From the NCBI GenBank assembly GCA_013348725.1, contig CP054689.1, forward strand, positions 2,848,501 to 2,912,500: a stretch of 64,000 nt of DNA, read 5' to 3'. The stretch comes from Ectothiorhodospiraceae bacterium 2226. GTDB taxonomy: Bacteria; Pseudomonadota; Gammaproteobacteria; GCA-013348725. The notes beneath the pieces are model-generated. The model was not told where the DNA came from and ran no database searches. It was given only the letters and a program-made list of their open reading frames with translations. The translations under genes and the position numbers were made by a program. This document shows positions 1 to 64,000 of the stretch, one piece after another; the stretch's first letter is position 1, and each line of letters begins with the position of its first letter.

Positions 1-450
1 TGCGTCGGGCCCGTCGATGATGACGTTGCGGCAGATGATCGTTTTAGGGCCGCCATCGCAGATGGCTGGCTTCGCGCTCCGGGTCGGCTGCCGCCCCAAG
101 ACGGCTGGAGGCGCATCGCGCGCTGTCATGTTGGCGTAGCGGTGCTGAGGCCGTTAGAGAATTACGTCGATTCCTACCCGACGAAGATGTTCGAGTACAT
201 GGCAATGGGGCTTCCTGTTGTTGTATCCGATTTTGCATTATATCGGCAAGTGGTAGACCAGCATGACTGTGGACTATGTGTGGATCCGGAGAATGTGCAA
301 TCCGTTCGTCAAGCCCTCGAAGCGTTGCTGACCGATGCCGAAAGGGCGCGGGCGCTCGGCGAGCGCGGGAAGCGTGCCGTGCACGAGCATTACAGTTGGA
401 AAGGAGAGCTTCAGAAGCTTACGGACTTCTATCGAGGTTTGTTGGAGTGA
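1..450 (+). CDS. GT4 glycosyltransferase, C-terminal part (cut by window edge)
   Basis: The frame is open from base 1 to the TGA at 448-450, so about 149 C-terminal codons are present and the true start lies upstream of the window. The visible part is the donor-binding half of a GT-B family 4 glycosyltransferase: a GWRRIARCHVGVAVL strand, then SYPTKMFEYMAMGLPVV, the usual nucleotide-sugar binding block, and a C-terminal helix ending in YRGLLE. It would add a sugar to a lipid-linked glycan on the cytoplasmic face. It is followed by a Wzy/WaaL-like gene and other polysaccharide genes on the same strand. The internal GTG at 142 is not a credible start because it would remove the conserved strand before it. 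The sugar specificity cannot be read. Confidence 0.85.
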   Translation, partial: CVGPVDDDVAADDRFRAAIADGWLRAPGRLPPQDGWRRIARCHVGVAVLRPLENYVDSYPTKMFEYMAMGLPVVVSDFALYRQVVDQHDCGLCVDPENVQSVRQALEALLTDAERARALGERGKRAVHEHYSWKGELQKLTDFYRGLLE

Positions 451-533
451 CCCAGCGTTCGTTCGGGGGGGCAGCGCCGCGCGAGCGAGTAGAGGGCGTT
501 CCGCCAGATATACATATGCGAGGGGGCGAGGGA

Positions 534-1766
534 ATGGGCCGCCTCGCAGCATGGCTCGGCGCTCTCGCGCTCGTGAGTGTGTACATCAGCCCGCGGCTTG
601 GGGCGCACGTAACCGCGACCGATCTCCTTTTGGTGCTAGCTGCACTGGTGGTTCCCTTCGTTCTTCCTAGACTATGGCGGATCTCGGGCGGGCTTCCGGT
701 CCTGCTTGGAATTGCGTTTCTCGTATACGCCTTCCTTGTGACCGTGGCAATGTATCCCATCATTGGCACATCCGTAGTCCGTTCGTCGCTGTTTGGCGCA
801 CGCCTGATCGAGGCGTTCGTAATGTTCGCCATAGCGGTCTACCTAGGCTACACGAGACCACGCCTCTTCCTCTCCGCCGTGGGATTGGGCGCGGGAATTG
901 TTATTGTTTATGGCTTGTTTCAGATAGTGACGGGCCGATTTTCTGGTTATTACGGTTATATCGGTCTCCTTGGAGAACGCGGGCCCTCGCAGGCGGGGGC
1001 AGTTATTTACCTCACGTTCGTAAGTCTCCTGTTTCTCGGTTACCTTTTTCGCCGCGGGATGTTCACCTTAGGTGCGGTGCTCGTCATCTTCCTTCTTGTG
1101 GGAACGATATCCCGCACCGCGCTCGTCGCCCTGGTAGCTGTATCAACTGTTGGGCTCGTGGTTGTCTGGCTGGCTGGAAGTCGGCGTCTTGCTTGGTATC
1201 AACACCGCATTACCTTGTTGTTGTTTCTCGGGGTGTTGATTTCTGGTGCTGCAGCCATCCAGTTTCTGCCGGACCTTATGGACCGGGTCGCCCATCGGGC
1301 AAGTGCTTCGGATAGTGGGATCTCGATACGGATGGCCAAATGGCAGGGCCAGATCGATCAGCTGAACGCAGTTAGCCCGCTGCTGTGGCTGAGCGGCGCC
1401 GGCCTTGGTTCATATCAGCACCTCGCGCAGAAGGAAACCACGCGACTCGGGTTGGACTCGCAGTACATGTGGCTGATGATGGAGGTAGGAGTAGTCGGCG
1501 CGCTACTGTGGTTGGGGTGGCTCGGGACGATCATTCTTCGGATCTACCGCTGCAACCCGCAGATCGGGCACTTCGCCTTCTTGATGCTTTTTGGAATGCT
1601 CGTGATGGGCATAACGCACGAAATATTCTTGGTGGGTAAACCATCGATGCTTTTCTTCGCTTTGCTGGGAGGCGCGCTTGGCTTGGCGGCGCAAATGAGA
1701 GAGGCCGGTCAACACCATGAGCTATCGCCCCTGCGTCGCGTAAGCGGCTGGGGAAGGTCTGTGTGA
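534..1766 (+). CDS. O-antigen ligase/polymerase-like membrane protein (Wzy/WaaL superfamily)
   Basis: A 410-residue polytopic membrane protein with roughly ten to twelve hydrophobic segments and a large extracytoplasmic loop containing RMAKWQGQ and GAGLGSYQ, typical of the Wzy_C/WaaL superfamily that joins undecaprenyl-linked glycans. Start choice: the frame is open from 276, but the first ~86 codons are a non-hydrophobic shadow of the preceding gene. The ATG at 534 follows an AGGGGG stretch (521-526) at good distance and opens directly into a membrane helix; the ATG at 516 has no Shine-Dalgarno. Whether it is the repeat-unit polymerase or the lipid A-core ligase cannot be told from sequence; position between glycosyltransferase genes favours Wzy. 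Confidence 0.75.
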   Translation: MGRLAAWLGALALVSVYISPRLGAHVTATDLLLVLAALVVPFVLPRLWRISGGLPVLLGIAFLVYAFLVTVAMYPIIGTSVVRSSLFGARLIEAFVMFAIAVYLGYTRPRLFLSAVGLGAGIVIVYGLFQIVTGRFSGYYGYIGLLGERGPSQAGAVIYLTFVSLLFLGYLFRRGMFTLGAVLVIFLLVGTISRTALVALVAVSTVGLVVVWLAGSRRLAWYQHRITLLLFLGVLISGAAAIQFLPDLMDRVAHRASASDSGISIRMAKWQGQIDQLNAVSPLLWLSGAGLGSYQHLAQKETTRLGLDSQYMWLMMEVGVVGALLWLGWLGTIILRIYRCNPQIGHFAFLMLFGMLVMGITHEIFLVGKPSMLFFALLGGALGLAAQMREAGQHHELSPLRRVSGWGRSV

Positions 1767-1911
1767 GCTCACTAGATGCATGGCGGCACCGTGTTCTTGG
1801 CTTGGCGCAAGTGGTTTACCTACCGCTTCGAGACGGGTGCTTGGGCGACTCTGGTAGATTCGTTTCCAGGGCAAGGTCGGGCGCGGCATCGGGTTTCTGG
1901 TACGGTTTCTG

Positions 1912-3132
1912 ATGAGAATTGTCTATCTTCATCAATACTTTAACACTCCCAGTATGCCCGGGGGGACGCGTTCCTATGAAATGGCGCGGAGGCTCGTGAG
2001 CAAGGGGCACGAGGTCAATGTCATCACAAGTTCACGCGACACGAACTCCTGCGGAACGGGCTGGCGGGTAACGCGGGAGAGCGGGATATCCGTACACTGG
2101 TATCCTGTGCCGTACTCGAACAGCATGGGGTTTTCGCAAAGAGTTAGGGCGTTTGTTCAATTCGCTCTTGCCGCAGCTCGGCGGGCGGGGCGCATGGATT
2201 GCGACCTCGTATTTGCAACTAGTACACCTTTGACAATAGCGCTTCCCGCGGCGTTTGCGGCAAGACGCAGGGGCGTCCCCATGGTGTTCGAGGTGCGTGA
2301 CCTATGGCCCGAACTGCCGGTTGCTATTGGAGCGCTCAAGAACCCAGTCGGAATCATGTTGGCCAGGATGCTGGAGCGTTTCGCGTATAGGAATGCGCGT
2401 CGTGTGGTCGCATTGTCTCCCGGGATGCGCGAGGGGGTCATCAAGGCGGGCTATCCCGCGCGGCATGTCCACGTTGTGCCAAATAGCTGTGATCTTGATT
2501 TGTTTGAGCATGCGGCAGACGGCGGCCACCGCTTCCGCCGCACTCTAGATTGGCTTGGGGATCGGCCGCTGGTTCTGTACGCGGGGACGCTGGGTGCTAT
2601 CAACGGCGTCGGCTACTTGGTGGAAGTAGCGGCAGCAATGAGAGAGATTCTACCCGAAGCGCGCTTCTTGATCGTGGGGGAGGGTCGAGAGGAACAAACC
2701 GTCCGATCCAAGGCACGTGAACTAGGTGTTCTTGATGAGACATTGTTCATGATGTCAGCAATGCCCAAGGACAGGATGCCCGAGGTGCTTGGGGCGGCTG
2801 ATGTGGCAGTGTCCCTCTTCATTGATCTTCCCGAGATGTGGGCGAATTCGGCGAATAAGTTCTTCGATGCTTTAGCTGCGGGACGCGCGGTGGCGATCAA
2901 CTACGGAGGATGGCAGGCGGAACTGCTGACGTGCAGTGGCGCGGGCGTAGTGCTACCTCCCAACGACGCACGTGTGGCGGCTGAGAGGTTAGCGGGCTTG
3001 CTTGGCGATAGGGATTCATGCAGGGAAGCCGGCCTAAAGGCCCGCCAACTCGGGGAAGAAAGGTTCTCTCGGAATCGGCTGGCTGACGAGTTGGAAGCGG
3101 TATTGCTGGAGGCGGCGAGTGGGTCCGCATGA
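1912..3132 (+). CDS. GT4 glycosyltransferase (WbuB-like)
   Basis: A 406-residue GT-B glycosyltransferase. The N-terminal acceptor domain opens MRIVYLHQYFNTPSMPGGTR, including the Gly-Gly-x-R motif near the start, and continues with FEVRDLWPELPVAIG, characteristic of WbuB-type family 4 enzymes that transfer acetamido-sugars. The C-terminal domain has LVLYAGTLGAINGV, the FLIVGEG strand, and NKFFDALAAGRAVAINYGGW as the donor-binding region. It is the first gene of a tightly overlapping run with the phosphoglycosyltransferase, acetyltransferase and aminotransferase genes; its last 14 bases overlap the next start. It probably adds the second sugar of the repeat unit, on top of the sugar phosphate laid down by the PglC-like enzyme (inference from order). 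Confidence 0.85.
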   Translation: MRIVYLHQYFNTPSMPGGTRSYEMARRLVSKGHEVNVITSSRDTNSCGTGWRVTRESGISVHWYPVPYSNSMGFSQRVRAFVQFALAAARRAGRMDCDLVFATSTPLTIALPAAFAARRRGVPMVFEVRDLWPELPVAIGALKNPVGIMLARMLERFAYRNARRVVALSPGMREGVIKAGYPARHVHVVPNSCDLDLFEHAADGGHRFRRTLDWLGDRPLVLYAGTLGAINGVGYLVEVAAAMREILPEARFLIVGEGREEQTVRSKARELGVLDETLFMMSAMPKDRMPEVLGAADVAVSLFIDLPEMWANSANKFFDALAAGRAVAINYGGWQAELLTCSGAGVVLPPNDARVAAERLAGLLGDRDSCREAGLKARQLGEERFSRNRLADELEAVLLEAASGSA

Positions 3133-3733
3133 TGTTTGCAAACGGCTGTTTGACTTGGTCATCGCCGTGACGTTGTTGGTGGTTTTCGCGCCGCTTCTCT
3201 TGATCTTGGCGCTGACCGTTTTGGCGATACTAGGGCGGCCGGTGTTTTTTGGACAGGAGCGCCCGGGATTGAACGGCGGACTATTCACAATGTGGAAATT
3301 TCGCACCATGCGCGAGACGCGTGACGCAGCGGGGCGCTTGCTACCTGACGAGGCACGGCTCACGCGGTTTGGACGCTTCCTTCGCTCCAGCTCACTCGAC
3401 GAGCTACCAGAGCTGTTCAACGTTTTGAAGGGAGATATGAGTTTAGTAGGTCCGCGGCCACTACTTCCGGAGTACCTGTCTCTGTATTCGCAGGAGCAGG
3501 CCCGGCGCCATGAAGTTCGCCCGGGGATCACAGGATGGGCTCAGGTTAACGGCCGTAACGCCGTCGATTGGGACGAGCGCTTTCGCCTGGACGTTTGGTA
3601 TGTCGATCATGCTTCGCTGTGGTTGGATCTAAAGATCCTGTGGCGGACTCTGGTGCTGGTCGTGCGGCGCGAGGGCATCTCTGCGGAGGGGCATGTGACG
3701 ATGCCACCGTTCAAGGGGCGTGATGAGGCATGA
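3119..3733 (+). CDS. pglC: PglC-type initiating phosphoglycosyltransferase
   Basis: A 204-residue monotopic phosphoglycosyltransferase that would transfer a sugar 1-phosphate from UDP-sugar to undecaprenyl phosphate, starting the glycan. The start is the GTG at 3119, overlapping the upstream gene by 14 bases; no later start would keep the conserved KRLFDLVIA re-entrant helix. Other family marks are FGQERPG, MWKFRTM, the catalytic Asp-Glu pair in SSLDELPELFNV (D94/E95), GDMSLVGPRPLLPEYL and RPGITGWAQVNGRN. It is the minimal PglC core and lacks the extra N-terminal membrane domain of WbaP/WcaJ. The adjacent PglD- and PglE-like genes suggest the substrate is UDP-N,N'-diacetylbacillosamine; this is inference from context. 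Confidence 0.88.
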   Translation: MGPHDVCKRLFDLVIAVTLLVVFAPLLLILALTVLAILGRPVFFGQERPGLNGGLFTMWKFRTMRETRDAAGRLLPDEARLTRFGRFLRSSSLDELPELFNVLKGDMSLVGPRPLLPEYLSLYSQEQARRHEVRPGITGWAQVNGRNAVDWDERFRLDVWYVDHASLWLDLKILWRTLVLVVRREGISAEGHVTMPPFKGRDEA

Positions 3734-4368
3734 GCAAGCTCCATATATTGGGTGCAGGGGGCCACGGCAAGGTGGTGGCGGATGCCGCGCTTGCTGCGGG
3801 CATGGCGGATGAAATCGTGTTCTACGATGATCGATTTCCGACGCTCACGACGGTGGGCGCATGGCCTGTGGTCGGCCGTTTAGAGGACGTGCCGGAAGGC
3901 GGACGAGACCTTGCAGTGGTGGCTCTTGGTGACAATGCGTTGCGCATGCGGATAATCCAACAGCTGGCGGAGCGGGATGCCTCGCTTGCGCGCGTTGTTC
4001 ATCCGTCGGCCGCTATTAGCCGCTCAGCAACTCTTGGGGAGGGTAGCGTTGTTCTGGCGCAAGCGGTCGTCGGGCCGGATGCGGAACTAGGGAGAGGCTG
4101 TATCGTGAATTCGGGGGCGACGGTCGATCATGACTGCAGGTTGGGCGAGGGCGTGCATGTTGCGCCCGGCGCGCACTTGGGGGGCGCCGTAGTGGTCGGA
4201 CGCGAAACGTGGATTGGCCTCGGCGCTAGCGTCATCGAGGGACTGCGGATTGGGGAGCGATGTCTGGTTGCGGCGGGCGCCGCAGTCGTACACGACCTTC
4301 CCGACCAATCACGTGTCGGGGGCGTTCCGGCTAAGGCGCTCGGATCGGCGGGGGCCACGGGGGAATGA
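3730..4368 (+). CDS. pglD: PglD/NeuD-family sugar N-acetyltransferase
   Basis: A 212-residue protein with an N-terminal Rossmann-like sugar-nucleotide module (HILGAGGHGKVVADAA) and a C-terminal left-handed beta-helix of hexapeptide repeats from about residue 95 to 195. The acetyl-CoA-dependent catalytic His is H134 in GATVDHDC; the helix ends with VGGVPAKALG. Members acetylate the 4-amino group of UDP-4-amino-sugars (PglD, bacillosamine) or sialic acid (NeuD). The ATG overlaps the previous stop as ATGA, and the stop overlaps the next start the same way, so translation is coupled. The sandwich between PglC- and PglE-like genes supports the PglD role. Confidence 0.85.
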   Translation: MSKLHILGAGGHGKVVADAALAAGMADEIVFYDDRFPTLTTVGAWPVVGRLEDVPEGGRDLAVVALGDNALRMRIIQQLAERDASLARVVHPSAAISRSATLGEGSVVLAQAVVGPDAELGRGCIVNSGATVDHDCRLGEGVHVAPGAHLGGAVVVGRETWIGLGASVIEGLRIGERCLVAAGAAVVHDLPDQSRVGGVPAKALGSAGATGE

Positions 4369-5537
4369 ACAGCCGTGAGGTAAGTTGGCCTGTGTTTGGG
4401 CTTGAAGAAGTCGACGCCGTCGTCGGCGTACTTCGGTCCGGGCGCGTCAACTATTGGACCGGCGAGGAGGGGCGCCGCTTCGAGCATGCCTTCGCCGCGT
4501 TCGTTGGTGCACCCTACGGGATCGCCTTGGCAAACGGTACGGTCGCCCTGGAACTGGCGCTGATCGCCGCGGGTGTGGGTCCCGGTGATGAAGTGATCGT
4601 AACGCCGCGCAGCTTCATGGCTTCGGTCAGCGCTGTCGTGCTCTCGGGCGCTCGGCCGGTCTTCGTGGATGTGGACCGAGATAGCCAGAACATGACCCCG
4701 GATACGGTGGCTGCGGCACTGACTCCTCGGACGAAGGCAATCCTGGCGGTGCATCTGGCAGGTTGGCCGTTCGACGCGCCAGCGCTGCGGTCTCTTGCGC
4801 AGGCTCACGGCGTGTATTTGATTGAAGACTGCGCGCAGGCGCATGGCGCGCGCATCGCGGGGCGCTGTGTCGGGAGTTTCGGCGACGCGGCCGCCTTCTC
4901 CTTTTGCCAGGACAAGATCATGACGACAGGGGGCGAGGGAGGCATGTTGTTGCTTCAGGATGAGGAGCAGTGGCGTCGCGCCTGGGCTTACAAGGACCAC
5001 GGGAAGAGCTATGCGGCCGTCTATGAACGGGAGCACCGAGCGGGTTTCCGCTGGCTTCACGAGTCCTTCGGGACCAACTGGCGCATGACGGAAATGCAGG
5101 CGGCCATCGGCCGCGTCCAACTCAGCAAGCTCGCGGGATGGTTAGCGACTAGGAAGCGCAACGCTATGTTGTACGCGGAACGGCTGTCCCAGGTGCCGGG
5201 GCTGCGGGTGCCCCTGCCGCCGGAGGGTGTCGAGCACGCGTGGTATAAGTTCTACTGCTTCGTGCGGCCTGAGGCTTTGCGATCGAGTTGGAGTAGGGAT
5301 CGCATCTTGGCGGAGATCCGGTCCGCGGGTATCGAGTGCTTCACGGGATCCTGTCCGGAGATCTACCTGGAAAAGGCCTTCGAAGGTACAGGGCAGCGCC
5401 CCGAGCGGCGGTTGCCCGTGGCGCAACAGCTTGGCGAGACCAGCCTAATGCTGGCGGTGGACCCAACAGTCACAGAGTCTGATGTGAATCGTGCTTGCGA
5501 TGGGATCGCGGATGTTATGCGCCGCGCGTGTCGTTAG
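4365..5537 (+). CDS. pglE: DegT/DnrJ/EryC1-family sugar aminotransferase (PglE-like)
   Basis: A 390-residue PLP-dependent type I aminotransferase fold protein of the sugar-aminotransferase family. Landmarks: ALANGTVALELAL binding the cofactor phosphate, the Asp in YLIEDCAQAHGA that contacts the PLP ring nitrogen, and the Schiff-base lysine K184 in CQDKIMTTGGEGG. It would convert a UDP-4-keto-6-deoxy-HexNAc to the 4-amino sugar using glutamate. Translation is coupled to the acetyltransferase gene (ATGA). The matching 4,6-dehydratase is not adjacent but lies about 5 kb downstream at 10416-12311. Family specificity is broad, so the bacillosamine assignment rests on the three-gene neighbourhood. 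Confidence 0.87.
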   Translation: MNSREVSWPVFGLEEVDAVVGVLRSGRVNYWTGEEGRRFEHAFAAFVGAPYGIALANGTVALELALIAAGVGPGDEVIVTPRSFMASVSAVVLSGARPVFVDVDRDSQNMTPDTVAAALTPRTKAILAVHLAGWPFDAPALRSLAQAHGVYLIEDCAQAHGARIAGRCVGSFGDAAAFSFCQDKIMTTGGEGGMLLLQDEEQWRRAWAYKDHGKSYAAVYEREHRAGFRWLHESFGTNWRMTEMQAAIGRVQLSKLAGWLATRKRNAMLYAERLSQVPGLRVPLPPEGVEHAWYKFYCFVRPEALRSSWSRDRILAEIRSAGIECFTGSCPEIYLEKAFEGTGQRPERRLPVAQQLGETSLMLAVDPTVTESDVNRACDGIADVMRRACR

Positions 5538-5572
5538 CTCTCGATAGGTCGTCAGAACGGCCGCCCGGAAGT

Positions 5573-5881
5573 CTCCTTTTTATCGTGGATGCCACCGTCA
5601 CCTTAGTCGTGCGCCTGCGGCATGGTACGCGCTGGAGCGAGCCGCATCGGCGCCACGTCTACCAACGCGTGGCGCGGCGCTGGGGCAGCCACGGGCGCGT
5701 TACGACGCTCTATACAATCATTAATATGGTATGGCTGCTGCCGTGGGCGCTGTTGGCGTGGACGCAGCCCGCGTGGGGCGCCCCCGCCGCACTGGCGGCG
5801 CTCGCGCCGCTGGCATGGTGGGTTTGGCGCGAGGGCGCCGGGCGTCCGGTGGACGAAACGCCGGGGGTTTCGGGGCCTTGA
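5573..5881 (+). pseudogene. Decayed C-terminal remnant of a WecA/WbpL-type (GT4, MraY-like) transferase
   Basis: Immediately after pglE an open frame without a usable start reads FIVDATVTLVVRL, then EPHRRHVYQRVARRWGSHGR, followed by two hydrophobic helices around INMVWLLPWALLAW. From memory, this is how the last part of WbpL/WecA-like undecaprenyl-phosphate N-acetylaminosugar-1-phosphate transferases looks: the DATVTL helix, the cytoplasmic HR.H.YQ..ARRWGSH loop and the final transmembrane helices. The catalytic N-terminal two thirds, with the Asp-rich loop, are missing, so it cannot be active. It seems to be what is left of the former initiating enzyme after the PglC-type cluster was inserted. 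Up to 6108 I see no other gene; a weak TATACT -10-like hexamer at about 6055 may serve ugd. Confidence 0.72.
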
Positions 5882-6108
5882 AGTCAGCGTCTTATACACA
5901 CTGACGATGGCTTCGTGGATATGTATAGAATCCGTATTCTTCCACGCCTGCTTTTGCCCACCCTCATGCGATCGTCCGTGGGTTTTCCAGCGGTGGCGGT
6001 CACAGCGCCGGTGGAAGAGCCGCTCGGCGGCAGCGTCGGCGCCGGCTGATGTTCTATACTCTGGCGGCGTAACGCCTGTTCTAGGGATGGATCCGTTGGG
6101 GGGGAGTA

Positions 6109-7470
6109 ATGAAAGTAACGATTTTTGGGTCGGGTTATGTGGGGCTCGTGACGGGCGCCTGCCTGGCCGAAGTGGGTAACGATGTCCTGTGCGTGGACAT
6201 CGACGAGCGCAAGATCGAGATGCTCCAGTGCGGCGAGGTGCCGATCTTCGAGCCGGGGCTGGACGATCTGGTACGGGCGAACGCCGCGGCGGGGCGCCTG
6301 TCCTTTACCAGCGACGTGGCCGCCGGTGTGGAGCACGGCCTGTTCCAGTTCATCGCCGTAGGTACGCCGCCGGACGAGGACGGCTCGGCGGACCTGCAGT
6401 ATGTGCTCCAGGTGGCCGAATCCGTCGCCCGCAATATGCAGGACTACCGCGTGCTGGTGGATAAATCCACAGTGCCCGTGGGCACGGCGGACAAGGTACG
6501 CGAGCGGGTGGCCTCGGTGCTGGCCGAGCGCGGCGCGGCGCTGGAGTTCGATGTGGTGTCGAACCCCGAGTTCCTGAAGGAAGGCGCGGCGATCGAGGAC
6601 TTCATGAAGCCCGAGCGCATCGTCATCGGCACGGACAATCCGCGAACCACGGAACTGCTGCGCGCGCTTTACGCGCCCTTCAACCGCAGCCATGACCGCC
6701 TGATCGCCATGGACATCCGCTCGGCGGAGCTTACCAAGTATGCCGCCAACGCCATGCTGGCCACCAAAATCAGCTTCATGAACGAGCTGGCGAGCCTGGC
6801 TGAGCTGGTGGGGGCGGACATCGAGAACGTGCGCCGGGGCATCGGCTCCGACTCGCGCATCGGCTATCCGTTCATCTATCCCGGCTGCGGTTTTGGCGGC
6901 TCCTGTTTCCCCAAGGATATCCGTGCCTTGGCGCACACCGGGCGGCAGGTGGGCTTCCGTACCGAGATCGTGGACGCCGTTCAGGCGGTGAATGACCGGC
7001 AGAAGTCGGTGTTGGGCGAGAAGATCCGCGCGCACTTTGGCGACGATCTCAAGGGGCGCACGTTCGCGCTGTGGGGCTTGGCGTTCAAGCCGAATACCGA
7101 CGACATGCGCGAGGCGCCGAGCCGCACCCTGATGGAGACGTTGTGGGCGGCGGGTGCGCGCGTGCAGGCGCACGACCCGGAGGCGATGGAGGAGGCGCGG
7201 CGGATCTATGGCGACCGCGACGACCTGGTGCTGTGCACCAAGCCGGAGATGGCGCTGGATGGCGCGGATGCTTTGGTGGTGGTGACCGAGTGGAACGTAT
7301 TCCGCAGTCCGGACTTCGACGCCGTGAAGGCGGCGCTCAAGGAGCCGGTGGTGTTCGACGGTCGCAACATCTACGACCCCGCGCGGCTGGGGCGGATGGG
7401 CTTCACCTATTACGGCATTGGGCGCGGTGAGCGGCTGAAGCCGGTGGCGGGGATGGCGGCGCAGGGGTAG
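6109..7470 (+). CDS. ugd: UDP-glucose 6-dehydrogenase
   Basis: A 453-residue NAD-dependent dehydrogenase that oxidises UDP-glucose to UDP-glucuronate. The N-terminal Rossmann motif is [17 protein letters not shown] (7-23), followed by [15 protein letters not shown] and [20 protein letters not shown]. The catalytic cysteine is C266 in [11 protein letters not shown], and the C-terminal domain has [17 protein letters not shown]. The ATG at 6109 is preceded by GGGGGGAG. Its product feeds the UDP-glucuronate 4-epimerase at 9257-10288, and GalU (12308-13198) makes its substrate. The last 18 codons form part of a 185-bp segment that is tandemly duplicated downstream. Confidence 0.96.
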
Positions 7471-7557
7471 CGGCGGTTCGGAGCTGGGATGTTGCTCTGG
7501 CGCGCGGCTAGTTTTCCGTAGTAGTGCGGCAGGCTCGCACTATTTGTTGAGGTCGGT

Positions 7558-7584
7558 GGCGCAATGCGCTGCGCTTATTGCGCC
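7558..7584. repeat. REP-like imperfect palindrome, copy 1
   Basis: Arms GGCGCAAT (7558-7565) and ATTGCGCC (7577-7584) flank a GC-rich centre. The sequence resembles a widespread proteobacterial intergenic palindrome found downstream of genes. Confidence 0.7.
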
Positions 7585-7742
7585 CTACGGGCTATTCCGG
7601 CATTGGGCGCGGTGAGCGGCTGAAGCCGGTGGCGGGGATGGCGGCGCAGGGGTAGCGGCGGTTCGGCGCGGGGGATGTTGCTCCGGCGCTCGGCGATTGT
7701 CCGTGGTCGAGCGTCTGGCTGGTGATATTCGTTGAGGTTGTT

Positions 7743-7769
7743 GGCGCGATGCGCTGCGCTTATTGCGCC
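7743..7769. repeat. REP-like imperfect palindrome, copy 2
   Basis: Second copy, exactly 185 bp downstream of the first. The left arm is GGCGCGAT, one change from copy 1, and the right arm ATTGCGCC is intact, so it arose with the tandem duplication. Confidence 0.7.
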
Positions 7770-7931
7770 CTGCGGGCAGCTACGGGGCGGGACGGTCGCG
7801 CGCGAGTCCGGATTTGGGACGGGGTTGCGCTTTTGGGGCGGCGGGCTTTGCCGTCGGCGACTATATGAGAACAGAACACTCAGGGACGAGGGCCCGCCGC
7901 CCGGTGGGCACATCAGAATAAAGGAAGGATC

Positions 7932-9215
<1,284 letters not shown>

Positions 9216-9256
9216 ACCTGAATCAAAAATTTTCGATTTGAACGAGAAGGATAAGC

Positions 9257-10288
9257 ATGAGCGCAGGAAGTAACGGCGGCGCCACGGTGTTGGTCACCGG
9301 CACGGCAGGCTTCATCGGTTCCGAGTTGGCGATCCGCTTGCTGGAGCGCGGCGACCGCGTGATCGGCGTCGACAACATGAACGATTACTACGACGTCCGC
9401 CTCAAGCAGGCGCGGCTGGACCGCTTCAAGGATCACCCGAACTTTACCGATGTGCGGGTGGATATCGCCGACCGCGCGGCCATGGAGCAGGTATTCACCA
9501 AGTACAGGCCGCAGCGCGTGGTGAACCTCGCGGCGCAGGCGGGGGTGCGCTACTCGCTCAAGAATCCGCACGCCTACGTGGACACCAACCTGGTCGGTTT
9601 CGTGAACATCCTCGAGGGCTGCCGCCACAACGGCGTGGAGCACCTGGTGTACGCCTCCAGCAGTTCGGTGTACGGCGCCAACACCGAGATGCCGTTCTCG
9701 GTGCATCACAACGTCGACCATCCCGTGAGTCTGTACGCCGCCAGCAAAAAGGCCAACGAGCTGATGGCGCACACCTACAGCTCGCTGTATGGCCTGCCCA
9801 CTACGGGGCTGCGCTTCTTCACGGTATACGGCCCCTGGGGCCGGCCCGATATGGCGCTGTTCCTTTTTACCAAGAACATCCTCGAGGGCAAGCCCATCGA
9901 TGTGTTCAACCATGGTAAACACCGGCGCGACTTCACCTACATCGATGACATCGTCGAAGGCGTGATTCGCACCTTGGACCACACCGCGACGGCCAACCCC
10001 GACTGGTCGAGCGACGTGCCCGACTCCGGCACGAGCTATGCGCCGTACCGGCTGTACAACATCGGCAACCACCGGCCGGTGGACCTTCTGCACTATATTG
10101 AAGTGTTGGAGGATTGCCTGGGCCGCAAGGCCGAGATGAACATGCTGCCCCTGCAGCCGGGCGACGTGCCGGACACTTACGCCGACGTAGAGGACCTTGC
10201 GCGGGACGTGGGTTATCAGCCGTCGGTGCCGGTGGAGGAAGGCGTTAGACGGTTCGTCGAATGGTACCGCGAGTACCACGGCGTCTGA
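9257..10288 (+). CDS. UDP-glucuronate 4-epimerase (extended SDR)
   Basis: A 343-residue extended short-chain dehydrogenase. It shows the NAD motif [12 protein letters not shown] (14-25), [17 protein letters not shown], typical of UDP-glucuronate epimerases of the CapI/LspL/GAE group, the SSSSVYG catalytic Ser, and the Tyr-x3-Lys pair Y160/K164 in [30 protein letters not shown] is the substrate-specificity loop for UDP-GlcA/GalA. It would interconvert UDP-GlcA from Ugd with UDP-GalA. A clear AAGGA precedes the ATG. The gene sits 41 bp after the dehydrogenase gene and is probably co-transcribed. A role on UDP-HexNAcA, as for TviC/WbpP, is the alternative, but the VDNMNDYYD start favours glucuronate. 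Confidence 0.88.
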
Positions 10289-10354
10289 GGGCGACAAGGG
10301 GCATCCGGAGCGGCTACGGGCACCCGGAAGCCCCTGGTAAAGCCCGGCTAACGC

Positions 10355-10363
10355 TGGTATAGT
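10355..10363 (+). promoter_or_regulatory. Extended -10 promoter for the pglF-like gene
   Basis: TGG immediately precedes TATAGT (10358-10363), giving an extended -10 element; only a weak -35 (TGGTAA, 10335-10340) lies 17 bp upstream. Start of transcription would be near 10370, 46 bases before the proposed CTG start. Confidence 0.45.
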
Positions 10364-10415
10364 GCTGAATTATCATGGTTTTAGATATTAATACCACTCC
10401 TGGGAGGAGGCGGTT

Positions 10416-12311
10416 CTGACTCAGCAGACACGTATTCGAGTCACCGACCGCCGCGCGGCGGTGATCCTCCACGATCTGCTGATGGTCATGGCGGCCTGGG
10501 GGTGCGCCTTCCTGGTGCGCCACGACTTCTCGGTGGCCGCGGTCAACTGGGACATCTTCTTCGCCACGCTTCCCTTCGTGGTCGCCGTGCAGGGTGTGGT
10601 GCTCGCCTGGAGCGGTCTCTATCGCGGGGTGTGGCGTTTCGCCAGTATCCCCGACCTCTGGAACATTGTGCGGGCCGTCGGCCTCGGCGTGCTGCTCATC
10701 GGCATGACGCTGTTCCTGTTCAATCGCTTCGAGGGCGTTCCGCGGAGCAGCGTCGCCATCTATCCCTTGCTGCTGATGGTGTTTCTGGGCGCGCCGCGCA
10801 TGCTGTTCCGGGTGTGGAAGGACTACGGCGGACCCTTCCCCAAGCCGCTCGGCGGCAAGCGCGTACTGGTACTCGGTGCGGGACGCGCCGGGGAGATGCT
10901 GGTGCGCGACATGCTGCGCGACGGCGAATACGAGCCGGTGGCGTTCCTCGACGACCGGCCCTCGCTGCAGGGCGCGCGGGTGCATGGCGTGCCGGTGCTC
11001 GGCAAGATGACGCGGCTGCCGCGTCTGGTGGGTTCGCTCAGCGTTGACCTGGTAGTGATCGCGGTGCCCTCGGCGAGCAGCGCCGCCATGCGCCGCATCG
11101 TCGGGCTGTGTGAAAAGGCGGGCGTGACCTTCCGCACCGTGCCGCGCGTCGAAGACATGGTGAGCGGCAAGGTGAGCGCGAGCGCGCTGCGCGAGGTCTC
11201 GCTGGACGATCTGCTGGGGCGCGAGCCGGTGCGCCTGGACTGGCAGGGGATCAACCAGGCACTGACCGGCAAGACGATTCTGGTCACGGGCGGCGGCGGG
11301 TCCATCGGTTCGGAACTCTGTCGGCAGCTCGCGCGCATCGGGCCCACCTCGCTGGTGATACTCGAGCGCAGCGAATACAACCTGTATGCCATCGAGATGG
11401 AGCTGCGCCAGGCCTTCCCGGAACTGCCGCTGTATCCCTGCCTCGGTGACGTGTGCGACCGCGCGGCGGTCGAGCACGTGATGCAGCGCTTCCGCCCGCA
11501 GGCCGTTTTCCACGCGGCGGCCTACAAGCACGTGCCGATGCTGCAGGACCAGGTCCGCGAGGCGACGCGCAACAACGTGGTGGGGACCCGGGTGGTCGCC
11601 GAGGCGGCGGATCGGCACGGGTGTCAGAGCTTCGTGCTCATCAGCACGGACAAGGCGGTCAACCCAACCAACATCATGGGGTCGACCAAACGCGTGGCGG
11701 AGATCTTCTGCCAGAACATGGCGCGGCGCTCGAACACCGCGTTCATCACGGTGCGGTTCGGTAACGTGCTGGGCTCGGCGGGCAGCGTGGTGCCTCTGTT
11801 CCAGAAGCAGATCGCCGCCGGCGGGCCGGTGACCGTGACACATCCGGATATCACGCGGTTTTTCATGACCATTCCGGAGGCCTGCCAGCTCATCATGCAG
11901 GCGGGCGCAATGGGCCGCGGGGGTGAGATCTTCGTGCTGGACATGGGTGAGCCGGTGCGCATCGGCGATCTGGCGGAGCAGATGGTGCGCCTGTCGGGCA
12001 AGGTGCCGGGCCGGGACATCGAGATCCGCTACGTCGGACTGCGGCCGGGCGAGAAACTCGCCGAGGAGTTGTTTCACGAGCAGGAGGGCCTCACGCGCAC
12101 TTCTCATGCCAAGATCATGCTGGCCGACTCGCGCCGCGTGGACTGGGCCAAGCTGCAGGATACCTTGGCCGGGATCGAAAGTGCCTGTGAGGAATTCGAA
12201 GAGCAGTCGCTTCGCCGTGCACTCAAGGAACTGGTGCCCGAGATGAGCGACCCGGTCACGACCCCCGTGGCCGGTGACAATGTAGTTGAAATGAAGAGAA
12301 GGACATCATGA
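10416..12311 (+). CDS. pglF: Membrane-bound UDP-HexNAc 4,6-dehydratase, PglF/WbpM/CapD type
   Basis: About 631 residues from the proposed start. Four N-terminal membrane helices (to about residue 135) are followed by a Rossmann module with [18 protein letters not shown] and then the catalytic SDR domain with [16 protein letters not shown]. The active site has the altered Ser/Thr-Met-Lys triad of this family: [17 protein letters not shown], with Met in place of the usual Tyr. It would make UDP-4-keto-6-deoxy-HexNAc, the substrate of the PglE-like aminotransferase. Start: a perfect GGGAGGAGG (10402-10410) sits 5 nt before CTG at 10416, giving MTQQTRIRV...; the next start, GTG 10461, lacks a ribosome site and shortens the first helix. 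The stop overlaps galU (ATGA). Confidence 0.88.
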
Positions 12312-13198
12312 CGAAGATAAGGAAAGCCGTTTTTCCGGTGGCGGGCCTGGGTACCCGCTTTCTGCCGGCAACCAAAGCCAATCCCAAAGAGATGCTGCCT
12401 GTGGTCGACAAGCCCCTCATCCAGTATGCGGTGGAGGAGGCGGTCGAGGCCGGTATCGAGCAAATGATTTTCATCAACGGGCGCAACAAGCGCTCGATCC
12501 CCGACCATTTCGACAAGGCCTACGAGCTGGAAGTGGAGCTCGAGGCGCGCGGCAAGACCAAGCTGTTGGAAATGGTGCGCGGCATCGTGCCGTCGCACGT
12601 CACCTGCATCTACATTCGCCAATCGGAGACGCTGGGGCTCGGCCATGCCGTGCAGTGCGCACGCTCGGTGATCAACGGCGATCCCTTCGCGGTCATCCTC
12701 GCGGACGACTTGATCGACGGTGGCGGGCAGGGTGCGATGGCTCAGATGGTCGAGAATTTCAACCGTCACCAGTGCAGCCTGTTGGGCGTCGAGGACGTCC
12801 CGCACGAGCACACGGATCGCTACGGCATCGTGGATGCGAAGCCGTGGGAGGAGGGGCTCTCGCGCGTCGACGGCATCGTCGAGAAGCCTCGTCCGAGCGA
12901 GGCGCCGTCGACCCTTGGTGTGGTCGGGCGTTACGTGCTGACGCCTGCCATCTTCGACTGCCTGGACCGCACCCAACGCGGCTCGGGCGGGGAGATCCAG
13001 CTCACCGACGCCATCGCGCTGCTTTTGGAGCAGGAGCGCGTGCTCGCCTACCCGTTCAAGGGCAAGCGCTACGATTGCGGTAGCAAACTCGGTTACCTGC
13101 AGGCCACCGTCGAGTACGGCCTCAAGCACCCCGAACTGGCGGACGCCTTCCGCGACTACCTGGAGCAGCACGCGCGCGAAGCGGGCTTCGGCCGCTAG
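12308..13198 (+). CDS. galU: UTP--glucose-1-phosphate uridylyltransferase
   Basis: A 296-residue nucleotidyltransferase making UDP-glucose from UTP and glucose 1-phosphate. The N-terminal signature is [20 protein letters not shown] with the UTP-binding Gly-rich loop and Arg/Lys; then [25 protein letters not shown] with the metal-binding Asp, and [17 protein letters not shown] near the end. Length and motifs are normal for bacterial GalU. Translation is coupled to the dehydratase gene by an ATGA overlap, and a GC-rich hairpin follows. Its product feeds Ugd in the same locus, so this is the last step-supplying gene of the polysaccharide cluster. Confidence 0.97.
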
Positions 13199-13210
13199 TT
13201 TCTGCGCAGT

Positions 13211-13233
13211 GGCCCCGCCCGCTGGGCGGGGCC
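13211..13233 (+). terminator. Perfect 10-bp hairpin after galU
   Basis: GGCCCCGCCC (13211-13220), a 3-nt loop and GGGCGGGGCC (13224-13233), 12 nt after the galU stop. No T-run follows, so it may act as a 3'-end stabiliser or Rho-linked stop rather than a classical intrinsic terminator. Confidence 0.6.
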
Positions 13234-13337
13234 ACACCTGATTCGTCCCGTCCCCCGATCTCGTCCTTTAACCGCATGTCCTGTCGTTTGTAGACGACGC
13301 CGGCGGGCGGTTCGCTGCGTCGGTTCAATTGGATGCC

Positions 13338-13356
13338 GGCGAGCCCTCGGCTCGCC
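13338..13356. repeat. Perfect 8-bp hairpin with 3-nt loop
   Basis: GGCGAGCC / GGCTCGCC around CTC in the 327-bp gap between galU and the EF-hand lipoprotein gene. Apart from this and the galU hairpin I see nothing coding in 13199-13525. Confidence 0.5.
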
Positions 13357-13525
13357 ATGACGCTACGGCGCCCCTATCGGCTCTGCCTTCGCGTGGCATC
13401 GCGCGGCGCAGCCCTGTCGGTGGCACCAATACCGCGTCTGGCATGCCTATTGCTGAACTCCCTTCGGAAGAAAGAACGCGCGCGCTGTAGTGACAGAGGG
13501 CGCGCACAAGGGAGAGGAGCTACGC

Positions 13526-14107
13526 ATGAACGCCGAAGGAACAACGCTGAAGCGCTTGGTGCTCGCCATGGCGACCGCTGTTGCGGTCGGTGGACTGGCC
13601 GCCTGCGACCGCGGCGACGAAGGCACGCCGGATCCACTGGACCAAACCGGCGAGGTGGAACCTTATGACGTACAGCCTCGCGAGGCACACGAGCAGCCGG
13701 TCGATCCGGAGCAAGCGGGGGAGCCGGCCGCGAACGGCATGGCCCAGGAGCAGGGGGCCGAGGGTGACATGCTCGGAGGCATGCAGCCCGAGGAGATCGA
13801 GTTCGGCGCCCTGGACCAGGACGGTGACGGCTACATCGACCGGGAGGAGGCGAGGGCCCTGCCGATACTGGAGCAGAACTTCGACCGATATGACACTTCG
13901 CAAGAGGGCCGTATCGACGAGTCCGAGTTTGCGGTGTTTCTGGAGGAGCTACAGGGCCAGATGGACGAGGCGCCTGTGCCGGGCGGTGCCGGCACCACCC
14001 CGGGACACACCGGCATCCCGCCGGACCGGCGGATAGACGGCGTGGAGCCCGAGGCGATGGAGCCGGGTGAGGGTGAGAGCACCAGCCCGACGGATCGCGG
14101 TCTGTGA
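13526..14107 (+). CDS. EF-hand lipoprotein
   Basis: A 193-residue secreted lipoprotein of unknown function. The signal peptide ends in the lipobox LAAC with C27 as the lipidated residue. After an acidic linker come two EF-hand motifs: a canonical loop at 97-108 (DQDGDGYIDREE) and a second at 123-134 (DTSQEGRIDESE), with a Glu where the third ligand is usually Asp/Asn. The C-terminus is Gly/Pro/Glu-rich and disordered. Start: ATG 13526 has GGAGAGGAG (13511-13519) at the right distance; the open frame to 13490 has no ribosome site. It is likely an envelope calcium-binding protein; it stands alone, divided from galU by hairpins. Confidence 0.82.
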   Translation: MNAEGTTLKRLVLAMATAVAVGGLAACDRGDEGTPDPLDQTGEVEPYDVQPREAHEQPVDPEQAGEPAANGMAQEQGAEGDMLGGMQPEEIEFGALDQDGDGYIDREEARALPILEQNFDRYDTSQEGRIDESEFAVFLEELQGQMDEAPVPGGAGTTPGHTGIPPDRRIDGVEPEAMEPGEGESTSPTDRGL

Positions 14108-14158
14108 CGTTCGCCTCTTGGCTTATGGTCGCTAGTGAGTGAGCCGCGGCGGGCGCGC

Positions 14159-14704
14159 TCAGTCGCCCGCCGCAGCCACGAGCTGCGAGTAGCTCTGTGT
14201 GATCCGCCGCACGTAGGCCTGCGTCTCCGGAAACGGTGGAATACCACGATAGCGCTGGACGGCGCCTTCTCCGGCGTTGTAAGCCGCCAGTGCCAGTTCG
14301 AGGTCGTGATCGAAATAACGCATCAGCCACTGCAGGTAGGCCATGCCGCCGCGCAGGTTCTCGATCGGGTTCATGATGTCGTCGACGCCGAACCGCTTTG
14401 CGGTGGCCGGGATAAGTTGCATCAGGCCGTGCGCGTTGCGATGGGACACCGCGTTGGGCAGGAAGGCCGATTCCACGCCGATGATGATGAGCACCAGTTC
14501 CGGATCGAGTCCGAACTCGGGCGCGAGTTCATGCACCCACGCCTCCACCTGCTGTCGCGTGATGCCTTCCACCCTGCCACAGGCCGCGGTGTAGCACGGC
14601 GCACGCTCGACGCCTTGGGTTCGTTTGGTGTCCGCCCCGACATTGAAGGGCAGAATGAACATGAAGAGAGTGGCCAAAAGGCCGGTTCTTGTTGCGTTGA
14701 TCAT
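14159..14704 (-). CDS. Lytic transglycosylase, SLT family
   Basis: A 181-residue secreted peptidoglycan lytic transglycosylase. The N-terminal signal peptide is TGLLATLFMFILPFNVGADT. The SLT core shows the catalytic Glu E78 in IIGVESAFLPNAVS, GLMQLIPATAKRFGV, and AAYNAGEGAVQRYRGIPPFPET. It would cleave the MurNAc-GlcNAc bond to anhydro-muropeptides in the periplasm. Start: ATG at 14704 follows GGAGG at 9 nt; an upstream in-frame start at 14782 would add a non-signal extension. It is convergent with the EF-hand lipoprotein gene, 51 bp away. Small size suggests a Slt/EtgA-like specialised enzyme rather than Slt70. Confidence 0.88.
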   Translation of the reverse strand: MINATRTGLLATLFMFILPFNVGADTKRTQGVERAPCYTAACGRVEGITRQQVEAWVHELAPEFGLDPELVLIIIGVESAFLPNAVSHRNAHGLMQLIPATAKRFGVDDIMNPIENLRGGMAYLQWLMRYFDHDLELALAAYNAGEGAVQRYRGIPPFPETQAYVRRITQSYSQLVAAAGD

Positions 14705-15056
14705 TATTCTTCGCCTCCGCACTGGTTTGCTGCACGCGAACAGTAGGTTCGCTGCTAAACAGACCATCCCCTGACGGAACATAGGCGCCGGAAGGCGTTG
14801 CCAGCATGACGGGTTGTGCTGAGACCAAAGACGTCGATTCGGTCTTCTTGTTCGTTAGGGCTTCCCTGCCGTGCCCTTCGCGCCGTCCCTGCGCTACGTT
14901 CTTCTTTGTTTGCCTTGCTTCTGCTTCTTGTACTTAAGGGTTTAGCACAGGCGTCACGTTTGTCATGTTCCGGGGGGGGCGGGTGAGAAACTGAAGTAGT
15001 AGCGGCGGGCTAGGTGTTTTGTCTCTACTAAACTTTAAAGATAATGCGTAAGGTAC
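14705..15056. other. 352-bp intergenic stretch
   Basis: Between the transglycosylase gene and nuoI, both on the minus strand. It contains a T/C-rich run around 14900-14940 and an eight-base G run near 14973. I see no credible gene, intrinsic terminator or strong promoter. Confidence 0.5.
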
Positions 15057-15545
15057 TCATCGGTAAGGCGCATCCATGCGACGGTCTTCCGCGATCTCTT
15101 TTTCCAGGCGATCGCCGATTTTCAACAGGGACTGCTTGTCGATGATCGACTCGCCGCGTCGCTCGAAATGAAAGTCCTGGATGCGCGTGAGCACGATGGC
15201 ATCGACCGGGCAGGCCTCTTCGCAGAAGCCGCAGTAGATGCACTTGAAGAGATCGATGTCGTAGCGCGTCGTACGGCGACTGCCGTCGGCGCGTTCCTCG
15301 GACTCGATGGTGATGCAAACGGCGGGACACACCGCCTCGCACAGCTTGCATGCGATGCAGCGCTCTTCGCCGTTGGCATACCGCCGCAGCGCGTGCAGGC
15401 CGCGGAAGCGGTTGGACTGCGGGGTCTTCTCGTCCGGGTACTGGACCGTGACCTTAGGCCTGAACAGGTAGCGGCCGGTGACGCCCATGCCACGCAGCAA
15501 CTCTGTCATGAACAGGCTCTTGACGTAATACGTGATGCGGCTCAT
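15057..15545 (-). CDS. nuoI: NuoI-like 2x[4Fe-4S] ferredoxin subunit, not in a nuo operon
   Basis: A 162-residue homologue of NADH-quinone oxidoreductase subunit I. Two [4Fe-4S] motifs are complete: C63/C66/C69/C73 in [12 protein letters not shown] and C102/C105/C108/C112 in [12 protein letters not shown]. The flanks [18 protein letters not shown] and [13 protein letters not shown] are classic NuoI. In complex I it carries clusters N6a and N6b toward quinone. Start ATG 15545 has GGGAGGAAG just upstream; the longer frame to 15617 is not needed. No other nuo gene is in the window, and its neighbours are a transglycosylase and an esterase gene, so it is an orphan copy. It could replace a missing subunit elsewhere or serve another quinone reductase. 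Confidence 0.9.
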
Positions 15546-15905
15546 GAGGCTTCCTCCCTGAAGCCGTGGCCTCGACTCGCGCAGTCGGCGCGGGCGATGT
15601 GCGCATGTCGCCAACATTGAACACGGTGATTAGGCCGGGCGTGTGGATCTGGACGTCGAGCGGGCCGCCGTCGCGCCCGCGCGCGTAGCGCACCAGCGCG
15701 GGCGTGTTGCCCGCGTCCAGTCGATAATGGCGGTCCGCCACGTCGACGGCAACCGGTGCGGTGCGCGGCGCGGTACAGGGACTGGGGGTGGAAAGACGGG
15801 GGTGGTGCCGGTGGTCTCGCATCGGGGCATCCTCCGGGGGGGATTCGGGCGATGGCGTGCAGGGTCGGGGAAGCCGCCACCTTGCCGTGTGTGTACATGA
15901 AGAAG
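15546..15905. other. Stretch upstream of nuoI with overlapping low-confidence frames
   Basis: On the minus strand one frame (15822 to 15454) begins MRDHRHHPRLSTPSP after a GGAGG and contains RYARGRDGGPLDVQIHTPG, but it overlaps nuoI by 92 bases. Another (15922 to 15542) begins MDSIQTFFMYTHGKVAASPT and ends in an ATGA overlap with nuoI but turns into arginine-rich nonsense. Together they might be one frameshifted short gene. Neither resembles a family I know, so I do not call them genes. Confidence 0.25.
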
Positions 15906-16064
15906 GTCTGAATAGAATCCATCCTGGATTTCTTAGCCGGGAGAAGGTCTTACGTTAATCCCTTCTGGATATTCCAGACCGCGCGCGCGGAAAGCGCGAT
16001 TTTCCCTTTAACTCATTATCAACGGCTTGGAGCCGTTGCTAACGGCGGCACGTTGCGGTGCCGC
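15906..16064. repeat. Structured intergenic repeat, diverged copy A
   Basis: Starts with GGTCTGAA (15906-15913) and has TTCCAGACC at 15972-15980, as in the tandem copies at 22.6 kb. It contains a hairpin AACGGC-ttgga-GCCGTT (16021-16037) and a hairpin GCGGCAC/GTGCCGC (16045-16064). The arms differ in base sequence from the other copies but keep the pairing. The rest of the gap to 16190 holds only the G-rich ribosome site of the next gene. Confidence 0.65.
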
Positions 16065-16190
16065 AGGAAGATCGGAATATCCGCACTTCCTTAAACTTAG
16101 GAGTGGGCGGCCGCGAGTCAAGGCATGGTCGCTTGACCCTTCAGGGCTCGCTGCGGTTTGATAGGCGCCGGGGAGGGGAGGGGCCGCTGC

Positions 16191-17090
16191 ATGCAGGACT
16201 ACAAGAAGAAGCCGTCTCGGCTCCGGCGCGGATTGGCCGGCGGCGTGCTGGCACTGCTGTGCTGGTCCGCGGGCGCTGCCGAGGAGGTCAGTCTCGAGGT
16301 GCAGCCCGGCCTGACGGCGACCGCCCACTACCAGCCCGGGGAGGCGGATCGGCCGGCGGTACTGCTGCTGCACGGCTTTCTGCAGACGCGCGAGTTTCAC
16401 ACCGTGGCGCGCCTTGCCGAGAGTCTGAGTATCGCCGGTGTTACGACGCTCGCGCCCACGCTCTCCCTCAACGTTCCCCACCGCCGCGCGGTGCTGTCCT
16501 GCGAGGCGGTGCATACCCACACCATGGACCAGGCGCTCGACGAGATCGGCGCCTGGATCGACTGGCTGCAGGGCGTGGGCCACAAGGACATCGTGCTGTT
16601 GGGGCACAGCTACGGCGGCGTGCAGTTGGCCGCCTATCTCGGAACGCGGCCCGCCGGCCCTGTCTCCCGCTTGATCGCGGTAAGCTTGGTCGACGTCGAG
16701 CACGGCGTGGGCGCGAGCGTCCACGTCGATCTCCGCCGCGTGCGGCGCGAGGCCGAGGATCCATCGCAGGCGCTGCGGCCCTATACGCTGCATTATTGTG
16801 CCAACGACAGCTACGTTACGACCGCCCGTGCCTACTATTCCTACGTGCGCTGGTCCCGCTCGGCGATACTGGCGGCGCTGCGCGAGCTTCCCGTGCCGGC
16901 GGTGGCGGTGAAGGGTAGTGCGGATCACCGGATGGGCAGCTCCTGGGCGGGGCTGGTCGCCGAGGCTGGTGCGGCGGTCGTCATGGTCGACGGGGCGAAC
17001 CACTTCTTCGACGCACGACACGAAGTGCCGCTGCACGATATCGTGGTCGAGCTGCTGGAGGCGCGGGACGCGCCCCACGGACGCCACTGA
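16191..17090 (+). CDS. Secreted alpha/beta hydrolase
   Basis: A 299-residue alpha/beta-hydrolase with an N-terminal signal (GLAGGVLALLCWSAGAAEE). The oxyanion strand is LLLHGFLQTREF (58-69), the nucleophile is S140 in LLGHSYGGVQ, the acid is probably the Asp in GSADHRMG and the base the His in DGANHFFDAR, so the triad is complete. Substrate is unknown; it could be an esterase or acyl hydrolase in the periplasm. ATG 16191 follows GGGGAGGGGAGGGG; the TTG at 16158 is not preferred. Its stop overlaps the start of the GGDEF-EAL gene (TGATG), so the two are translationally coupled and probably act together. Confidence 0.82.
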   Translation: MQDYKKKPSRLRRGLAGGVLALLCWSAGAAEEVSLEVQPGLTATAHYQPGEADRPAVLLLHGFLQTREFHTVARLAESLSIAGVTTLAPTLSLNVPHRRAVLSCEAVHTHTMDQALDEIGAWIDWLQGVGHKDIVLLGHSYGGVQLAAYLGTRPAGPVSRLIAVSLVDVEHGVGASVHVDLRRVRREAEDPSQALRPYTLHYCANDSYVTTARAYYSYVRWSRSAILAALRELPVPAVAVKGSADHRMGSSWAGLVAEAGAAVVMVDGANHFFDARHEVPLHDIVVELLEARDAPHGRH

Positions 17091-19315
17091 TGGCGACGCA
17101 GCCGCGCAGCGGCTTTTCCATCAACGCCTACGTTACGTCCTTTATTGCGCTGACGGCGGTGGTGTTCGGCGTGGTCGGTCTGATGGCCTTTCAACAGATC
17201 GACGATGTGCGCGGCCAGATGCGCGATCAAGCGGTGCAGGCCGCGCGCGCCGAGTTGAACGCCAATCTTCAGCAACTGGTGGACACGCTGCACGGGGCGC
17301 TGGACGGGCTCGCCGCGTGGGACGAGGTGCGCCAGCAGCTGGTCGATCCTACCTACTACAGCTACTGGCGGGACCACCGCTTGGCGAGTTCCGGCAAGCT
17401 GCCCTCGATCCGCGCCGAACTCGTGCTTTACGGCTCCCACGGCACGCCGCTCGACGGCCTGGGGCCCGCGCTCGACGCCCCGCCGCCGGCCGGTGCCTGG
17501 GTGCAGCGGGTGGACGACACCGTGGTACTGCGGAGCGTGCGGACGGTGCAGCCGCCGACGCGCAACCACCCGCTCGGCTATGCCGAGTTGCGCGCGCCGC
17601 TCATCGAGATCCTGCGCGCCGGCCAGTACCCGTTCCGATATATCGAGCCGGCCAGCCTGCACCTGCTGATGGAGCACGACGAGCAAGTGGACGTGGCGGG
17701 CGTCGGCGGGCGCACCAACTTCGTCGTGCGCGCCGATGCGGCCGACGAGAGCCTGCGGGATGCGCTGCTGAGCGCGGTGCTGCGCGCGGGCGCGCTCGCC
17801 TTGTTTGTCGCTCTGCTGCTCTACGGCACCATCACGGCCTTCATCTCGCTGCCGCTGCGCTGCCTGTCGCGCCATATCGACGCACTGAGCAGCGGTACGC
17901 GACGCCAGCATTGCCCCCGCTTGTTTGTGCACGAGCTGCACAAGGTGTGGAATTCCCTGCAGGACTATCACGGCCGGTTGAGCGCGCTGCATCGGCGCCT
18001 GGACGACAAGAACCGCGAACTGTGGCAGCTCGCTCACCGCGACTCGCTCACCGAGGTGTTCAATCGGCGTGCCTTCGAAGAGGACATCCGCCAGGCCTTC
18101 GAGCGCACGCGCGCAGGTTGGGTGGCGCTGCTGCTGTTCGACTGCAATCACTTCAAAGCCATCAACGACACCTACGGGCATACCGTGGGCGACGCGGTGC
18201 TGCGCGGCATCGCCGGCGCCCTCGGGCGGGGGCTGCGCCGCGGTGATCGCCTATACCGCATGGGCGGTGACGAGTTCGCCGCCATGTACTGCGCGAGCAC
18301 GCCCGGCAAGGCGGTGGCGCTGGCTCAGCGCTGTCTGGACGAGGTGCGGCGGGAGGATTTCTGCAGCTACGGGATCCGCGAGCCGATCAAGCTCAGCATC
18401 GGCATCTGCGAGGCGGCGGTGGAAGAGGTGCGTGGCTATTCCGACCTCATGCGCCGTGCCGACGTGGCCATGTATCACGCCAAGCGCCCCAATCGGAGCC
18501 ATCTCGCGCTATACAGTCCCGAGATGGAGGCGGACAGCGATGGCCTGGTGTCGCACTGGACGCGCGACACCGTGTACGAGGTGCTCGCGGGCAGCCAGGC
18601 CCTGCAGATGCACTATCAGCCGATTGCGCATCTGGGCAGTGGGGACGTGAAGTATTACGAGGCCCTGGCGCGTATCGAGCGCGAGGGCGAATTGATCCTC
18701 CCCCGACAGATCATGCCGATCCTGCAGTCCCAGCGCCTGGAAACCGAGTTCGACTGTGCGGTGCTGAGGGCCGTGTATGACGACCTCACGGCCGACCATT
18801 TGCCCGCCGGTGTCGGCGTAGCGGTCAACTTGGCGGCGCCGAGCCTGCTGGACGACGCCGCGCAGTCCGCCATCTTTCGCCTCGCGAAGTTTCTGCCCAG
18901 CCGCGCCATCATGCTCGAGCTCACCGAAACCAGTCTGATTGCGAACATCGAGCGCGCTGCCGAAGCCCTGGCGCGACTGCGCGCGGAAGGCTTCGTGATC
19001 GTGCTCGACGACTTCGGCAGCGGTTATTCTTCGCTGCGTTATGTGGCGGACATGCCGGTGGATATCGTCAAGTTCGATCTGGCCCTGGTCCACAGTCTGG
19101 GCGGGGAGCAGCGCCTGGGGGCGGTGGTCGCGGGGCTCGCCAAGCTGATGCGCGAGACCGGCTACGAGTTGGTCGCGGAAGGCATCGAGTGTGCGGAATT
19201 GGCCGCCGAGGCCCGGCGCGCGGGCTTCCAGTTGGGCCAGGGCTACGCGCTGGGTCGACCGATGCGCAGCCCGCGTGCGGACGCGTGTCTGCCGGTCGAC
19301 GCGCGCGACGACTGA
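17090..19315 (+). CDS. Membrane GGDEF-EAL cyclic-di-GMP enzyme
   Basis: A 741-residue inner-membrane protein. A helix at about 15-35 and another at about 235-260 enclose a ~200-residue periplasmic sensor of CHASE4-like character (AAWDEVRQQL... region). Then comes a diguanylate cyclase domain with intact GGDEF (around 392-396) preceded at the correct distance by the RxxD inhibitory site (RRGD). The EAL domain shows YEALARIE, VNLAAPSLL, ELTETSLI, the DDFGSGYSSL loop 6 and AEGIE, so all metal and catalytic acids are present. It may make or break c-di-GMP depending on the signal. It is coupled to the upstream secreted hydrolase gene, which may generate or remove the sensed ligand (inference). Confidence 0.93.
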   Translation: MATQPRSGFSINAYVTSFIALTAVVFGVVGLMAFQQIDDVRGQMRDQAVQAARAELNANLQQLVDTLHGALDGLAAWDEVRQQLVDPTYYSYWRDHRLASSGKLPSIRAELVLYGSHGTPLDGLGPALDAPPPAGAWVQRVDDTVVLRSVRTVQPPTRNHPLGYAELRAPLIEILRAGQYPFRYIEPASLHLLMEHDEQVDVAGVGGRTNFVVRADAADESLRDALLSAVLRAGALALFVALLLYGTITAFISLPLRCLSRHIDALSSGTRRQHCPRLFVHELHKVWNSLQDYHGRLSALHRRLDDKNRELWQLAHRDSLTEVFNRRAFEEDIRQAFERTRAGWVALLLFDCNHFKAINDTYGHTVGDAVLRGIAGALGRGLRRGDRLYRMGGDEFAAMYCASTPGKAVALAQRCLDEVRREDFCSYGIREPIKLSIGICEAAVEEVRGYSDLMRRADVAMYHAKRPNRSHLALYSPEMEADSDGLVSHWTRDTVYEVLAGSQALQMHYQPIAHLGSGDVKYYEALARIEREGELILPRQIMPILQSQRLETEFDCAVLRAVYDDLTADHLPAGVGVAVNLAAPSLLDDAAQSAIFRLAKFLPSRAIMLELTETSLIANIERAAEALARLRAEGFVIVLDDFGSGYSSLRYVADMPVDIVKFDLALVHSLGGEQRLGAVVAGLAKLMRETGYELVAEGIECAELAAEARRAGFQLGQGYALGRPMRSPRADACLPVDARDD

Positions 19316-19352
19316 GCCGCCGCCAACGCGCAACAGCCGCTAAACTCCTGAT

Positions 19353-19730
19353 ATGCACAATCCCGCTACTCCCGAACGGCGCGGCTGGGGACTCGGCCTG
19401 CTCGCGCTGCTGCCGCTGATCCTTGCCGGGCTGTGGATGCTGTTCGCCGACCCGCGCTGGCACGGTTGGCTGCTGGAGGCGATGGCGCTCTACCTTGCGT
19501 TGGCACTGGCTTTCGCAGGCGGGGTGCAGTGGCACGGCCTGGTGGAGGCCAGCGGCGCGCGGTTCTGGCCCCATGTGGGACTGGCGGCCGGGCCCGCTGT
19601 GTTCGCGTGGCTGGTGCTGCTGTTGCCCATCGTGAGCGAGGCGGCCCTGCTGTTGCTGGCGGCCGGTTTCATCGCCCTCTATGTCGTGCGGCGCGCCCTG
19701 CTGGCGGGGTATCGGCAACGGGTCGGGTGA
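19353..19730 (+). CDS. Small four-helix membrane protein (DUF3429-like)
   Basis: A 125-residue protein with four hydrophobic segments (about 14-30, 40-60, 72-92 and 94-112) and short charged ends. Pattern and length resemble the DUF3429 family of small inner-membrane proteins, which has no established function; FAGGVQWHGLVE fits its conserved FxGxxxWG segment loosely. It begins 37 bp after the GGDEF-EAL gene and may be co-transcribed. There is no strong ribosome site, only a purine-poor leader, so the start at ATG 19353 rests on the absence of alternatives. Confidence 0.6.
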   Translation: MHNPATPERRGWGLGLLALLPLILAGLWMLFADPRWHGWLLEAMALYLALALAFAGGVQWHGLVEASGARFWPHVGLAAGPAVFAWLVLLLPIVSEAALLLLAAGFIALYVVRRALLAGYRQRVG

Positions 19731-19759
19731 TCCGCGTCATCGGGGTTCGGCGGGGCACC

Positions 19760-19793
19760 TGCTATCATACCGGCGGCGGCGTGTGAGCCGCCG
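19760..19793 (+). promoter_or_regulatory. Extended -10 promoter and leader hairpin of the TraB-family gene
   Basis: TGC directly before TATCAT (19763-19768) makes an extended -10 element. A perfect 7-bp hairpin CGGCGGC/GCCGCCG (19774-19793) falls at the predicted 5' end of the transcript, 16 nt before the ATG. Confidence 0.5.
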
Positions 19794-19808
19794 TAACCAC
19801 AGAGTCGA

Positions 19809-21011
19809 ATGAACGAACCAATCTCCCAGGGGCCGCGCTGCACCGTCCAGTGCGGGGCGACCCGTTTCACTTTGGTGGGTACCGCCCACGTCTCCCGCGC
19901 CAGTGCCGAGGAGGTCCGCGCCGAGATCGTCGGCGGCGAGTACGATGCCGTGGCGGTGGAGTTGTGCGAGAACCGTTATCAGTCGCTGGTCAAACCCGAG
20001 GCCCTGGCGCGTATGGACCTGTTCGAGGTGGTGCGCAGTGGCAAGGCCGGCATGGTCGCCGCGAGCCTCGCGCTCGGCGCCTATCAGCAACGCCTCGCGG
20101 AGCAGTTCGGTATCGAACCGGGCGCCGAGATGCGCGCCGCGATCGAGAGCGCCAACGCCCAGGACCTGCCCATCCTGCTGGTGGACCGCGACGTGGGGGT
20201 CACCCTCAAACGCGTCTACCGCAGCCTGCCCTGGTGGCAGCGCTTCGGTCTGATCAGCGGGCTGTTCGGCAGCCTGTTCAGCCGCGAGAAGGTCACCGAG
20301 GAGGAGATCGAGCGGCTCAAGGAAGGCGATATTCTCGAGACCACCTTCGCCGAGTTCGCGCAGCGCTCCGGAGCGATGTACGAGACGTTGATCGACGAGC
20401 GCGACCAGTTCATGTCGGCCCGCCTGCGCGAGGAAGCCGAGGCGAACGGCTACCGCCATGTCCTGGTGGTGATCGGCGCCGGTCACCTGAAGGGACTCGC
20501 CGCGTATCTGGAGCGGGGCGAGCCGCGCGAGGTGCCCGCTGCGCTGAACGCGCTGTCCATCGTGCCGCCCGGCGCGCGCTGGCCGCGCATGATTCCCTGG
20601 ATCGTCATCGGCCTGGTGCTGATCGGCTTCCTGATCGGCTTCAGCCGGGGAGTCGATGTCGGCTTCCAGCTGATCGGCGACTGGGTGTTGATCAACGGGA
20701 CCTTGGCGGCGCTTGGGGCGCTGCTCGCCTTCGCCCATCCCGTCACGGTGGTCGGCTCCTTCGCCGCTGCGCCCATCACGTCGCTGAACCCCACCGTGGG
20801 CGCAGGCGTGGTCGCGGCGGCCATCGAGATCGCCTTGCGGCGCCCGCAGGTGGGGGATTTCGCCGATCTGCGGCATGACGTGACTAGGCTCTCGGGCTGG
20901 TGGCGCAACCGGGTGGCCCGCACCCTGCTGGTGTTCATCTTCGTCACCGCGGGCTCGTCGGTTGGTACCTATGTGGCCGGATTCCGGATCTTCGAGCGGC
21001 TGATCAATTAA
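19809..21011 (+). CDS. TraB/GumN-family membrane protein
   Basis: A 400-residue protein of the TraB (pheromone shutdown)/TIKI superfamily. The N-terminal domain has the hallmark FTLVGTAHVSRASAEEV (about 18-34), the AVELCENRY strand, and the GAGHLKGLAAYL motif near residue 225, which in TIKI-type members forms part of a putative metal-dependent protease site. The C-terminal third has several membrane helices (PWIVIGLVLIGFLIGF; an Ala/Gly-rich pair; RTLLVFIFVTAGSSVG). The order, soluble domain first and membrane anchor last, matches bacterial and archaeal TraB homologues. Its job in proteobacteria is not known. It stands alone with its own promoter. Confidence 0.82.
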   Translation: MNEPISQGPRCTVQCGATRFTLVGTAHVSRASAEEVRAEIVGGEYDAVAVELCENRYQSLVKPEALARMDLFEVVRSGKAGMVAASLALGAYQQRLAEQFGIEPGAEMRAAIESANAQDLPILLVDRDVGVTLKRVYRSLPWWQRFGLISGLFGSLFSREKVTEEEIERLKEGDILETTFAEFAQRSGAMYETLIDERDQFMSARLREEAEANGYRHVLVVIGAGHLKGLAAYLERGEPREVPAALNALSIVPPGARWPRMIPWIVIGLVLIGFLIGFSRGVDVGFQLIGDWVLINGTLAALGALLAFAHPVTVVGSFAAAPITSLNPTVGAGVVAAAIEIALRRPQVGDFADLRHDVTRLSGWWRNRVARTLLVFIFVTAGSSVGTYVAGFRIFERLIN

Positions 21012-21268
21012 GACGGCGGCCACGGCGGGTCGGCTACACTGTAGGAAGCTTTGATGTTTCAAGGGCACCCGCGGCGCGGGGATGCGTCGCCACCGTCAAC
21101 GGCACCGCGCGGTTGATGGTGAGCGCGAGAGCGGCGTCGTCGCCTCGCGCGGCCTGAGCGATCCAAGAGGGGTTGAGCAGGCCTTTCCCAAGCAAAATCC
21201 GACTCGGGCCGGGGTGCCGCGGGCGCAGGATGCGCCGGACCGCGGCACCCTTGTGAAAAGGGAATTTC

Positions 21269-22492
21269 ATGCCGATGATCAACCCGCGTATCCTCGCTAT
21301 CGTGATGGCCGGCGGTGAGGGGAAGCGCCTCTACCCACTCACCGCAGAACGTTCCAAACCGGCGGTGCCCTTTGGTGGGCGTTACCGCATCGTGGATTTC
21401 GTTTTGAGCAATTTGGTCAACTCCGGAATCCATTCCATCTATCTCCTCGTGCAGTACAAGTCGCAATCCTTGATCGAGCACGTGCGCCGCGCCTGGGTGA
21501 TGTCGCCGTTGCTCTCGGGACACTTCGTCACCGTGGTGCCGCCGCAAATGCGCGAGGGTCCGCACTGGTTCCAGGGCACCGCCGACGCCGTGGCGCAGAA
21601 TCTCAACCTGATCGACGAGCACCGGCCTGACCTGGTGGCGGTGTTCGGTGCCGATCACATCTACCGCATGAACATCAAACAGATGGCGCAGTTTCACTTG
21701 GAGCGCGAGGCGGACGTCACGGTCGCGGCGTTGCCGGTGCCGGTGAACGAGGCCACCGCGTTTGGGGTGATCGACGCCGAGGCCGACGGGCGCATCCGCG
21801 AATTTCGCGAGAAGCCGGCGGAGCCGCCGTCCATCCCGGGCGATCCGGAGCACGCCTACGCCTCCATGGGCAACTACATCTTCAGTACCGACGTGCTCTG
21901 CAGAGCGCTGGAGGAATCGTCTAACTACAAGGGCTATGACTTCGGCGGCGACGTGCTGCCGCGTCTGAAGGACACCCATCGGGTGTACGCCTACAACTAC
22001 GGCACCAACCGCATCCGCGGCCTCAAGCCGTACGAGGATCCCGCCTATTGGCGAGATGTCGGAACCGTCGAGGCCTTCTACGAGGCGCATTTCGATTTTC
22101 TGGGCGAGGAGCCCAAGGTCGACGCCTTCAACAAGGAGTGGCCGCTGTACTCCAGCCACTACCCGGGGCCGAGCGCCAAGCTGGTGTCGGGTGAGGTGAA
22201 CAACAGCATCCTTGGCAGCGGGTCGATCATCAAAGGCGCCAAGGTGCACAACTCCATTCTACGGCGCGAGGTCACCATCGAGGAGGGCGCCGAGGTGGAC
22301 GGCTGCATCATCATGGACTACGTCACCATCCGCCGTGGCGCCAAGCTGCGGCGCGCCATCGTGGATCGCTTCAACGTGATCGAGGCGGGCGATACCGTCG
22401 GCTATGACGTGGAGGCCGACCGGCGGCGCTGGCCGGTCAGCGCGACCGGTATCGTGGTGGTGCCCAAGGGGCGGCACATGCCGCGGTATTAG
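21269..22492 (+). CDS. glgC: Glucose-1-phosphate adenylyltransferase
   Basis: A 407-residue ADP-glucose pyrophosphorylase, the committed step of glycogen synthesis. ATP-binding motif VMAGGEGKRLYPLTAERSKP (13-32), VPFGGRYRIVDFVLSN, WFQGTADAVAQNL, FGADHIYRMN with the metal Asp, EKP in REFREKPAEPP, and the C-terminal left-handed beta-helix (EVNNSILGSGSIIKGAKV). The start at ATG 21269 follows a weak AAGGGAA; ATG 21275 is an alternative two codons on. The 257 bp upstream show only a weak TACACT near 21034. No other glg gene is adjacent, and the 3' side is occupied by structured repeats facing acnB. Confidence 0.96.
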   Translation: MPMINPRILAIVMAGGEGKRLYPLTAERSKPAVPFGGRYRIVDFVLSNLVNSGIHSIYLLVQYKSQSLIEHVRRAWVMSPLLSGHFVTVVPPQMREGPHWFQGTADAVAQNLNLIDEHRPDLVAVFGADHIYRMNIKQMAQFHLEREADVTVAALPVPVNEATAFGVIDAEADGRIREFREKPAEPPSIPGDPEHAYASMGNYIFSTDVLCRALEESSNYKGYDFGGDVLPRLKDTHRVYAYNYGTNRIRGLKPYEDPAYWRDVGTVEAFYEAHFDFLGEEPKVDAFNKEWPLYSSHYPGPSAKLVSGEVNNSILGSGSIIKGAKVHNSILRREVTIEEGAEVDGCIIMDYVTIRRGAKLRRAIVDRFNVIEAGDTVGYDVEADRRRWPVSATGIVVVPKGRHMPRY

Positions 22493-22510
22493 TTGTAGGG
22501 TTTGATCCTT

Positions 22511-22730
22511 TCATCCTGGATGGCTCAGACCACGCAAAGCGAGAAGCGTGGTTTTCGCTTTGCGTCGTGAACGGCGGCACCGTTGCTCACGGCGGCATCT
22601 TGTGGAAGGTCTGAATCCATCCATCCTGGATGGTTCAGACCACGCAAAGCGAAAAGCGCGGTTTTCGCTTTGCTTCGTGATCGCCGACTTCGCCGCCGAT
22701 CACGGCGGCACATCCCTGTGCCGCGTGTGC
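22511..22730. repeat. Two tandem 110-bp structured repeats between convergent glgC and acnB (copies B and C)
   Basis: Units 22511-22620 and 22621-22730 are aligned at a 110-bp offset. Each carries a hairpin GCAAAGCGA/TCGCTTTGC (22534-22563 in the first) and a second stem whose bases differ but whose pairing is kept: AACGG/CCGTT in B, GTGATC/GATCAC in C. A 34-bp inverted repeat from GGTCTGAA (22608) to TTCAGACC (22634-22641) spans the junction. They lie between convergent genes and may act as bidirectional terminators. A diverged relative is at 15906-16064. Confidence 0.8.
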
Positions 22731-22763
22731 CGCGTGTGCCGCGAGTGCCGCGAGTGCCGCGAG
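22719..22763. repeat. Five tandem 9-bp units
   Basis: TGCCGCGTG twice followed by TGCCGCGAG three times, directly after repeat copy C and 28 bp before the acnB stop. It looks like slippage-prone satellite DNA extending the end of the 110-bp repeat. Confidence 0.85.
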
Positions 22764-22790
22764 TGCTACTAGCGGGAGCTCTGCGGTGGC

Positions 22791-25355
22791 TCAGCCGGCG
22801 GCGGCGATCGGGATGACCTTCTGGGCCTGGGCCTGGTATTCCTCGATCTCGTGGAAGTTGAGGTAGCGGTAGATGTCGTCCGCGAGCGGGTCGATGCGCT
22901 TGGCGTATTCCATGTACTCCTCGACCGTGGGGATGCGGCCGAGCCGCGCGGTGATGGCGGACAACTCGGCCGAGGCGAGATACACCTGCGCGCCCTTGCC
23001 CATGCGGTTGGGGAAGTTGCGCGTGGAGGTGGAGACCACGGTGGCATTGTCCTTCACGCGCGCCTGGTTGCCCATGCACAGCGAGCAGCCCGGCACCTCG
23101 GTGCGCGCGCCGGCGCGGCCGAAGATCGCGTAATAGCCTTCCTCGGTAAGCTGGTGTTCGTCCATGCGCGTCGGGGGCACCACCCATAGGCGCACCGGCA
23201 CGTCGCTCACGTCCTCGATCAGCTTGCCCGCCGCGCGGTAGTGGCCGATGTTGGTCATGCACGAGCCGATGAACACCTCGTCCACGGTGTCGCCGGCGAC
23301 TTCGGACAGCGGCTTGATGTTGTCCGGGTCGTTGGGGCAGGCGAGCAAGGGCTCTTTGATCTCGTTCAGATCGATCTCTATCACCTCGGCATACTCGGCG
23401 TCGGCGTCGGGCTCGAGCAGCGTCGGGTTCGCGAGCCAGGCCTCCATGGCCTCGATGCGCCGCTGCAGGGTGCGCTGGTCCTGGTAGCCGTTGGCGATCA
23501 TCCAGCGCAGTAGAGTGATGTTGGACTGCAGGTACTCGATGATCGGTTCCTTGTCGAGGCGCACGGTGCAGCCGTTGGCGGAGCGCTCGGCCGAGGCGTC
23601 GGCCAGCTCGAAGGCCTGTTCGACCTTGAGCTTCGGCAGGCCTTCGATCTCCAGCACGCGGCCGGAGAACACGTTTTTCTTGTTCTGCTTCTCGACCGTC
23701 AGCAGACCCTTTTGGATGGCCGCGTAGGGGATGGCGTTCACCAGGTCGCGCAGGGTGATACCGGGCTGCATCTCGCCCTTGAAGCGCACCAGCACGGATT
23801 CGGGCATGTCGAGCGGCATCACGCCCAGCGCCGCGGCGAAGGCCACCAGGCCCGAGCCGGCCGGGAAGCTGATGCCGATCGGGAAGCGGGTGTGCGAGTC
23901 GCCGCCGGTGCCCACGGTGTCGGGCAGCAACATGCGGTTCAGCCAGGAGTGGATGATGCCGTCGCCGGGGCGCAGCACGACGCCGCCGCGGCTGCTCATG
24001 AAGGCGGGCAGATCGTGCTGCAGTTTGATGTCCACCGGCTTGGGGTAGGCGGCGGTGTGGCAGAAGCTCTGCATCACCAGATCGGCCGAGAAGCCGAGGC
24101 AGGCGAGTTCCTTCAATTCGTCGCGCGTCATGGCGCCGGTGGTGTCCTGCGAGCCCACCGTGGTGATGCGCGGCTCGCAGTAGGTACCGGGGCGGATACC
24201 GGTCACGCCGCAGGCGCGCCCGACCATCTTCTGCGCCAGGGTGTAGCCCTTGCCATTGTCGGCCACGTCGCCGGGGCGCTGGAACACCTGGGACGCCGGC
24301 AGGTCCAGCGCCTCGCGCGTGCGGTCGGTGAGGGTGCGGCCGATGATGAGCGGAATGCGCCCGCCCGCGCGCACCTCGTCCAGCAGCGTGCTGGGCCTGA
24401 GGTCGAACCGGGTGACCTCGCTGCCGTCCGCGCGCGTGATGCGCCCCTCGCGGGGGTAGACCTTGATCACGTCGCCGGTGCTGAGCGCGCTCACGTCGCA
24501 CTCGATGGGCAGCGCGCCCGAGTCTTCCGCGGTATTGAAGAAGATCGGGGCGATCTTGCCGCCCAGGATCACGCCGCCGGTGCGCTTGTTGGGCACGTAG
24601 GGGATGTCGTCGCCGATGTGCCACAGCACGGAATTGATGGCCGACTTGCGCGAGGAACCCGTGCCGACCACGTCGCCCACGAACACGATGGCGTGGCCGT
24701 GCTGCTTCTTCAGCGCGATGAGTTGGTCGATGGCGTCCGGCATGCGGTTGATGAGCATGGCCTTGGCGTGCAGCGGGATGTCGGGGCGGCTCCACGCCTC
24801 CGAGGCGGGCGAGAGGTCGTCGGTGTTGATCTCGCCGTCGACCTTGAACACGGTGAGGGTCAGTTCCGCCGGTATCTCGGGGCGCTGCGTGAACCAGTGC
24901 GCGTCGCTCCAGGACTCGACGATCTCCTTGGCCCAGTTGTTGGTCTTGGCCTTGTGCACCACGTCGTGATAGGCATCGAACAACAGCGTCATGCGCGACA
25001 GCGCCCGCGCCGCGACCGGCGCCATGTCGTCGTCATCCAGGAGTTCGACCAGCGGGCCGATGTTGTAGCCGCCCAGCATGGTGCCCAACAGCTTGGTGGC
25101 CTTCTTGCGGTCGATCAGCGCGCAGCGCGTGGTGCCCTTGGCGACGTCGGCCAGGAAGGCGGCCTTGACGTAAGCGGCCTCGTCCACGCCCGGCGGGACG
25201 CGGTCGGTGAGCAGTTCGACCAGGAACGCCCCCTCGGCGGGCGCGGGCTGCTTGAGCGCCTCGACCAGCGCGGCGGTTTGTTCGGCATTCAGCGGCAGCG
25301 GCGGCAGATCCTGCGCGGCGCGCTCGTCGACGTGCTTGCGATATTCTTCGATCAT
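22791..25355 (-). CDS. acnB: Aconitate hydratase B
   Basis: An 854-residue AcnB. The N-terminal HEAT-like helical domain ([13 protein letters not shown]..., [19 protein letters not shown]) is the mark that separates it from AcnA. The swivel domain has [17 protein letters not shown], and the [4Fe-4S] ligands lie in [14 protein letters not shown] and [11 protein letters not shown]. It isomerises citrate to isocitrate in the TCA cycle. ATG 25355 follows AGGTAGG. Upstream is a strong -10 (TATAAT). The length is normal, and the long opposite-strand frames over it are shadows of the GC-rich coding pattern. Confidence 0.97.
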
Positions 25356-25469
25356 GAAACCTACCTGCGGGTACGTGCCGGCTGGGACCGGCGGGGTTGG
25401 GCCGGCGGCGCCGGCTCAGGCGGTCCTTCGCATCGCGCTGCGCGACAGGCGGAAGAAGGCCGACTGGGC

Positions 25470-26963
<1,494 letters not shown>

Positions 26964-27149
26964 CGAGGCGCGGTCCGCCACGGGCCGCGCTTAGCACCCC
27001 GAACGCAGGGCCTCTCGCAAGGCTAAGAAATGGGAGGGCGGGGGTGTCGCCGGGCCGTGAACAGCGGCATCGCGCGAGCGAGGACGCCGTCGACGCCCGT
27101 GAGGTGCCCGCCCGACACGCTGCAGAGGCCACCCCGCAGGCGAGAAGGT

Positions 27150-27183
27150 GGCGCCTCCTCGTCGCCCCGGGCGAGGCGGCGCC
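27150..27183 (+). terminator. Long GC hairpin downstream of purB
   Basis: GGCGCCTCCTCG (27150-27161) pairs with CGAGGCGGCGCC (27172-27183), one mismatch, around a 10-nt loop. No T-run follows. The 186 bp between the purB stop and this hairpin contain no gene I can support. It ends six bases before the first operator-like dyad, so it probably insulates purB from the sigma54 region. Confidence 0.5.
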
Positions 27184-27188
27184 GTGAG

Positions 27189-27206
27189 TGTAGGCGATCG
27201 CGTACA
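27189..27206. promoter_or_regulatory. GlrR-like operator dyad 1a (TGTA-N10-TACA)
   Basis: TGTA (27189-27192), ten bases, TACA (27203-27206); with one extra pair it is GTGTA-N10-TACAC, a perfect dyad. The form matches the published GlrR site TGTC-N10-GACA of Enterobacteria except at the C/G pair. It lies 55 bp before dyad 1b. Confidence 0.7.
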
Positions 27207-27243
27207 CCCTAACGAATTGATATTCCGTTACCGAGCCTCGAGT

Positions 27244-27261
27244 TGTAGAGGGATTGCGACA
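27244..27261. promoter_or_regulatory. GlrR-like operator dyad 1b (TGTA-N10-GACA)
   Basis: TGTA (27244-27247), ten bases, GACA (27258-27261): one base off the enteric consensus. It starts 82 bp before the -24/-12 promoter at 27326, a usual distance for a sigma54 enhancer. Confidence 0.7.
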
Positions 27262-27325
27262 CGCGGTTAAACCGATATCCCTGATTTAGTTTGTAAGTGT
27301 CGGATATTACGCGCTAATGCCCATG

Positions 27326-27341
27326 TGGCACGGGGTTCGCA
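27326..27341 (+). promoter_or_regulatory. sigma54 (-24/-12) promoter 1
   Basis: TGGCACGGGGTTCGCA matches the RpoN consensus TGGCACG-R-NNN-TTGCW at all but one position, with GG (27327-27328) and GC (27339-27340) separated by exactly ten bases. The predicted start is about 27352. No protein gene follows before the terminator at 27577, so it would drive an RNA. Confidence 0.82.
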
Positions 27342-27351
27342 TCACCCGACG

Positions 27352-27617
27352 CGCGGTTTCCTCGAGCATGACTCGGCTCGGGGAGTAGGGATGAGCATCA
27401 TCCTTCCGTGTCGCTGGAGCTGATCGACCACGCGCATCGGGGTGTGCGTGGTTGCGGACCGGGCACTACGGCGTGCGCGTCAGGCTGCGGGGAAGCGCCA
27501 CGCAGCGCCGTACAGGTTCTCGGGGCCCTGCCGGTCCGCACAGCCTCAGAGCGACTTGGGCCAGGATGGCCCCACACTGCCTAGGAGCGGCGCCTACGCT
27601 CCAGGCAGTTTTTTTTT
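27352..27617 (+). ncRNA. Candidate sigma54-driven small RNA (GlmY-like by position)
   Basis: A ~266-nt transcript is predicted from the sigma54 promoter to an intrinsic terminator. It is rich in stable stems: ACCACGCGCA/TGTGCGTGGT (27427-27452), a long-range stem GCGGACCGG/CCGGTCCGC (27454-27462 with 27531-27539) enclosing TACGGCG/CGCCGTA (27467-27473 with 27506-27512), GGGCC-AGGAT-GGCCC (27558-27572) and the terminator stem. No plausible long protein is encoded; a 69-codon frame (27442-27651) runs through the terminator. A 10-codon frame with a GGGGAG leader lies at 27391-27423. In Enterobacteria the GlrR/sigma54-controlled sRNA gene glmY sits beside glrK; here glrKGR begins 0.7 kb downstream. 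Sequence homology to GlmY/GlmZ is not established. Confidence 0.68.
27577..27617 (+). terminator. Strong intrinsic terminator of the candidate sRNA
   Basis: CTGCCT (27577-27582) pairs with AGGCAG (27603-27608) and GGAGCG (27584-27589) with CGCTCC (27597-27602); one bulged A, a 7-nt loop, then nine T (27609-27617). No annotated gene precedes it on this strand for 600 bp, which is why an RNA gene is proposed. Confidence 0.95.
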
Positions 27618-27671
27618 GCCACCATGCGCGAACAGAACAAGAAACGCCTAAAAACAACCGGTTGAATAACC

Positions 27672-27689
27672 TGTAAGCGTTTGCGTACA
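27672..27689. promoter_or_regulatory. GlrR-like operator dyad 2a (TGTA-N10-TACA)
   Basis: TGTA (27672-27675), ten bases, TACA (27686-27689), extended to CCTGTA-N10-TACAGG. Same form as dyad 1a, and again 55 bp before its partner dyad. Confidence 0.7.
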
Positions 27690-27726
27690 GGATAACCGAC
27701 TGATTTCCAGTAGAAGAAGATGCGGG

Positions 27727-27744
27727 TGTCCAGGATCACCAACA
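27727..27744. promoter_or_regulatory. GlrR-like operator dyad 2b (TGTC-N10-AACA)
   Basis: TGTC (27727-27730), ten bases, AACA (27741-27744): one base off the enteric GlrR consensus. It starts 82 bp before promoter 2, the same distance as dyad 1b from promoter 1. Confidence 0.65.
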
Positions 27745-27808
27745 GCGGCACCGGGTGCGGGGCGCCGAATGTCGAACAAGCGACGGATTCTAAAGGATCA
27801 GCACCAAC

Positions 27809-27824
27809 TGGCACGGTTGTCGCA
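27809..27824 (+). promoter_or_regulatory. sigma54 (-24/-12) promoter 2
   Basis: TGGCACGGTTGTCGCA, again a single deviation from the RpoN consensus and at the same base (C for T before the GC). GG is at 27810-27811 and GC at 27822-27823. The predicted start is near 27835, 59 nt before the ATG of the 71-aa secreted protein. The leader carries a hairpin GGTCCC-AGGAT-GGGGCC (27837-27853). Confidence 0.82.
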
Positions 27825-27893
27825 CTGCCTTAGCGCGGTCCCAGGATGGGGCCACACCGATAACGACAACCATCCACTGTCAGGAGACAACAT

Positions 27894-28109
27894 ATGAATA
27901 AGAGCATTCTTTCCGTTGCGCTGGGTCTCATCTTCAGCTTCGCCGCGATTCAGGCCGTCCACGCCGACGTGATCGAGGCCGATCAGGAAGCGCAGATGCT
28001 GATGGCAGACGCGCCCGCCGGGCTGCCGGATCAGGAAGCCGAGAGCGGCGACAAGGAGAAGGAAGCCGAGGAGAAGGATGGGGAAGCCGGGACCGACATG
28101 CTTCCGTAA
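27894..28109 (+). CDS. 71-residue secreted acidic protein under sigma54 control
   Basis: The protein begins with a clean signal peptide (SILSVALGLIFSFAAIQAVHA, cleavage after Ala24) and leaves a ~47-residue mature chain dominated by Glu, Asp and Lys with no cysteine, rather like a disordered acidic peptide. The ribosome site AGGAGA lies before the ATG. Upstream is a sigma54 promoter with two GlrR-like dyads, downstream a 13-bp-stem intrinsic terminator, so it is a single-gene unit. It precedes glrKGR. I recognise no family. By context it could be a signal, sponge or envelope-stress peptide tied to GlrK; this is speculation. Confidence 0.82.
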   Translation: MNKSILSVALGLIFSFAAIQAVHADVIEADQEAQMLMADAPAGLPDQEAESGDKEKEAEEKDGEAGTDMLP

Positions 28110-28148
28110 CCCCGGCTGTACTAGCCGGATGCGAGGCTAGTTCGCCAC

Positions 28149-28194
28149 AGGTGCTGCCTCGGGGCGCGGGCGCGTCTCGAGGCAGCACCTTTTT
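28149..28194 (+). terminator. Intrinsic terminator of the 71-aa protein gene
   Basis: AGGTGCTGCCTCG (28149-28161) pairs perfectly with CGAGGCAGCACCT (28178-28190), followed by a T-run to 28194. It isolates the sigma54 unit from glrK. Confidence 0.93.
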
Positions 28195-28331
28195 ATGGCG
28201 TTTGACGCCCTGTGGCTACGGGGCTGCGGCGCCTCGCCGGCGCCGATTCGCATCCGGTGCCGCGCGCGTGTGTTAATCTCCGATGCTGAAGCAACAGAGG
28301 ACGGGCGTCGTGAGATCGCCCCTACATCTCG

Positions 28332-29795
28332 ATGATTCGCAAGCTCAGGGTCGCGCGCGTGTCATTCTTTCGCTCCGGTTCCATACTGCGACTGGTCTTG
28401 CTCGGCTATGCGGCGGTGGCGGTGCCGTTGATGCTGGGCCTGATTGTCGCGGCCGCCTATGTCGACCAGTTGGCCCGCCATAGCCAAGTCAGCGTCTTTC
28501 ACTCGGCCAACGCCACCCAGGCCAGTCGTATGCTGGTCGAACATGTGACCGCGCTGGAGCGCACCGCGCGCCAACTCCACGTGCTGGGCGATCAGGGGTT
28601 GCTCGAGGTGTACGAGTCCAGGCGCGCGCAACTACACCAGACGATCGATGATCTGCAGGGGCTGAGGCCCGCCCATCGGGAGGCCATCGAAGGACTGCGC
28701 ACGCGCGAGGCCGAGGCCTACCGTCAACTCAGTTCGGGCGACGCGGCCCAGGTGCGCGCGGCGGTGGAAGCATTTGGCCAATTGAACGGCGCGGCACGCG
28801 CCGTGCTGGCGGAGAGCAGTCAGTTGATCGCCGACAGCGTCGCCGAGATGCAGCGTCTGGCCGACCGCACGCAGTCCCTGTTGTACTGGCAGATATGGGG
28901 ACTCATTCCCGCCGCGCTGCTGCTGGGTGCGTTCTTCGCGACCTTGATCGTGCGGCCGCTCAAGCGCTTGAGCGGCGCTATACGGCGGCTGGGCGACGGC
29001 GATTTTTCCGGCCCGATCGCGGTACAAGGGCCGGATGATTTGCGGGCCCTTGGGCGACACCTCGAGTGGATGCGCCAGCGGGTCGTTGCGCTGGAGAATC
29101 AAAAGGTGAACTTTCTGCGCCATATGTCGCATGAGCTGAAGACGCCGCTGACCACCATCCGCGAGAGCAGCCAACTGCTGAACGAAGGGGTGGCCGGCAC
29201 CTTGAACGATGAGCAGGGCGAGATCGTGCTCGTGTTGCAAGAGAGCAGTATTCGTCTGCAGCGCCTGATCGAGGACCTGCTCGATTTCAGCACCTTGGAG
29301 CTCGACGGCCCGCGATTGCAATCCGAGCGCGTGCGCTTGGACCGGCTGGTAGAGGAAGTCTGTGCCACCCACCGCCTCGCCTCTCGCACCCACGGCCTCG
29401 ACATCCGCTGCGCCCTGGTGGAGGTGTGCGCCCAGGCCGACCGCGACAAGCTGCGCTGCGTGTTGGATAACTTGTTGTCCAATGCAGTGAAGTACTCGCC
29501 AACGGGCGGGCGCATCGATGTCAGCTTGCAACTCGCGGATCGCGGCGCCGTGATCGACGTCCGTGATCAAGGACCGGGCATCCCTCCCGAGGAGCGCCGC
29601 GGGGTCTTCGAAGCATTCTTCCAGGGTAGCGCGCGCTCCAACGGCCCTATCAAGGGCACCGGGCTCGGCCTTTCCATCGCGCGCGAGTGCGTGCAATTGC
29701 ACAACGGTACCCTCGAGGTGCTCGATGCCGACCAGGGCGCACATTTTCGCGTCACCTTGCCGAACGCATGGCGGGATTGCAGTGATGCAGCGTAA
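28332..29795 (+). CDS. glrK: Sensor histidine kinase GlrK (QseE)
   Basis: A 487-residue inner-membrane kinase. Helix 1 (about 19-45) and helix 2 (about 185-205) frame a ~140-residue helical periplasmic sensor with HSANATQASRMLVEHV. A HAMP segment (IVRPLKRLSGAIRRLGDGDFSG) leads to the HisKA box with phospho-acceptor H267 in MSHELKTPLTTIRES. The ATPase domain shows DNLLSNAVKYSP (N box), DQGPGIP (G1) and GTGLGLSIAREC (G2). Domain order, GlrG-like lipoprotein gene next and sigma54 regulator after it identify GlrK. Its stop overlaps the lipoprotein gene by 11 nt. In Enterobacteria it controls glmY through GlrR; what it senses is debated. Confidence 0.9.
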   Translation: MIRKLRVARVSFFRSGSILRLVLLGYAAVAVPLMLGLIVAAAYVDQLARHSQVSVFHSANATQASRMLVEHVTALERTARQLHVLGDQGLLEVYESRRAQLHQTIDDLQGLRPAHREAIEGLRTREAEAYRQLSSGDAAQVRAAVEAFGQLNGAARAVLAESSQLIADSVAEMQRLADRTQSLLYWQIWGLIPAALLLGAFFATLIVRPLKRLSGAIRRLGDGDFSGPIAVQGPDDLRALGRHLEWMRQRVVALENQKVNFLRHMSHELKTPLTTIRESSQLLNEGVAGTLNDEQGEIVLVLQESSIRLQRLIEDLLDFSTLELDGPRLQSERVRLDRLVEEVCATHRLASRTHGLDIRCALVEVCAQADRDKLRCVLDNLLSNAVKYSPTGGRIDVSLQLADRGAVIDVRDQGPGIPPEERRGVFEAFFQGSARSNGPIKGTGLGLSIARECVQLHNGTLEVLDADQGAHFRVTLPNAWRDCSDAA

Positions 29796-30482
29796 GGCGC
29801 TGCGCGTACTCGGCGCAGCGGCGCTGATGGCGGCGATGGGGCTCAGTGGCTGCGCCCTGCTGACCTCGCAGGCGGATTCCGAACAGGCGCGGGCCGCGGA
29901 GGAGGGGACAGTCCCCCCGATGACCCGCCGCCAACTGTGGGAAGAGATGCTGAGCTACAGCGAGTCGCTGTCCGCCTTGCCGCCGGAGGCCCGCAATACC
30001 GCGCATGTGCAGACGCATTTGCAGGCCACGCTGGACGGCGCGGCGGCCGATTACGCCGCACGGCCGGAGCCGATCTACCTGCTGCGCTATGGGTTGCTGG
30101 TGCTGGCGGCGCGGGCCGACGAGGACGAGCTCGAACGCGTGCGCCGGGAGATCGGGGCGTATATCGCGCAACTCGGTCTGGCGGGCGAGCACAGCGAGTG
30201 GCTGGTCACGGCGCGCCTGCTGCACTACATCTTGGGTGAACACGCGGCCGCCCGGGTGGCGCAACGCGAGCTTCGCGAGGTCCACCGCGACCTGACGGAT
30301 CGGATCGCGACGATGGAACAGGACCATGCGGCGGAACGCGCCGCGCTCAAGCGCGAGAATGACGCCTTGCGTGAACGCATGGCCGCGCAGGAGGCTGAAT
30401 TCAACGACAAGCTGGAACAGCTGCGCAGCATTGAACGCCAGCTGCACGAACGGACCGGAGCCGAAGGGCTCAGGGGGTTACC

Positions 30483-30486
<4 letters not shown>
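29785..30486 (+). CDS. glrG: GlrG/QseG-like outer-membrane lipoprotein
   Basis: A 233-residue lipoprotein between kinase and regulator. The signal ends LSGCALL with the lipobox cysteine near residue 23. The body is helical (RRQLWEEMLSYSESLSALP, ARLLHYILGEHAAARVAQ) and ends in a long coiled coil (about 170-225: MEQDHAAERAALKRENDALRE). In enterics QseG is the lipoprotein of the qseEGF operon and is reported to interact with the QseE kinase. Sequence conservation with QseG is low and the call rests mainly on order and architecture. The ATG is at 29785, inside the end of glrK; the long upstream frame is a shadow. The stop overlaps glrR (ATGA). Confidence 0.75.
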
Positions 30487-31862
<1,376 letters not shown>

Positions 31863-31980
31863 GGTACCCAGTACCACGCGCTGTGAAGTCAGCCTGACGC
31901 GAAGCATGGCGTAGGCGCGCCCCGCGGGGTGCCGGTCGCGGCGCGTCAAGAACCGGCAGCCAGCTCCGTTGCGAACCTCG

Positions 31981-32514
31981 TCAGCCGTTCCACGGCGGCG
32001 CGGCCGCCAGAATGCGTGCATGTACGGGGCAGTCGAGGCGATGCGCGCCGGGCAGGTAGCCGATGCTCGTCAGGAATTCGTTGACGATTTCGCCCCCGGT
32101 GAATTTGAAGGTGTGCTTGAACAGCCGCGTCCAGGCGTCGCGGTCTCGCGGGTGGTGATGGCGTAGCCAGGCATCGAACGAGCCGTGTACCTCGCGCAAG
32201 GCCACCAGCCGCCGCGCATTCTCGATGGCGGCATCGACCTTCAGGCGATTGCGCACGATGCCGGGATCGTTCAGTAGCCGCGCCCGTTCCGCCGCGCCGT
32301 ACGCCGCCACCATGTCGATGTCGAAGCCGTCGTAGGCGCGCTGAAAATCGGCCCGCTTCTTCAAGATCGTCAGCCACGACAGGCCGGCCTGGTTGATCTC
32401 GAGCACCAGGCGCTCGAACAGGGCGGCATCCTCGCGCACGGGGAAGCCGTACTCGTGGTCGTGGTAGGGGCCATGCCATGGGTGGCCAGGTGCGTGGTCG
32501 CAGTAGGAACTCAT
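31981..32514 (-). CDS. tag: DNA-3-methyladenine glycosylase I
   Basis: A 177-residue Tag-family base-excision glycosylase that removes 3-methyladenine. YHDHEYGFPVREDAALFERL matches the family's YHDxEWGxP start, QAGLSWLTILKKRADF carries the base-pocket residues, and FKHTFKFTGGEIVNEFL is the conserved helix. The zinc site is present: C5 and the His of YHDHEYG at the N-terminus, His and Cys in GAHRLDCPVH at the end. Start ATG 32514 is preferred; the frame extends 40 codons upstream without homology. It stands alone and divergent from the pirin gene. Confidence 0.9.
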   Translation of the reverse strand: MSSYCDHAPGHPWHGPYHDHEYGFPVREDAALFERLVLEINQAGLSWLTILKKRADFQRAYDGFDIDMVAAYGAAERARLLNDPGIVRNRLKVDAAIENARRLVALREVHGSFDAWLRHHHPRDRDAWTRLFKHTFKFTGGEIVNEFLTSIGYLPGAHRLDCPVHARILAAAPPWNG

Positions 32515-32684
32515 GATTAGTCCGCGTGTGAACAATCGAGCTGGGTTAGCCTCTAAGATGCATGATGGGGCCGGTGGTCGGCCCGCGGCCAGGGCGCGCC
32601 ACGGGTGGTTCATGGACCGAGCCCACCTTATCATGCGTAGGAATGGAGGGTGGGCGCTGCCGCGCCCCGGTAAGGAGATCCGCG

Positions 32685-33521
32685 ATGCGTGAACGAAAGG
32701 TGCAACGACTGCTGCGCGGGCGCGCGGCCTCCGACGGTGACGGCGTGCGTCTGAGCCGGGTGTTCGGGCCGGGCCAGGGGCTGGACCCGTTCCTGCTGTT
32801 GGATGAGTTCGGTTCCGACGAGGCGGCCGATTACATCGGCGGCTTTCCCGCCCATCCGCACCGGGGCTTCGAGACGGTCACTTACATGCTGGAAGGCGAG
32901 ATGTTGCACGAGGACCACCTCGGCAACCGCGGACGCTTGACCAGTGGCAGCGTGCAGTGGATGACCGCCGGGCGCGGCATCATCCACTCCGAGATGCCAC
33001 AGCAGGAGGAAGGGCGCATGCGCGGCTTCCAGCTCTGGCTGAACCTGCCGGCGCGCGAGAAGATGAAACCGGCCGGCTATCGCGACATCCCGCCCCAGGA
33101 GATCCCCGAGGTCGAACTGCCCGGCGCCCGCATCAAGCTGATCGCGGGCACGCTTGCGCACGAGGGGCACACGTACGCCGGCGCCGTTACCGGTATCACC
33201 ACGCAACCGCTGTACCTGGATGTGCACCTTGCGGCCGGCGCGCAACTCGCGGTACCGGTATCGGCGGGCCATACCGCCATGGTCTACGTCTATGAGGGCG
33301 AGGTGCAGGTGGCCGGTGAGCGCGTCGGCAGCGGTCACCTCGCGGCGCTGGAGGACGGCGAACAGGTGACGCTCGCCAGCACCGCGCCGGCCCGCGCCTT
33401 GGTGTTGGCCGCCAAGCCGCTACGCGAGCCGGTCGCGCATTACGGGCCGTTCGTGATGAACACCTCCCAAGAGGTCGAACAGGCCATGCGTGATTACCGC
33501 GATGGGCGTTTGACTGGCTGA
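32685..33521 (+). CDS. Pirin family protein
   Basis: A 278-residue bicupin. The N-terminal cupin has the pirin signature FPAHPHRGFETVTYMLEGEM with metal-binding His residues, then HEDHLGNRGRLTSGSVQWMTAGRGIIHSEMP. The C-terminal cupin follows. Pirins bind a single iron; some act as quercetin 2,3-dioxygenases, others as redox regulators, and the real substrate here is unknown. Start ATG 32685 has AAGGAG at 8 nt; the 41 codons upstream are shadow sequence. It sits between tag and the aminotransferase gene. Confidence 0.9.
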   Translation: MRERKVQRLLRGRAASDGDGVRLSRVFGPGQGLDPFLLLDEFGSDEAADYIGGFPAHPHRGFETVTYMLEGEMLHEDHLGNRGRLTSGSVQWMTAGRGIIHSEMPQQEEGRMRGFQLWLNLPAREKMKPAGYRDIPPQEIPEVELPGARIKLIAGTLAHEGHTYAGAVTGITTQPLYLDVHLAAGAQLAVPVSAGHTAMVYVYEGEVQVAGERVGSGHLAALEDGEQVTLASTAPARALVLAAKPLREPVAHYGPFVMNTSQEVEQAMRDYRDGRLTG

Positions 33522-33639
33522 ACCGGTTCCGCAAGTAAACGCGGCGACGCCAGGACCGGGGAGTTGAGCTCTGGAAGATCGCGCAGGCGCCGGTTTACCC
33601 GCGAGCCAGTCGCGCCGGACGCCTGTTTATGGCACTTTA

Positions 33640-33655
33640 CATAATATACATTATG
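33640..33655. promoter_or_regulatory. AT-rich palindrome upstream of the class V aminotransferase gene
   Basis: CATAAT-N4-ATTATG in the AT-richest patch of the neighbourhood (33630-33660), about 78 bp before the ATG. It could be an operator overlapping a promoter. The palindrome is seen; the function is a guess. Confidence 0.35.
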
Positions 33656-33732
33656 CGCAATTGCGGATGCTGCCGACCGGCGCGGCGCATGTGCTAGGCT
33701 TGCCCCGCCTAGGACGCTCCGGATGACCCTCT

Positions 33733-34881
33733 ATGCACCTTGCGGAACAAATCGCCGGCGAGTTTCCGTTGCGCGACGACCTCGTCTACCTGAACCACGC
33801 GGCCGTCGCTCCCTGGCCACGGCGCACGGCTGACGCCGTCGCGCGTTTCGCCAACGAGAACGCCACCCAGGGCGCCTACGACTATCCGACCTGGCTGGAA
33901 CACGAGGCGCGGCTGCGGCGTCAGTTGCAGCATCTGCTGAACGCGCCGTCGGTGGACGATATCGCGCTCGTCAAAAATACCTCCGAGGCCCTGTCCATGG
34001 TCGCGCATGGACTACCGTGGGCCCCCGGTGACGTGGTCGTCTCGGCCGCCGAAGAGTTTCCCTCCAATCGCATCGTGTGGGAGTCGCTGGCGCCGCATGG
34101 CGTGACGCTGCGTACGGTCGATCTGCAGGCGGCCGCGGATCCCGAAGCCGCGTTGATCGCCGCGCTCGACGGTCCGGTCCGGTTGCTGGCCATCAGTTCG
34201 GTCCAGTACGGCACCGGCCTGCGTCTGGACCTCGAGCGGCTCGGCCGCGCCTGCCGCGAGCGCGGCGTGCTGTTCTGCGTGGACGCAATCCAAAGCCTCG
34301 GCGCATTGCCCATGGACGTGCAGGCCGTGCAGGCGGATTTCGCCATGGCCGACGCCCACAAGTGGCTGCTCGGTCCCGAAGGCATTGCCGTGTTCTACGT
34401 CGCTGCCGCCCAGCGGGAGCGCCTGGCGCTACACGAGTACGGCTGGCACATGCGCGAGGACTACCTCGATTTCGATGCGCTGAACTGGCGGCCTGCTCGC
34501 TCGGCGCGGCGTTTCGAATGCGGCAGTCCGAACATGCTGGGCATCCACGCCTTTAGTGCCAGCCTGAGTCTGCTGAGCGAGATCGGGCTCGATACGGTAT
34601 CTGAGAACGTGTTGAGGAATGCGTCGTATCTCCTTGAAGCCATAGCTGCTATACAGGGCTTCGAACTGATCACGCGCGCGGAACGAGGACGCCACGCGGG
34701 CATCGTGACCTTCCGTCACGTCCATGTGCCGGCGGCCTCGCTGCACCGCGCGTTGAGCACGGCCGGCGTGGTATGCGCCCTGCGTGGCGGCGGCGTGCGT
34801 TTTTCGCCGCACTTCTATACCCGCACGCAGCAGCTCGAGCGCGCCGTCGCAGCCCTCGAACAGGCTGCCGCGAACCCTTGA
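33733..34881 (+). CDS. Class V PLP-dependent aminotransferase
   Basis: A 382-residue fold-type I PLP enzyme of the class V group (cysteine desulfurase/isopenicillin-N epimerase/kynureninase-like). YLNHAAVAPWPRR is the N-terminal substrate loop, NTSEALSMVAHG binds the phosphate, FCVDAIQSLGALP includes the ring-contacting Asp184 and Gln187, and K210 in MADAHKWLLGPEG is the Schiff-base lysine. The C-terminal substrate loop reads LRGGGVRFSPHFYT and has no cysteine where SufS/IscS have the persulfide residue, so a desulfurase role is not supported. It is followed by a gene for a cNMP-binding/rhodanese fusion, 24 bp downstream. Confidence 0.85.
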   Translation: MHLAEQIAGEFPLRDDLVYLNHAAVAPWPRRTADAVARFANENATQGAYDYPTWLEHEARLRRQLQHLLNAPSVDDIALVKNTSEALSMVAHGLPWAPGDVVVSAAEEFPSNRIVWESLAPHGVTLRTVDLQAAADPEAALIAALDGPVRLLAISSVQYGTGLRLDLERLGRACRERGVLFCVDAIQSLGALPMDVQAVQADFAMADAHKWLLGPEGIAVFYVAAAQRERLALHEYGWHMREDYLDFDALNWRPARSARRFECGSPNMLGIHAFSASLSLLSEIGLDTVSENVLRNASYLLEAIAAIQGFELITRAERGRHAGIVTFRHVHVPAASLHRALSTAGVVCALRGGGVRFSPHFYTRTQQLERAVAALEQAAANP

Positions 34882-34905
34882 AGCTCGCCTACGATTCGGA
34901 CCGCA

Positions 34906-35994
34906 ATGACGACCAAACCCCAGCGTATCAGCCAGGCACTCGCGCGTAGCCTTTACCCGCTCTCCGAATTGACCGCCGAGAACCTGTCCGAGGTGATGGA
35001 CAAGGCGGTGCTGCAGGAAGTGCAGGCAGGTCGCATCCTGTTCAAGCGTGGCGAGGGTGACAATAAATCCCTCTACGTGCTGAGCGGCGAAGTGGTGTTG
35101 GCCGCCGAAGGCGTTGCGCCGGTGCTGGTCGCCGCCGGGAGTCGGGCCGCGCGTCAGCCCCTGGATCCCCACCAGCCGCATCGGGCCACGGCCACCGCGC
35201 GGACCAAGCTCACCGTGATGGCGGTCGACAACGATCTGCTCGACGTGCTCTTGAACTGGGAACAGGACGCCGGTTACGTGGTTACCGAACTCGATGCCGA
35301 CGACCTTGGCGGCGAGGATGGCGACTGGATGACCCAGATCCTTGGCGCGCGCATCTTCCAGCGCATCCCGTCGGCGAATCTCCATGCCCTGTTCACGCTC
35401 ATGGAGCCGGTGCCGGTCAGGGCCGGCGACAGGGTTGTACAGCAGGGTGACGAGGGCGATTACTACTACTTCATCCACCGCGGCCGCGCGCGGGTGACAC
35501 GCCGCGGCGCCGACGGGCAAGAATCGGTGCTGGCGGAGCTCAACGCGGGGCAAGCCTTTGGCGAGGAGGCGCTGATCGCCGACCAGAAACGCAACGCCAG
35601 TGTGGTGATGGCGGAGGATGGCCAATTGATGCGCCTCTCCAAGGCCGCGTTCGAGCAACTGCTGAAGGCGCCGGTTCTTAGCGCGGTCGACTTCGCGCGC
35701 GCCGCGGCGCTGGTGCGAGACGGCGCCCGGTTGCTCGACGTGCGACCCGCGGCGGAACATGCTAGAGCCCATTTGCGCGGCAGCCTCAACATCCCGCTCG
35801 CGCAGCTGCGTGCTGAGGCCGCTAAGCTAGACCCACAACGCCCCTACGTGGTGTATTGCGATACGGGGGCGCGCAGTGCCTCGGCCGCCTATCTTCTGAG
35901 CGCCCAGGGGCTGGATGTCTACTTACTGGACGGGGGCCTGCGCCGGCTGGCCCAGATGAAAAAGGCGGCGCAGACGAGCAGGAGCGCTACGTGA
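34906..35994 (+). CDS. Fusion of two cNMP-binding domains and a rhodanese domain
   Basis: A 362-residue soluble protein. Residues ~15-125 form a degenerate cyclic-nucleotide-binding beta-barrel (VLQEVQAGRILFKRGEGDN). Residues ~145-255 form a second with a better phosphate cassette, AFGEEALIADQKRNASV. Residues ~262-350 form a rhodanese domain with LLDVRPAAEHARAHLRGSLN and active-site loop CDTGARSAS (C318). A sulfurtransferase controlled by cyclic nucleotide binding is the natural reading, but ligand and acceptor are unknown. It starts 24 bp after the aminotransferase gene, and its stop overlaps the next small gene (GTGA), implying one operon. Confidence 0.88.
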   Translation: MTTKPQRISQALARSLYPLSELTAENLSEVMDKAVLQEVQAGRILFKRGEGDNKSLYVLSGEVVLAAEGVAPVLVAAGSRAARQPLDPHQPHRATATARTKLTVMAVDNDLLDVLLNWEQDAGYVVTELDADDLGGEDGDWMTQILGARIFQRIPSANLHALFTLMEPVPVRAGDRVVQQGDEGDYYYFIHRGRARVTRRGADGQESVLAELNAGQAFGEEALIADQKRNASVVMAEDGQLMRLSKAAFEQLLKAPVLSAVDFARAAALVRDGARLLDVRPAAEHARAHLRGSLNIPLAQLRAEAAKLDPQRPYVVYCDTGARSASAAYLLSAQGLDVYLLDGGLRRLAQMKKAAQTSRSAT

Positions 35995-36323
35995 CGATCA
36001 AGGAATTGATAACGCAGTGGAGCGGCGACCAAGCCGCCCGCATGACCGAACAGGAATACCGCGTGCGTCTGCCCTTCGGCGACGCCGCACGCATCGAGGC
36101 GCTGGCGGAGATGTACCCACACAAGGGGGTGGAAGGCATCATCACCGATCTGCTGGGCGCGGCGCTGGATGAACTGGAGGCCGCGCTGCCCTACCGCGCC
36201 GGCGAGCGGCAGGTGGCCGAGGACGAGTTCGGCGATCCGATCTACGAGGACGCCGGACCGACGCCCCGCTTCCACCGCTTGGTGCAGGCGCATGCGCGCC
36301 GCTTGCAGGGAAACGAACAGTAG
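35991..36323 (+). CDS. Conserved small protein of unknown function
   Basis: A 110-residue acidic protein, MTIKELITQWSGDQ..., starting at GTG 35991 that overlaps the previous stop and follows AGGAG. The core is YRVRLPFGDAARIEALAEMY, a helix GIITDLLGAALDELEAALPY, and a tail DEFGDPIYEDAGPTPRF. I recall similar ~110-residue proteins in other gammaproteobacteria with this GDP.YED.GPTPRF ending but no proven function. It has no membrane segment or signal. It ends 20 bp before the convergent tatD gene. Confidence 0.75.
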   Translation: MTIKELITQWSGDQAARMTEQEYRVRLPFGDAARIEALAEMYPHKGVEGIITDLLGAALDELEAALPYRAGERQVAEDEFGDPIYEDAGPTPRFHRLVQAHARRLQGNEQ

Positions 36324-36342
36324 CTCTAGCGTGGCGGCGGCC

Positions 36343-37131
36343 TCAGGCCGTCCTTGCACCCTTGAACAAGCGGAAGAAGTTCTCGGTGGTCGCCTCCGCG
36401 ACGGCCTCGGCTGAGACGCCGCGCAGTTCGGCGATCTTCTGTGCGACATGCCCCACGTAGGCCGGCTCGTTGCTCTTGCCGCGGAATGGCACCGGCGCGA
36501 GATACGGTGAATCCGTTTCGATCAGCATGCGCTCGAGCGGCATGCGCGCGGCGACTTCCTGCAGCGTTTTCGCACTGCGGAAGGTAACGATGCCCGAGAA
36601 CGAGATGTAGAACCCGAGCTCCATGGCGCGCGCGGCGGTCTCCCAATCCTCCACGAAGCAATGCATGACGCCCGCCGGCGCGTCGGCCCCCTCCTCCTTC
36701 ATCAGGCGCAGGGTGTCGTCGGTGGCGTCGCGCATGTGGATGATGAGCGGCTTATCGAGCGTGCGGGCGGCCGCGATGTGACGCCGAAAGCGCTCGCGCT
36801 GCCATTCCATGTCCTCGCCGGGCTCGCAGCGGAAATAATCGAGGCCCGTCTCGCCGATCGCCACCACGCGCGGGTCGCGGCCGAGTTCCACCAGACGCGC
36901 GACGCTCGGCTCCTCGCCGTCCCGCTCGGTCGGGTGCACGCCCACCGAGACGGACACGTCCGCATTGGCCGCGGCCAGCGCGTGGACGTCGCCGTAGTGC
37001 TCGAGGTCGATGCAGACGCACAACATGTGGCCGACACCGGCCGCGCGGGCGCTGTCCAAGGCTTGGTCGAGGCGTCCGTCGTGACGCGCGAGGTCCAGCC
37101 GATCCAGGTGGCAGTGGGAGTCTACGAGCAT
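36343..37131 (-). CDS. tatD: TatD-family metal-dependent DNase
   Basis: A 262-residue TIM-barrel hydrolase. Metal ligands: H7/H9 in MLVDSHCHLDRL, Glu in AIGETGLDYF, His in KPLIIHMRDATDD, His in GVMHCFVEDW, and Asp in MLIETDSPYLAPVPFRGK. Length and motifs are normal for TatD/YcfH, 3'-5' exonucleases with a presumed DNA-repair role. It is the last gene of the fab-pab-tmk-holB-pilZ operon, 9 bp after pilZ, as in many gammaproteobacteria. Confidence 0.92.
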   Translation of the reverse strand: MLVDSHCHLDRLDLARHDGRLDQALDSARAAGVGHMLCVCIDLEHYGDVHALAAANADVSVSVGVHPTERDGEEPSVARLVELGRDPRVVAIGETGLDYFRCEPGEDMEWQRERFRRHIAAARTLDKPLIIHMRDATDDTLRLMKEEGADAPAGVMHCFVEDWETAARAMELGFYISFSGIVTFRSAKTLQEVAARMPLERMLIETDSPYLAPVPFRGKSNEPAYVGHVAQKIAELRGVSAEAVAEATTENFFRLFKGARTA

Positions 37132-37140
37132 AAGGCGTGA

Positions 37141-37491
37141 TTACATGGTGTGGGTGGGCCGGTCCGACTTCAGGGCGCCGGCGAGGTAGGTCTCGATCTT
37201 GGCGCGCGCCGCCCCGCGATCCTGCTCCGCGAACTGCACGCCGATGCCGGCCGCGCGGTTGGTCTGCGCGCCGCGCGGCGTGATCCACACGACCTTGCCG
37301 GCCACCGGGATGCGTTCTTTCTCGTCCATGAGCGTCAGCAGCATGAACACCTCATCGCCCAGCCGATACTGCTTGGGGGTGGGGATGAACAGGCCGCCGT
37401 TCTTGATGAACGGCATGTAGGCGGCGTAGAGCGCGCTCTTGTCCTTGATGGCGAGGGACAAGATGCCTTGGCGTTTGTTGTCGTTACTCAT
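37141..37491 (-). CDS. pilZ: PilZ, type IV pilus assembly protein
   Basis: A 116-residue PilZ-fold protein: QGILSLAIKDKSALYAAYMP, FIKNGGLFIPTPKQYRLGDE, VFMLLTLMDEKERIPVAGKV and RAAGIGVQFAEQD. This is the PilZ proper of type IV pilus biogenesis, which lacks the RxxxR c-di-GMP motif, as here. ATG at 37491 overlaps the holB stop (ATGA). The frame extends far upstream inside holB, but that part is shadow. No pil genes lie in the window, so the pilus machinery must be elsewhere. Confidence 0.92.
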   Translation of the reverse strand: MSNDNKRQGILSLAIKDKSALYAAYMPFIKNGGLFIPTPKQYRLGDEVFMLLTLMDEKERIPVAGKVVWITPRGAQTNRAAGIGVQFAEQDRGAARAKIETYLAGALKSDRPTHTM

Positions 37492-38480
37492 CCGGCCTCG
37501 CGAACTTGGGGCGGACGCGGTAGGCGCGTCCACGCGATCAACAAATCGTCCAACAACAGCTCCGGGTTGAGGCCGCCGTGCACGCCGCGTAACGCCTGTC
37601 CGGTTCGGTCGACCAGGGCGAACAACCCGCTCCAGTCTACTCGCTGTAGCCAATCGTGCAAAACACGGCGTTCGCTCGGCCCGAATATCGCCGGCGCATC
37701 GCCGCCCGCCTTCCAGCGTATCAACTCGCCCAGCACCCGCCACAAGGCCTGAAGGTGATCGGGGGCCGTCGTTTTGTCCTGCCAGCCGGCCGCCAGCGAC
37801 ACGGGGTCGGTCTGGCCGGCGGCGAGGGCCACCAAGCCCGCCAGCGTCGCCTGCCACTGCCCGGCGTCACCCTCGTGAAAAGCGAGTGCTTTGAGGGGCG
37901 CCCCGCCGCTGGCGGCCAGCAGCGCCGCGGGCTCGCCGACGCCCTGCTCGGCAAGCCACGCGCGCGCCACCTCGGCCGGCGGGGCCGCAAAGCCTATGTG
38001 CTGGCAGCGGCTGCGCACCGTGGCCGGCAACCCGGAGGCTTGGTCGGAAACCAGCACGAGGTAGGCGCCGCGGGTCGGCTCCTCCAGTGTCTTGAGCAGG
38101 GCGTTGGCCGCCGCGGCATGCATGCGTTCGGCCGGTTGGATGACGGCCACCCGTGCCCCGCCGAGCTGGGCGGTCAGGCCCAGGGCGCGCGTCAGGGCGC
38201 GGATCTGGTCGACCGTGATGACCGACTTCTCCTCCGGCTGGATCAGCCGAAAGTCCGGATGCGTGCCGGCCGCGTAGAGCTCACAGCTGCGGCACACCCC
38301 GCATGCCTCGCCGTCCTCAGGGGAGCGGCACAGCAAGCCCGCCGCCAAGCGCAGGGCGAATCTCCCCTTGCCGAGCCCCTGGGCGCCGGTGAGCAGTAGC
38401 GCGTGGCCGAGGCGCTGCTGCGCATGGGCCTCGCGCAGCCGATCCCATGCCGGCCCATGCCACGGCAGGCGGTTGTTCAT
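37488..38480 (-). CDS. holB: DNA polymerase III subunit delta'
   Basis: A 330-residue clamp-loader subunit. Walker-A-like GAQGLGKGRFALRL, a zinc module of four cysteines between about residues 50 and 67 (CRSPEDGEACGVCRSC), and the SRC-type motif in ATVRSRCQHIGF mark delta'. The middle has ERMHAAAANALLKTLEEP. It acts in the clamp-loader complex. It overlaps tmk by 4 nt upstream and pilZ by 4 nt downstream. Confidence 0.93.
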   Translation of the reverse strand: MNNRLPWHGPAWDRLREAHAQQRLGHALLLTGAQGLGKGRFALRLAAGLLCRSPEDGEACGVCRSCELYAAGTHPDFRLIQPEEKSVITVDQIRALTRALGLTAQLGGARVAVIQPAERMHAAAANALLKTLEEPTRGAYLVLVSDQASGLPATVRSRCQHIGFAAPPAEVARAWLAEQGVGEPAALLAASGGAPLKALAFHEGDAGQWQATLAGLVALAAGQTDPVSLAAGWQDKTTAPDHLQALWRVLGELIRWKAGGDAPAIFGPSERRVLHDWLQRVDWSGLFALVDRTGQALRGVHGGLNPELLLDDLLIAWTRLPRPPQVREAG

Positions 38481-39130
38481 TGGCCCGGCACGCCGCTCGC
38501 CGTGGCGCTCAGCAAGCCCTCGAGCGCCCCGCGCAGGGCGTTCTCCACCGCCTCGGGGGCAGCGGTGGCATCCAATATCCGGTAACGCTCGGGATGGGCC
38601 TCGGCGCGCGCACGGTAGGCCTCGGCCACACGTTCGAAAAACGCCGCCTGCTCCTGTTCGAAGCGATCCGCCGCGCTGCGCGAGCCGGCGCGGCGCAGGC
38701 CGAGTTGCACCGGGAGGTCGAACAGCACCGTGAGGTCCGGCCGCAGGTCGCCCTGCACCCAGTCCTCCAGTATGGCGATGCGCTCAGGCGCCATGCCTCG
38801 GCCACCGCCCTGGTAGGCGTAGCTGGCGTCGGTGAACCGGTCACAGATCACCCAGGTGCCCTGCGCCAAAGCCGGCTCGATGACGCGACGCACGTGTTCG
38901 GCCCGCGCCGCGAAGATCAGCAGCAGCTCCGCCTCGGGCGTCATGCCGGTGTAACGCGGATCGAGCAGCACCGCGCGCACCCCCTCACCGAGTCGCGTGC
39001 CGCCCGGTTCGCGCGTGGTGATGACCCGTCGCCCCTGCGATTCCACGTAGCCCGCCGCGGCGGCGAGTTGCGAGGTCTTGCCCGCGCCCTCGATGCCCTC
39101 CAGCGTGATGAATCGCCCGCGCTCCGCCAT
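38477..39130 (-). CDS. tmk: Thymidylate kinase
   Basis: A 217-residue P-loop kinase that phosphorylates dTMP. P-loop EGIEGAGKTSQ near residue 11, TREPGGTRLGE (the DR/E substrate motif region), CDRFTDASYAYQGGGRG containing the lid, and LTVLFDLPVQLGLRRAG. Normal length. It overlaps holB by 4 nt and is preceded by mltG at 11 nt. Confidence 0.95.
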   Translation of the reverse strand: MAERGRFITLEGIEGAGKTSQLAAAAGYVESQGRRVITTREPGGTRLGEGVRAVLLDPRYTGMTPEAELLLIFAARAEHVRRVIEPALAQGTWVICDRFTDASYAYQGGGRGMAPERIAILEDWVQGDLRPDLTVLFDLPVQLGLRRAGSRSAADRFEQEQAAFFERVAEAYRARAEAHPERYRILDATAAPEAVENALRGALEGLLSATASGVPGQ

Positions 39131-39141
39131 GATTCGGTCCT

Positions 39142-40143
39142 TTACCTGCCGAGTATGTATTTACGCACCGCTCGATTGTGCTCCTGGAGCGTGGCCGAGA
39201 AGTGATGGCTGCGATCGCCCCGGGACACGAAGTAGAGGTACTCGCCCTCTTCCGGATGCAGCGCGGCGTGGATCGCCGCCCGCCCCGGCATGGCGATCGG
39301 CGTGGGCGGCAGCCCGTGACGCGTGTAGGTGTTATACGGTGTGTCCGTATCAAGGTCGCGGCGGCGTAAACGGCCGGTGTAGTCGTCGCCCAGCCCGTAG
39401 ATCACCGTGGGATCGGTCTGCAGCCGCATATTGAGTTGCAGGCGGCGCGTGAACACACCCGCGACCTTGTGGCGCTCGTGCACCTGGCCGGTCTCGCGCT
39501 CGATGATGGAGGCCAGGATCAGCGCTTGGTACGGCGTGTCGATGGGCAGACCAGCGGAGCGCTGCGCCCACTGCTCCTCGAGGTAGACCTCCATGGCCCG
39601 GAAGGCGCGCCGCAGCAGGTCCAGATCGGAGGTGCCGCGCGGGGCAAGATAGGTATCCGGCAGGAACCGGCCCTCCGGATGCTCGCCCGCGGCCCCGAGC
39701 GCGGCCATGATGGCCTCCGCGTCGTGGGGCAGCGTCTGTTCAAGGAACTCCTGGTTGCGGATGGCCTGCATCAGTTGCCCGAAGTGCCAACCTTCCACGA
39801 TCGTGAAGGGGTACAGCACGACCCGCCCGTCGACCATGCGCTGCAGCAACTGCGCCGGCGACAGGCCGGGCTCCAGGGCGTACTCCCCCGCCTGCAGGCG
39901 GTGAGCCTTATCCCCTAGGCGCGCCGCCGCGACGAAGTAGCGCGGGCGCTCCAGCGCACCCATGGCGTGTAGCTGGCGTGCAACGCGCTGCACGCTGCTA
40001 CCGGGCGCGACCACCAAACGCTGCGCCTCCTCGACCGCCAGCGAGCCGTGCATGTGCGTGCGGTAATCGACCCACAACACGGCCGCCGCGGCGCCGCCGA
40101 GCAGCACGAGTATCGAAAGCACGCGGGTCAGACCAAGCCTCAT
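39142..40143 (-). CDS. mltG: Endolytic transglycosylase MltG
   Basis: A 333-residue membrane-anchored enzyme that cuts nascent peptidoglycan. One N-terminal helix (VLSILVLLGGAAAAVLWV), a LysM-like subdomain (VAPGSSVQRVARQLHAMG), the YceG domain with catalytic Glu in ASIIERETGQVHE, and the closing part DTPYNTYTRHGLPPTPIAMPG typical of the family. ATG 40143 overlaps pabC by 4 nt. The gene pair pabC-mltG followed by tmk is a common gammaproteobacterial arrangement. Confidence 0.94.
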   Translation of the reverse strand: MRLGLTRVLSILVLLGGAAAAVLWVDYRTHMHGSLAVEEAQRLVVAPGSSVQRVARQLHAMGALERPRYFVAAARLGDKAHRLQAGEYALEPGLSPAQLLQRMVDGRVVLYPFTIVEGWHFGQLMQAIRNQEFLEQTLPHDAEAIMAALGAAGEHPEGRFLPDTYLAPRGTSDLDLLRRAFRAMEVYLEEQWAQRSAGLPIDTPYQALILASIIERETGQVHERHKVAGVFTRRLQLNMRLQTDPTVIYGLGDDYTGRLRRRDLDTDTPYNTYTRHGLPPTPIAMPGRAAIHAALHPEEGEYLYFVSRGDRSHHFSATLQEHNRAVRKYILGR

Positions 40144-40979
40144 GCCCCCTCCCAGGCCGCCTGCAGGCGGCGGGTCACGGGTCCCACCAGGTAGCGGTGG
40201 TCATCCCACGCCCGCACCGGCCATATCCCAATGATGCTATTACACACGAAAACCTCCTCTGCTTGTGCGAGGTCATCCAGATCCAGACGCCGCTCCTCGC
40301 ACGGCAGGCCCAGCGCGGCGGCGCACTCCATCAGCACCGCGCGCGCGATGCCCGCGACCCCGCAACGCTCCAGGCGCGGCGTGAGCAGGCCGCCGCCACG
40401 CACCAGGAACAGATTGCTGCGCGTGCCCTCGACCAGCGTGCCTTCGCCGTCCAACAACAAGCCCTCTGCGGCCGGCTCGCCGCCCTCGGCGGCGAGCTCG
40501 CGGCTCGCGAGTACGTACTCCAGACGATTGAGGTGCTTGAGGCCCGCAAGGCGCGGCTGGCCCGCGAGGCGCGTCTGACACAGCCGCACCCGCACCCCCT
40601 CCGCCTGCGCGGCGGCCGACGCGGCCGCCGGCCAAGGGTAGCGTAACAGGATCCGGCGGGCGACGGGTTGCGCGGGTCGGCAGTATCCGCGCCCACCGCT
40701 GCCGGCCGTGTAGAGCAGTTTGAGCACCGCGCGCTCGTACCCCTCCGCGGCCTGCGTAAGCTCGGCGCGCAGGGTATCGCGGTCGGGCGGTGGCAGATCC
40801 AGGCAAGACGCCCCATGGGATAGGCGTGCCAGATGTCGTGCCAGATGCCGGATACGGCCGTCATGCACGGCCAGCGTCTCGAACAGGCCGTCGCCGTAAT
40901 GCAGTCCCCGGTCAGTGGCGAGCAGCGCGGCGGCGGGTTCCCCGTCGACCCAGATTGCCGGTCCGGCCTCGTCAGCCAT
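40140..40979 (-). CDS. pabC: Aminodeoxychorismate lyase
   Basis: A 279-residue class IV PLP enzyme that turns 4-amino-4-deoxychorismate into p-aminobenzoate and pyruvate for folate. RGLHYGDGLFETLAVHDG is the N-terminal signature, the PLP lysine lies in GLKHLNRLEYVLASRE, and VEGTRSNLFLVRGG with the following TP...GVAGIAR closes the site. It overlaps pabB by 8 nt upstream and mltG by 4 nt downstream, so it is translationally coupled to both. Confidence 0.92.
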   Translation of the reverse strand: MADEAGPAIWVDGEPAAALLATDRGLHYGDGLFETLAVHDGRIRHLARHLARLSHGASCLDLPPPDRDTLRAELTQAAEGYERAVLKLLYTAGSGGRGYCRPAQPVARRILLRYPWPAAASAAAQAEGVRVRLCQTRLAGQPRLAGLKHLNRLEYVLASRELAAEGGEPAAEGLLLDGEGTLVEGTRSNLFLVRGGGLLTPRLERCGVAGIARAVLMECAAALGLPCEERRLDLDDLAQAEEVFVCNSIIGIWPVRAWDDHRYLVGPVTRRLQAAWEGA

Positions 40980-42324
40980 GGCTCCCCTCCCCCAGCGCGC
41001 GCAGCAGACCGCGCGCCTTGGCGCCGCACTCGAGCAGCTCCTGATGTGGGTCCGAATCGGCCACGATGCCGGCGCCGGCCCGCAGGCTGAAACGCCCCGC
41101 CGAATCCAGTACCAGGGTGCGAATGAGGATGTTGAGATCCAGGCTGCCGTTGTGGTTCAGGTAGCCCATGGAGCCGGTATAGGCGCCGCGCGGACCCTGC
41201 TCCAGTTCCGCGATGATCTCCATACAGCGCACCTTGGGGCAGCCGGTGATGGTGCCGCCCGGAAAGACCGCGCGGATCACCTCGCCGGGGCTCACGCCCG
41301 CGCGCAACCGGCCACGCACATTGGACACGATGTGATGCACATGGGCGTAGCTCTCGAGCACCATGAGTTCGTCGACCTCCACGCTGCCCGGCACGCAAAC
41401 GCGGCCGAGGTCGTTGCGTTCCAGGTCGATGAGCATCACGTGTTCGGCGCGTTCCTTGGGGTGGGCGAGCAGTACGCGGGAGTTGGCGAGGTCCTCGTCC
41501 GGGATGGCGCCGCGTGGCCGCGTACCGGCAATCGGCCGACTCTCGATCCGCCCCTCCCGCACGGCCACCAGGCGCTCCGGGGAGGAACTGGCGATCCAGG
41601 CATCCCCCACCCGCGCGAGGCCGGCGAATGGCCCGGGGTTATTCAGGCGCAGCGCGTGGTAGACCGCGGCCGGCGAGCTGCTTGGCCCGAGACGGCCGCG
41701 CCACTCGCGCGAGAGGTTGACCTGAAACACGTCGCCGGCGCGAATGTACTCCTTGATGTGACGAACGGCGTCCTCGTAGGCGTCCGGATCGTCCTCCTCG
41801 CGTGCCAGTACGGAGGGCGCACCGCCGAGCGGGGACGGCGCGTGTGCCAGATCGGCCGCCATGGCGTCCACGAGATCCTCCTGACCCGCCTCGGCAACCA
41901 GGTACAGCGTGTCCGCCACGCGATCGCGCACGATCGCGGCCGGTATGCGCGTCGCCTGCGCAATGGGTAGTTCCGCGGGCAAGGGCAAACGTAAGCGCGG
42001 TTCGACTTCCTGGGCCAACTCGTAGCCGAGATACAGAAACCACCCGCCGCTGAAGGGCAGCTCCGGGTCGGCAACGTGGTGTGCCGCCGCGGCGCGCCAG
42101 CGCGCATCGAGTTCGCTCAGAAACGTCCCGGGGACATCCGCGCGCAGCGTCTCCTGGGGGAAGCCGAACAGGATGTCGTAGCGCGCGCGGGCCGTCCCGT
42201 CGGCGACACTCTCGAGGAGAAAGGGATAACGTGCCGGGTTCCGCGACTGCAGCGCCAGCAGGTCACGCCCCGGCGCGATGCGACGCCGAACCGCGGGTTG
42301 GGGTCTGGCGGCGGAAAGGCCCAT
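40972..42324 (-). CDS. pabB: Aminodeoxychorismate synthase component I
   Basis: A 450-residue chorismate-binding enzyme. The C-terminal domain is complete: FQVNLSREW, RPIAGTRPRGA, LIDLERNDLGRVC, HIVSNVRGRL, FPGGTITGCPK and RAGAGIVADSDP. The folate role follows from the adjacent pabC. One residue is odd: E. coli PabB has a catalytic Lys in PIKGT, whereas here the motif is PIAGT, as in anthranilate synthase TrpE. It may still be PabB, since context is clear, but a TrpE-like chemistry should be kept in mind. It is inserted between fabF and pabC, which are often direct neighbours elsewhere. Confidence 0.85.
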   Translation of the reverse strand: MGLSAARPQPAVRRRIAPGRDLLALQSRNPARYPFLLESVADGTARARYDILFGFPQETLRADVPGTFLSELDARWRAAAAHHVADPELPFSGGWFLYLGYELAQEVEPRLRLPLPAELPIAQATRIPAAIVRDRVADTLYLVAEAGQEDLVDAMAADLAHAPSPLGGAPSVLAREEDDPDAYEDAVRHIKEYIRAGDVFQVNLSREWRGRLGPSSSPAAVYHALRLNNPGPFAGLARVGDAWIASSSPERLVAVREGRIESRPIAGTRPRGAIPDEDLANSRVLLAHPKERAEHVMLIDLERNDLGRVCVPGSVEVDELMVLESYAHVHHIVSNVRGRLRAGVSPGEVIRAVFPGGTITGCPKVRCMEIIAELEQGPRGAYTGSMGYLNHNGSLDLNILIRTLVLDSAGRFSLRAGAGIVADSDPHQELLECGAKARGLLRALGEGSHG

Positions 42325-42352
42325 GGATGAGTCGGGGGCGCACCCCCTGCCG

Positions 42353-43594
42353 TCACGGCAGGCGGCGGAAGACCAGTGTGGCGTTGGTGCCGCCGAAACC
42401 GAAGGAATTGGACAGCGCGACGTCGATCTTCATGGTGCGCGCTTCGTGCGCCACATAGTCGAGGTCGCACTCCTCGTCGGGATGGTGCAGATTGATGGTC
42501 GGCGGCGCCACCTGATCGCGGATCGCCAGCGCTGTAAACACCGCCTCCACAGCACCCGCCGCCCCCAGGAGGTGGCCGGTCATGGACTTGGTGGAACTCA
42601 TGGCGAGCTTGGGGGCGTGCGCCCCGAATGCCGCCTTGACGGCCCGCGTCTCGGCGCGGTCACCGGCCGGCGTGGAGGTGCCGTGTGCGTTGATGTAGTC
42701 GACCTCGCTCGGGTCGACCTGGGCGTTGCGCAGCGCATTCAGCATGCAACGGCGCGCGCCGTCGCCGCCCTCTTCGGGCAGCGTCATGTGATAGGCATCG
42801 CCGCTCATGCCGTAACCGGCAACCTCGGCATAGATGCGCGCCCCGCGGCGCCGGGCATGCTCCAACTCCTCCAGCACCAGAACGGCCGCGCCGTCGCTGA
42901 GGACGAAACCGTCGCGCTCGCGATCCCATGGACGGCTGGCCGCTTGCGGGTCGTCGTTGCGGGTGGATAGCGCCCGCGCCGCGCCGAAACCGCCGAGCCC
43001 CATGGGGCTGCTGGACATCTCGGCGCCGCCGGCGAGCATCACGTCCGCGTCGCCATACTCGATCAGGCGGGCGGCGTCACCGATGCAGTGCGTGGAACTG
43101 GCACACGCGGTCACGATCGCGAGGTTCGGGCCCTTCAGACCGTGCCGAATGGAGACATGGCCGGAGACCATGTTGATGATGTTGGCCGGTACGAAGAACG
43201 GCGAGATCTTGCGCGGCCCACCGTCGAGGTAGGACTTGTGCCCGGCCTCGATGCCGGGCAGTCCGCCGATCCCCGACCCGATCACGGCGCCCGCGCGTTC
43301 GGCGAGCGCGCCGTCGATCGTCAAGCCTGCATCCTGCATGGCCTCATCCGCCGCGGCTATACCGTAGTGGATGAACGTGTCCATCTTGCGCGCTTCCTTG
43401 GCCTGCAGATAGCGCGTTACGTCGAAATCCTTGACGGTACCGCCGATGCGCGTGCTGAAGGTCGAGGTGTCGAAGTGCGTGATCGGAGCGATACCGCTAC
43501 GCCCGTTCACGATGTTCTGCCACGCGGCGTCCAGGCCGGTCCCGACCGGTGACACCACGCCCATCCCCGTTACGACAACCCGACGCTTTGCCAA
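42353..43594 (-). CDS. fabF: Beta-ketoacyl-ACP synthase II
   Basis: A 413-residue elongating condensing enzyme of type II fatty acid synthesis. Catalytic cysteine C164 in [13 protein letters not shown], first His in [12 protein letters not shown], second His in [14 protein letters not shown], and [11 protein letters not shown] at the end. The start is TTG (43594) with a GGGAGA ribosome site, giving [11 protein letters not shown]; no ATG is available without losing the first strand. It follows acpP by 19 bp, the standard pair. Confidence 0.95.
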
Positions 43595-43613
43595 CGCGCT
43601 TCTCCCGAATCCT

Positions 43614-43850
43614 TTAGGCCTGGTGCTTCTTGATGTAGTCGATCGCTTCCTTCACGGTCGTGATCTTCTCGGCCTCTTCATCGGGGATCTCGGTCTCGAA
43701 CTCTTCCTCGAGCGCCATCACCAACTCCACCGTATCGAGCGAATCAGCGCCCAGGTCGTCGACGAAGGAGGCCTCTTCGGTCACTTCCTCTTCCTTCACG
43801 CCGAGCTGTTCCACGACGACCTTCTTGACGCGTTCTTCCACAGTGCTCAT
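43614..43850 (-). CDS. acpP: Acyl carrier protein
   Basis: A 78-residue acidic four-helix protein carrying acyl chains on 4'-phosphopantetheine at S37 in [18 protein letters not shown]. The start is ATG 43850 ([10 protein letters not shown]), not the in-frame ATG 36 nt upstream, which would add residues foreign to the family. The 120 bp between fabG and acpP give room for its own promoter, often present for this highly expressed gene, but I cannot point to one. Confidence 0.97.
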
Positions 43851-43970
43851 GACGGTAATGTCCTCCAAATGGTCGATAGCGGCCAAGCCGCGGTGGGGTA
43901 TTCTATTGAAATAGCGGTAGCGATGCCAGAAAAACGGGGACGCACCCTAACGCGCTGATGCGCCGCCTTT

Positions 43971-44714
43971 TTACATGTACATGCCACCGTTGACATGCAA
44001 GGTGGTACCGGTGATGTAAGCCGCCGCCGGCGATGCCAAGAACACCACCGCCGCCGCGACCTCCTCGGGTGTGCCGAGCCGGTTGAGCGGGATCTGTCCG
44101 AGCAGCGACTGCTTGTGCTCCTCCGGCAGCGCGCGCGTCATGTCGGTATCGATGAAGCCAGGGGCCACGGCGTTGACCGTGATCCCGCGCGAGCCGACCT
44201 CACGCGCCAGCGACTTGCTGAAGCCGACCACGCCCGCCTTGGCGGCCGAGTAATTGGTCTGCCCGGCGTTGCCGGAGAAGCCGACCACCGAGGCGATGTT
44301 GATGATGCGGCCGCGGCGCGCCTTCATCATGCTGCGCAAACAGGCCTTGGACAGGCGGTACACGGAGCTGAGGTTGGTGTTGATGATGCTCTCCCACTCC
44401 TCGTCCTTCATGCGCATCAACAAGTTGTCGCGCGTGATGCCGGCATTGTTCACCAGCACGCTGGGGGCGCCTAGCGTCTCGCCGACCGCGCTGACGAGCC
44501 CGTCCACCGAGGCGGGGTCCGACACGTCGGCCATGAAGCCGCGCCCCTTGGCGCCCGCCTCCTCCAAATAGCGCGTGATCGCTTGCGCGCCGGATTCCGA
44601 GGTGGCTGTGCCTGCCACGACGGCGCCATGCGCCGCCAGTTCCAAGGCGATGGTCTTGCCGATGCCGCGGCTGGCGCCGGTCACCAGCACGATTTCCTGC
44701 TCGAGTGAGTACAT
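43971..44714 (-). CDS. fabG: 3-oxoacyl-ACP reductase
   Basis: A 247-residue SDR that reduces beta-ketoacyl-ACP with NADPH. TGASRGIGKTIALELA cofactor motif, NNAGITRDNLLMRM, the catalytic Ser in NIASVVGFSGNAGQ, Tyr-x3-Lys in NYSAAKAG, and GFIDTDMTRALP. Full length. GGGGGAG precedes the ATG. It sits 33 bp after fabD in the canonical fabH-fabD-fabG-acpP-fabF order. Confidence 0.96.
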   Translation of the reverse strand: MYSLEQEIVLVTGASRGIGKTIALELAAHGAVVAGTATSESGAQAITRYLEEAGAKGRGFMADVSDPASVDGLVSAVGETLGAPSVLVNNAGITRDNLLMRMKDEEWESIINTNLSSVYRLSKACLRSMMKARRGRIINIASVVGFSGNAGQTNYSAAKAGVVGFSKSLAREVGSRGITVNAVAPGFIDTDMTRALPEEHKQSLLGQIPLNRLGTPEEVAAAVVFLASPAAAYITGTTLHVNGGMYM

Positions 44715-44747
44715 GCGCTCCCCCTAGTCTTCTTGGTTCGTCAGCAG

Positions 44748-45680
44748 TCAGGCCTGCACGCCGAGCGCTTCGTCGAGCGTGGCGGGATCCTGCACGCAAA
44801 GCGTCTGCAGCGAGCGGTCGATGCGCTTGTTCAGCCCGGCGAGCACCTTGCCGGGCCCGCATTCGATCACCCGGTCGACGCCGTCGGCGGCCATGCGTTG
44901 CACGGTCTCCACCCACCGCACCGGGCTATACAACTGGCGCACCAGGGCGTCGCGAATCTGCCCAGGCTCGCTGTGTGCGGCCACGTCGGCGTTGTGCAGC
45001 ACCTGCACGCGCGGGGCGTTGAACGCCACCTCAGCCAGGCGTTCGGCCAATTGAGCCGCGGCCGGCCGCATCAACTCGCAATGCGAGGGCACGCTGACCG
45101 GCAGCAGCACGGCACGCTTGGCGCCCGCCTCGCGCGCCAGGGCCACGGCGCGGTCCACTGCGCTGCGGGTACCGGCGACCACTACTTGGCCGGGGGCGTT
45201 ATAGTTCACCGCCGCGACCACCTCGCCCTGCGCGACGTCCCGACATACCGCCTCGACCTGTGGATCGGTCAGCCCGAGGATCGCCGCCATGGCGCCCTCG
45301 CCGGCCGGTACCGCGGCCTGCATGGAACGGCCGCGTTCGGCGACCAGGCGCACCGCGTCGCGATAGGCCAGCGCCTCGGCGCACACCAGCGCGGTATACT
45401 CACCCAGGCTGTGGCCCGCCATGTAACGCGGGCGCTCGCCGGCCGCCTCGCACCACACGCGCCACACCGCCACCCCGGCGGCGAGCATCGCGGGCTGGGT
45501 CACCTCGGTCTGGCCGAGGCGTCCTTCCGGGTCTTCCTGTGCAATGCGCCACAGGTCATAACCGAGCACCTCCGACGCCTCGTCGAAGGTGGCGCGCACG
45601 GCCGGATGCGCGGCCGCCAGCTCCGCCAGCATGCCGACCGATTGGGAACCTTGTCCGGGGAAGATGAAGGCCAAGGACAT
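44748..45680 (-). CDS. fabD: Malonyl-CoA:ACP transacylase
   Basis: A 310-residue acyltransferase loading malonyl groups onto ACP. FIFPGQGSQSVGM at the N-terminus, nucleophile S91 in GHSLGEYTAL, substrate Arg in AERGRSMQ, and the His in VSVPSHCELM complete the site. Normal length and order between fabH and fabG. Confidence 0.96.
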   Translation of the reverse strand: MSLAFIFPGQGSQSVGMLAELAAAHPAVRATFDEASEVLGYDLWRIAQEDPEGRLGQTEVTQPAMLAAGVAVWRVWCEAAGERPRYMAGHSLGEYTALVCAEALAYRDAVRLVAERGRSMQAAVPAGEGAMAAILGLTDPQVEAVCRDVAQGEVVAAVNYNAPGQVVVAGTRSAVDRAVALAREAGAKRAVLLPVSVPSHCELMRPAAAQLAERLAEVAFNAPRVQVLHNADVAAHSEPGQIRDALVRQLYSPVRWVETVQRMAADGVDRVIECGPGKVLAGLNKRIDRSLQTLCVQDPATLDEALGVQA

Positions 45681-45737
45681 GATTGAGTGCTCCCGCGTTG
45701 TTGGTGTGCGTCGCCCCGCGCGTAGCGCGCCGGGCGT

Positions 45738-46706
45738 TCAATAACGAAGCAGTGCCGAGCCCCAGGTGAAACCGCCGCCGAAGGCCTCCAGCAACAGGGT
45801 TTCGCCACGCTTGATGCGCCCGTCGCGTACGCCGACGTCCAGCGCGAGCGGGACGGAGGCGGCGGAGGTGTTGCCGTGATCGGCGACGGTGGTGATGACG
45901 CGATCCATGGACATCTGCAGCTTGCGCGCGGTGGCGGCGATGATGCGGATGTTGGCCTGATGCGGCACCAGCCAGTCGACGTCCGACTTCTGCATGCCGT
46001 TCGCTTCCAGGGTCTCGTCGACGATGCGCCCCAGCGTGTTCACCGCGATGCGGAACACCTCGCTGCCGCGCATCTGCATGTAGGCCTCGCCGGCCTGGAC
46101 GGCCTCATAGCCGGAGGAGATGCCCGCCGGCACCGTGAGCAGGTCCTTGTGGCGGCCGTCGGCGTGGATGTGGGTGCTCAGGATGCCCGGCTCCTCGCTC
46201 GGCCCCAGGACCACCGCACCCGCGCCGTCGCCCCACAGGATGCAGTTGGAGCGGTCGGTCCAGTCGGTGATGCGCGACAGCGTCTCGGCCCCGACCACTA
46301 GCGCGCGCCGCGCCGCGCCCGTGCGGATGAACTTATCCGCCACGCTGAGCGCGTACACGAAGCCGCTGCACACGGCCTGCAGGTCGAACGCACCGCCGCC
46401 GGGCGCGCCCAGGCGGTCCTGCAACAGGCACGCGGTGCTGGGAAACACGCGATCCGGGGTGGTGGTCGCGACGATGATGAGGTCGACCTCGGCAGGCTCC
46501 ACGCCCGCGGCCTCCAGCGCCCGGCGCGACGCCTGTTCGGCCAGATCGCAGGTAGTCTCGTGCTCCGCCGCGATGTGACGCCGCTTGATGCCGGTGCGCT
46601 CGGTGATCCACTCGTCCGAGGTGTCCACCATGCGCTCGAGATCCTGGTTGGTCAGGATCTTTTCGGGCAGGTACCCGCCCGTGCCGAGGATGCGCGTGTA
46701 GCTCAC
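45738..46706 (-). CDS. fabH: Beta-ketoacyl-ACP synthase III
   Basis: A 322-residue initiating condensing enzyme (acetyl-CoA plus malonyl-ACP). Catalytic C113 in [13 protein letters not shown], His in [11 protein letters not shown] and Asn in [11 protein letters not shown] form the triad. The start is GTG 46706, overlapping the plsX stop as GTGA and giving [14 protein letters not shown], the correct family N-terminus. The longer frame within plsX is shadow. Confidence 0.95.
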
Positions 46707-47743
46707 ACCGCCCGCCTTTGGGCCAGAAACACCTCGAGTTGCTTGCTGATCCGCTCCGGCACGTTCTTTTCGACCTCCACCAGCGCCTCGCGAATGGCGT
46801 TGGTGTACGCCATTACGTCCGCGCTGCCATGACTCTTGATCACAATGCCCTGCAGGCCAACCAGGCTGGCCCCGTTGTACTTGCGCGGGTCGATCCGGTT
46901 GCGCAGTGCCTTGAGCACCGGCAACGCCGCGAGCCCCGCCATGCGCGTGAGCGCATTGCGCCGAAACGCCTGCTGCATGAAGTGGGTGATCATGCGGGCC
47001 ACGCCCTCGGTGGTCTTCAGGGCGACGTTGCCGACGAAGCCGTCGCATACCACGACATCGGCGCTGCCTTTATAGATGTCGTCGCCTTCCACGAACCCGA
47101 TGTAGTTCAGGCCGCTGCCGGTCAGCAGGCGCGCAGCCTCCTTCACGCGTTCGTTGCCCTTGATCTCCTCGGCCCCGATGTTCAGCAGGCCGACTCGTGG
47201 GGCCGGATTATTATCCACCGCGCTGACCAAAACCGAGCCCATGACCGCAAACTCGAACAAATGCTCGGCGGTGGAGTCGACGTTGGCCCCCAGATCGAGC
47301 ACGTGCGTGTGGCCGCGCATGGTCGGCAAGGCCGTGATGATGGCGGGACGGTCCACCCCGGAGAGGGTCTTGAGCACGAAGCGGGCGGTGGCCATGAGCG
47401 CGCCCGTATTGCCGGCGCTCACACAGGCCTGCGCCTTGCGCTCCTTGACGAGGTTGAGCGCCACGCGCATGGACGAGTCCTTCTTGCCGCGCAGGGCAAG
47501 CGAAGGCAACTCGTCCATGGCCACGACCTGCGTGGTGTGGTGGATCTCGAGGCGGGAATCGGCGCCCGAGCCGAAATCGGCCCCATGCTGTTGCAGGGTC
47601 TGCTCGATGATGTGGCGATCGCCGACCAGGATGAGCCGTAGCTCGCGGTGGGCCTGCAAGGCGGTCAGTGCGGCGGGCACGACCACGGCCGGCCCCACGT
47701 CACCGCCCATTGCGTCGAGCGCGATCGTGGTGAACTGCGCCAT
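46703..47743 (-). CDS. plsX: Phosphate acyltransferase PlsX
   Basis: A 346-residue enzyme making acyl-phosphate from acyl-ACP at the entry to phospholipid synthesis. [19 protein letters not shown] start, [53 protein letters not shown] and [19 protein letters not shown] all match. It couples to fabH by a 4-nt overlap and follows rpmF across a 76-bp gap with two hairpins. Confidence 0.95.
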
Positions 47744-47764
47744 AAAGCTATTTCTCGTCGGGAG

Positions 47765-47797
47765 GCGCGAGACGCCCCGCTGGGGTGCGTCTCGCGC
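47765..47797. promoter_or_regulatory. 11-bp perfect hairpin between rpmF and plsX
   Basis: GCGCGAGACGC (47765-47775) pairs with GCGTCTCGCGC (47787-47797). A smaller stem AAGGCGG/CCGCCTT (47804-47821) overlaps the rpmF stop. Neither has a T-run on the transcribed strand, so they look like processing or attenuating stems that could set rpmF apart from the fab genes. Confidence 0.5.
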
Positions 47798-47819
47798 GAT
47801 TGCAAGGCGGCGGACCGCC

Positions 47820-48002
47820 TTACTCCTCGTCTTGACGATCGATGACCTTGCGGCCCTTGTAGTAGCCGTCCGGCGTCACGTGGTGACGGCGGTGCGTCTC
47901 GCCGGTGGTGGGGTCGATGGAGAGCGTCGGGCCCGTGAGGGCGTCGTGCGCACGCCGCATGCCGCGCCGGGACGTGGACTTCTTGCTCTTTTGCACTGCC
48001 AT
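47820..48002 (-). CDS. rpmF: Ribosomal protein bL32
   Basis: A 60-residue basic protein, [20 protein letters not shown] at the start and [19 protein letters not shown] at the end, typical of the gammaproteobacterial L32 without the zinc cysteines. It sits between yceD and plsX as usual. Confidence 0.97.
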
Positions 48003-48018
48003 GACGAAAAACCTCTAG

Positions 48019-48540
48019 CTAATCAGTTGTCTTACCCTTCAGGGTCGACAGCACGGCAAACGGGTTGTCCCGCGCCGGCGGCGCCTGTTCCTGTTGCGTC
48101 TCCTGCACGTGCTGCGCCGCCGGACACGCGTCCAAGGGGTGCATCGGCACGATCGGGAACGCCAAAATCAGCTCGTCTTCAACGAATGCCGCGACCTGTA
48201 CCTCCCCCTCCTCGACCAGCAGGGGCTCGTACGGCTCGGGCAGGCGTTCGGCCTCGATCTGGTGGCGCACCACGCCGACCCGCGGGTGCAGGTCCAGCGC
48301 CACCGTCATCTCCTGCAGGCAGCGCTGACACAGCGTGTGCAACTCAGCCTGCAGATGGCCGTCCAGCAACACGACTCCCTCAGCGCTGGGCGGCAGGCTG
48401 AGGTGGACCGAAACCTCCCCCTCGCGCCGGCTGAGCATGTCGCCCAACCGGGTCATGCGAGCCACGGGGAAGACCCCGGAAAACCGTCGGCCTTGCGCCT
48501 TGCGCGCCGGGTCGATGAACGCTGGCAGAGCTCCCGACAT
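48019..48540 (-). CDS. yceD: YceD family protein (DUF177)
   Basis: A 173-residue cytoplasmic protein encoded with rpmF; the family is linked to 23S rRNA accumulation in bacteria and plants. FIDPARKAQGRRFSGVFP at the start, LHTLCQRCLQEMTVAL with the conserved CxxC, ERLPEPYEPLLVEEG, EDELILAFPIVPMH and DNPFAVLSTLKGK all fit. Start ATG 48540 agrees with the family N-terminus, and it lies only three bases downstream of the expected transcription start, with no Shine-Dalgarno: the mRNA would be almost leaderless. Confidence 0.9.
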   Translation of the reverse strand: MSGALPAFIDPARKAQGRRFSGVFPVARMTRLGDMLSRREGEVSVHLSLPPSAEGVVLLDGHLQAELHTLCQRCLQEMTVALDLHPRVGVVRHQIEAERLPEPYEPLLVEEGEVQVAAFVEDELILAFPIVPMHPLDACPAAQHVQETQQEQAPPARDNPFAVLSTLKGKTTD

Positions 48541-48549
48541 AAGCCGGCC

Positions 48550-48578
48550 ATCATATAGGGAGGCGTAGGCCCTGTCAA
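48550..48578 (-). promoter_or_regulatory. Consensus sigma70 promoter of the yceD-rpmF-plsX-fab operon
   Basis: On the minus strand TTGACA (48573-48578) and TATGAT (48550-48555) are separated by exactly 17 bp. Expected start about 48543-48544, right at the yceD ATG. Confidence 0.78.
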
Positions 48579-48586
48579 AGCGCGCG

Positions 48587-48615
48587 TTAGGGCGTGTCGG
48601 GGTGCGTGCTATGCT
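48587..48615 (+). promoter_or_regulatory. Promoter of the maf-family gene
   Basis: TTAGGG (48587-48592), 17 bp, then TATGCT (48610-48615) preceded by TGC as an extended -10. It diverges from the yceD promoter. Confidence 0.5.
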
Positions 48616-48681
48616 AGCCAGGGCGCCGGCGCGGAGTCTGCCGCGCGCGCGCGACCCCGTCAACGAAAAAAAGGAGTTTGC

Positions 48682-49260
48682 ATGCCCGCCATCGTCCTCG
48701 CCTCCACCTCTCCTTACCGGCGCGAGTTGCTGCAGCGCCTGCAGCTACCGTTCGAGGTGTGCGCGCCCGAGGTCGACGAAACGCCGCAGGCGGACGAAAC
48801 GCCGGTCGCGCTGGTGCGGCGGCTGTCCCAGGACAAGGCCCGCGCCGCGGCGCGTACGTACCCCGATGCCTTGGTGATCGGCGCCGATCAGGTGGCGGTG
48901 CACGCCGGGACGGTGCTCGGCAAACCGGGCGACGCGCGGCGCGCGCTGGCCCAGTTGCAGGCGGTGCGGGGACACGAGGTCGAGTTCTATACCGGCCTTA
49001 GCCTGCTGAACGGCGCGAGTGGGCGGCTGCAAACCGAGGTCGTGCGCGGCGCGGTGACCTTTCGTGAGTTGGACGATGCGCGCCTGCAGCGCTATTTGGA
49101 GCGTGACGAGCCGTTCAGTTGCGCGGGGAGCATCAAGACCGAAGCACTCGGCATCGCGCTGCTCGAGCGCGTGGACGTGGACGACCCCACCGCCCTGCTG
49201 GGGCTGCCGTTGATCCGCTTGGTGCGCCTGCTCGAGGCCGAGGGCGTCGAAGTCCCCTAG
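48682..49260 (+). CDS. yceF: Maf-family nucleotide pyrophosphatase (YceF type)
   Basis: A 192-residue Maf protein. IVLASTSPYRRELLQRL is the P-loop-like N-terminus, VDETPQADETP follows, GADQVAVHAGTVLGKPGD contains the conserved acidic residue, and DEPFSCAGSIKTEALGIAL is the substrate loop of the YceF subgroup, which hydrolyses 7-methyl-GTP in E. coli. AAAGGAG precedes the ATG. Position divergent from yceD-rpmF is common in gammaproteobacteria. Confidence 0.92.
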   Translation: MPAIVLASTSPYRRELLQRLQLPFEVCAPEVDETPQADETPVALVRRLSQDKARAAARTYPDALVIGADQVAVHAGTVLGKPGDARRALAQLQAVRGHEVEFYTGLSLLNGASGRLQTEVVRGAVTFRELDDARLQRYLERDEPFSCAGSIKTEALGIALLERVDVDDPTALLGLPLIRLVRLLEAEGVEVP

Positions 49261-49279
49261 CCCGCATAACCCGCATCCA

Positions 49280-49312
49280 GCGGCACAGGTTCGGCGGACA
49301 GGGATGTGCCGC
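49280..49312. repeat. Inverted repeat between convergent yceF and sppA
   Basis: GCGGCACA (49280-49287) and TGTGCCGC (49305-49312). The minus strand of 49298-49316 reads CACGGCGGCACATCCCTGT, identical over 19 nt to 22701-22719 in repeat copy C, so this is a fragment of the same dispersed family. Confidence 0.6.
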
Positions 49313-49347
49313 CGTGCTGAGAACATCAGGGCGGTGTTGTTCGGACC

Positions 49348-50319
49348 CTAGCGCAGCGTGGGGCCCTGGTCGGTACCCAGCACCTGCGCGACCCCCCGGC
49401 CGAGGGCGACGCCGAGCCGCTCGGTCAAGAGATCCAGGTAATGCGGCCGGCGCGTGTAGTCGATCATGCGCTCCACGCCGAGCACTTCGCGCGCGACGTA
49501 ACCGCTGCTCCCCAGACCGTCCACCAGCCCCAGATCCATGCTCTCTTCGCCGGTCCAAACCAGCCCCGTAAAAATACGCGGATCGTCGCTCAACCGTGAG
49601 CCGCGCCCCTCGCGGACCACCTCGACGAACTGCTGGTGGATGCGGTCGAGCATGGTCTGAATATGCGCCACCTCGTCCGACTTCAGCGGTGAAAACGGGT
49701 CCAGGAAGGCCTTGTTCTCGCCGGCCGCCAGGATACGTCGCTCCACGCCGAGCTTATCGAGCGCGTCGACGAAGCCGAAGCTGTTCATGACCACGCCGAT
49801 GGAGCCGACGATGCTGGCCTGATCGGCGTAGATCGCGTTGGCCGAGGCGGCGATGTAATAGCCGCCCGAGGCACCGATGTCCGTGATCACGGCGTACAGC
49901 GGTTTGTCTGGAAATTCGTCGCGCAGGCGCTTGATTTCATTGTTGATGTAGCCTGCCTGCACCGGGCTGCCACCGGGGCTGTTGATGCGCAGGATGACGC
50001 CGACGCTGTGCTGATCCTGGAAGGCGGCGCGCAGGCTGCTGGTAATGGCATCGGCGTTGGCCTGGCTGTTGTCGGCGATGATGCCTTGCACGTCGACCAG
50101 CGCCGCATGCGGCGTGGCGCGCTCGTCCACCTGGAACGGCTGATACACCAGCAGCAGCACGAGCAGCAGGTAACCCAGAAACAGCCCCTTGAACACCGCG
50201 CTCCAGCGCCGCGCGCGGCGCTGCTCGTCCACCGCCGCGGTAGCCAGGCGCGTGAGCACCTCGCGCTCCCATGGCAGCTGCTCGCGCGGGGGTTGCTGAC
50301 GCTGTTCGGTGTTGTCCAT
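49348..50319 (-). CDS. sppA: Signal peptide peptidase SppA, S49 family (short form)
   Basis: A 323-residue inner-membrane serine protease. One anchor helix (GLFLGYLLLVLLLVYQPF), then a single ClpP-fold domain with INSPGGSPVQAGYIN, the nucleophilic Ser in DIGASGGYYIAASA, SIVGSIGVVMNSFG and the general-base Lys in AGENKAFLDPFSPL. This is the short, homotetramer-type SppA rather than the 67-kDa E. coli form. It probably degrades cleaved signal peptides. ATG 50319 lies 36 bp after the phosphatase gene. Confidence 0.92.
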   Translation of the reverse strand: MDNTEQRQQPPREQLPWEREVLTRLATAAVDEQRRARRWSAVFKGLFLGYLLLVLLLVYQPFQVDERATPHAALVDVQGIIADNSQANADAITSSLRAAFQDQHSVGVILRINSPGGSPVQAGYINNEIKRLRDEFPDKPLYAVITDIGASGGYYIAASANAIYADQASIVGSIGVVMNSFGFVDALDKLGVERRILAAGENKAFLDPFSPLKSDEVAHIQTMLDRIHQQFVEVVREGRGSRLSDDPRIFTGLVWTGEESMDLGLVDGLGSSGYVAREVLGVERMIDYTRRPHYLDLLTERLGVALGRGVAQVLGTDQGPTLR

Positions 50320-50355
50320 GTTTCGCTCCTCGATCCCGCGATTGGCGGGAGGCGG

Positions 50356-51045
50356 CTATTCTGCGCGGACGGGGGTCGGCACTTCAAGCGCTTGATCGCG
50401 CAGCCAGTCGCGCACCTCCGGCACGGAGTCGACGCAATGCCGCGCGCCCGCGCGCAGCAGGCGGTCACGGCCGTGCACGCCGAAGCTCACTCCCAGCGCG
50501 GCGGCGCCTGCATTGGCCGCCATCAGTATGTCGTACTCGCTGTCGCCGACCATCAGCGTCTCGCGCGCCTCGACGCCCAGATAGTCGGTGAGCTCCTGCA
50601 ACATGGCGGGATGCGGCTTGGAGTGGCACTCGTCGGCGCAGCGGGTGGCGTGAAAGTAGCGCGCGCAGCCCGTCGCCGCCAGGACGCGATCCAGGCCCTG
50701 GCGCCCCTTTCCGGTCGCCACCGCCAGGAAATAACCCTCCTCGCTCAGCCGCTCGAGTGTCGCCCGCGCTTGGGGAAACAGCGCCGGCTGTTGCGCGTCC
50801 GGGGCGAGAAAATGGTGGCGGTAACGCAGCTTGAAGGCCTCGAACAAGGCGTCGTCGCAGTCCGGGTAAAGCTGCTCCACCGCCTCGCGCAGGCCCAGGC
50901 CGATGATGTCGCGCAGCGCCGCGTCGCTGCGCGGGTCCAGCCCGAGATCGTGGACCGTCTGGCGCAGACAGCTCACGATGCGATCCGCCGAGTCCATCAG
51001 CGTGCCGTCCCAGTCGAATACCAGCAGGCGGTACGGCCCGCTCAC
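50356..51045 (-). CDS. HAD-IA phosphatase (phosphoglycolate-phosphatase-like)
   Basis: A 229-residue HAD hydrolase: nucleophile motif VFDWDGTLMDSADRI, motif II VATGKGRQGLD (Thr, Lys), Lys in CHSKPHP and the acidic pair in MVGDSEYDILMAANAG. It resembles the Gph-like phosphatase commonly found next to rluC. The start is GTG 51045, overlapping the rluC stop (GTGA). The substrate is not certain. Confidence 0.87.
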   Translation of the reverse strand: MSGPYRLLVFDWDGTLMDSADRIVSCLRQTVHDLGLDPRSDAALRDIIGLGLREAVEQLYPDCDDALFEAFKLRYRHHFLAPDAQQPALFPQARATLERLSEEGYFLAVATGKGRQGLDRVLAATGCARYFHATRCADECHSKPHPAMLQELTDYLGVEARETLMVGDSEYDILMAANAGAAALGVSFGVHGRDRLLRAGARHCVDSVPEVRDWLRDQALEVPTPVRAE

Positions 51046-52016
51046 GCCTCCTCCACCCGCTGTTCGGCCGCGTCCAAGGCAGCCAACACCTGTTGCAACG
51101 CATTGTCCAGCGGTGCGCGGAACTCCAGCGGCCGGGGTTGGTTGGGAAGCTGGAAACGCAAGGTGGCCGCGTGCAGGAACAGACGCCGCAGCCCGTACGC
51201 TTCGCGCATACGGGCGTTGAAGGCCTCGTCGCCGTACTTAGGGTCGCCGGCGATGGGGTGGCCGATGTGCGCCGCATGCACCCGCGCCTGGTGCGTGCGC
51301 CCGCTCACGAGCGTGATCTCCACCAGGGTACAGTCTCGGTAACGCACCCGCGGCGCGAACACGCTGACCGACGGCTTGCCGGCCTCGCCCACGCGCACCA
51401 TGCGCTCGCCCGAGGCCAGCACGTTCTTTACCAGGGGCGCCTCCACCGTACGCTCGCCGCCCTCCCAGCGCCCGCGCAGCAGCGCCAGGTAGCGCTTGTC
51501 CATGTCCTGCTCGCGGATCAGTTCGTGCAGCGCGCGCAGCATGCTGCGCCGCTTGGCCACCAGCAGGCAGCCGGAGGTTTCGCGGTCGAGGCGGTGCACC
51601 AGTTCCACCGACGGCAGATCGGGCCGCGCCGCGCGCAGGGCCTCGATCAGCCCGTAGCTGAGGCCGCTGCCGCCATGCACCGCCATGCCCGCCGGTTTGT
51701 TCAGCACCAACAGGCGCTCGTCTTCGTACAAGACGGCGTCGGCCACACGATCGAGGGCCTGCGCACCCGGCGAGACGAGCTTGGTCGGGGACGTGCGCAG
51801 CGGGGGAATCCGTACTTGGTCGCCCCGCCGCACGCGGTAGGAATGGCGGATGCGGCCCTTGTTGACCCGCACCTCCCCCTTACGCAATATCCGGTAGATC
51901 AGTGTCTTGGGGACGCCTTTTAGACGCGCGGTGAGGAAGTTGTCGATGCGCTGACCCTCTTCCTCCGTGCTCACCTCGACGATGCGGGCCGGTGAGGGCC
52001 TGATGTTCTGCTCCAT
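51042..52016 (-). CDS. rluC: 23S rRNA pseudouridine synthase RluC
   Basis: A 324-residue RluA-family enzyme. N-terminal S4 RNA-binding domain (GQRIDNFLTARLKGVPKTLIY), catalytic Asp in LVHRLDRETSGCLLVAK, and SGRTHQARVHAAHIGHPI with PKYGDEAFN. It makes Psi955/2504/2580 (E. coli numbers) in 23S rRNA. Start ATG 52016 (MEQNIRPSP) is preferred to TTG 52034. It is divergent from rne, as in E. coli. Confidence 0.93.
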   Translation of the reverse strand: MEQNIRPSPARIVEVSTEEEGQRIDNFLTARLKGVPKTLIYRILRKGEVRVNKGRIRHSYRVRRGDQVRIPPLRTSPTKLVSPGAQALDRVADAVLYEDERLLVLNKPAGMAVHGGSGLSYGLIEALRAARPDLPSVELVHRLDRETSGCLLVAKRRSMLRALHELIREQDMDKRYLALLRGRWEGGERTVEAPLVKNVLASGERMVRVGEAGKPSVSVFAPRVRYRDCTLVEITLVSGRTHQARVHAAHIGHPIAGDPKYGDEAFNARMREAYGLRRLFLHAATLRFQLPNQPRPLEFRAPLDNALQQVLAALDAAEQRVEEA

Positions 52017-52045
52017 GGTCGTGCATGATAGCAACTTGCAGACGT

Positions 52046-52074
52046 TTGATGCACTTGCGCGGGGCTGTTATAGT
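52046..52074 (+). promoter_or_regulatory. sigma70 promoter of rne
   Basis: TTGATG (52046-52051), 17 bp, TATAGT (52069-52074). The start would be near 52081, which leaves a leader of about 345 nt. Confidence 0.72.
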
Positions 52075-52080
52075 GGCGCG

Positions 52081-52425
52081 TCGGCATCCTGGCGCGCGAT
52101 CCGCGCCGGAGTCGGCGGGTTTACATACGCGGGCGCCTTTGCCGAGGCGCCTGGGATTCACTGGCACTAGCAAGCAAACAAGAAACGCTGAGTGACTCAC
52201 GTCAAGGGTTTTGCCGCTCGCCCCTTCTGAGCGGCTCGACAATGCGCTCCCGGTCGGACACGCTCCGTGTCGCGGGTCCGCACGAGCGGGGGGACCGCGC
52301 AGCGCCACAGCGGCGCGCGCTACCTTCGCACCACAACGAGGCAGCTGTTACCCACCTCATCGTGGGCCGTGCGGGTTATGCCGCGACGAGCGGAGACGGG
52401 CCGAGCGGGCGCCCGAGAGAACTAA
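52081..52425 (+). promoter_or_regulatory. Long structured 5' leader of rne
   Basis: About 345 nt with no gene of its own; it contains a stem GGCGCCT/AGGCGCC (52132-52151) and further GC-rich pairing. In E. coli the 361-nt rne leader mediates autoregulation by RNase E cleavage; similar length and place suggest the same here (inference). Confidence 0.6.
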
Positions 52426-55149
52426 ATGAAACGGATGCTTTTCAACGCGACTCAGGCGGAAGAGTTGCGTCTCGCCCTGGTCGATGGGCAGTACCTCTAT
52501 AACCTGGATATCGAGTCCAGCAGCCGGGAACAGAAAAAGGCCAACATCTACAAGGGCAAGATCACGCGCATCGAGCCCAGTCTGGAGGCCGCGTTCGTCG
52601 ACTATGGCGCCGAGCGCCATGGCTTCCTGCCCCTCAAAGAGGTCGCCCGCAGCTACTTCATCAACGCCCCGGAGGCCGGTGGGCGCGTCAACATCAAGGA
52701 CGTGCTCAAAGAAGGCATGGAGCTGGTGGTGCAGGTGGACAAGGAAGAGCGCGGCACCAAGGGCGCTGCGCTGACCACCTTCATCAGCCTCGCCGGGCGC
52801 TACCTCGTTCTGATGCCGAACAACCCGCGCGCCGGTGGCGTGTCCCGCCGCATCGAGGGCGACGATCGCAGCGATGCGCGCGACGCGATGGCCTCGCTGG
52901 AGATCCCCGAGGACACAGGCCTGATCCTGCGCACCGCCGGCGTGGGCCGCGGCGTCGAGGAACTGCAGTGGGACCTCGACTATCTGCTGCAGCTGTGGCG
53001 CTCCATCGAGGAGGCCGCGCAATCGCGCTCCGCCCCGTTCCTGATCTATCAGGAAAGCAACATTCTTATCCGCGCGATCCGCGACTATTTCTCGACCGAC
53101 ATCGGCGAGATCCTGATCGACGAGCCGCGGGTCTACGAGCAGGCGCGCGACTTCATGAAGCAGGTGATGCCGCAGACCCTGAACAAGGTGAAGCTGTACC
53201 AGGACGACGTGCCGCTGTTCACGCGCTATCAGATCGAGAGCCAGATCGAGTCGGCCTTCAATCGCGAGGTGCGCCTGCCCTCCGGCGGCTCTCTCGTGAT
53301 CGACCACACCGAGGCGCTGCTGTCCATCGACATCAACTCCTCGCGCGCCACCAAGGGCAGCGATATCGAGGAGACCGCGCTCAACACCAATCTGGAGGCG
53401 GCCGATGAGATCGCCCGCCAACTGCGCCTGCGCGACCTCGGCGGCCTGATCGTCATCGATTTCATCGACATGACCCCGGCGCGCCACCAGCGCGAGGTGG
53501 AGAACCGTCTCAAGGAAGCGCTGAAGATGGACCGCGCGCGCGTGCAGATCGGGCGCATCTCGCGTTTCGGCCTGCTCGAGATGTCCCGCCAGCGTCTGCG
53601 CCCGTCACTGGGCGAATCCAGCCAGATCCCCTGTCCGCGTTGCAACGGCCACGGCACCATTCGCGGGGTCGAGTCGCTGGCGCTGTCCATCCTGCGCCTG
53701 ATCGAAGAAGAAGGCATGAAGGAGAAGACCGGCAAGATCGTGGCGCAGCTGCCCGTCGCCGTGGCCACCTTCCTGCTGAACGAGAAGCGCGCGCAACTGG
53801 CGGAGGTGGAGAATCGCCAGCGGGTCAGGGTCGTGCTGGTACCCAACCCCGATCTCGAAACGCCGCATTACCGCCTCGAGCGCGTGCGGGTCGACGAGGT
53901 CGCGAGCGAACGCCATGTGCGCGCCAGCTACGAGTTGATGGAGACGCCCGAGGTGGAGGCGGCCGAAGCACCGGCCCGTCCCGCGCCCGAAGAACCACTG
54001 GTGCGCGCGGTCGTGCCGCCGGTGCCGCGCCCCTCCGTGCCCGAAGCGGCCGCCCCGGCCGAGCGCCCCGCTCAGCCGAGTTTCATTCGCAAACTCTGGT
54101 CGAGCCTGTTCGGTGCCGGCGAAGAGGCTCGAGAAGGCGCCGCGCCGGCGCCCCGCCCCGCCAAGCGTGCCGCGCCCACCGATGCCCGGGGCGCGAACGG
54201 GGGCGGACGTCGCGCCGAGGGTAGCGGTCGCAAACGCGGTGGACGCCCCACGGCCCCGGCCGGCGGTGCCGGCAAGGCCGCGCCCGAGCGCGAACGCCGC
54301 GCACCGCGCGCCGAAGTACCCAAGGAGACCGCCGCCGCACCTGCCGTCACCGCTGCTGCCGCCTCCGGGCCCGCGCCTGCGCCTGCGGCCCAGGACGACG
54401 ATCAGTCGGGCAAACCGGAGCAGCGTAGCAGCCGGCGCGGTCGGCGCGGCGGTCGGCGTCGTCGCAAGGGTGCCGTCGGAGAAGGCGGTGCCGACCAGCG
54501 CCCGGCTCAGGCCGACGCCGAAGCGCGCGGCACGCGCGACGGCGGCGCCGGGGACAAGCCGACCGAGCGCAAGAAAGAGACCGAGGGCGTTCCACGCGAA
54601 GCCGCGTCGGAGCGCGCGGCTACCCGTGAGCCCCGTGGGCCGAGCGACAGCCGTGAACTGAGTGGCGCGCCCGGCGGCGCGGGGTCGACGTCGGCCCCCT
54701 CCGGCGCGAAGCCGGAAACGACCGGGCAGTCGGCCTCGAAGCCCGAGACGGCAGCCGGCGCCTCCCCTGCTGCGCCGAAGGCGGAGGGTGAGCGGGCCGG
54801 CGGCGCCGCTGCCAAACCGGCGGTGACCCCGCCCGCGCGACCCGAGCCGCAGCGCGATACAACTTCCACCGGTTCGGCCGCCGCGTCCGCTGCTCCGACG
54901 CCGAGCGCCCCGGTGCCAACTGCCCCGGTGCCGGCCGCCGCGCCATCGGCGCCGGCGGTCAAGCGTGACCAGCCCGCTGAAGCTGCCGCCCAACCCGCTG
55001 CGGCGCCGCCGGCCGAAAGCTCGAATGGCCGCCGCGACGGTGCGCCGGAGGGGCAGGGTGAGCGTCGCCAGGAGCAGCCGAACGCTCCTGCAGCTCCGGC
55101 GGAGGAACGGCGTACGGCGCGCGAAGGGGCCGGCAACAACGACAGCTGA
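52426..55149 (+). CDS. rne: Ribonuclease E
   Basis: A 907-residue endoribonuclease. The catalytic half (about 1-510) has the S1 domain ([20 protein letters not shown]), 5' sensor, DNase-I-like domain with the metal aspartates in [14 protein letters not shown] and [10 protein letters not shown], and the zinc link [11 protein letters not shown]. The C-terminal half (about 510-907) is a long disordered Pro/Ala/Glu-rich scaffold with an arginine patch ([15 protein letters not shown]) for RNA binding. Short degradosome-protein sites cannot be recognised by eye. Start ATG 52426. It processes rRNA and tRNA and turns over mRNA. Confidence 0.96.
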
Positions 55150-55186
55150 GCGAAACGGACGCTGGGCCGGCCCTACGGGGCGCGGC

Positions 55187-55678
55187 TCAGCGCCCGATAC
55201 GCCGGCGGATGTCGTTCAGCAGTCCTTCCGCGCCCTGCTCCACCAGATCGAGCACACGCTCGAATCCGCCCGCGCCCCCGTAGTAAGGATCAGGCACCTC
55301 GCGCACCGGTGCGTCGGGGGCGAACTCCAGAAACAGCTTCAGCTTATGTCGTTGCGCCGGGGGGCAGACCTGCTCCAGCAGCGCGTAGTTGTCCAAATCC
55401 ATCGCCAGCACGTAGTCGTGATGGTCGAAGTCCACATCCGCCACCGCCCGTGCGCGCAGCGTGCTGAGGTCGACGCCGCGGCGCAGGGCCGCCTGTTGCG
55501 CACGGCTGTCCGGCGGCGCGCCCACGTGGTAGTCGTGCGTGCCGGCGGAATCGATTTCCACCCGGCCGGCCAATCCGGCCTCCTGTACCTTGGCCTGAAA
55601 CACCCCGTGTGCGGTCGGCGAGCGACAAATGTTGCCCATGCACACGAAGAGTACTTTGATCTTCTGCTGTTCTGTCAC
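55187..55678 (-). CDS. Low-molecular-weight protein tyrosine phosphatase
   Basis: A 163-residue phosphatase with the P-loop CX5R: C13-M-G-N-I-C-R19-S in VLFVCMGNICRSPTAHGVF, and the general acid Asp in VPDPYYGGAGGFE. The start is GTG 55678 with AGGAG at 7 nt; the frame to 55909 is shadow. In other bacteria such enzymes often dephosphorylate BY-kinases of capsule export (Wzb type), but here no wzc is adjacent, so the partner is open. Confidence 0.9.
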   Translation of the reverse strand: MTEQQKIKVLFVCMGNICRSPTAHGVFQAKVQEAGLAGRVEIDSAGTHDYHVGAPPDSRAQQAALRRGVDLSTLRARAVADVDFDHHDYVLAMDLDNYALLEQVCPPAQRHKLKLFLEFAPDAPVREVPDPYYGGAGGFERVLDLVEQGAEGLLNDIRRRIGR

Positions 55679-55793
55679 GGACTGCTCCTGATGCTTGTCC
55701 AGCGCGTCGGGATTGCTATATCCAGTATCGGCGAGACCTCGCGGCACGCGGACAGTGATAAGCTCACCGGTACGACCCTTGCCACCGCTCACT

Positions 55794-56051
55794 ATGACGT
55801 TCGACGACCTCAACCCCGCCCGCTTGCGCATCCTCATCGGCCGACGCGTACGCCACCAGGGCCAGGACTGCCAGATCATCGAGGTGCTCGACGACGGCCC
55901 GACCCTCATCCTGCAGGGCGATGATGCCGTGATTCAGGCCAATCGCTTCGGCGAGGCGCATCGGCGTGTGCCGCACACCTACACAGTACCCGTATGCGAC
56001 GAGCACGGTGCGCCGCACGCGGAGTTCCTGGCGCTCAAGCTCGCGCCGTAG
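55794..56051 (+). CDS. Small conserved hypothetical protein
   Basis: An 85-residue protein, [20 protein letters not shown], then [19 protein letters not shown] and a His-rich middle ([14 protein letters not shown]), with a beta-strand-rich look and no signal or helix anchor. Similar short proteins with RLRxLxGxxVxHxGxxCxIIEVLxDxPxLVL are, as I recall, frequent in gammaproteobacteria, function unknown. It is divergent from the phosphatase gene and overlaps the end of kdsB by 17 nt on the other strand. Confidence 0.7.
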
Positions 56052-56811
56052 TCGCGGCCAGCAGCGCCTCCACCCGCGCCACGTCGGCCGGGGTGTCGAC
56101 GCCGGCCGGGGGGACGGCGTGCGCTTCGACCACGCGGATGCGTCCGCCGTGCCACAGCACGCGCAGCTGCTCCAGACTCTCCATGCGCTCCAGCGGCGCC
56201 GGCGTCAGGCGGACGAAGCGCGCCAGGTATCCCGCGCGGTAGGCATACAAGCCGATGTGGCGGCGGTAACCGCCCTGCTCCGGCAGCGCGCGCGGCGGCC
56301 CGGCGGCGAAGGCCTCGCGGGCCCAGGGGATCGCCGCGCGGCTGAAGTACAGGGCATCGCCGGCGGCGTTACAAACCACCTTGACCGTGTTCGGATCGAA
56401 CAGTTCCTCGACGCTGGTCAAGGGCGCCGCCGCGGTGGCCACCTCGGCCTGCGGTGCGTCCGCCAGCGCCTGCGCGACCTGGGCGATCAGCTCGGGCGGC
56501 ATCAGCGGCTCGTCGCCCTGCAGGTTGACCACGATGTCCTGCTCGGCGAAGCCCAGCCGCGCGCTGACCTCGGCCAAGCGGTCCGTGCCGCTCAAGTGCG
56601 TGTCCGCGGTGAGCAGCGCACGGCCGCCGAAGGCCTCCACCGCGCGGACGATGGTCTCGTCGTCGGTGGCCACCAGCACCTCGTGCGCGCCGCTTGCCGC
56701 GGCGCGTTCCATCACGTGCTGAATCATCGGCCGCCCGGCCAGCGGCACCAGCGGTTTGCGCGGCAGGCGCGTGGATGCGAGTCGCGCCGGGATCAGCACG
56801 CGAAAGCGCAC
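56035..56811 (-). CDS. kdsB: CMP-KDO synthetase
   Basis: A 258-residue cytidylyltransferase that activates KDO for lipid A-core assembly. [20 protein letters not shown] at the start, [33 protein letters not shown] with metal Asp, [13 protein letters not shown] and [15 protein letters not shown]. The start is GTG 56811, which directly abuts the ycaR stop and has GAGGAG upstream. It is the last gene of the LPS block. Confidence 0.95.
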
Positions 56812-56991
56812 CTAGATCTTCTCCTCAGGCGTGAGCCGCCGGGCCTCCTGCTCGAGCATCACCGGGATGTCGTCCCGGATCGGGTACGCCAGTCGGTCGG
56901 CGCGGCAGATCAGCTCCTGGCTCTCCTTCTTCAGCACCAAGGGTCCCTTGCAAATCGGGCACGCAAGGATGTCCAACAGTTTCTTATCCAC
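56812..56991 (-). CDS. ycaR: YcaR/Trm112-family small zinc protein
   Basis: A 59-residue protein read from GTG 56991 to TAG 56812: [20 protein letters not shown] carries CPxC, and [20 protein letters not shown] is the family core ending in LTPEEKI. One further cysteine (ELICRAD) is present, so the zinc site is three-cysteine as in many YcaR. Its start overlaps lpxK by 8 nt; its stop touches kdsB. The order lpxK-ycaR-kdsB is well known. Confidence 0.93.
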
Positions 56992-57961
56992 GAGCTAGCT
57001 CCTTCAGCAGGGCGCTGAGTCGCGCCTCGAATGCCGCATCGAGGCGGGCTTCGACCGGCAGGTACCAGTGATCCTCACGCGCGTAGCGTCGGCATTTTAC
57101 CGCATCCTTCTCGGTCATGATGACCGGGCCCGCGAGGACGAGATCGTCGGCGCGGTAGCGGTGGTGGTCGGGGAAGGCGTGTTCGCGCGGCTGCGCGCCG
57201 AGCCGGCGCAGCAGGTCGAAGAAACGCGCCGGATGGCCGATGCCCGCCACCGCGTCCACCGCCTGGCCGTTCAGCTCCGTCAACGGAAAGGTGCGTGCGT
57301 CATCTTGCAGGTGGCGGGCCGCCGCGGGCTGCAACTGCATGGCGTACTCCCCTGCCCCCGCGGTGCCGTTCACCACCACGCAGTCGACGCGCTGCAGGCG
57401 CGCGGGCGGCTCGCGCAGCGGCCCGGCGGGCAGGCACTGTCCGTTGCCCAGCCGACGCACTCCATCGAGTACCGCAATCTCGATGTCGCGCCCGAGCCGA
57501 TAGTGCTGCAAGCCGTCGTCTGAAACCAGAATGTCGCAGTTGTGGTACTCGAGCAGGGCGCGCGCGGCCGCCACCCGGTCGGGGCCGACTGCCATGGGGC
57601 AGCCGGTGCGCTGGGCGATCAGTACCGGCTCGTCGCCGACCATGGTGGGGTCGCTGTCGGGGCGCACCTGCTGCGGCCAGCTACCGGCCGCGCCGCCGTA
57701 CCCCCGGCTGACGATGCCGGGCCGATAGCCTTGCGCCTGCAGCCAGTGCGCCAGCCAGATCACCAGCGGGGTCTTGCCCGTCCCCCCCACGCTGATGTTG
57801 CCGACCACGATGACCGGCACCGGCAGCCGGGTGCGGGCCCGCAGGCCGGCGCGGTACAGCGCGGCGCGCAGCTGCGCCAGGGCGCAGTACAGCCAGCCGA
57901 GCGGCCGGAGCAGCAGACCGAGCGGATGGGGTGTATACCACCAGGCGGGTGCGCCCTTCAC
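56984..57961 (-). CDS. lpxK: Tetraacyldisaccharide 4'-kinase
   Basis: A 325-residue membrane-associated kinase phosphorylating the lipid A 4' position. One N-terminal amphipathic/hydrophobic helix, Walker [47 protein letters not shown] with the catalytic Asp-Asp, and [11 protein letters not shown]. The start is GTG 57961, overlapping the upstream gene (GTGA). Confidence 0.94.
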
Positions 57962-59100
57962 CAGTCGTACACCCGCTGCAGCAATTCCTCGACCACCTGC
58001 CCGGCCTGGCGCCGCGCCTGCCAGAAAGCCCGCCTACCGGCGTCGGCCAGGGGGCGTAGTTGCTGCGGCGCCGCGAGCGCGGCCGGCAGTTCGGCAAAAA
58101 AGGCCGGCGGGTCGCGCACGGGCAAATCGATCGCGAGACGCTCGAGAACACTTTGGGCACCGCCGGCGAGCCAGACGGGCGCGCCGCCCGCCAGGGCATG
58201 CCACAGCACCGCCCGGCTCGGGGTCTCCAGGTAAACCGCATCCGCCGACGCGGCCACCGCCGGCAGCCAGCGGGGCGCATCCACGTACAGCACCGTGCCC
58301 GGCGCGACGGCCTCACGCTGCCAGCCACTCAACGGCGCCGGGGCATCGGGCCACGGCGCCTCCTCCGCCAGCGAGACGAACAGCACGCTCTCGCCATGCG
58401 GCGGCGACCGCCGCCAGGCGGCGAGCGCGGCGCGCACATGCGCCAAGCCGCCGTGCACCCACAGCAGGCGCGGCTCCCGCGCGCCGCGTACCAAGGCGCC
58501 GAAGGTGGGCTCCACCTGCGCGGGGGTGAGGATGGTCATGGGGTCGGCCGGTGGCGCGACGTACCGCGCATGGCTCGTCCAGACCGAGGCCTGCGCGCCG
58601 TCGCTGGGATACGCCGCTTCGATCGGGGCTTGCAGGTTGGCATCGGGCAGCGTGTCCACCGCCACCAGGTGGATCCCACGCGTGGCGGCCAGCGCCGCCA
58701 GATGGCGCGCAACGGGTCGGCCGATGCACAGCACGCCCAGCGGCTCCAGGCGTTCGACGGTTCGGTCCAAGGCGCGCGCCGTCGCACACGGGCCGTAGCC
58801 CAGCCCGATCTTGCCGCCGCGCAGGCGCGGCTTGATGAGCTCGGGGTATTCCTCTTCGAAGGTGAGCACCAGGCGTATGTCCTGGCGCCGCTCGCGCAGG
58901 GCGGCCAGCAGTTCGGCGCTCAGCAGTACCGAGTGCGGGGTATGGCCGGCCTGCAGCCACACCACGCGGCCGCTGCCGGCGGGCGGGCGCAGGTAGCCGC
59001 GCCGGGCATTGGCGCGCCCGTGGCGCCCGGCGAGGCGATCGCGCAGGCCGTGATAAGCGAGCGCCAGCGGGTTCTCGCCGTAGCCCTCAAGTGGCTTCAT
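57958..59100 (-). CDS. Divergent WaaA/KdtA-like glycosyltransferase
   Basis: A 380-residue GT-B protein between msbA and lpxK. The N-terminal half (VVWLQAGHTPHSVLLSAELL, then RRQDIRLVLTFEEEYPELIK) lines up in architecture with KDO transferase WaaA, and ADAVYLETPSRAVLWHALAG with GGAPVWL fits its C-terminal domain. The WaaA catalytic Glu of the VSVGE motif is not there (AGHT instead), and the membrane anchor is missing. It may be a non-KDO relative or a KDO transferase that has lost activity. Start ATG 59100 lies inside the end of msbA (14-nt overlap). Confidence 0.65.
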   Translation of the reverse strand: MKPLEGYGENPLALAYHGLRDRLAGRHGRANARRGYLRPPAGSGRVVWLQAGHTPHSVLLSAELLAALRERRQDIRLVLTFEEEYPELIKPRLRGGKIGLGYGPCATARALDRTVERLEPLGVLCIGRPVARHLAALAATRGIHLVAVDTLPDANLQAPIEAAYPSDGAQASVWTSHARYVAPPADPMTILTPAQVEPTFGALVRGAREPRLLWVHGGLAHVRAALAAWRRSPPHGESVLFVSLAEEAPWPDAPAPLSGWQREAVAPGTVLYVDAPRWLPAVAASADAVYLETPSRAVLWHALAGGAPVWLAGGAQSVLERLAIDLPVRDPPAFFAELPAALAAPQQLRPLADAGRRAFWQARRQAGQVVEELLQRVYDW

Positions 59101-60847
59101 TGAACTGCATGGCGTGCAAGCGGGCGTAGTAGCCGTCGGCGGCCAGGAGTTCATCGTGGCGGCCGACCTCGATGATCCGCCCGCCGTCCATCACTACGAT
59201 CTGGTCGGCCCTCTCGATGGTCGACAGCCGGTGGGCGATCACCAGCGTGGTGCGGTTCTGCATCAAGGCCTCGAGCCCCGCCTGAATATAGCGCTCCGAC
59301 TCCGTGTCCAGGGCCGAGGTCGCTTCGTCCAGGATCAGCACCGGCGCGTCCTTGAGCAGCGCGCGGGCGATGGCCAGGCGCTGGCGTTGGCCGCCGGACA
59401 GCAGCACCCCGTTCTCCCCCACCGGCGTATCGAGCCCCTCCGGCAACCGGCGGATGAACTCCAGGGCGTGGGCGGCCTCGGCCGCGCGCTCGATGTCGGC
59501 CGGGGTCGCGCGCTCCAGGCTGCCGTAAGCGATGTTGTGCGCGATGGTGTCGTTGAACAGGGTGACGTGCTGGCTTACCAAGGCGATCTGCTGGCGCAGG
59601 CTGGCCAGCGTCAGCTCGCGCACGTCGTGGCCGTCGAGCAGGATCCGGCCCTGTTGCAGGTCGTAAAAGCGCGGCAGCAGATTCACCAGCGTCGACTTGC
59701 CGCTGCCGGAGCGGCCCACGAAGGCCACCGTCTGTCCCGGCCGGATATGCAGGTCGATGCCGTGCAGCACCTTCCCCTTGTCCGGGTCGTAGGCGAATTC
59801 CACCCCGCGGTACTCCACCTCACCGCGGGCCCGCGCGAGGCGCTTGGTGCCGGTGTCCACCTCTTGATGGTGGTCGAGGAACTCGAACACGCTCTGCGCC
59901 GCGGCGATGCCCTGCTGCAGGGTGGCGTTGATGGTGGTCAGCCGGCGCACCGGCTGCATCAGGAGCAGCATCGCGGTCATGAAGGACACGAAGGTACCGA
60001 CCGTGATCACCTCCAGCATGCCGGGCCGGGTGGCCACGAACACGATCAGCGCCACGGCGCCGGCCACGATGAACTGCGTCAGCGGCACGCTGATGGCGTT
60101 GGTCACCGTGTGCTTCATGTGCTGGCGGCGGTTCTGCTCGTTGATGCGCTCGAACTGGTCGCTCTCGTGGCGCTGGCCGCCGAAGATCTTGATGACGCGT
60201 TGACCCTCGATGACCTCCTCCGAGGCATGACTCACCCCGCCCATGGAGGCCTGGATGCGCTTGCTCAGGCGCCGGAAGCGCCGGCTCACGTAGACCACGA
60301 TCAGGGCCATGAACGGCGCGATGATCAGAAAGGTCAGCGTCAAGCGGGTGCTGAGGTAGAACATCAACGCGAACAGCCCGATTACCGTCAGGGTGTCCTT
60401 GATGAGCACGGTGATGGCGTTGCTCGCCGCGCCCGCCACCTGCTCCACGTCGTAGATCACCTTGGACAGCAGCTGGCCGGAGGAGACCCGATCGTAATAG
60501 CCGGTCGGCAGCCGCAGCAGATGGCTGAACATCTGGCTGCGCAGGTCTTTGATTACCCGGCGCGCCACCCACTTCATCCAGAAGGTGGACAGAAACTCGC
60601 CGATACCGCGCAGCACGAACACGCCGATCAGGGCGATGGGCACGTAACGGATCGCATTGGGGTCCTGCTCGACGAAGCTGCCGTCGAGCATGGGACGCAT
60701 CAGCCAGGCGAAAGCCGGTTCGGTCGCGGCGGTGATGCCCATGGCCGCCACCGCCACGGCAAAGGCCTTCCAATACGTGGGGAAGACGTAGCCCAGCAGA
60801 CGCCGATAGATGCGTGTTCCGGTCTCCCGCCGCGGCTGCTCGTTCAA
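59087..60847 (-). CDS. msbA: Lipid A export ATPase/permease MsbA
   Basis: A 586-residue ABC half-transporter: six membrane helices in the first ~320 residues, then the ATPase with Walker A FVGRSGSGKSTLVNLLP, Q-loop QIALVSQHVTLFNDT, signature LLSGGQRQRLAIARALL and Walker B LILDEATSALD, H-loop VIAHRLST. It flips lipid A-core across the inner membrane. The start is TTG 60847, three bases after the exbD stop; no better start exists nearby. Confidence 0.95.
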   Translation of the reverse strand: MNEQPRRETGTRIYRRLLGYVFPTYWKAFAVAVAAMGITAATEPAFAWLMRPMLDGSFVEQDPNAIRYVPIALIGVFVLRGIGEFLSTFWMKWVARRVIKDLRSQMFSHLLRLPTGYYDRVSSGQLLSKVIYDVEQVAGAASNAITVLIKDTLTVIGLFALMFYLSTRLTLTFLIIAPFMALIVVYVSRRFRRLSKRIQASMGGVSHASEEVIEGQRVIKIFGGQRHESDQFERINEQNRRQHMKHTVTNAISVPLTQFIVAGAVALIVFVATRPGMLEVITVGTFVSFMTAMLLLMQPVRRLTTINATLQQGIAAAQSVFEFLDHHQEVDTGTKRLARARGEVEYRGVEFAYDPDKGKVLHGIDLHIRPGQTVAFVGRSGSGKSTLVNLLPRFYDLQQGRILLDGHDVRELTLASLRQQIALVSQHVTLFNDTIAHNIAYGSLERATPADIERAAEAAHALEFIRRLPEGLDTPVGENGVLLSGGQRQRLAIARALLKDAPVLILDEATSALDTESERYIQAGLEALMQNRTTLVIAHRLSTIERADQIVVMDGGRIIEVGRHDELLAADGYYARLHAMQFNEAT

Positions 60848-60850
60848 GGC

Positions 60851-61270
60851 TTACTCGTCACTCTGTTGCGTGGCGAAGGTCAGGCGCACGAAGCCGACCT
60901 GGCGGGCCGCATCCATGGCGGTGATGACCGCCTGATGGGGCGTGTTGCGATCGGCGCTGATCACCAGGCGCGGTGACTCGGCATCGCCCGCCGCCTCGCG
61001 CAGCGCGCGCCGCAAGGTGGCGATCTGCCCGCCGGCCACCGCGTTGCCGTTCACGTAATACTGACCTTGCGCGTCGATGGTGATCTCCAGGATCGCTTGT
61101 TCCTCGGGCGGCGCGCCCTGCGCCGACGCCTGCGGCAGGTCGACGCTCACCTCGGCTTCGCGCACGAAGGTGGTCGAGACCATGAAAAAGATCAGCAGCA
61201 GGAACACCACGTCGATCAACGGCGTGAGGTTGATCTCGGGATCGTTGGGGCGCGCGCGGCGCAGGTTCAC
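60851..61270 (-). CDS. exbD: ExbD/TolR-family protein
   Basis: A 139-residue protein with one helix carrying the proton-path Asp (INLTPLIDVVFLLLIFFMVS) and a periplasmic domain that ends before a linker. Partner of the ExbB-like protein in a proton-driven motor. GTG 61270 overlaps the exbB stop. No tonB lies nearby. The pair just upstream of msbA is a common gammaproteobacterial layout. Confidence 0.9.
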   Translation of the reverse strand: MNLRRARPNDPEINLTPLIDVVFLLLIFFMVSTTFVREAEVSVDLPQASAQGAPPEEQAILEITIDAQGQYYVNGNAVAGGQIATLRRALREAAGDAESPRLVISADRNTPHQAVITAMDAARQVGFVRLTFATQQSDE

Positions 61271-61902
61271 GGCAGCGCTTCCTCCGCGATCTCACTCTCG
61301 CGTTCGCCGTGCATCACCTCCACCATCTTCAGCGCCTCCTCTTCCATGATCAGCACCAGCTCGTCCACGCGCCCGCGGAAGTAGCGGTAGAACATCAGGC
61401 TCGGAATCGCCACCGCCAGACCGGCCGCGGTGGTCAGCAGCGCCTCGGAGATACCGCCCGCCAGCACGCCCGGGTTGCCGATGCCCTGCGCGGTAATGGC
61501 GGTGAACACCTTGATCATGCCGATCACCGTGCCTAGCAGACCAAGCAGCGGCGTGATCGCCGCGATGGTGCCGAGCGTGTTCAGATACCGCTCGAGTTCG
61601 AGGACCACCTGGCGGCCGGTGTCCTCGATGCTCTCCTTCATGATCTCGCGGCTGTGGTGTTGGTTCACCAGACCGGCGGCGAGCACGCGGCCGAGGGGAG
61701 AGCCTTCGCGCAGCGCGCGCACGCGCTCGGGGGTCAGTTGTTCCTTCTTGTGCCAGTGCCAGATCTGGGCCACCAGGTGCTGCGGCGTCACGCGCGAGCG
61801 GCGCAGGCTCCACACGCGCTCGATGACGATTCCCAAGGCGATGATCGAGCTGAGGATGATGGGCACCATCAACCATCCGCCCGCTTGTAGCATTTCGAAC
61901 AC
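61267..61902 (-). CDS. exbB: ExbB/TolQ/MotA-family protein
   Basis: A 211-residue membrane protein with three helices: LQAGGWLMVPIILSSIIALGIV at the N-terminus and a pair around TIAAITPLLGLLGTVIGMIK and EALLTTAAGLAVAIPSLMFY, where the conserved Thr/Pro/Gly of the channel lie. The start is GTG 61902 or the ATG three codons later. First gene of the exbB-exbD-msbA-lpxK run. Confidence 0.9.
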   Translation of the reverse strand: MFEMLQAGGWLMVPIILSSIIALGIVIERVWSLRRSRVTPQHLVAQIWHWHKKEQLTPERVRALREGSPLGRVLAAGLVNQHHSREIMKESIEDTGRQVVLELERYLNTLGTIAAITPLLGLLGTVIGMIKVFTAITAQGIGNPGVLAGGISEALLTTAAGLAVAIPSLMFYRYFRGRVDELVLIMEEEALKMVEVMHGERESEIAEEALP

Positions 61903-62063
61903 GGTGCACGACCTTGACTTGAATGGACCGGGAAAGACCGCGCGCCTCGCCGCGCGCGCTTTGGGGGTGCTCGTGCCTTCAACTCCTTGGCGGCGTCGTA
62001 CTTTAACAGAGAGCGTTAGAGGCGAAAAGAAACGGCCCGACAGATCCGGCGCCCCGGTCGGCC

Positions 62064-62131
62064 CCTACCGGTCGCTCGGCCCTACAGATCGGTCGACCCT
62101 ACAGATCGGTCGACCCTACAGATCGGTCGAC
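62064..62131. repeat. 17-bp tandem repeat reaching into the end of comEC
   Basis: Three perfect copies of CCTACAGATCGGTCGAC (62081-62097, 62098-62114, 62115-62131) and a diverged copy at 62064-62080. The last copy contains the comEC TAG stop and its final five codons. Each unit includes the palindrome GGTCGACC across the junction. The rest of the comEC-exbB gap holds no gene. Confidence 0.92.
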
Positions 62132-64000
62132 AAGGCGGCGTCGTGCCAATAGCGCCGTCCCGGCGCGCGGACCTCAGGCAGCAGCGGCTCGCCGTTCAGC
62201 CGCACGCGTACATGGCCGTGCCGGGCCAGTGGCCAAAACACCCCGCCTTGGGCTTGGTAGCGCGCCGCCACCTCCGGATGCAGACGGTCGTGGATGAGTA
62301 CGTGGCGCGCGGCGACGGATTCGATGAACAAGGGGTTGAGCAAGTCGCGTCCGCGCCCCCGCGGGGCCAGCAGCACCTCGGCACGCAGCGAACGCCCGAG
62401 ATGCAGCAACTCGCGCTGCCCCGCCGGGGTCAGCGCCTCCGCCAACAAGAGGCGGCGCCCGCCCGCCTCCACGAGCAACACGCAGCCGGGATGCGGCAGC
62501 AGCGAGAACCGCACCTCGTCCCAGACCCACGCCCGCCCTGTGGCGCAGTCCGCGGGGGCCAGGTGCTGCGCGGGCGCCGCATTCGGCGCCTCCCCGCGCG
62601 CGTGCACGTAAAGGTCGGGGCGCAGCGGCGTGCCGCCACCCAGGCGTTCGAGCAGGGCCGGATCATGCGCGCCGCCCGTGTACAGCAGGCGGTGGCGGGC
62701 AGTGACGACGCTCACGGCGGTGCCTTGCCCATTGCTGATCGCCGTTATCCAGGCTTCCCCTACGCCGGGCCGCTCCCCCGCCAGCGCCGCCAGCGGCAGC
62801 AACCATAGGACTCCCAACCAGCGGGCCGGCACGCCGCGGGGCGCCAACAGCCACGCCGCCCCCACCGCCGCGGCCGCCAAGGTCCACGCGGGCGGTGCCA
62901 AAGGCGACCAGGCGGCGCCCGACCAGGACGCCAACTGTGTCAACAGCCAGACCAGCGGCGTCAGGCTGTGGGCGGCAAGGGCGAGCAGCGCCTCGCCCAC
63001 GGCGGGCAGCCACAGCAGCGTCGCCGTACCGGCCAGCGTCAACGGCACCACCACGAAGCTTACCCACGGGACCGCCAGCAGGTTGGCCAACGGTGAGATC
63101 AGGCTGCCGGTGTTAAACCAGGCCAGCGTCAGGGGCAGCAGGCCGAGCCCCACCACCCACTGCACGCGCCCCCAGGTCCACCACAGGCCGCGCGCCCGCG
63201 GCCGGTTGCCGAGGCCGTACATGATCAACGCCACCGCCGCGAAGGACAGCCAGAACCCCGGCGACAGCACCGCGAAGGGGTCCCACAGCAGCACGGCCAG
63301 CAGGGCGAGCGCGAGCGTCTGGCTGAGCCCGATGCGGCGCGCGGCGAGGATGCCGAACAGGGCCACCACGACCATGATGAGGGCGCGCTGGGTAGGGATC
63401 GCGAAGCCCGCCAAGGCGGCGTAGGCCAGTGCGGCGAAGAAGGCGAGCCCCGCGCCGGCGTACGGCGCAGGCAGCCGGGACGCGGCCCCCGGCCAGAGGG
63501 GCCACCCGCGCCGCCCCAACCAGAAGGCGAGCGCGGCCACCAGTCCGATGTGCAGGCCCGAGATGGCCATCAGGTGCGAGGTGCCGGTGCGCCGGAGCAT
63601 GTCCCACTGCGCCGCGGTGATGGCCTGGCGCTCGCCGATCGCGAGCGCACTCACCAGGCCCTGCGCCGGATGGCCGGCAAGTGCCTCCTGCTGCGCCACT
63701 GCAAGCCGTTCGCGCAGGCGCTGGACCGGGTATCCCTCGGCGGCGGCGACCCGGGCGGCACGCATGCCCACCACCGTCGCGCCGCCGCCGATACCCTCAC
63801 GCAGCATCCAGCCCGCGTGATCGAACCCGCTCGCGCCGACCGGCGACCGCGGGCGCGCAAGCCGCACCTCCATGCGCCAACTCTCGCCGACCCGCACGAC
63901 CGGCGTATCGGCCCCGTACCAACTCACCCGCAGGCGGCTCGGCAGCGCGGCGCTCCCCGGCTCGGCGTGGGTGAGGTCCAGCAGGAAATGCACGCCGCGC
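62116..64000 (-). CDS. comEC: ComEC/Rec2 DNA-uptake channel, 5' truncated, with a degenerate C-terminal domain
   Basis: The frame is open to the window edge, so the N-terminus is missing; ~627 residues are seen. The order is the end of an OB-like domain (RVGESWRMEVRLARPRSP), then the competence domain with GTSHLMAISGLHIGLVAAL and many helices, and a short C-terminal metallo-beta-lactamase-like domain. The last domain has lost the metal site: the usual DVGQG is SNGQG, the HxHxDH motif is absent (DLYVHARGEAP), the Gly-Asp motif reads LLLAEALT and the HHGS motif reads LLAPRGRGRD. The channel part should still conduct single-stranded DNA; nuclease activity of this domain is not expected. Confidence 0.88.
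   Translation of the reverse strand, partial: RGVHFLLDLTHAEPGSAALPSRLRVSWYGADTPVVRVGESWRMEVRLARPRSPVGASGFDHAGWMLREGIGGGATVVGMRAARVAAAEGYPVQRLRERLAVAQQEALAGHPAQGLVSALAIGERQAITAAQWDMLRRTGTSHLMAISGLHIGLVAALAFWLGRRGWPLWPGAASRLPAPYAGAGLAFFAALAYAALAGFAIPTQRALIMVVVALFGILAARRIGLSQTLALALLAVLLWDPFAVLSPGFWLSFAAVALIMYGLGNRPRARGLWWTWGRVQWVVGLGLLPLTLAWFNTGSLISPLANLLAVPWVSFVVVPLTLAGTATLLWLPAVGEALLALAAHSLTPLVWLLTQLASWSGAAWSPLAPPAWTLAAAAVGAAWLLAPRGVPARWLGVLWLLPLAALAGERPGVGEAWITAISNGQGTAVSVVTARHRLLYTGGAHDPALLERLGGGTPLRPDLYVHARGEAPNAAPAQHLAPADCATGRAWVWDEVRFSLLPHPGCVLLVEAGGRRLLLAEALTPAGQRELLHLGRSLRAEVLLAPRGRGRDLLNPLFIESVAARHVLIHDRLHPEVAARYQAQGGVFWPLARHGHVRVRLNGEPLLPEVRAPGRRYWHDAALSTDL

Follow-up and report, generated by a model that had tools for sequence, protein, structure and literature searches.

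The interval between purB and glrK raises the question of which genes are controlled by two closely spaced sigma54-type promoters that lie just upstream of a glrK-glrG-glrR gene cluster, and which activator reads them. GlrR, also called QseF, has been studied mainly in Enterobacteria, where its targets are glmY and rpoE, both of which it activates through TGT-N12-ACA sites with the help of IHF (PMC6075780). Based on the analysis below, it is very probable that the purB-glrK interval contains two GlrR-dependent sigma54 units assisted by IHF, one for a structured non-coding RNA and the other for an exported protein of 71 amino acids.

Two control modules of the same geometry

An initial annotation of the window (the whole 64-kb stretch of DNA that was analysed) listed four dyads and two -24/-12 elements, and direct reading of the sequence located all of them. 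Together with two IHF-type sites, they are as follows.

27189-27206, no strand assigned: dyad 1 of module 1, putative GlrR site, TGTAGGCGATCGCGTACA (TGTA-N10-TACA)
27210-27222, minus strand: IHF consensus of module 1, TATCAATTCGTTA, perfect match to WATCAANNNNTTR
27244-27261, no strand assigned: dyad 2 of module 1, putative GlrR site, TGTAGAGGGATTGCGACA (TGTA-N10-GACA)
27326-27341, plus strand: P1, sigma54 -24/-12 element, TGGCACGGGGTTCGCA
27672-27689, no strand assigned: dyad 1 of module 2, putative GlrR site, TGTAAGCGTTTGCGTACA (TGTA-N10-TACA)
27693-27705, minus strand: IHF-like site of module 2, AATCAGTCGGTTA, one mismatch
27727-27744, no strand assigned: dyad 2 of module 2, putative GlrR site, weak, TGTCCAGGATCACCAACA (TGTC-N10-AACA)
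27809-27824, plus strand: P2, sigma54 -24/-12 element, TGGCACGGTTGTCGCA

As had been reported, P1 and P2 each differ from the consensus by one base at the same place (TCGC versus TTGC). The spacing described for them was also correct, with dyad starts 55 bp apart in both modules and dyad 2 beginning 82 bp before the promoter, measured to the -24 element, which puts the two dyad starts at 82 and 137 bp upstream of the -24/-12 element in either module. The fourth dyad (27727) is the weakest of the set. Absent from the earlier account are the putative IHF sites, which lie between the dyads at equal offset and complete both modules. When aligned in register, the modules are approximately 45% identical across 180 bp, and their best local match consists of the first dyad and the neighbouring IHF-like site. 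A promoter scan found no overlapping sigma70 promoter at either module.

The twin geometry had been judged hard to obtain by chance, and both shuffled sequences and a genome-wide pattern scan agree with this. The expected number of 55-bp twin dyads was 0.00 per shuffled window, and when the 64-kb window was Markov-shuffled 300 times, a single module occurred once and two modules never. With the pattern relaxed to TGGCA and two TGT-N12-ACA dyads at variable gaps ahead of it, the genome of 2,956,257 bp gave exactly two matches, both within the interval 27189-27824, and the reversed pattern, used as a control, gave none in the same 2.96 Mb. The promoter motif TGGCACGN4TYGCW alone occurs five times in the genome. 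It follows from these shuffle and genome-scan statistics that the twin geometry is not a chance find.

A candidate RNA gene and a gene for a small acidic protein

The initial annotation was silent on the products of P1 and P2. The features found downstream of the two promoters are listed below; we infer both ends of both transcripts.

27352-27617, plus strand: unit 1, putative non-coding structured RNA of ~266 nt, 5' end deduced from P1
27558-27572, plus strand: AGGAU-loop hairpin (CsrA-type motif) in the unit 1 RNA
27577-27617, plus strand: intrinsic terminator of unit 1, bulged 12-bp stem followed by T9 (direct reading and fold)
27837-27853, plus strand: AGGAU-loop hairpin at the 5' end predicted for the mRNA of unit 2
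27878-27889, plus strand: AGGA-loop hairpin containing the unit 2 Shine-Dalgarno sequence
27894-28109, plus strand: unit 2, 71-aa protein that apparently has a signal peptide, with an acidic tail and no domain found
28149-28194, plus strand: intrinsic terminator 3' of unit 2, 19-bp stem (terminator scan)

The codon scores of unit 1 ranged from -0.5 to -0.9 bits per codon over the six frames, compared to +0.38 to +0.58 for the neighbouring genes, and the ORFs 27442-27651 and 27452-27676, which run across the unit, were rejected as coding sequences on their strongly negative scores. The predicted fold of 27352-27622 has an energy of -144.9 kcal/mol against -119.8 ± 5.5 kcal/mol for shuffled sequences (z -4.6), and none of 200 shuffles was as stable; this is a single-sequence prediction for an RNA without homologue among 368 further genomes from the class, in which only short matches of at most 42.8 bits, none of them useful, were obtained. 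In its own genome the RNA is present in a single copy. A search of the window against Rfam yielded no match for unit 1 at the gathering score, and a permissive threshold added only chance matches, mostly on the second terminator. The built-in terminator scan misses the unit 1 terminator, probably because the stem is bulged, and the fold displays it. With no coding signal, a strong fold and no Rfam match, the best reading of unit 1 is a gene for a non-coding RNA of approximately 266 nt with its own terminator, so that the product of P1 looks like a candidate RNA.

Inside this candidate RNA lies an ORF of ten codons (27391-27423), with a GGGGAG ribosome site at 27391. On this ground the product of unit 1 might be a micropeptide instead of a functional RNA, which we consider highly improbable, given the lack of a coding signal in any frame of the unit and a fold that is far stronger than those of shuffled sequences.

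For unit 2, the codon score of +0.565 corresponds to native codon usage. The apparent product is a small acidic secreted protein, export being predicted from its sequence, and P2 would thus serve a small secreted-protein gene. The 71-aa protein has no Pfam or NCBIfam match and contains no EF-hand or BON domain. In its leader, the two AGGA-loop hairpins were matched by none of 1000 shuffles, and this leader shares an AGGAU-loop hairpin of the CsrA type with the RNA of unit 1. Within that RNA, the 3' part (27537-27578) resembles the segment spanning the -12 element and leader of unit 2 (27821-27858), with CGCAC, GCCT, AG, GCG, CAGGATGG and CCACAC occurring in this order in both; the similarity is marginal. 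We rejected the idea that the 5' region of unit 2 descends wholly from unit 1, as there was no significant alignment beyond two stretches, namely dyad 1 together with the adjacent IHF site, and the segment with the AGGAU hairpin.

GlrR as the probable activator and the module in relatives

The three genes downstream of unit 2 are arranged in the order glrK-glrG-glrR.

28332-29795, plus strand: glrK, sensor histidine kinase with HAMP, HisKA and HATPase domains, orthologues found
29785-30486, plus strand: gene for a glrG-like lipoprotein, lipobox LSGC, named by position
30483-31862, plus strand: glrR, sigma54-dependent response regulator, assigned by profiles and recognition helix

No confident family assignment was obtained for the GlrG-like protein, which is identified by its position and lipobox. 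The GlrR protein contains receiver, sigma54-interaction and HTH domains (Pfam). Its score against the NCBIfam GlrR profile NF011695, 595.8 bits, is the best of 111 families, the next being NtrC with 437.3 bits, and falls below the equivalog cut-off of 763. By eye, its recognition helix, RNRTE(F/L)YKLL, hardly differs from the one in enterobacterial GlrR, which at glmY binds TGT-N12-ACA sites with the assistance of IHF (PMC6075780). The genome also encodes RpoN, as well as RapZ, GlmS and CsrA.

The module was then compared among approximately 90 proteobacterial glrKGR loci, from genomes that belong to the same class at closest. Dyads together with a sigma54 element were found upstream of glrK or downstream of glrR in 45 of these ~90 loci, which are not independent (a few pairs are congeneric) and were searched with thresholds chosen after a first look. 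A strict version of the pattern, applied to whole genomes, was present in 16 of 369 genomes and gave 0 control matches; 14 of the 16 encode GlrR (Fisher p=4e-9, with the GlrR-positive set defined as the 73 genomes with GlrR at E<=1e-150). By coordinates, half of the strict modules (8/16) are no more than about 5 kb away from glrK or glrR. Some strict modules away from glrR (L199, L200, L203 and L212) precede ORFs whose translations give the impression of glycosyl-hydrolase-like, periplasmic-binding-like and acyltransferase-like proteins.

In 37 units of relatives, the distances between dyad 2 and the -24 element form clusters at about 82, 92, 104 and 113 bp. When periods of 6 to 20 bp were searched blindly, the best was 10.6-10.7 bp (R=0.70; Rayleigh p ~2e-8 at 10.5), and none of 2000 random sets was phased as strongly. 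The 82 bp of the window, kept out of the fit, is on phase (8.5 versus 8.62 modulo 10.5). The initial annotation had proposed to look for its dyad-55-dyad-82-promoter pattern upstream of glrK in related genomes. The two-dyad sigma54 module and the phase of the 82-bp distance recur in relatives; the dyads of relatives are mostly 63-68 bp apart, approximately one helical turn more than the 55 bp of the window. IHF-consensus sequences accompany the module as well, with 7 perfect and 16 one-mismatch sites in 36 units, against 0.1 and 3.7 expected. In most relatives the IHF site is located at -31 to -33, approximately 32 bp before the -24 element, versus between the dyads in the window. The dyad consensus of relatives is TGTCGC-N6-GCGACA, from which the window departs by its TGTA half sites and its weak fourth dyad.

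That both units are targets of the adjacent GlrR, as initially suggested, gains computational support from the GlrR profile and helix, the presence of rpoN, the 45 of ~90 loci and the 14 of 16 genomes, and the adjacent GlrR is the best explanation for the activation of units 1 and 2. The sites could also be read, alone or together with this protein, by another NtrC-type activator, in particular by a second GlrR paralogue encoded at genome positions 257581-258942. The paralogue is 59% identical and has a near-identical recognition helix, and there are ten NtrC-type matches in the genome. However, the modules adjoin glrKGR in the window, other lineages also keep the module next to glrKR, and no canonical dyad pair or module was found at the locus of the paralogue (L098, genome positions 248000-266000), which makes such an activator improbable. 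The latter locus is a second glrR-glrK-glrG-like cluster, followed by genes for an EF-hand protein and a PRC-barrel protein; a sigma54-like sequence, TGGCACGGGTTTTGAT, can be read by eye upstream of the EF-hand gene.

With the adjacent GlrR as activator, the following mechanism can be proposed. GlrK, together with the lipoprotein GlrG, would phosphorylate GlrR, which would bind the paired TGT-N12-ACA dyads on the side of the helix that faces the promoter. The DNA would be bent by IHF at the site between the dyads, and GlrR would open the RpoN polymerase complex at P1 and P2. Transcription from P1 would then generate a terminated, highly structured non-coding RNA of approximately 266 nt from the region that is held by glmY in Enterobacteria, and P2 would yield a short terminated mRNA for the acidic exported protein of 71 amino acids.

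Possible functions and comparison with known systems

In proteobacteria, the products most often seen behind GlrR-type sigma54 modules are small exported proteins, mainly EF-hand-like (L009, L019, L135, L147, L154, L159, L164, L178, L032 and others) and further BON-like (L021, L027, L028, L039 and L042), with a low-complexity acidic protein as an additional type; these classes were called by eye from translations. The 71-aa protein of the window would fit the low-complexity acidic group. RNAs occur as alternative products. In two enterobacterial loci (L037 and L044) the product is GlmY according to Rfam, and in five loci of the Halomonadaceae type an RNA of 350-465 nt that is not in Rfam precedes glrK and follows a sigma54 promoter that has GlrR-type dyads.

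L022, 7340-7805: Halomonadaceae-type RNA
L023, 7390-7740: Halomonadaceae-type RNA
L024, 7350-7800: Halomonadaceae-type RNA
L025, 7398-7795: Halomonadaceae-type RNA
L187, 4380-4752: Halomonadaceae-type RNA

This RNA carries an invariant ACCCTTCAGTTCCCTGCGTA ahead of its terminator, and a GGCANGGAYGCC hairpin is retained in each of the five sequences. Among these, 16 pairs show two-sided changes, with an overall covariation term that is unfavourable. These products suggest an old, helically phased GlrR-IHF-sigma54 module that is shared by many proteobacteria and usually precedes genes for small exported proteins, with regulatory RNAs as alternatives. The window appears unusual in that it combines an RNA and a protein, with a separate copy of the module before each of them.

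For the candidate RNA, we judge the most likely role to be that of a post-transcriptional regulator of envelope functions that works through RapZ or CsrA. In a RapZ-based version, the unit 1 RNA would be a GlmY homologue too diverged to be recognized, and would influence GlmZ and glmS as a decoy for RapZ. It lies near the position of GlmY in the region upstream of glrK, with unit 2 between the RNA and glrK, it has a GlrR-type sigma54 promoter and a terminator, and both RapZ and GlmS are encoded. Nevertheless, unit 1 matched neither GlmY nor GlmZ, even when E values up to 10 were admitted, although the GlmY covariance model (RF00128) readily finds GlmY in the two enterobacterial loci, and the duplex energy of the RNA with the glmS leader, a weak, global test, was no better than that of shuffles. 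We therefore regard a diverged GlmY as unlikely. Much the same standing is given to a CsrA/RsmA link between the units, in which CsrA would shut the unit 2 leader at its pair of AGGA-loop hairpins, with the RNA of unit 1 competing through its own AGGAU hairpin. The shared AGGAU hairpins and the Shine-Dalgarno hairpin do suggest CsrA control: the leader pair is not reproduced by shuffling, the RNA contains one clear hairpin, csrA is present, and the RNA of Halomonadaceae retains its own hairpin throughout. On the other hand, the second AGGA-type hairpin of the unit 1 RNA overlaps the terminator stem, leaving one or two sites, far fewer than the multiple GGA hairpin loops by which sponges of the CsrB or RsmY type are recognized; AGGA is present in Shine-Dalgarno sequences anyway, the motif was spotted after the fact, and the likeness of the two transcript segments is only slight.

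The layout in which GlrR controls its neighbour seems old, and the comparison of loci indicates that unrelated genes now stand behind the promoter. More speculatively, the GlrR-sigma54 promoter on the glrK side may be an old slot into which unrelated regulatory RNAs were recruited independently (GlmY, the Halomonadaceae RNA and the RNA of the window), and which the lineage of the window has twice, so that one signal would produce both an RNA and a secreted protein that are linked post-transcriptionally by the shared CsrA-type hairpin.

The closest known system is the glmY-glrK-glrG-glrR (glmY-qseEGF) locus of Enterobacteriaceae, which likewise has a GlrR/QseF-type regulator, TGT-N12-ACA sites, IHF, a sigma54 promoter and a structured RNA upstream of glrK (PMC6075780). 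In contrast, the RNA of the window is not GlmY by Rfam, there are two tandem modules of which the second would drive a secreted protein, and each module has two dyads instead of three sites, with no overlapping sigma70 promoter by scan. The GlrR-linked modules before EF-hand-like or BON-like proteins (L009, L019, L027, L039, L135 and L178) share the two dyads, the helical phasing, the sigma54 promoter and a small exported product with the window, which differs in having a protein without EF-hand or BON domain, a spacing of 55 versus 63-68 bp, and the IHF site between the dyads. The Halomonadaceae RNA resembles the unit 1 RNA in its GlrR-type dyads, sigma54 promoter, intrinsic terminator and NGGA-loop hairpin, but no likeness in sequence was noticed, and no second unit was seen in Halomonadaceae. 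With CsrB, CsrC, RsmY and RsmZ, the RNA of the window shares the AGGAU hairpin and a genome that encodes csrA, but it has one clear site versus many and no Rfam match. The comparison of loci provides targets that can be tested for an envelope-stress system of which little is understood, and it brings forward RNAs outside Rfam. It also leads one to ask if GlrG and GlrK receive feedback from the exported proteins in the periplasm. The arrangement of GlrR, sigma54 and glmY was known, and what the window would add to it is a candidate non-coding RNA and a secreted protein within one local regulon.
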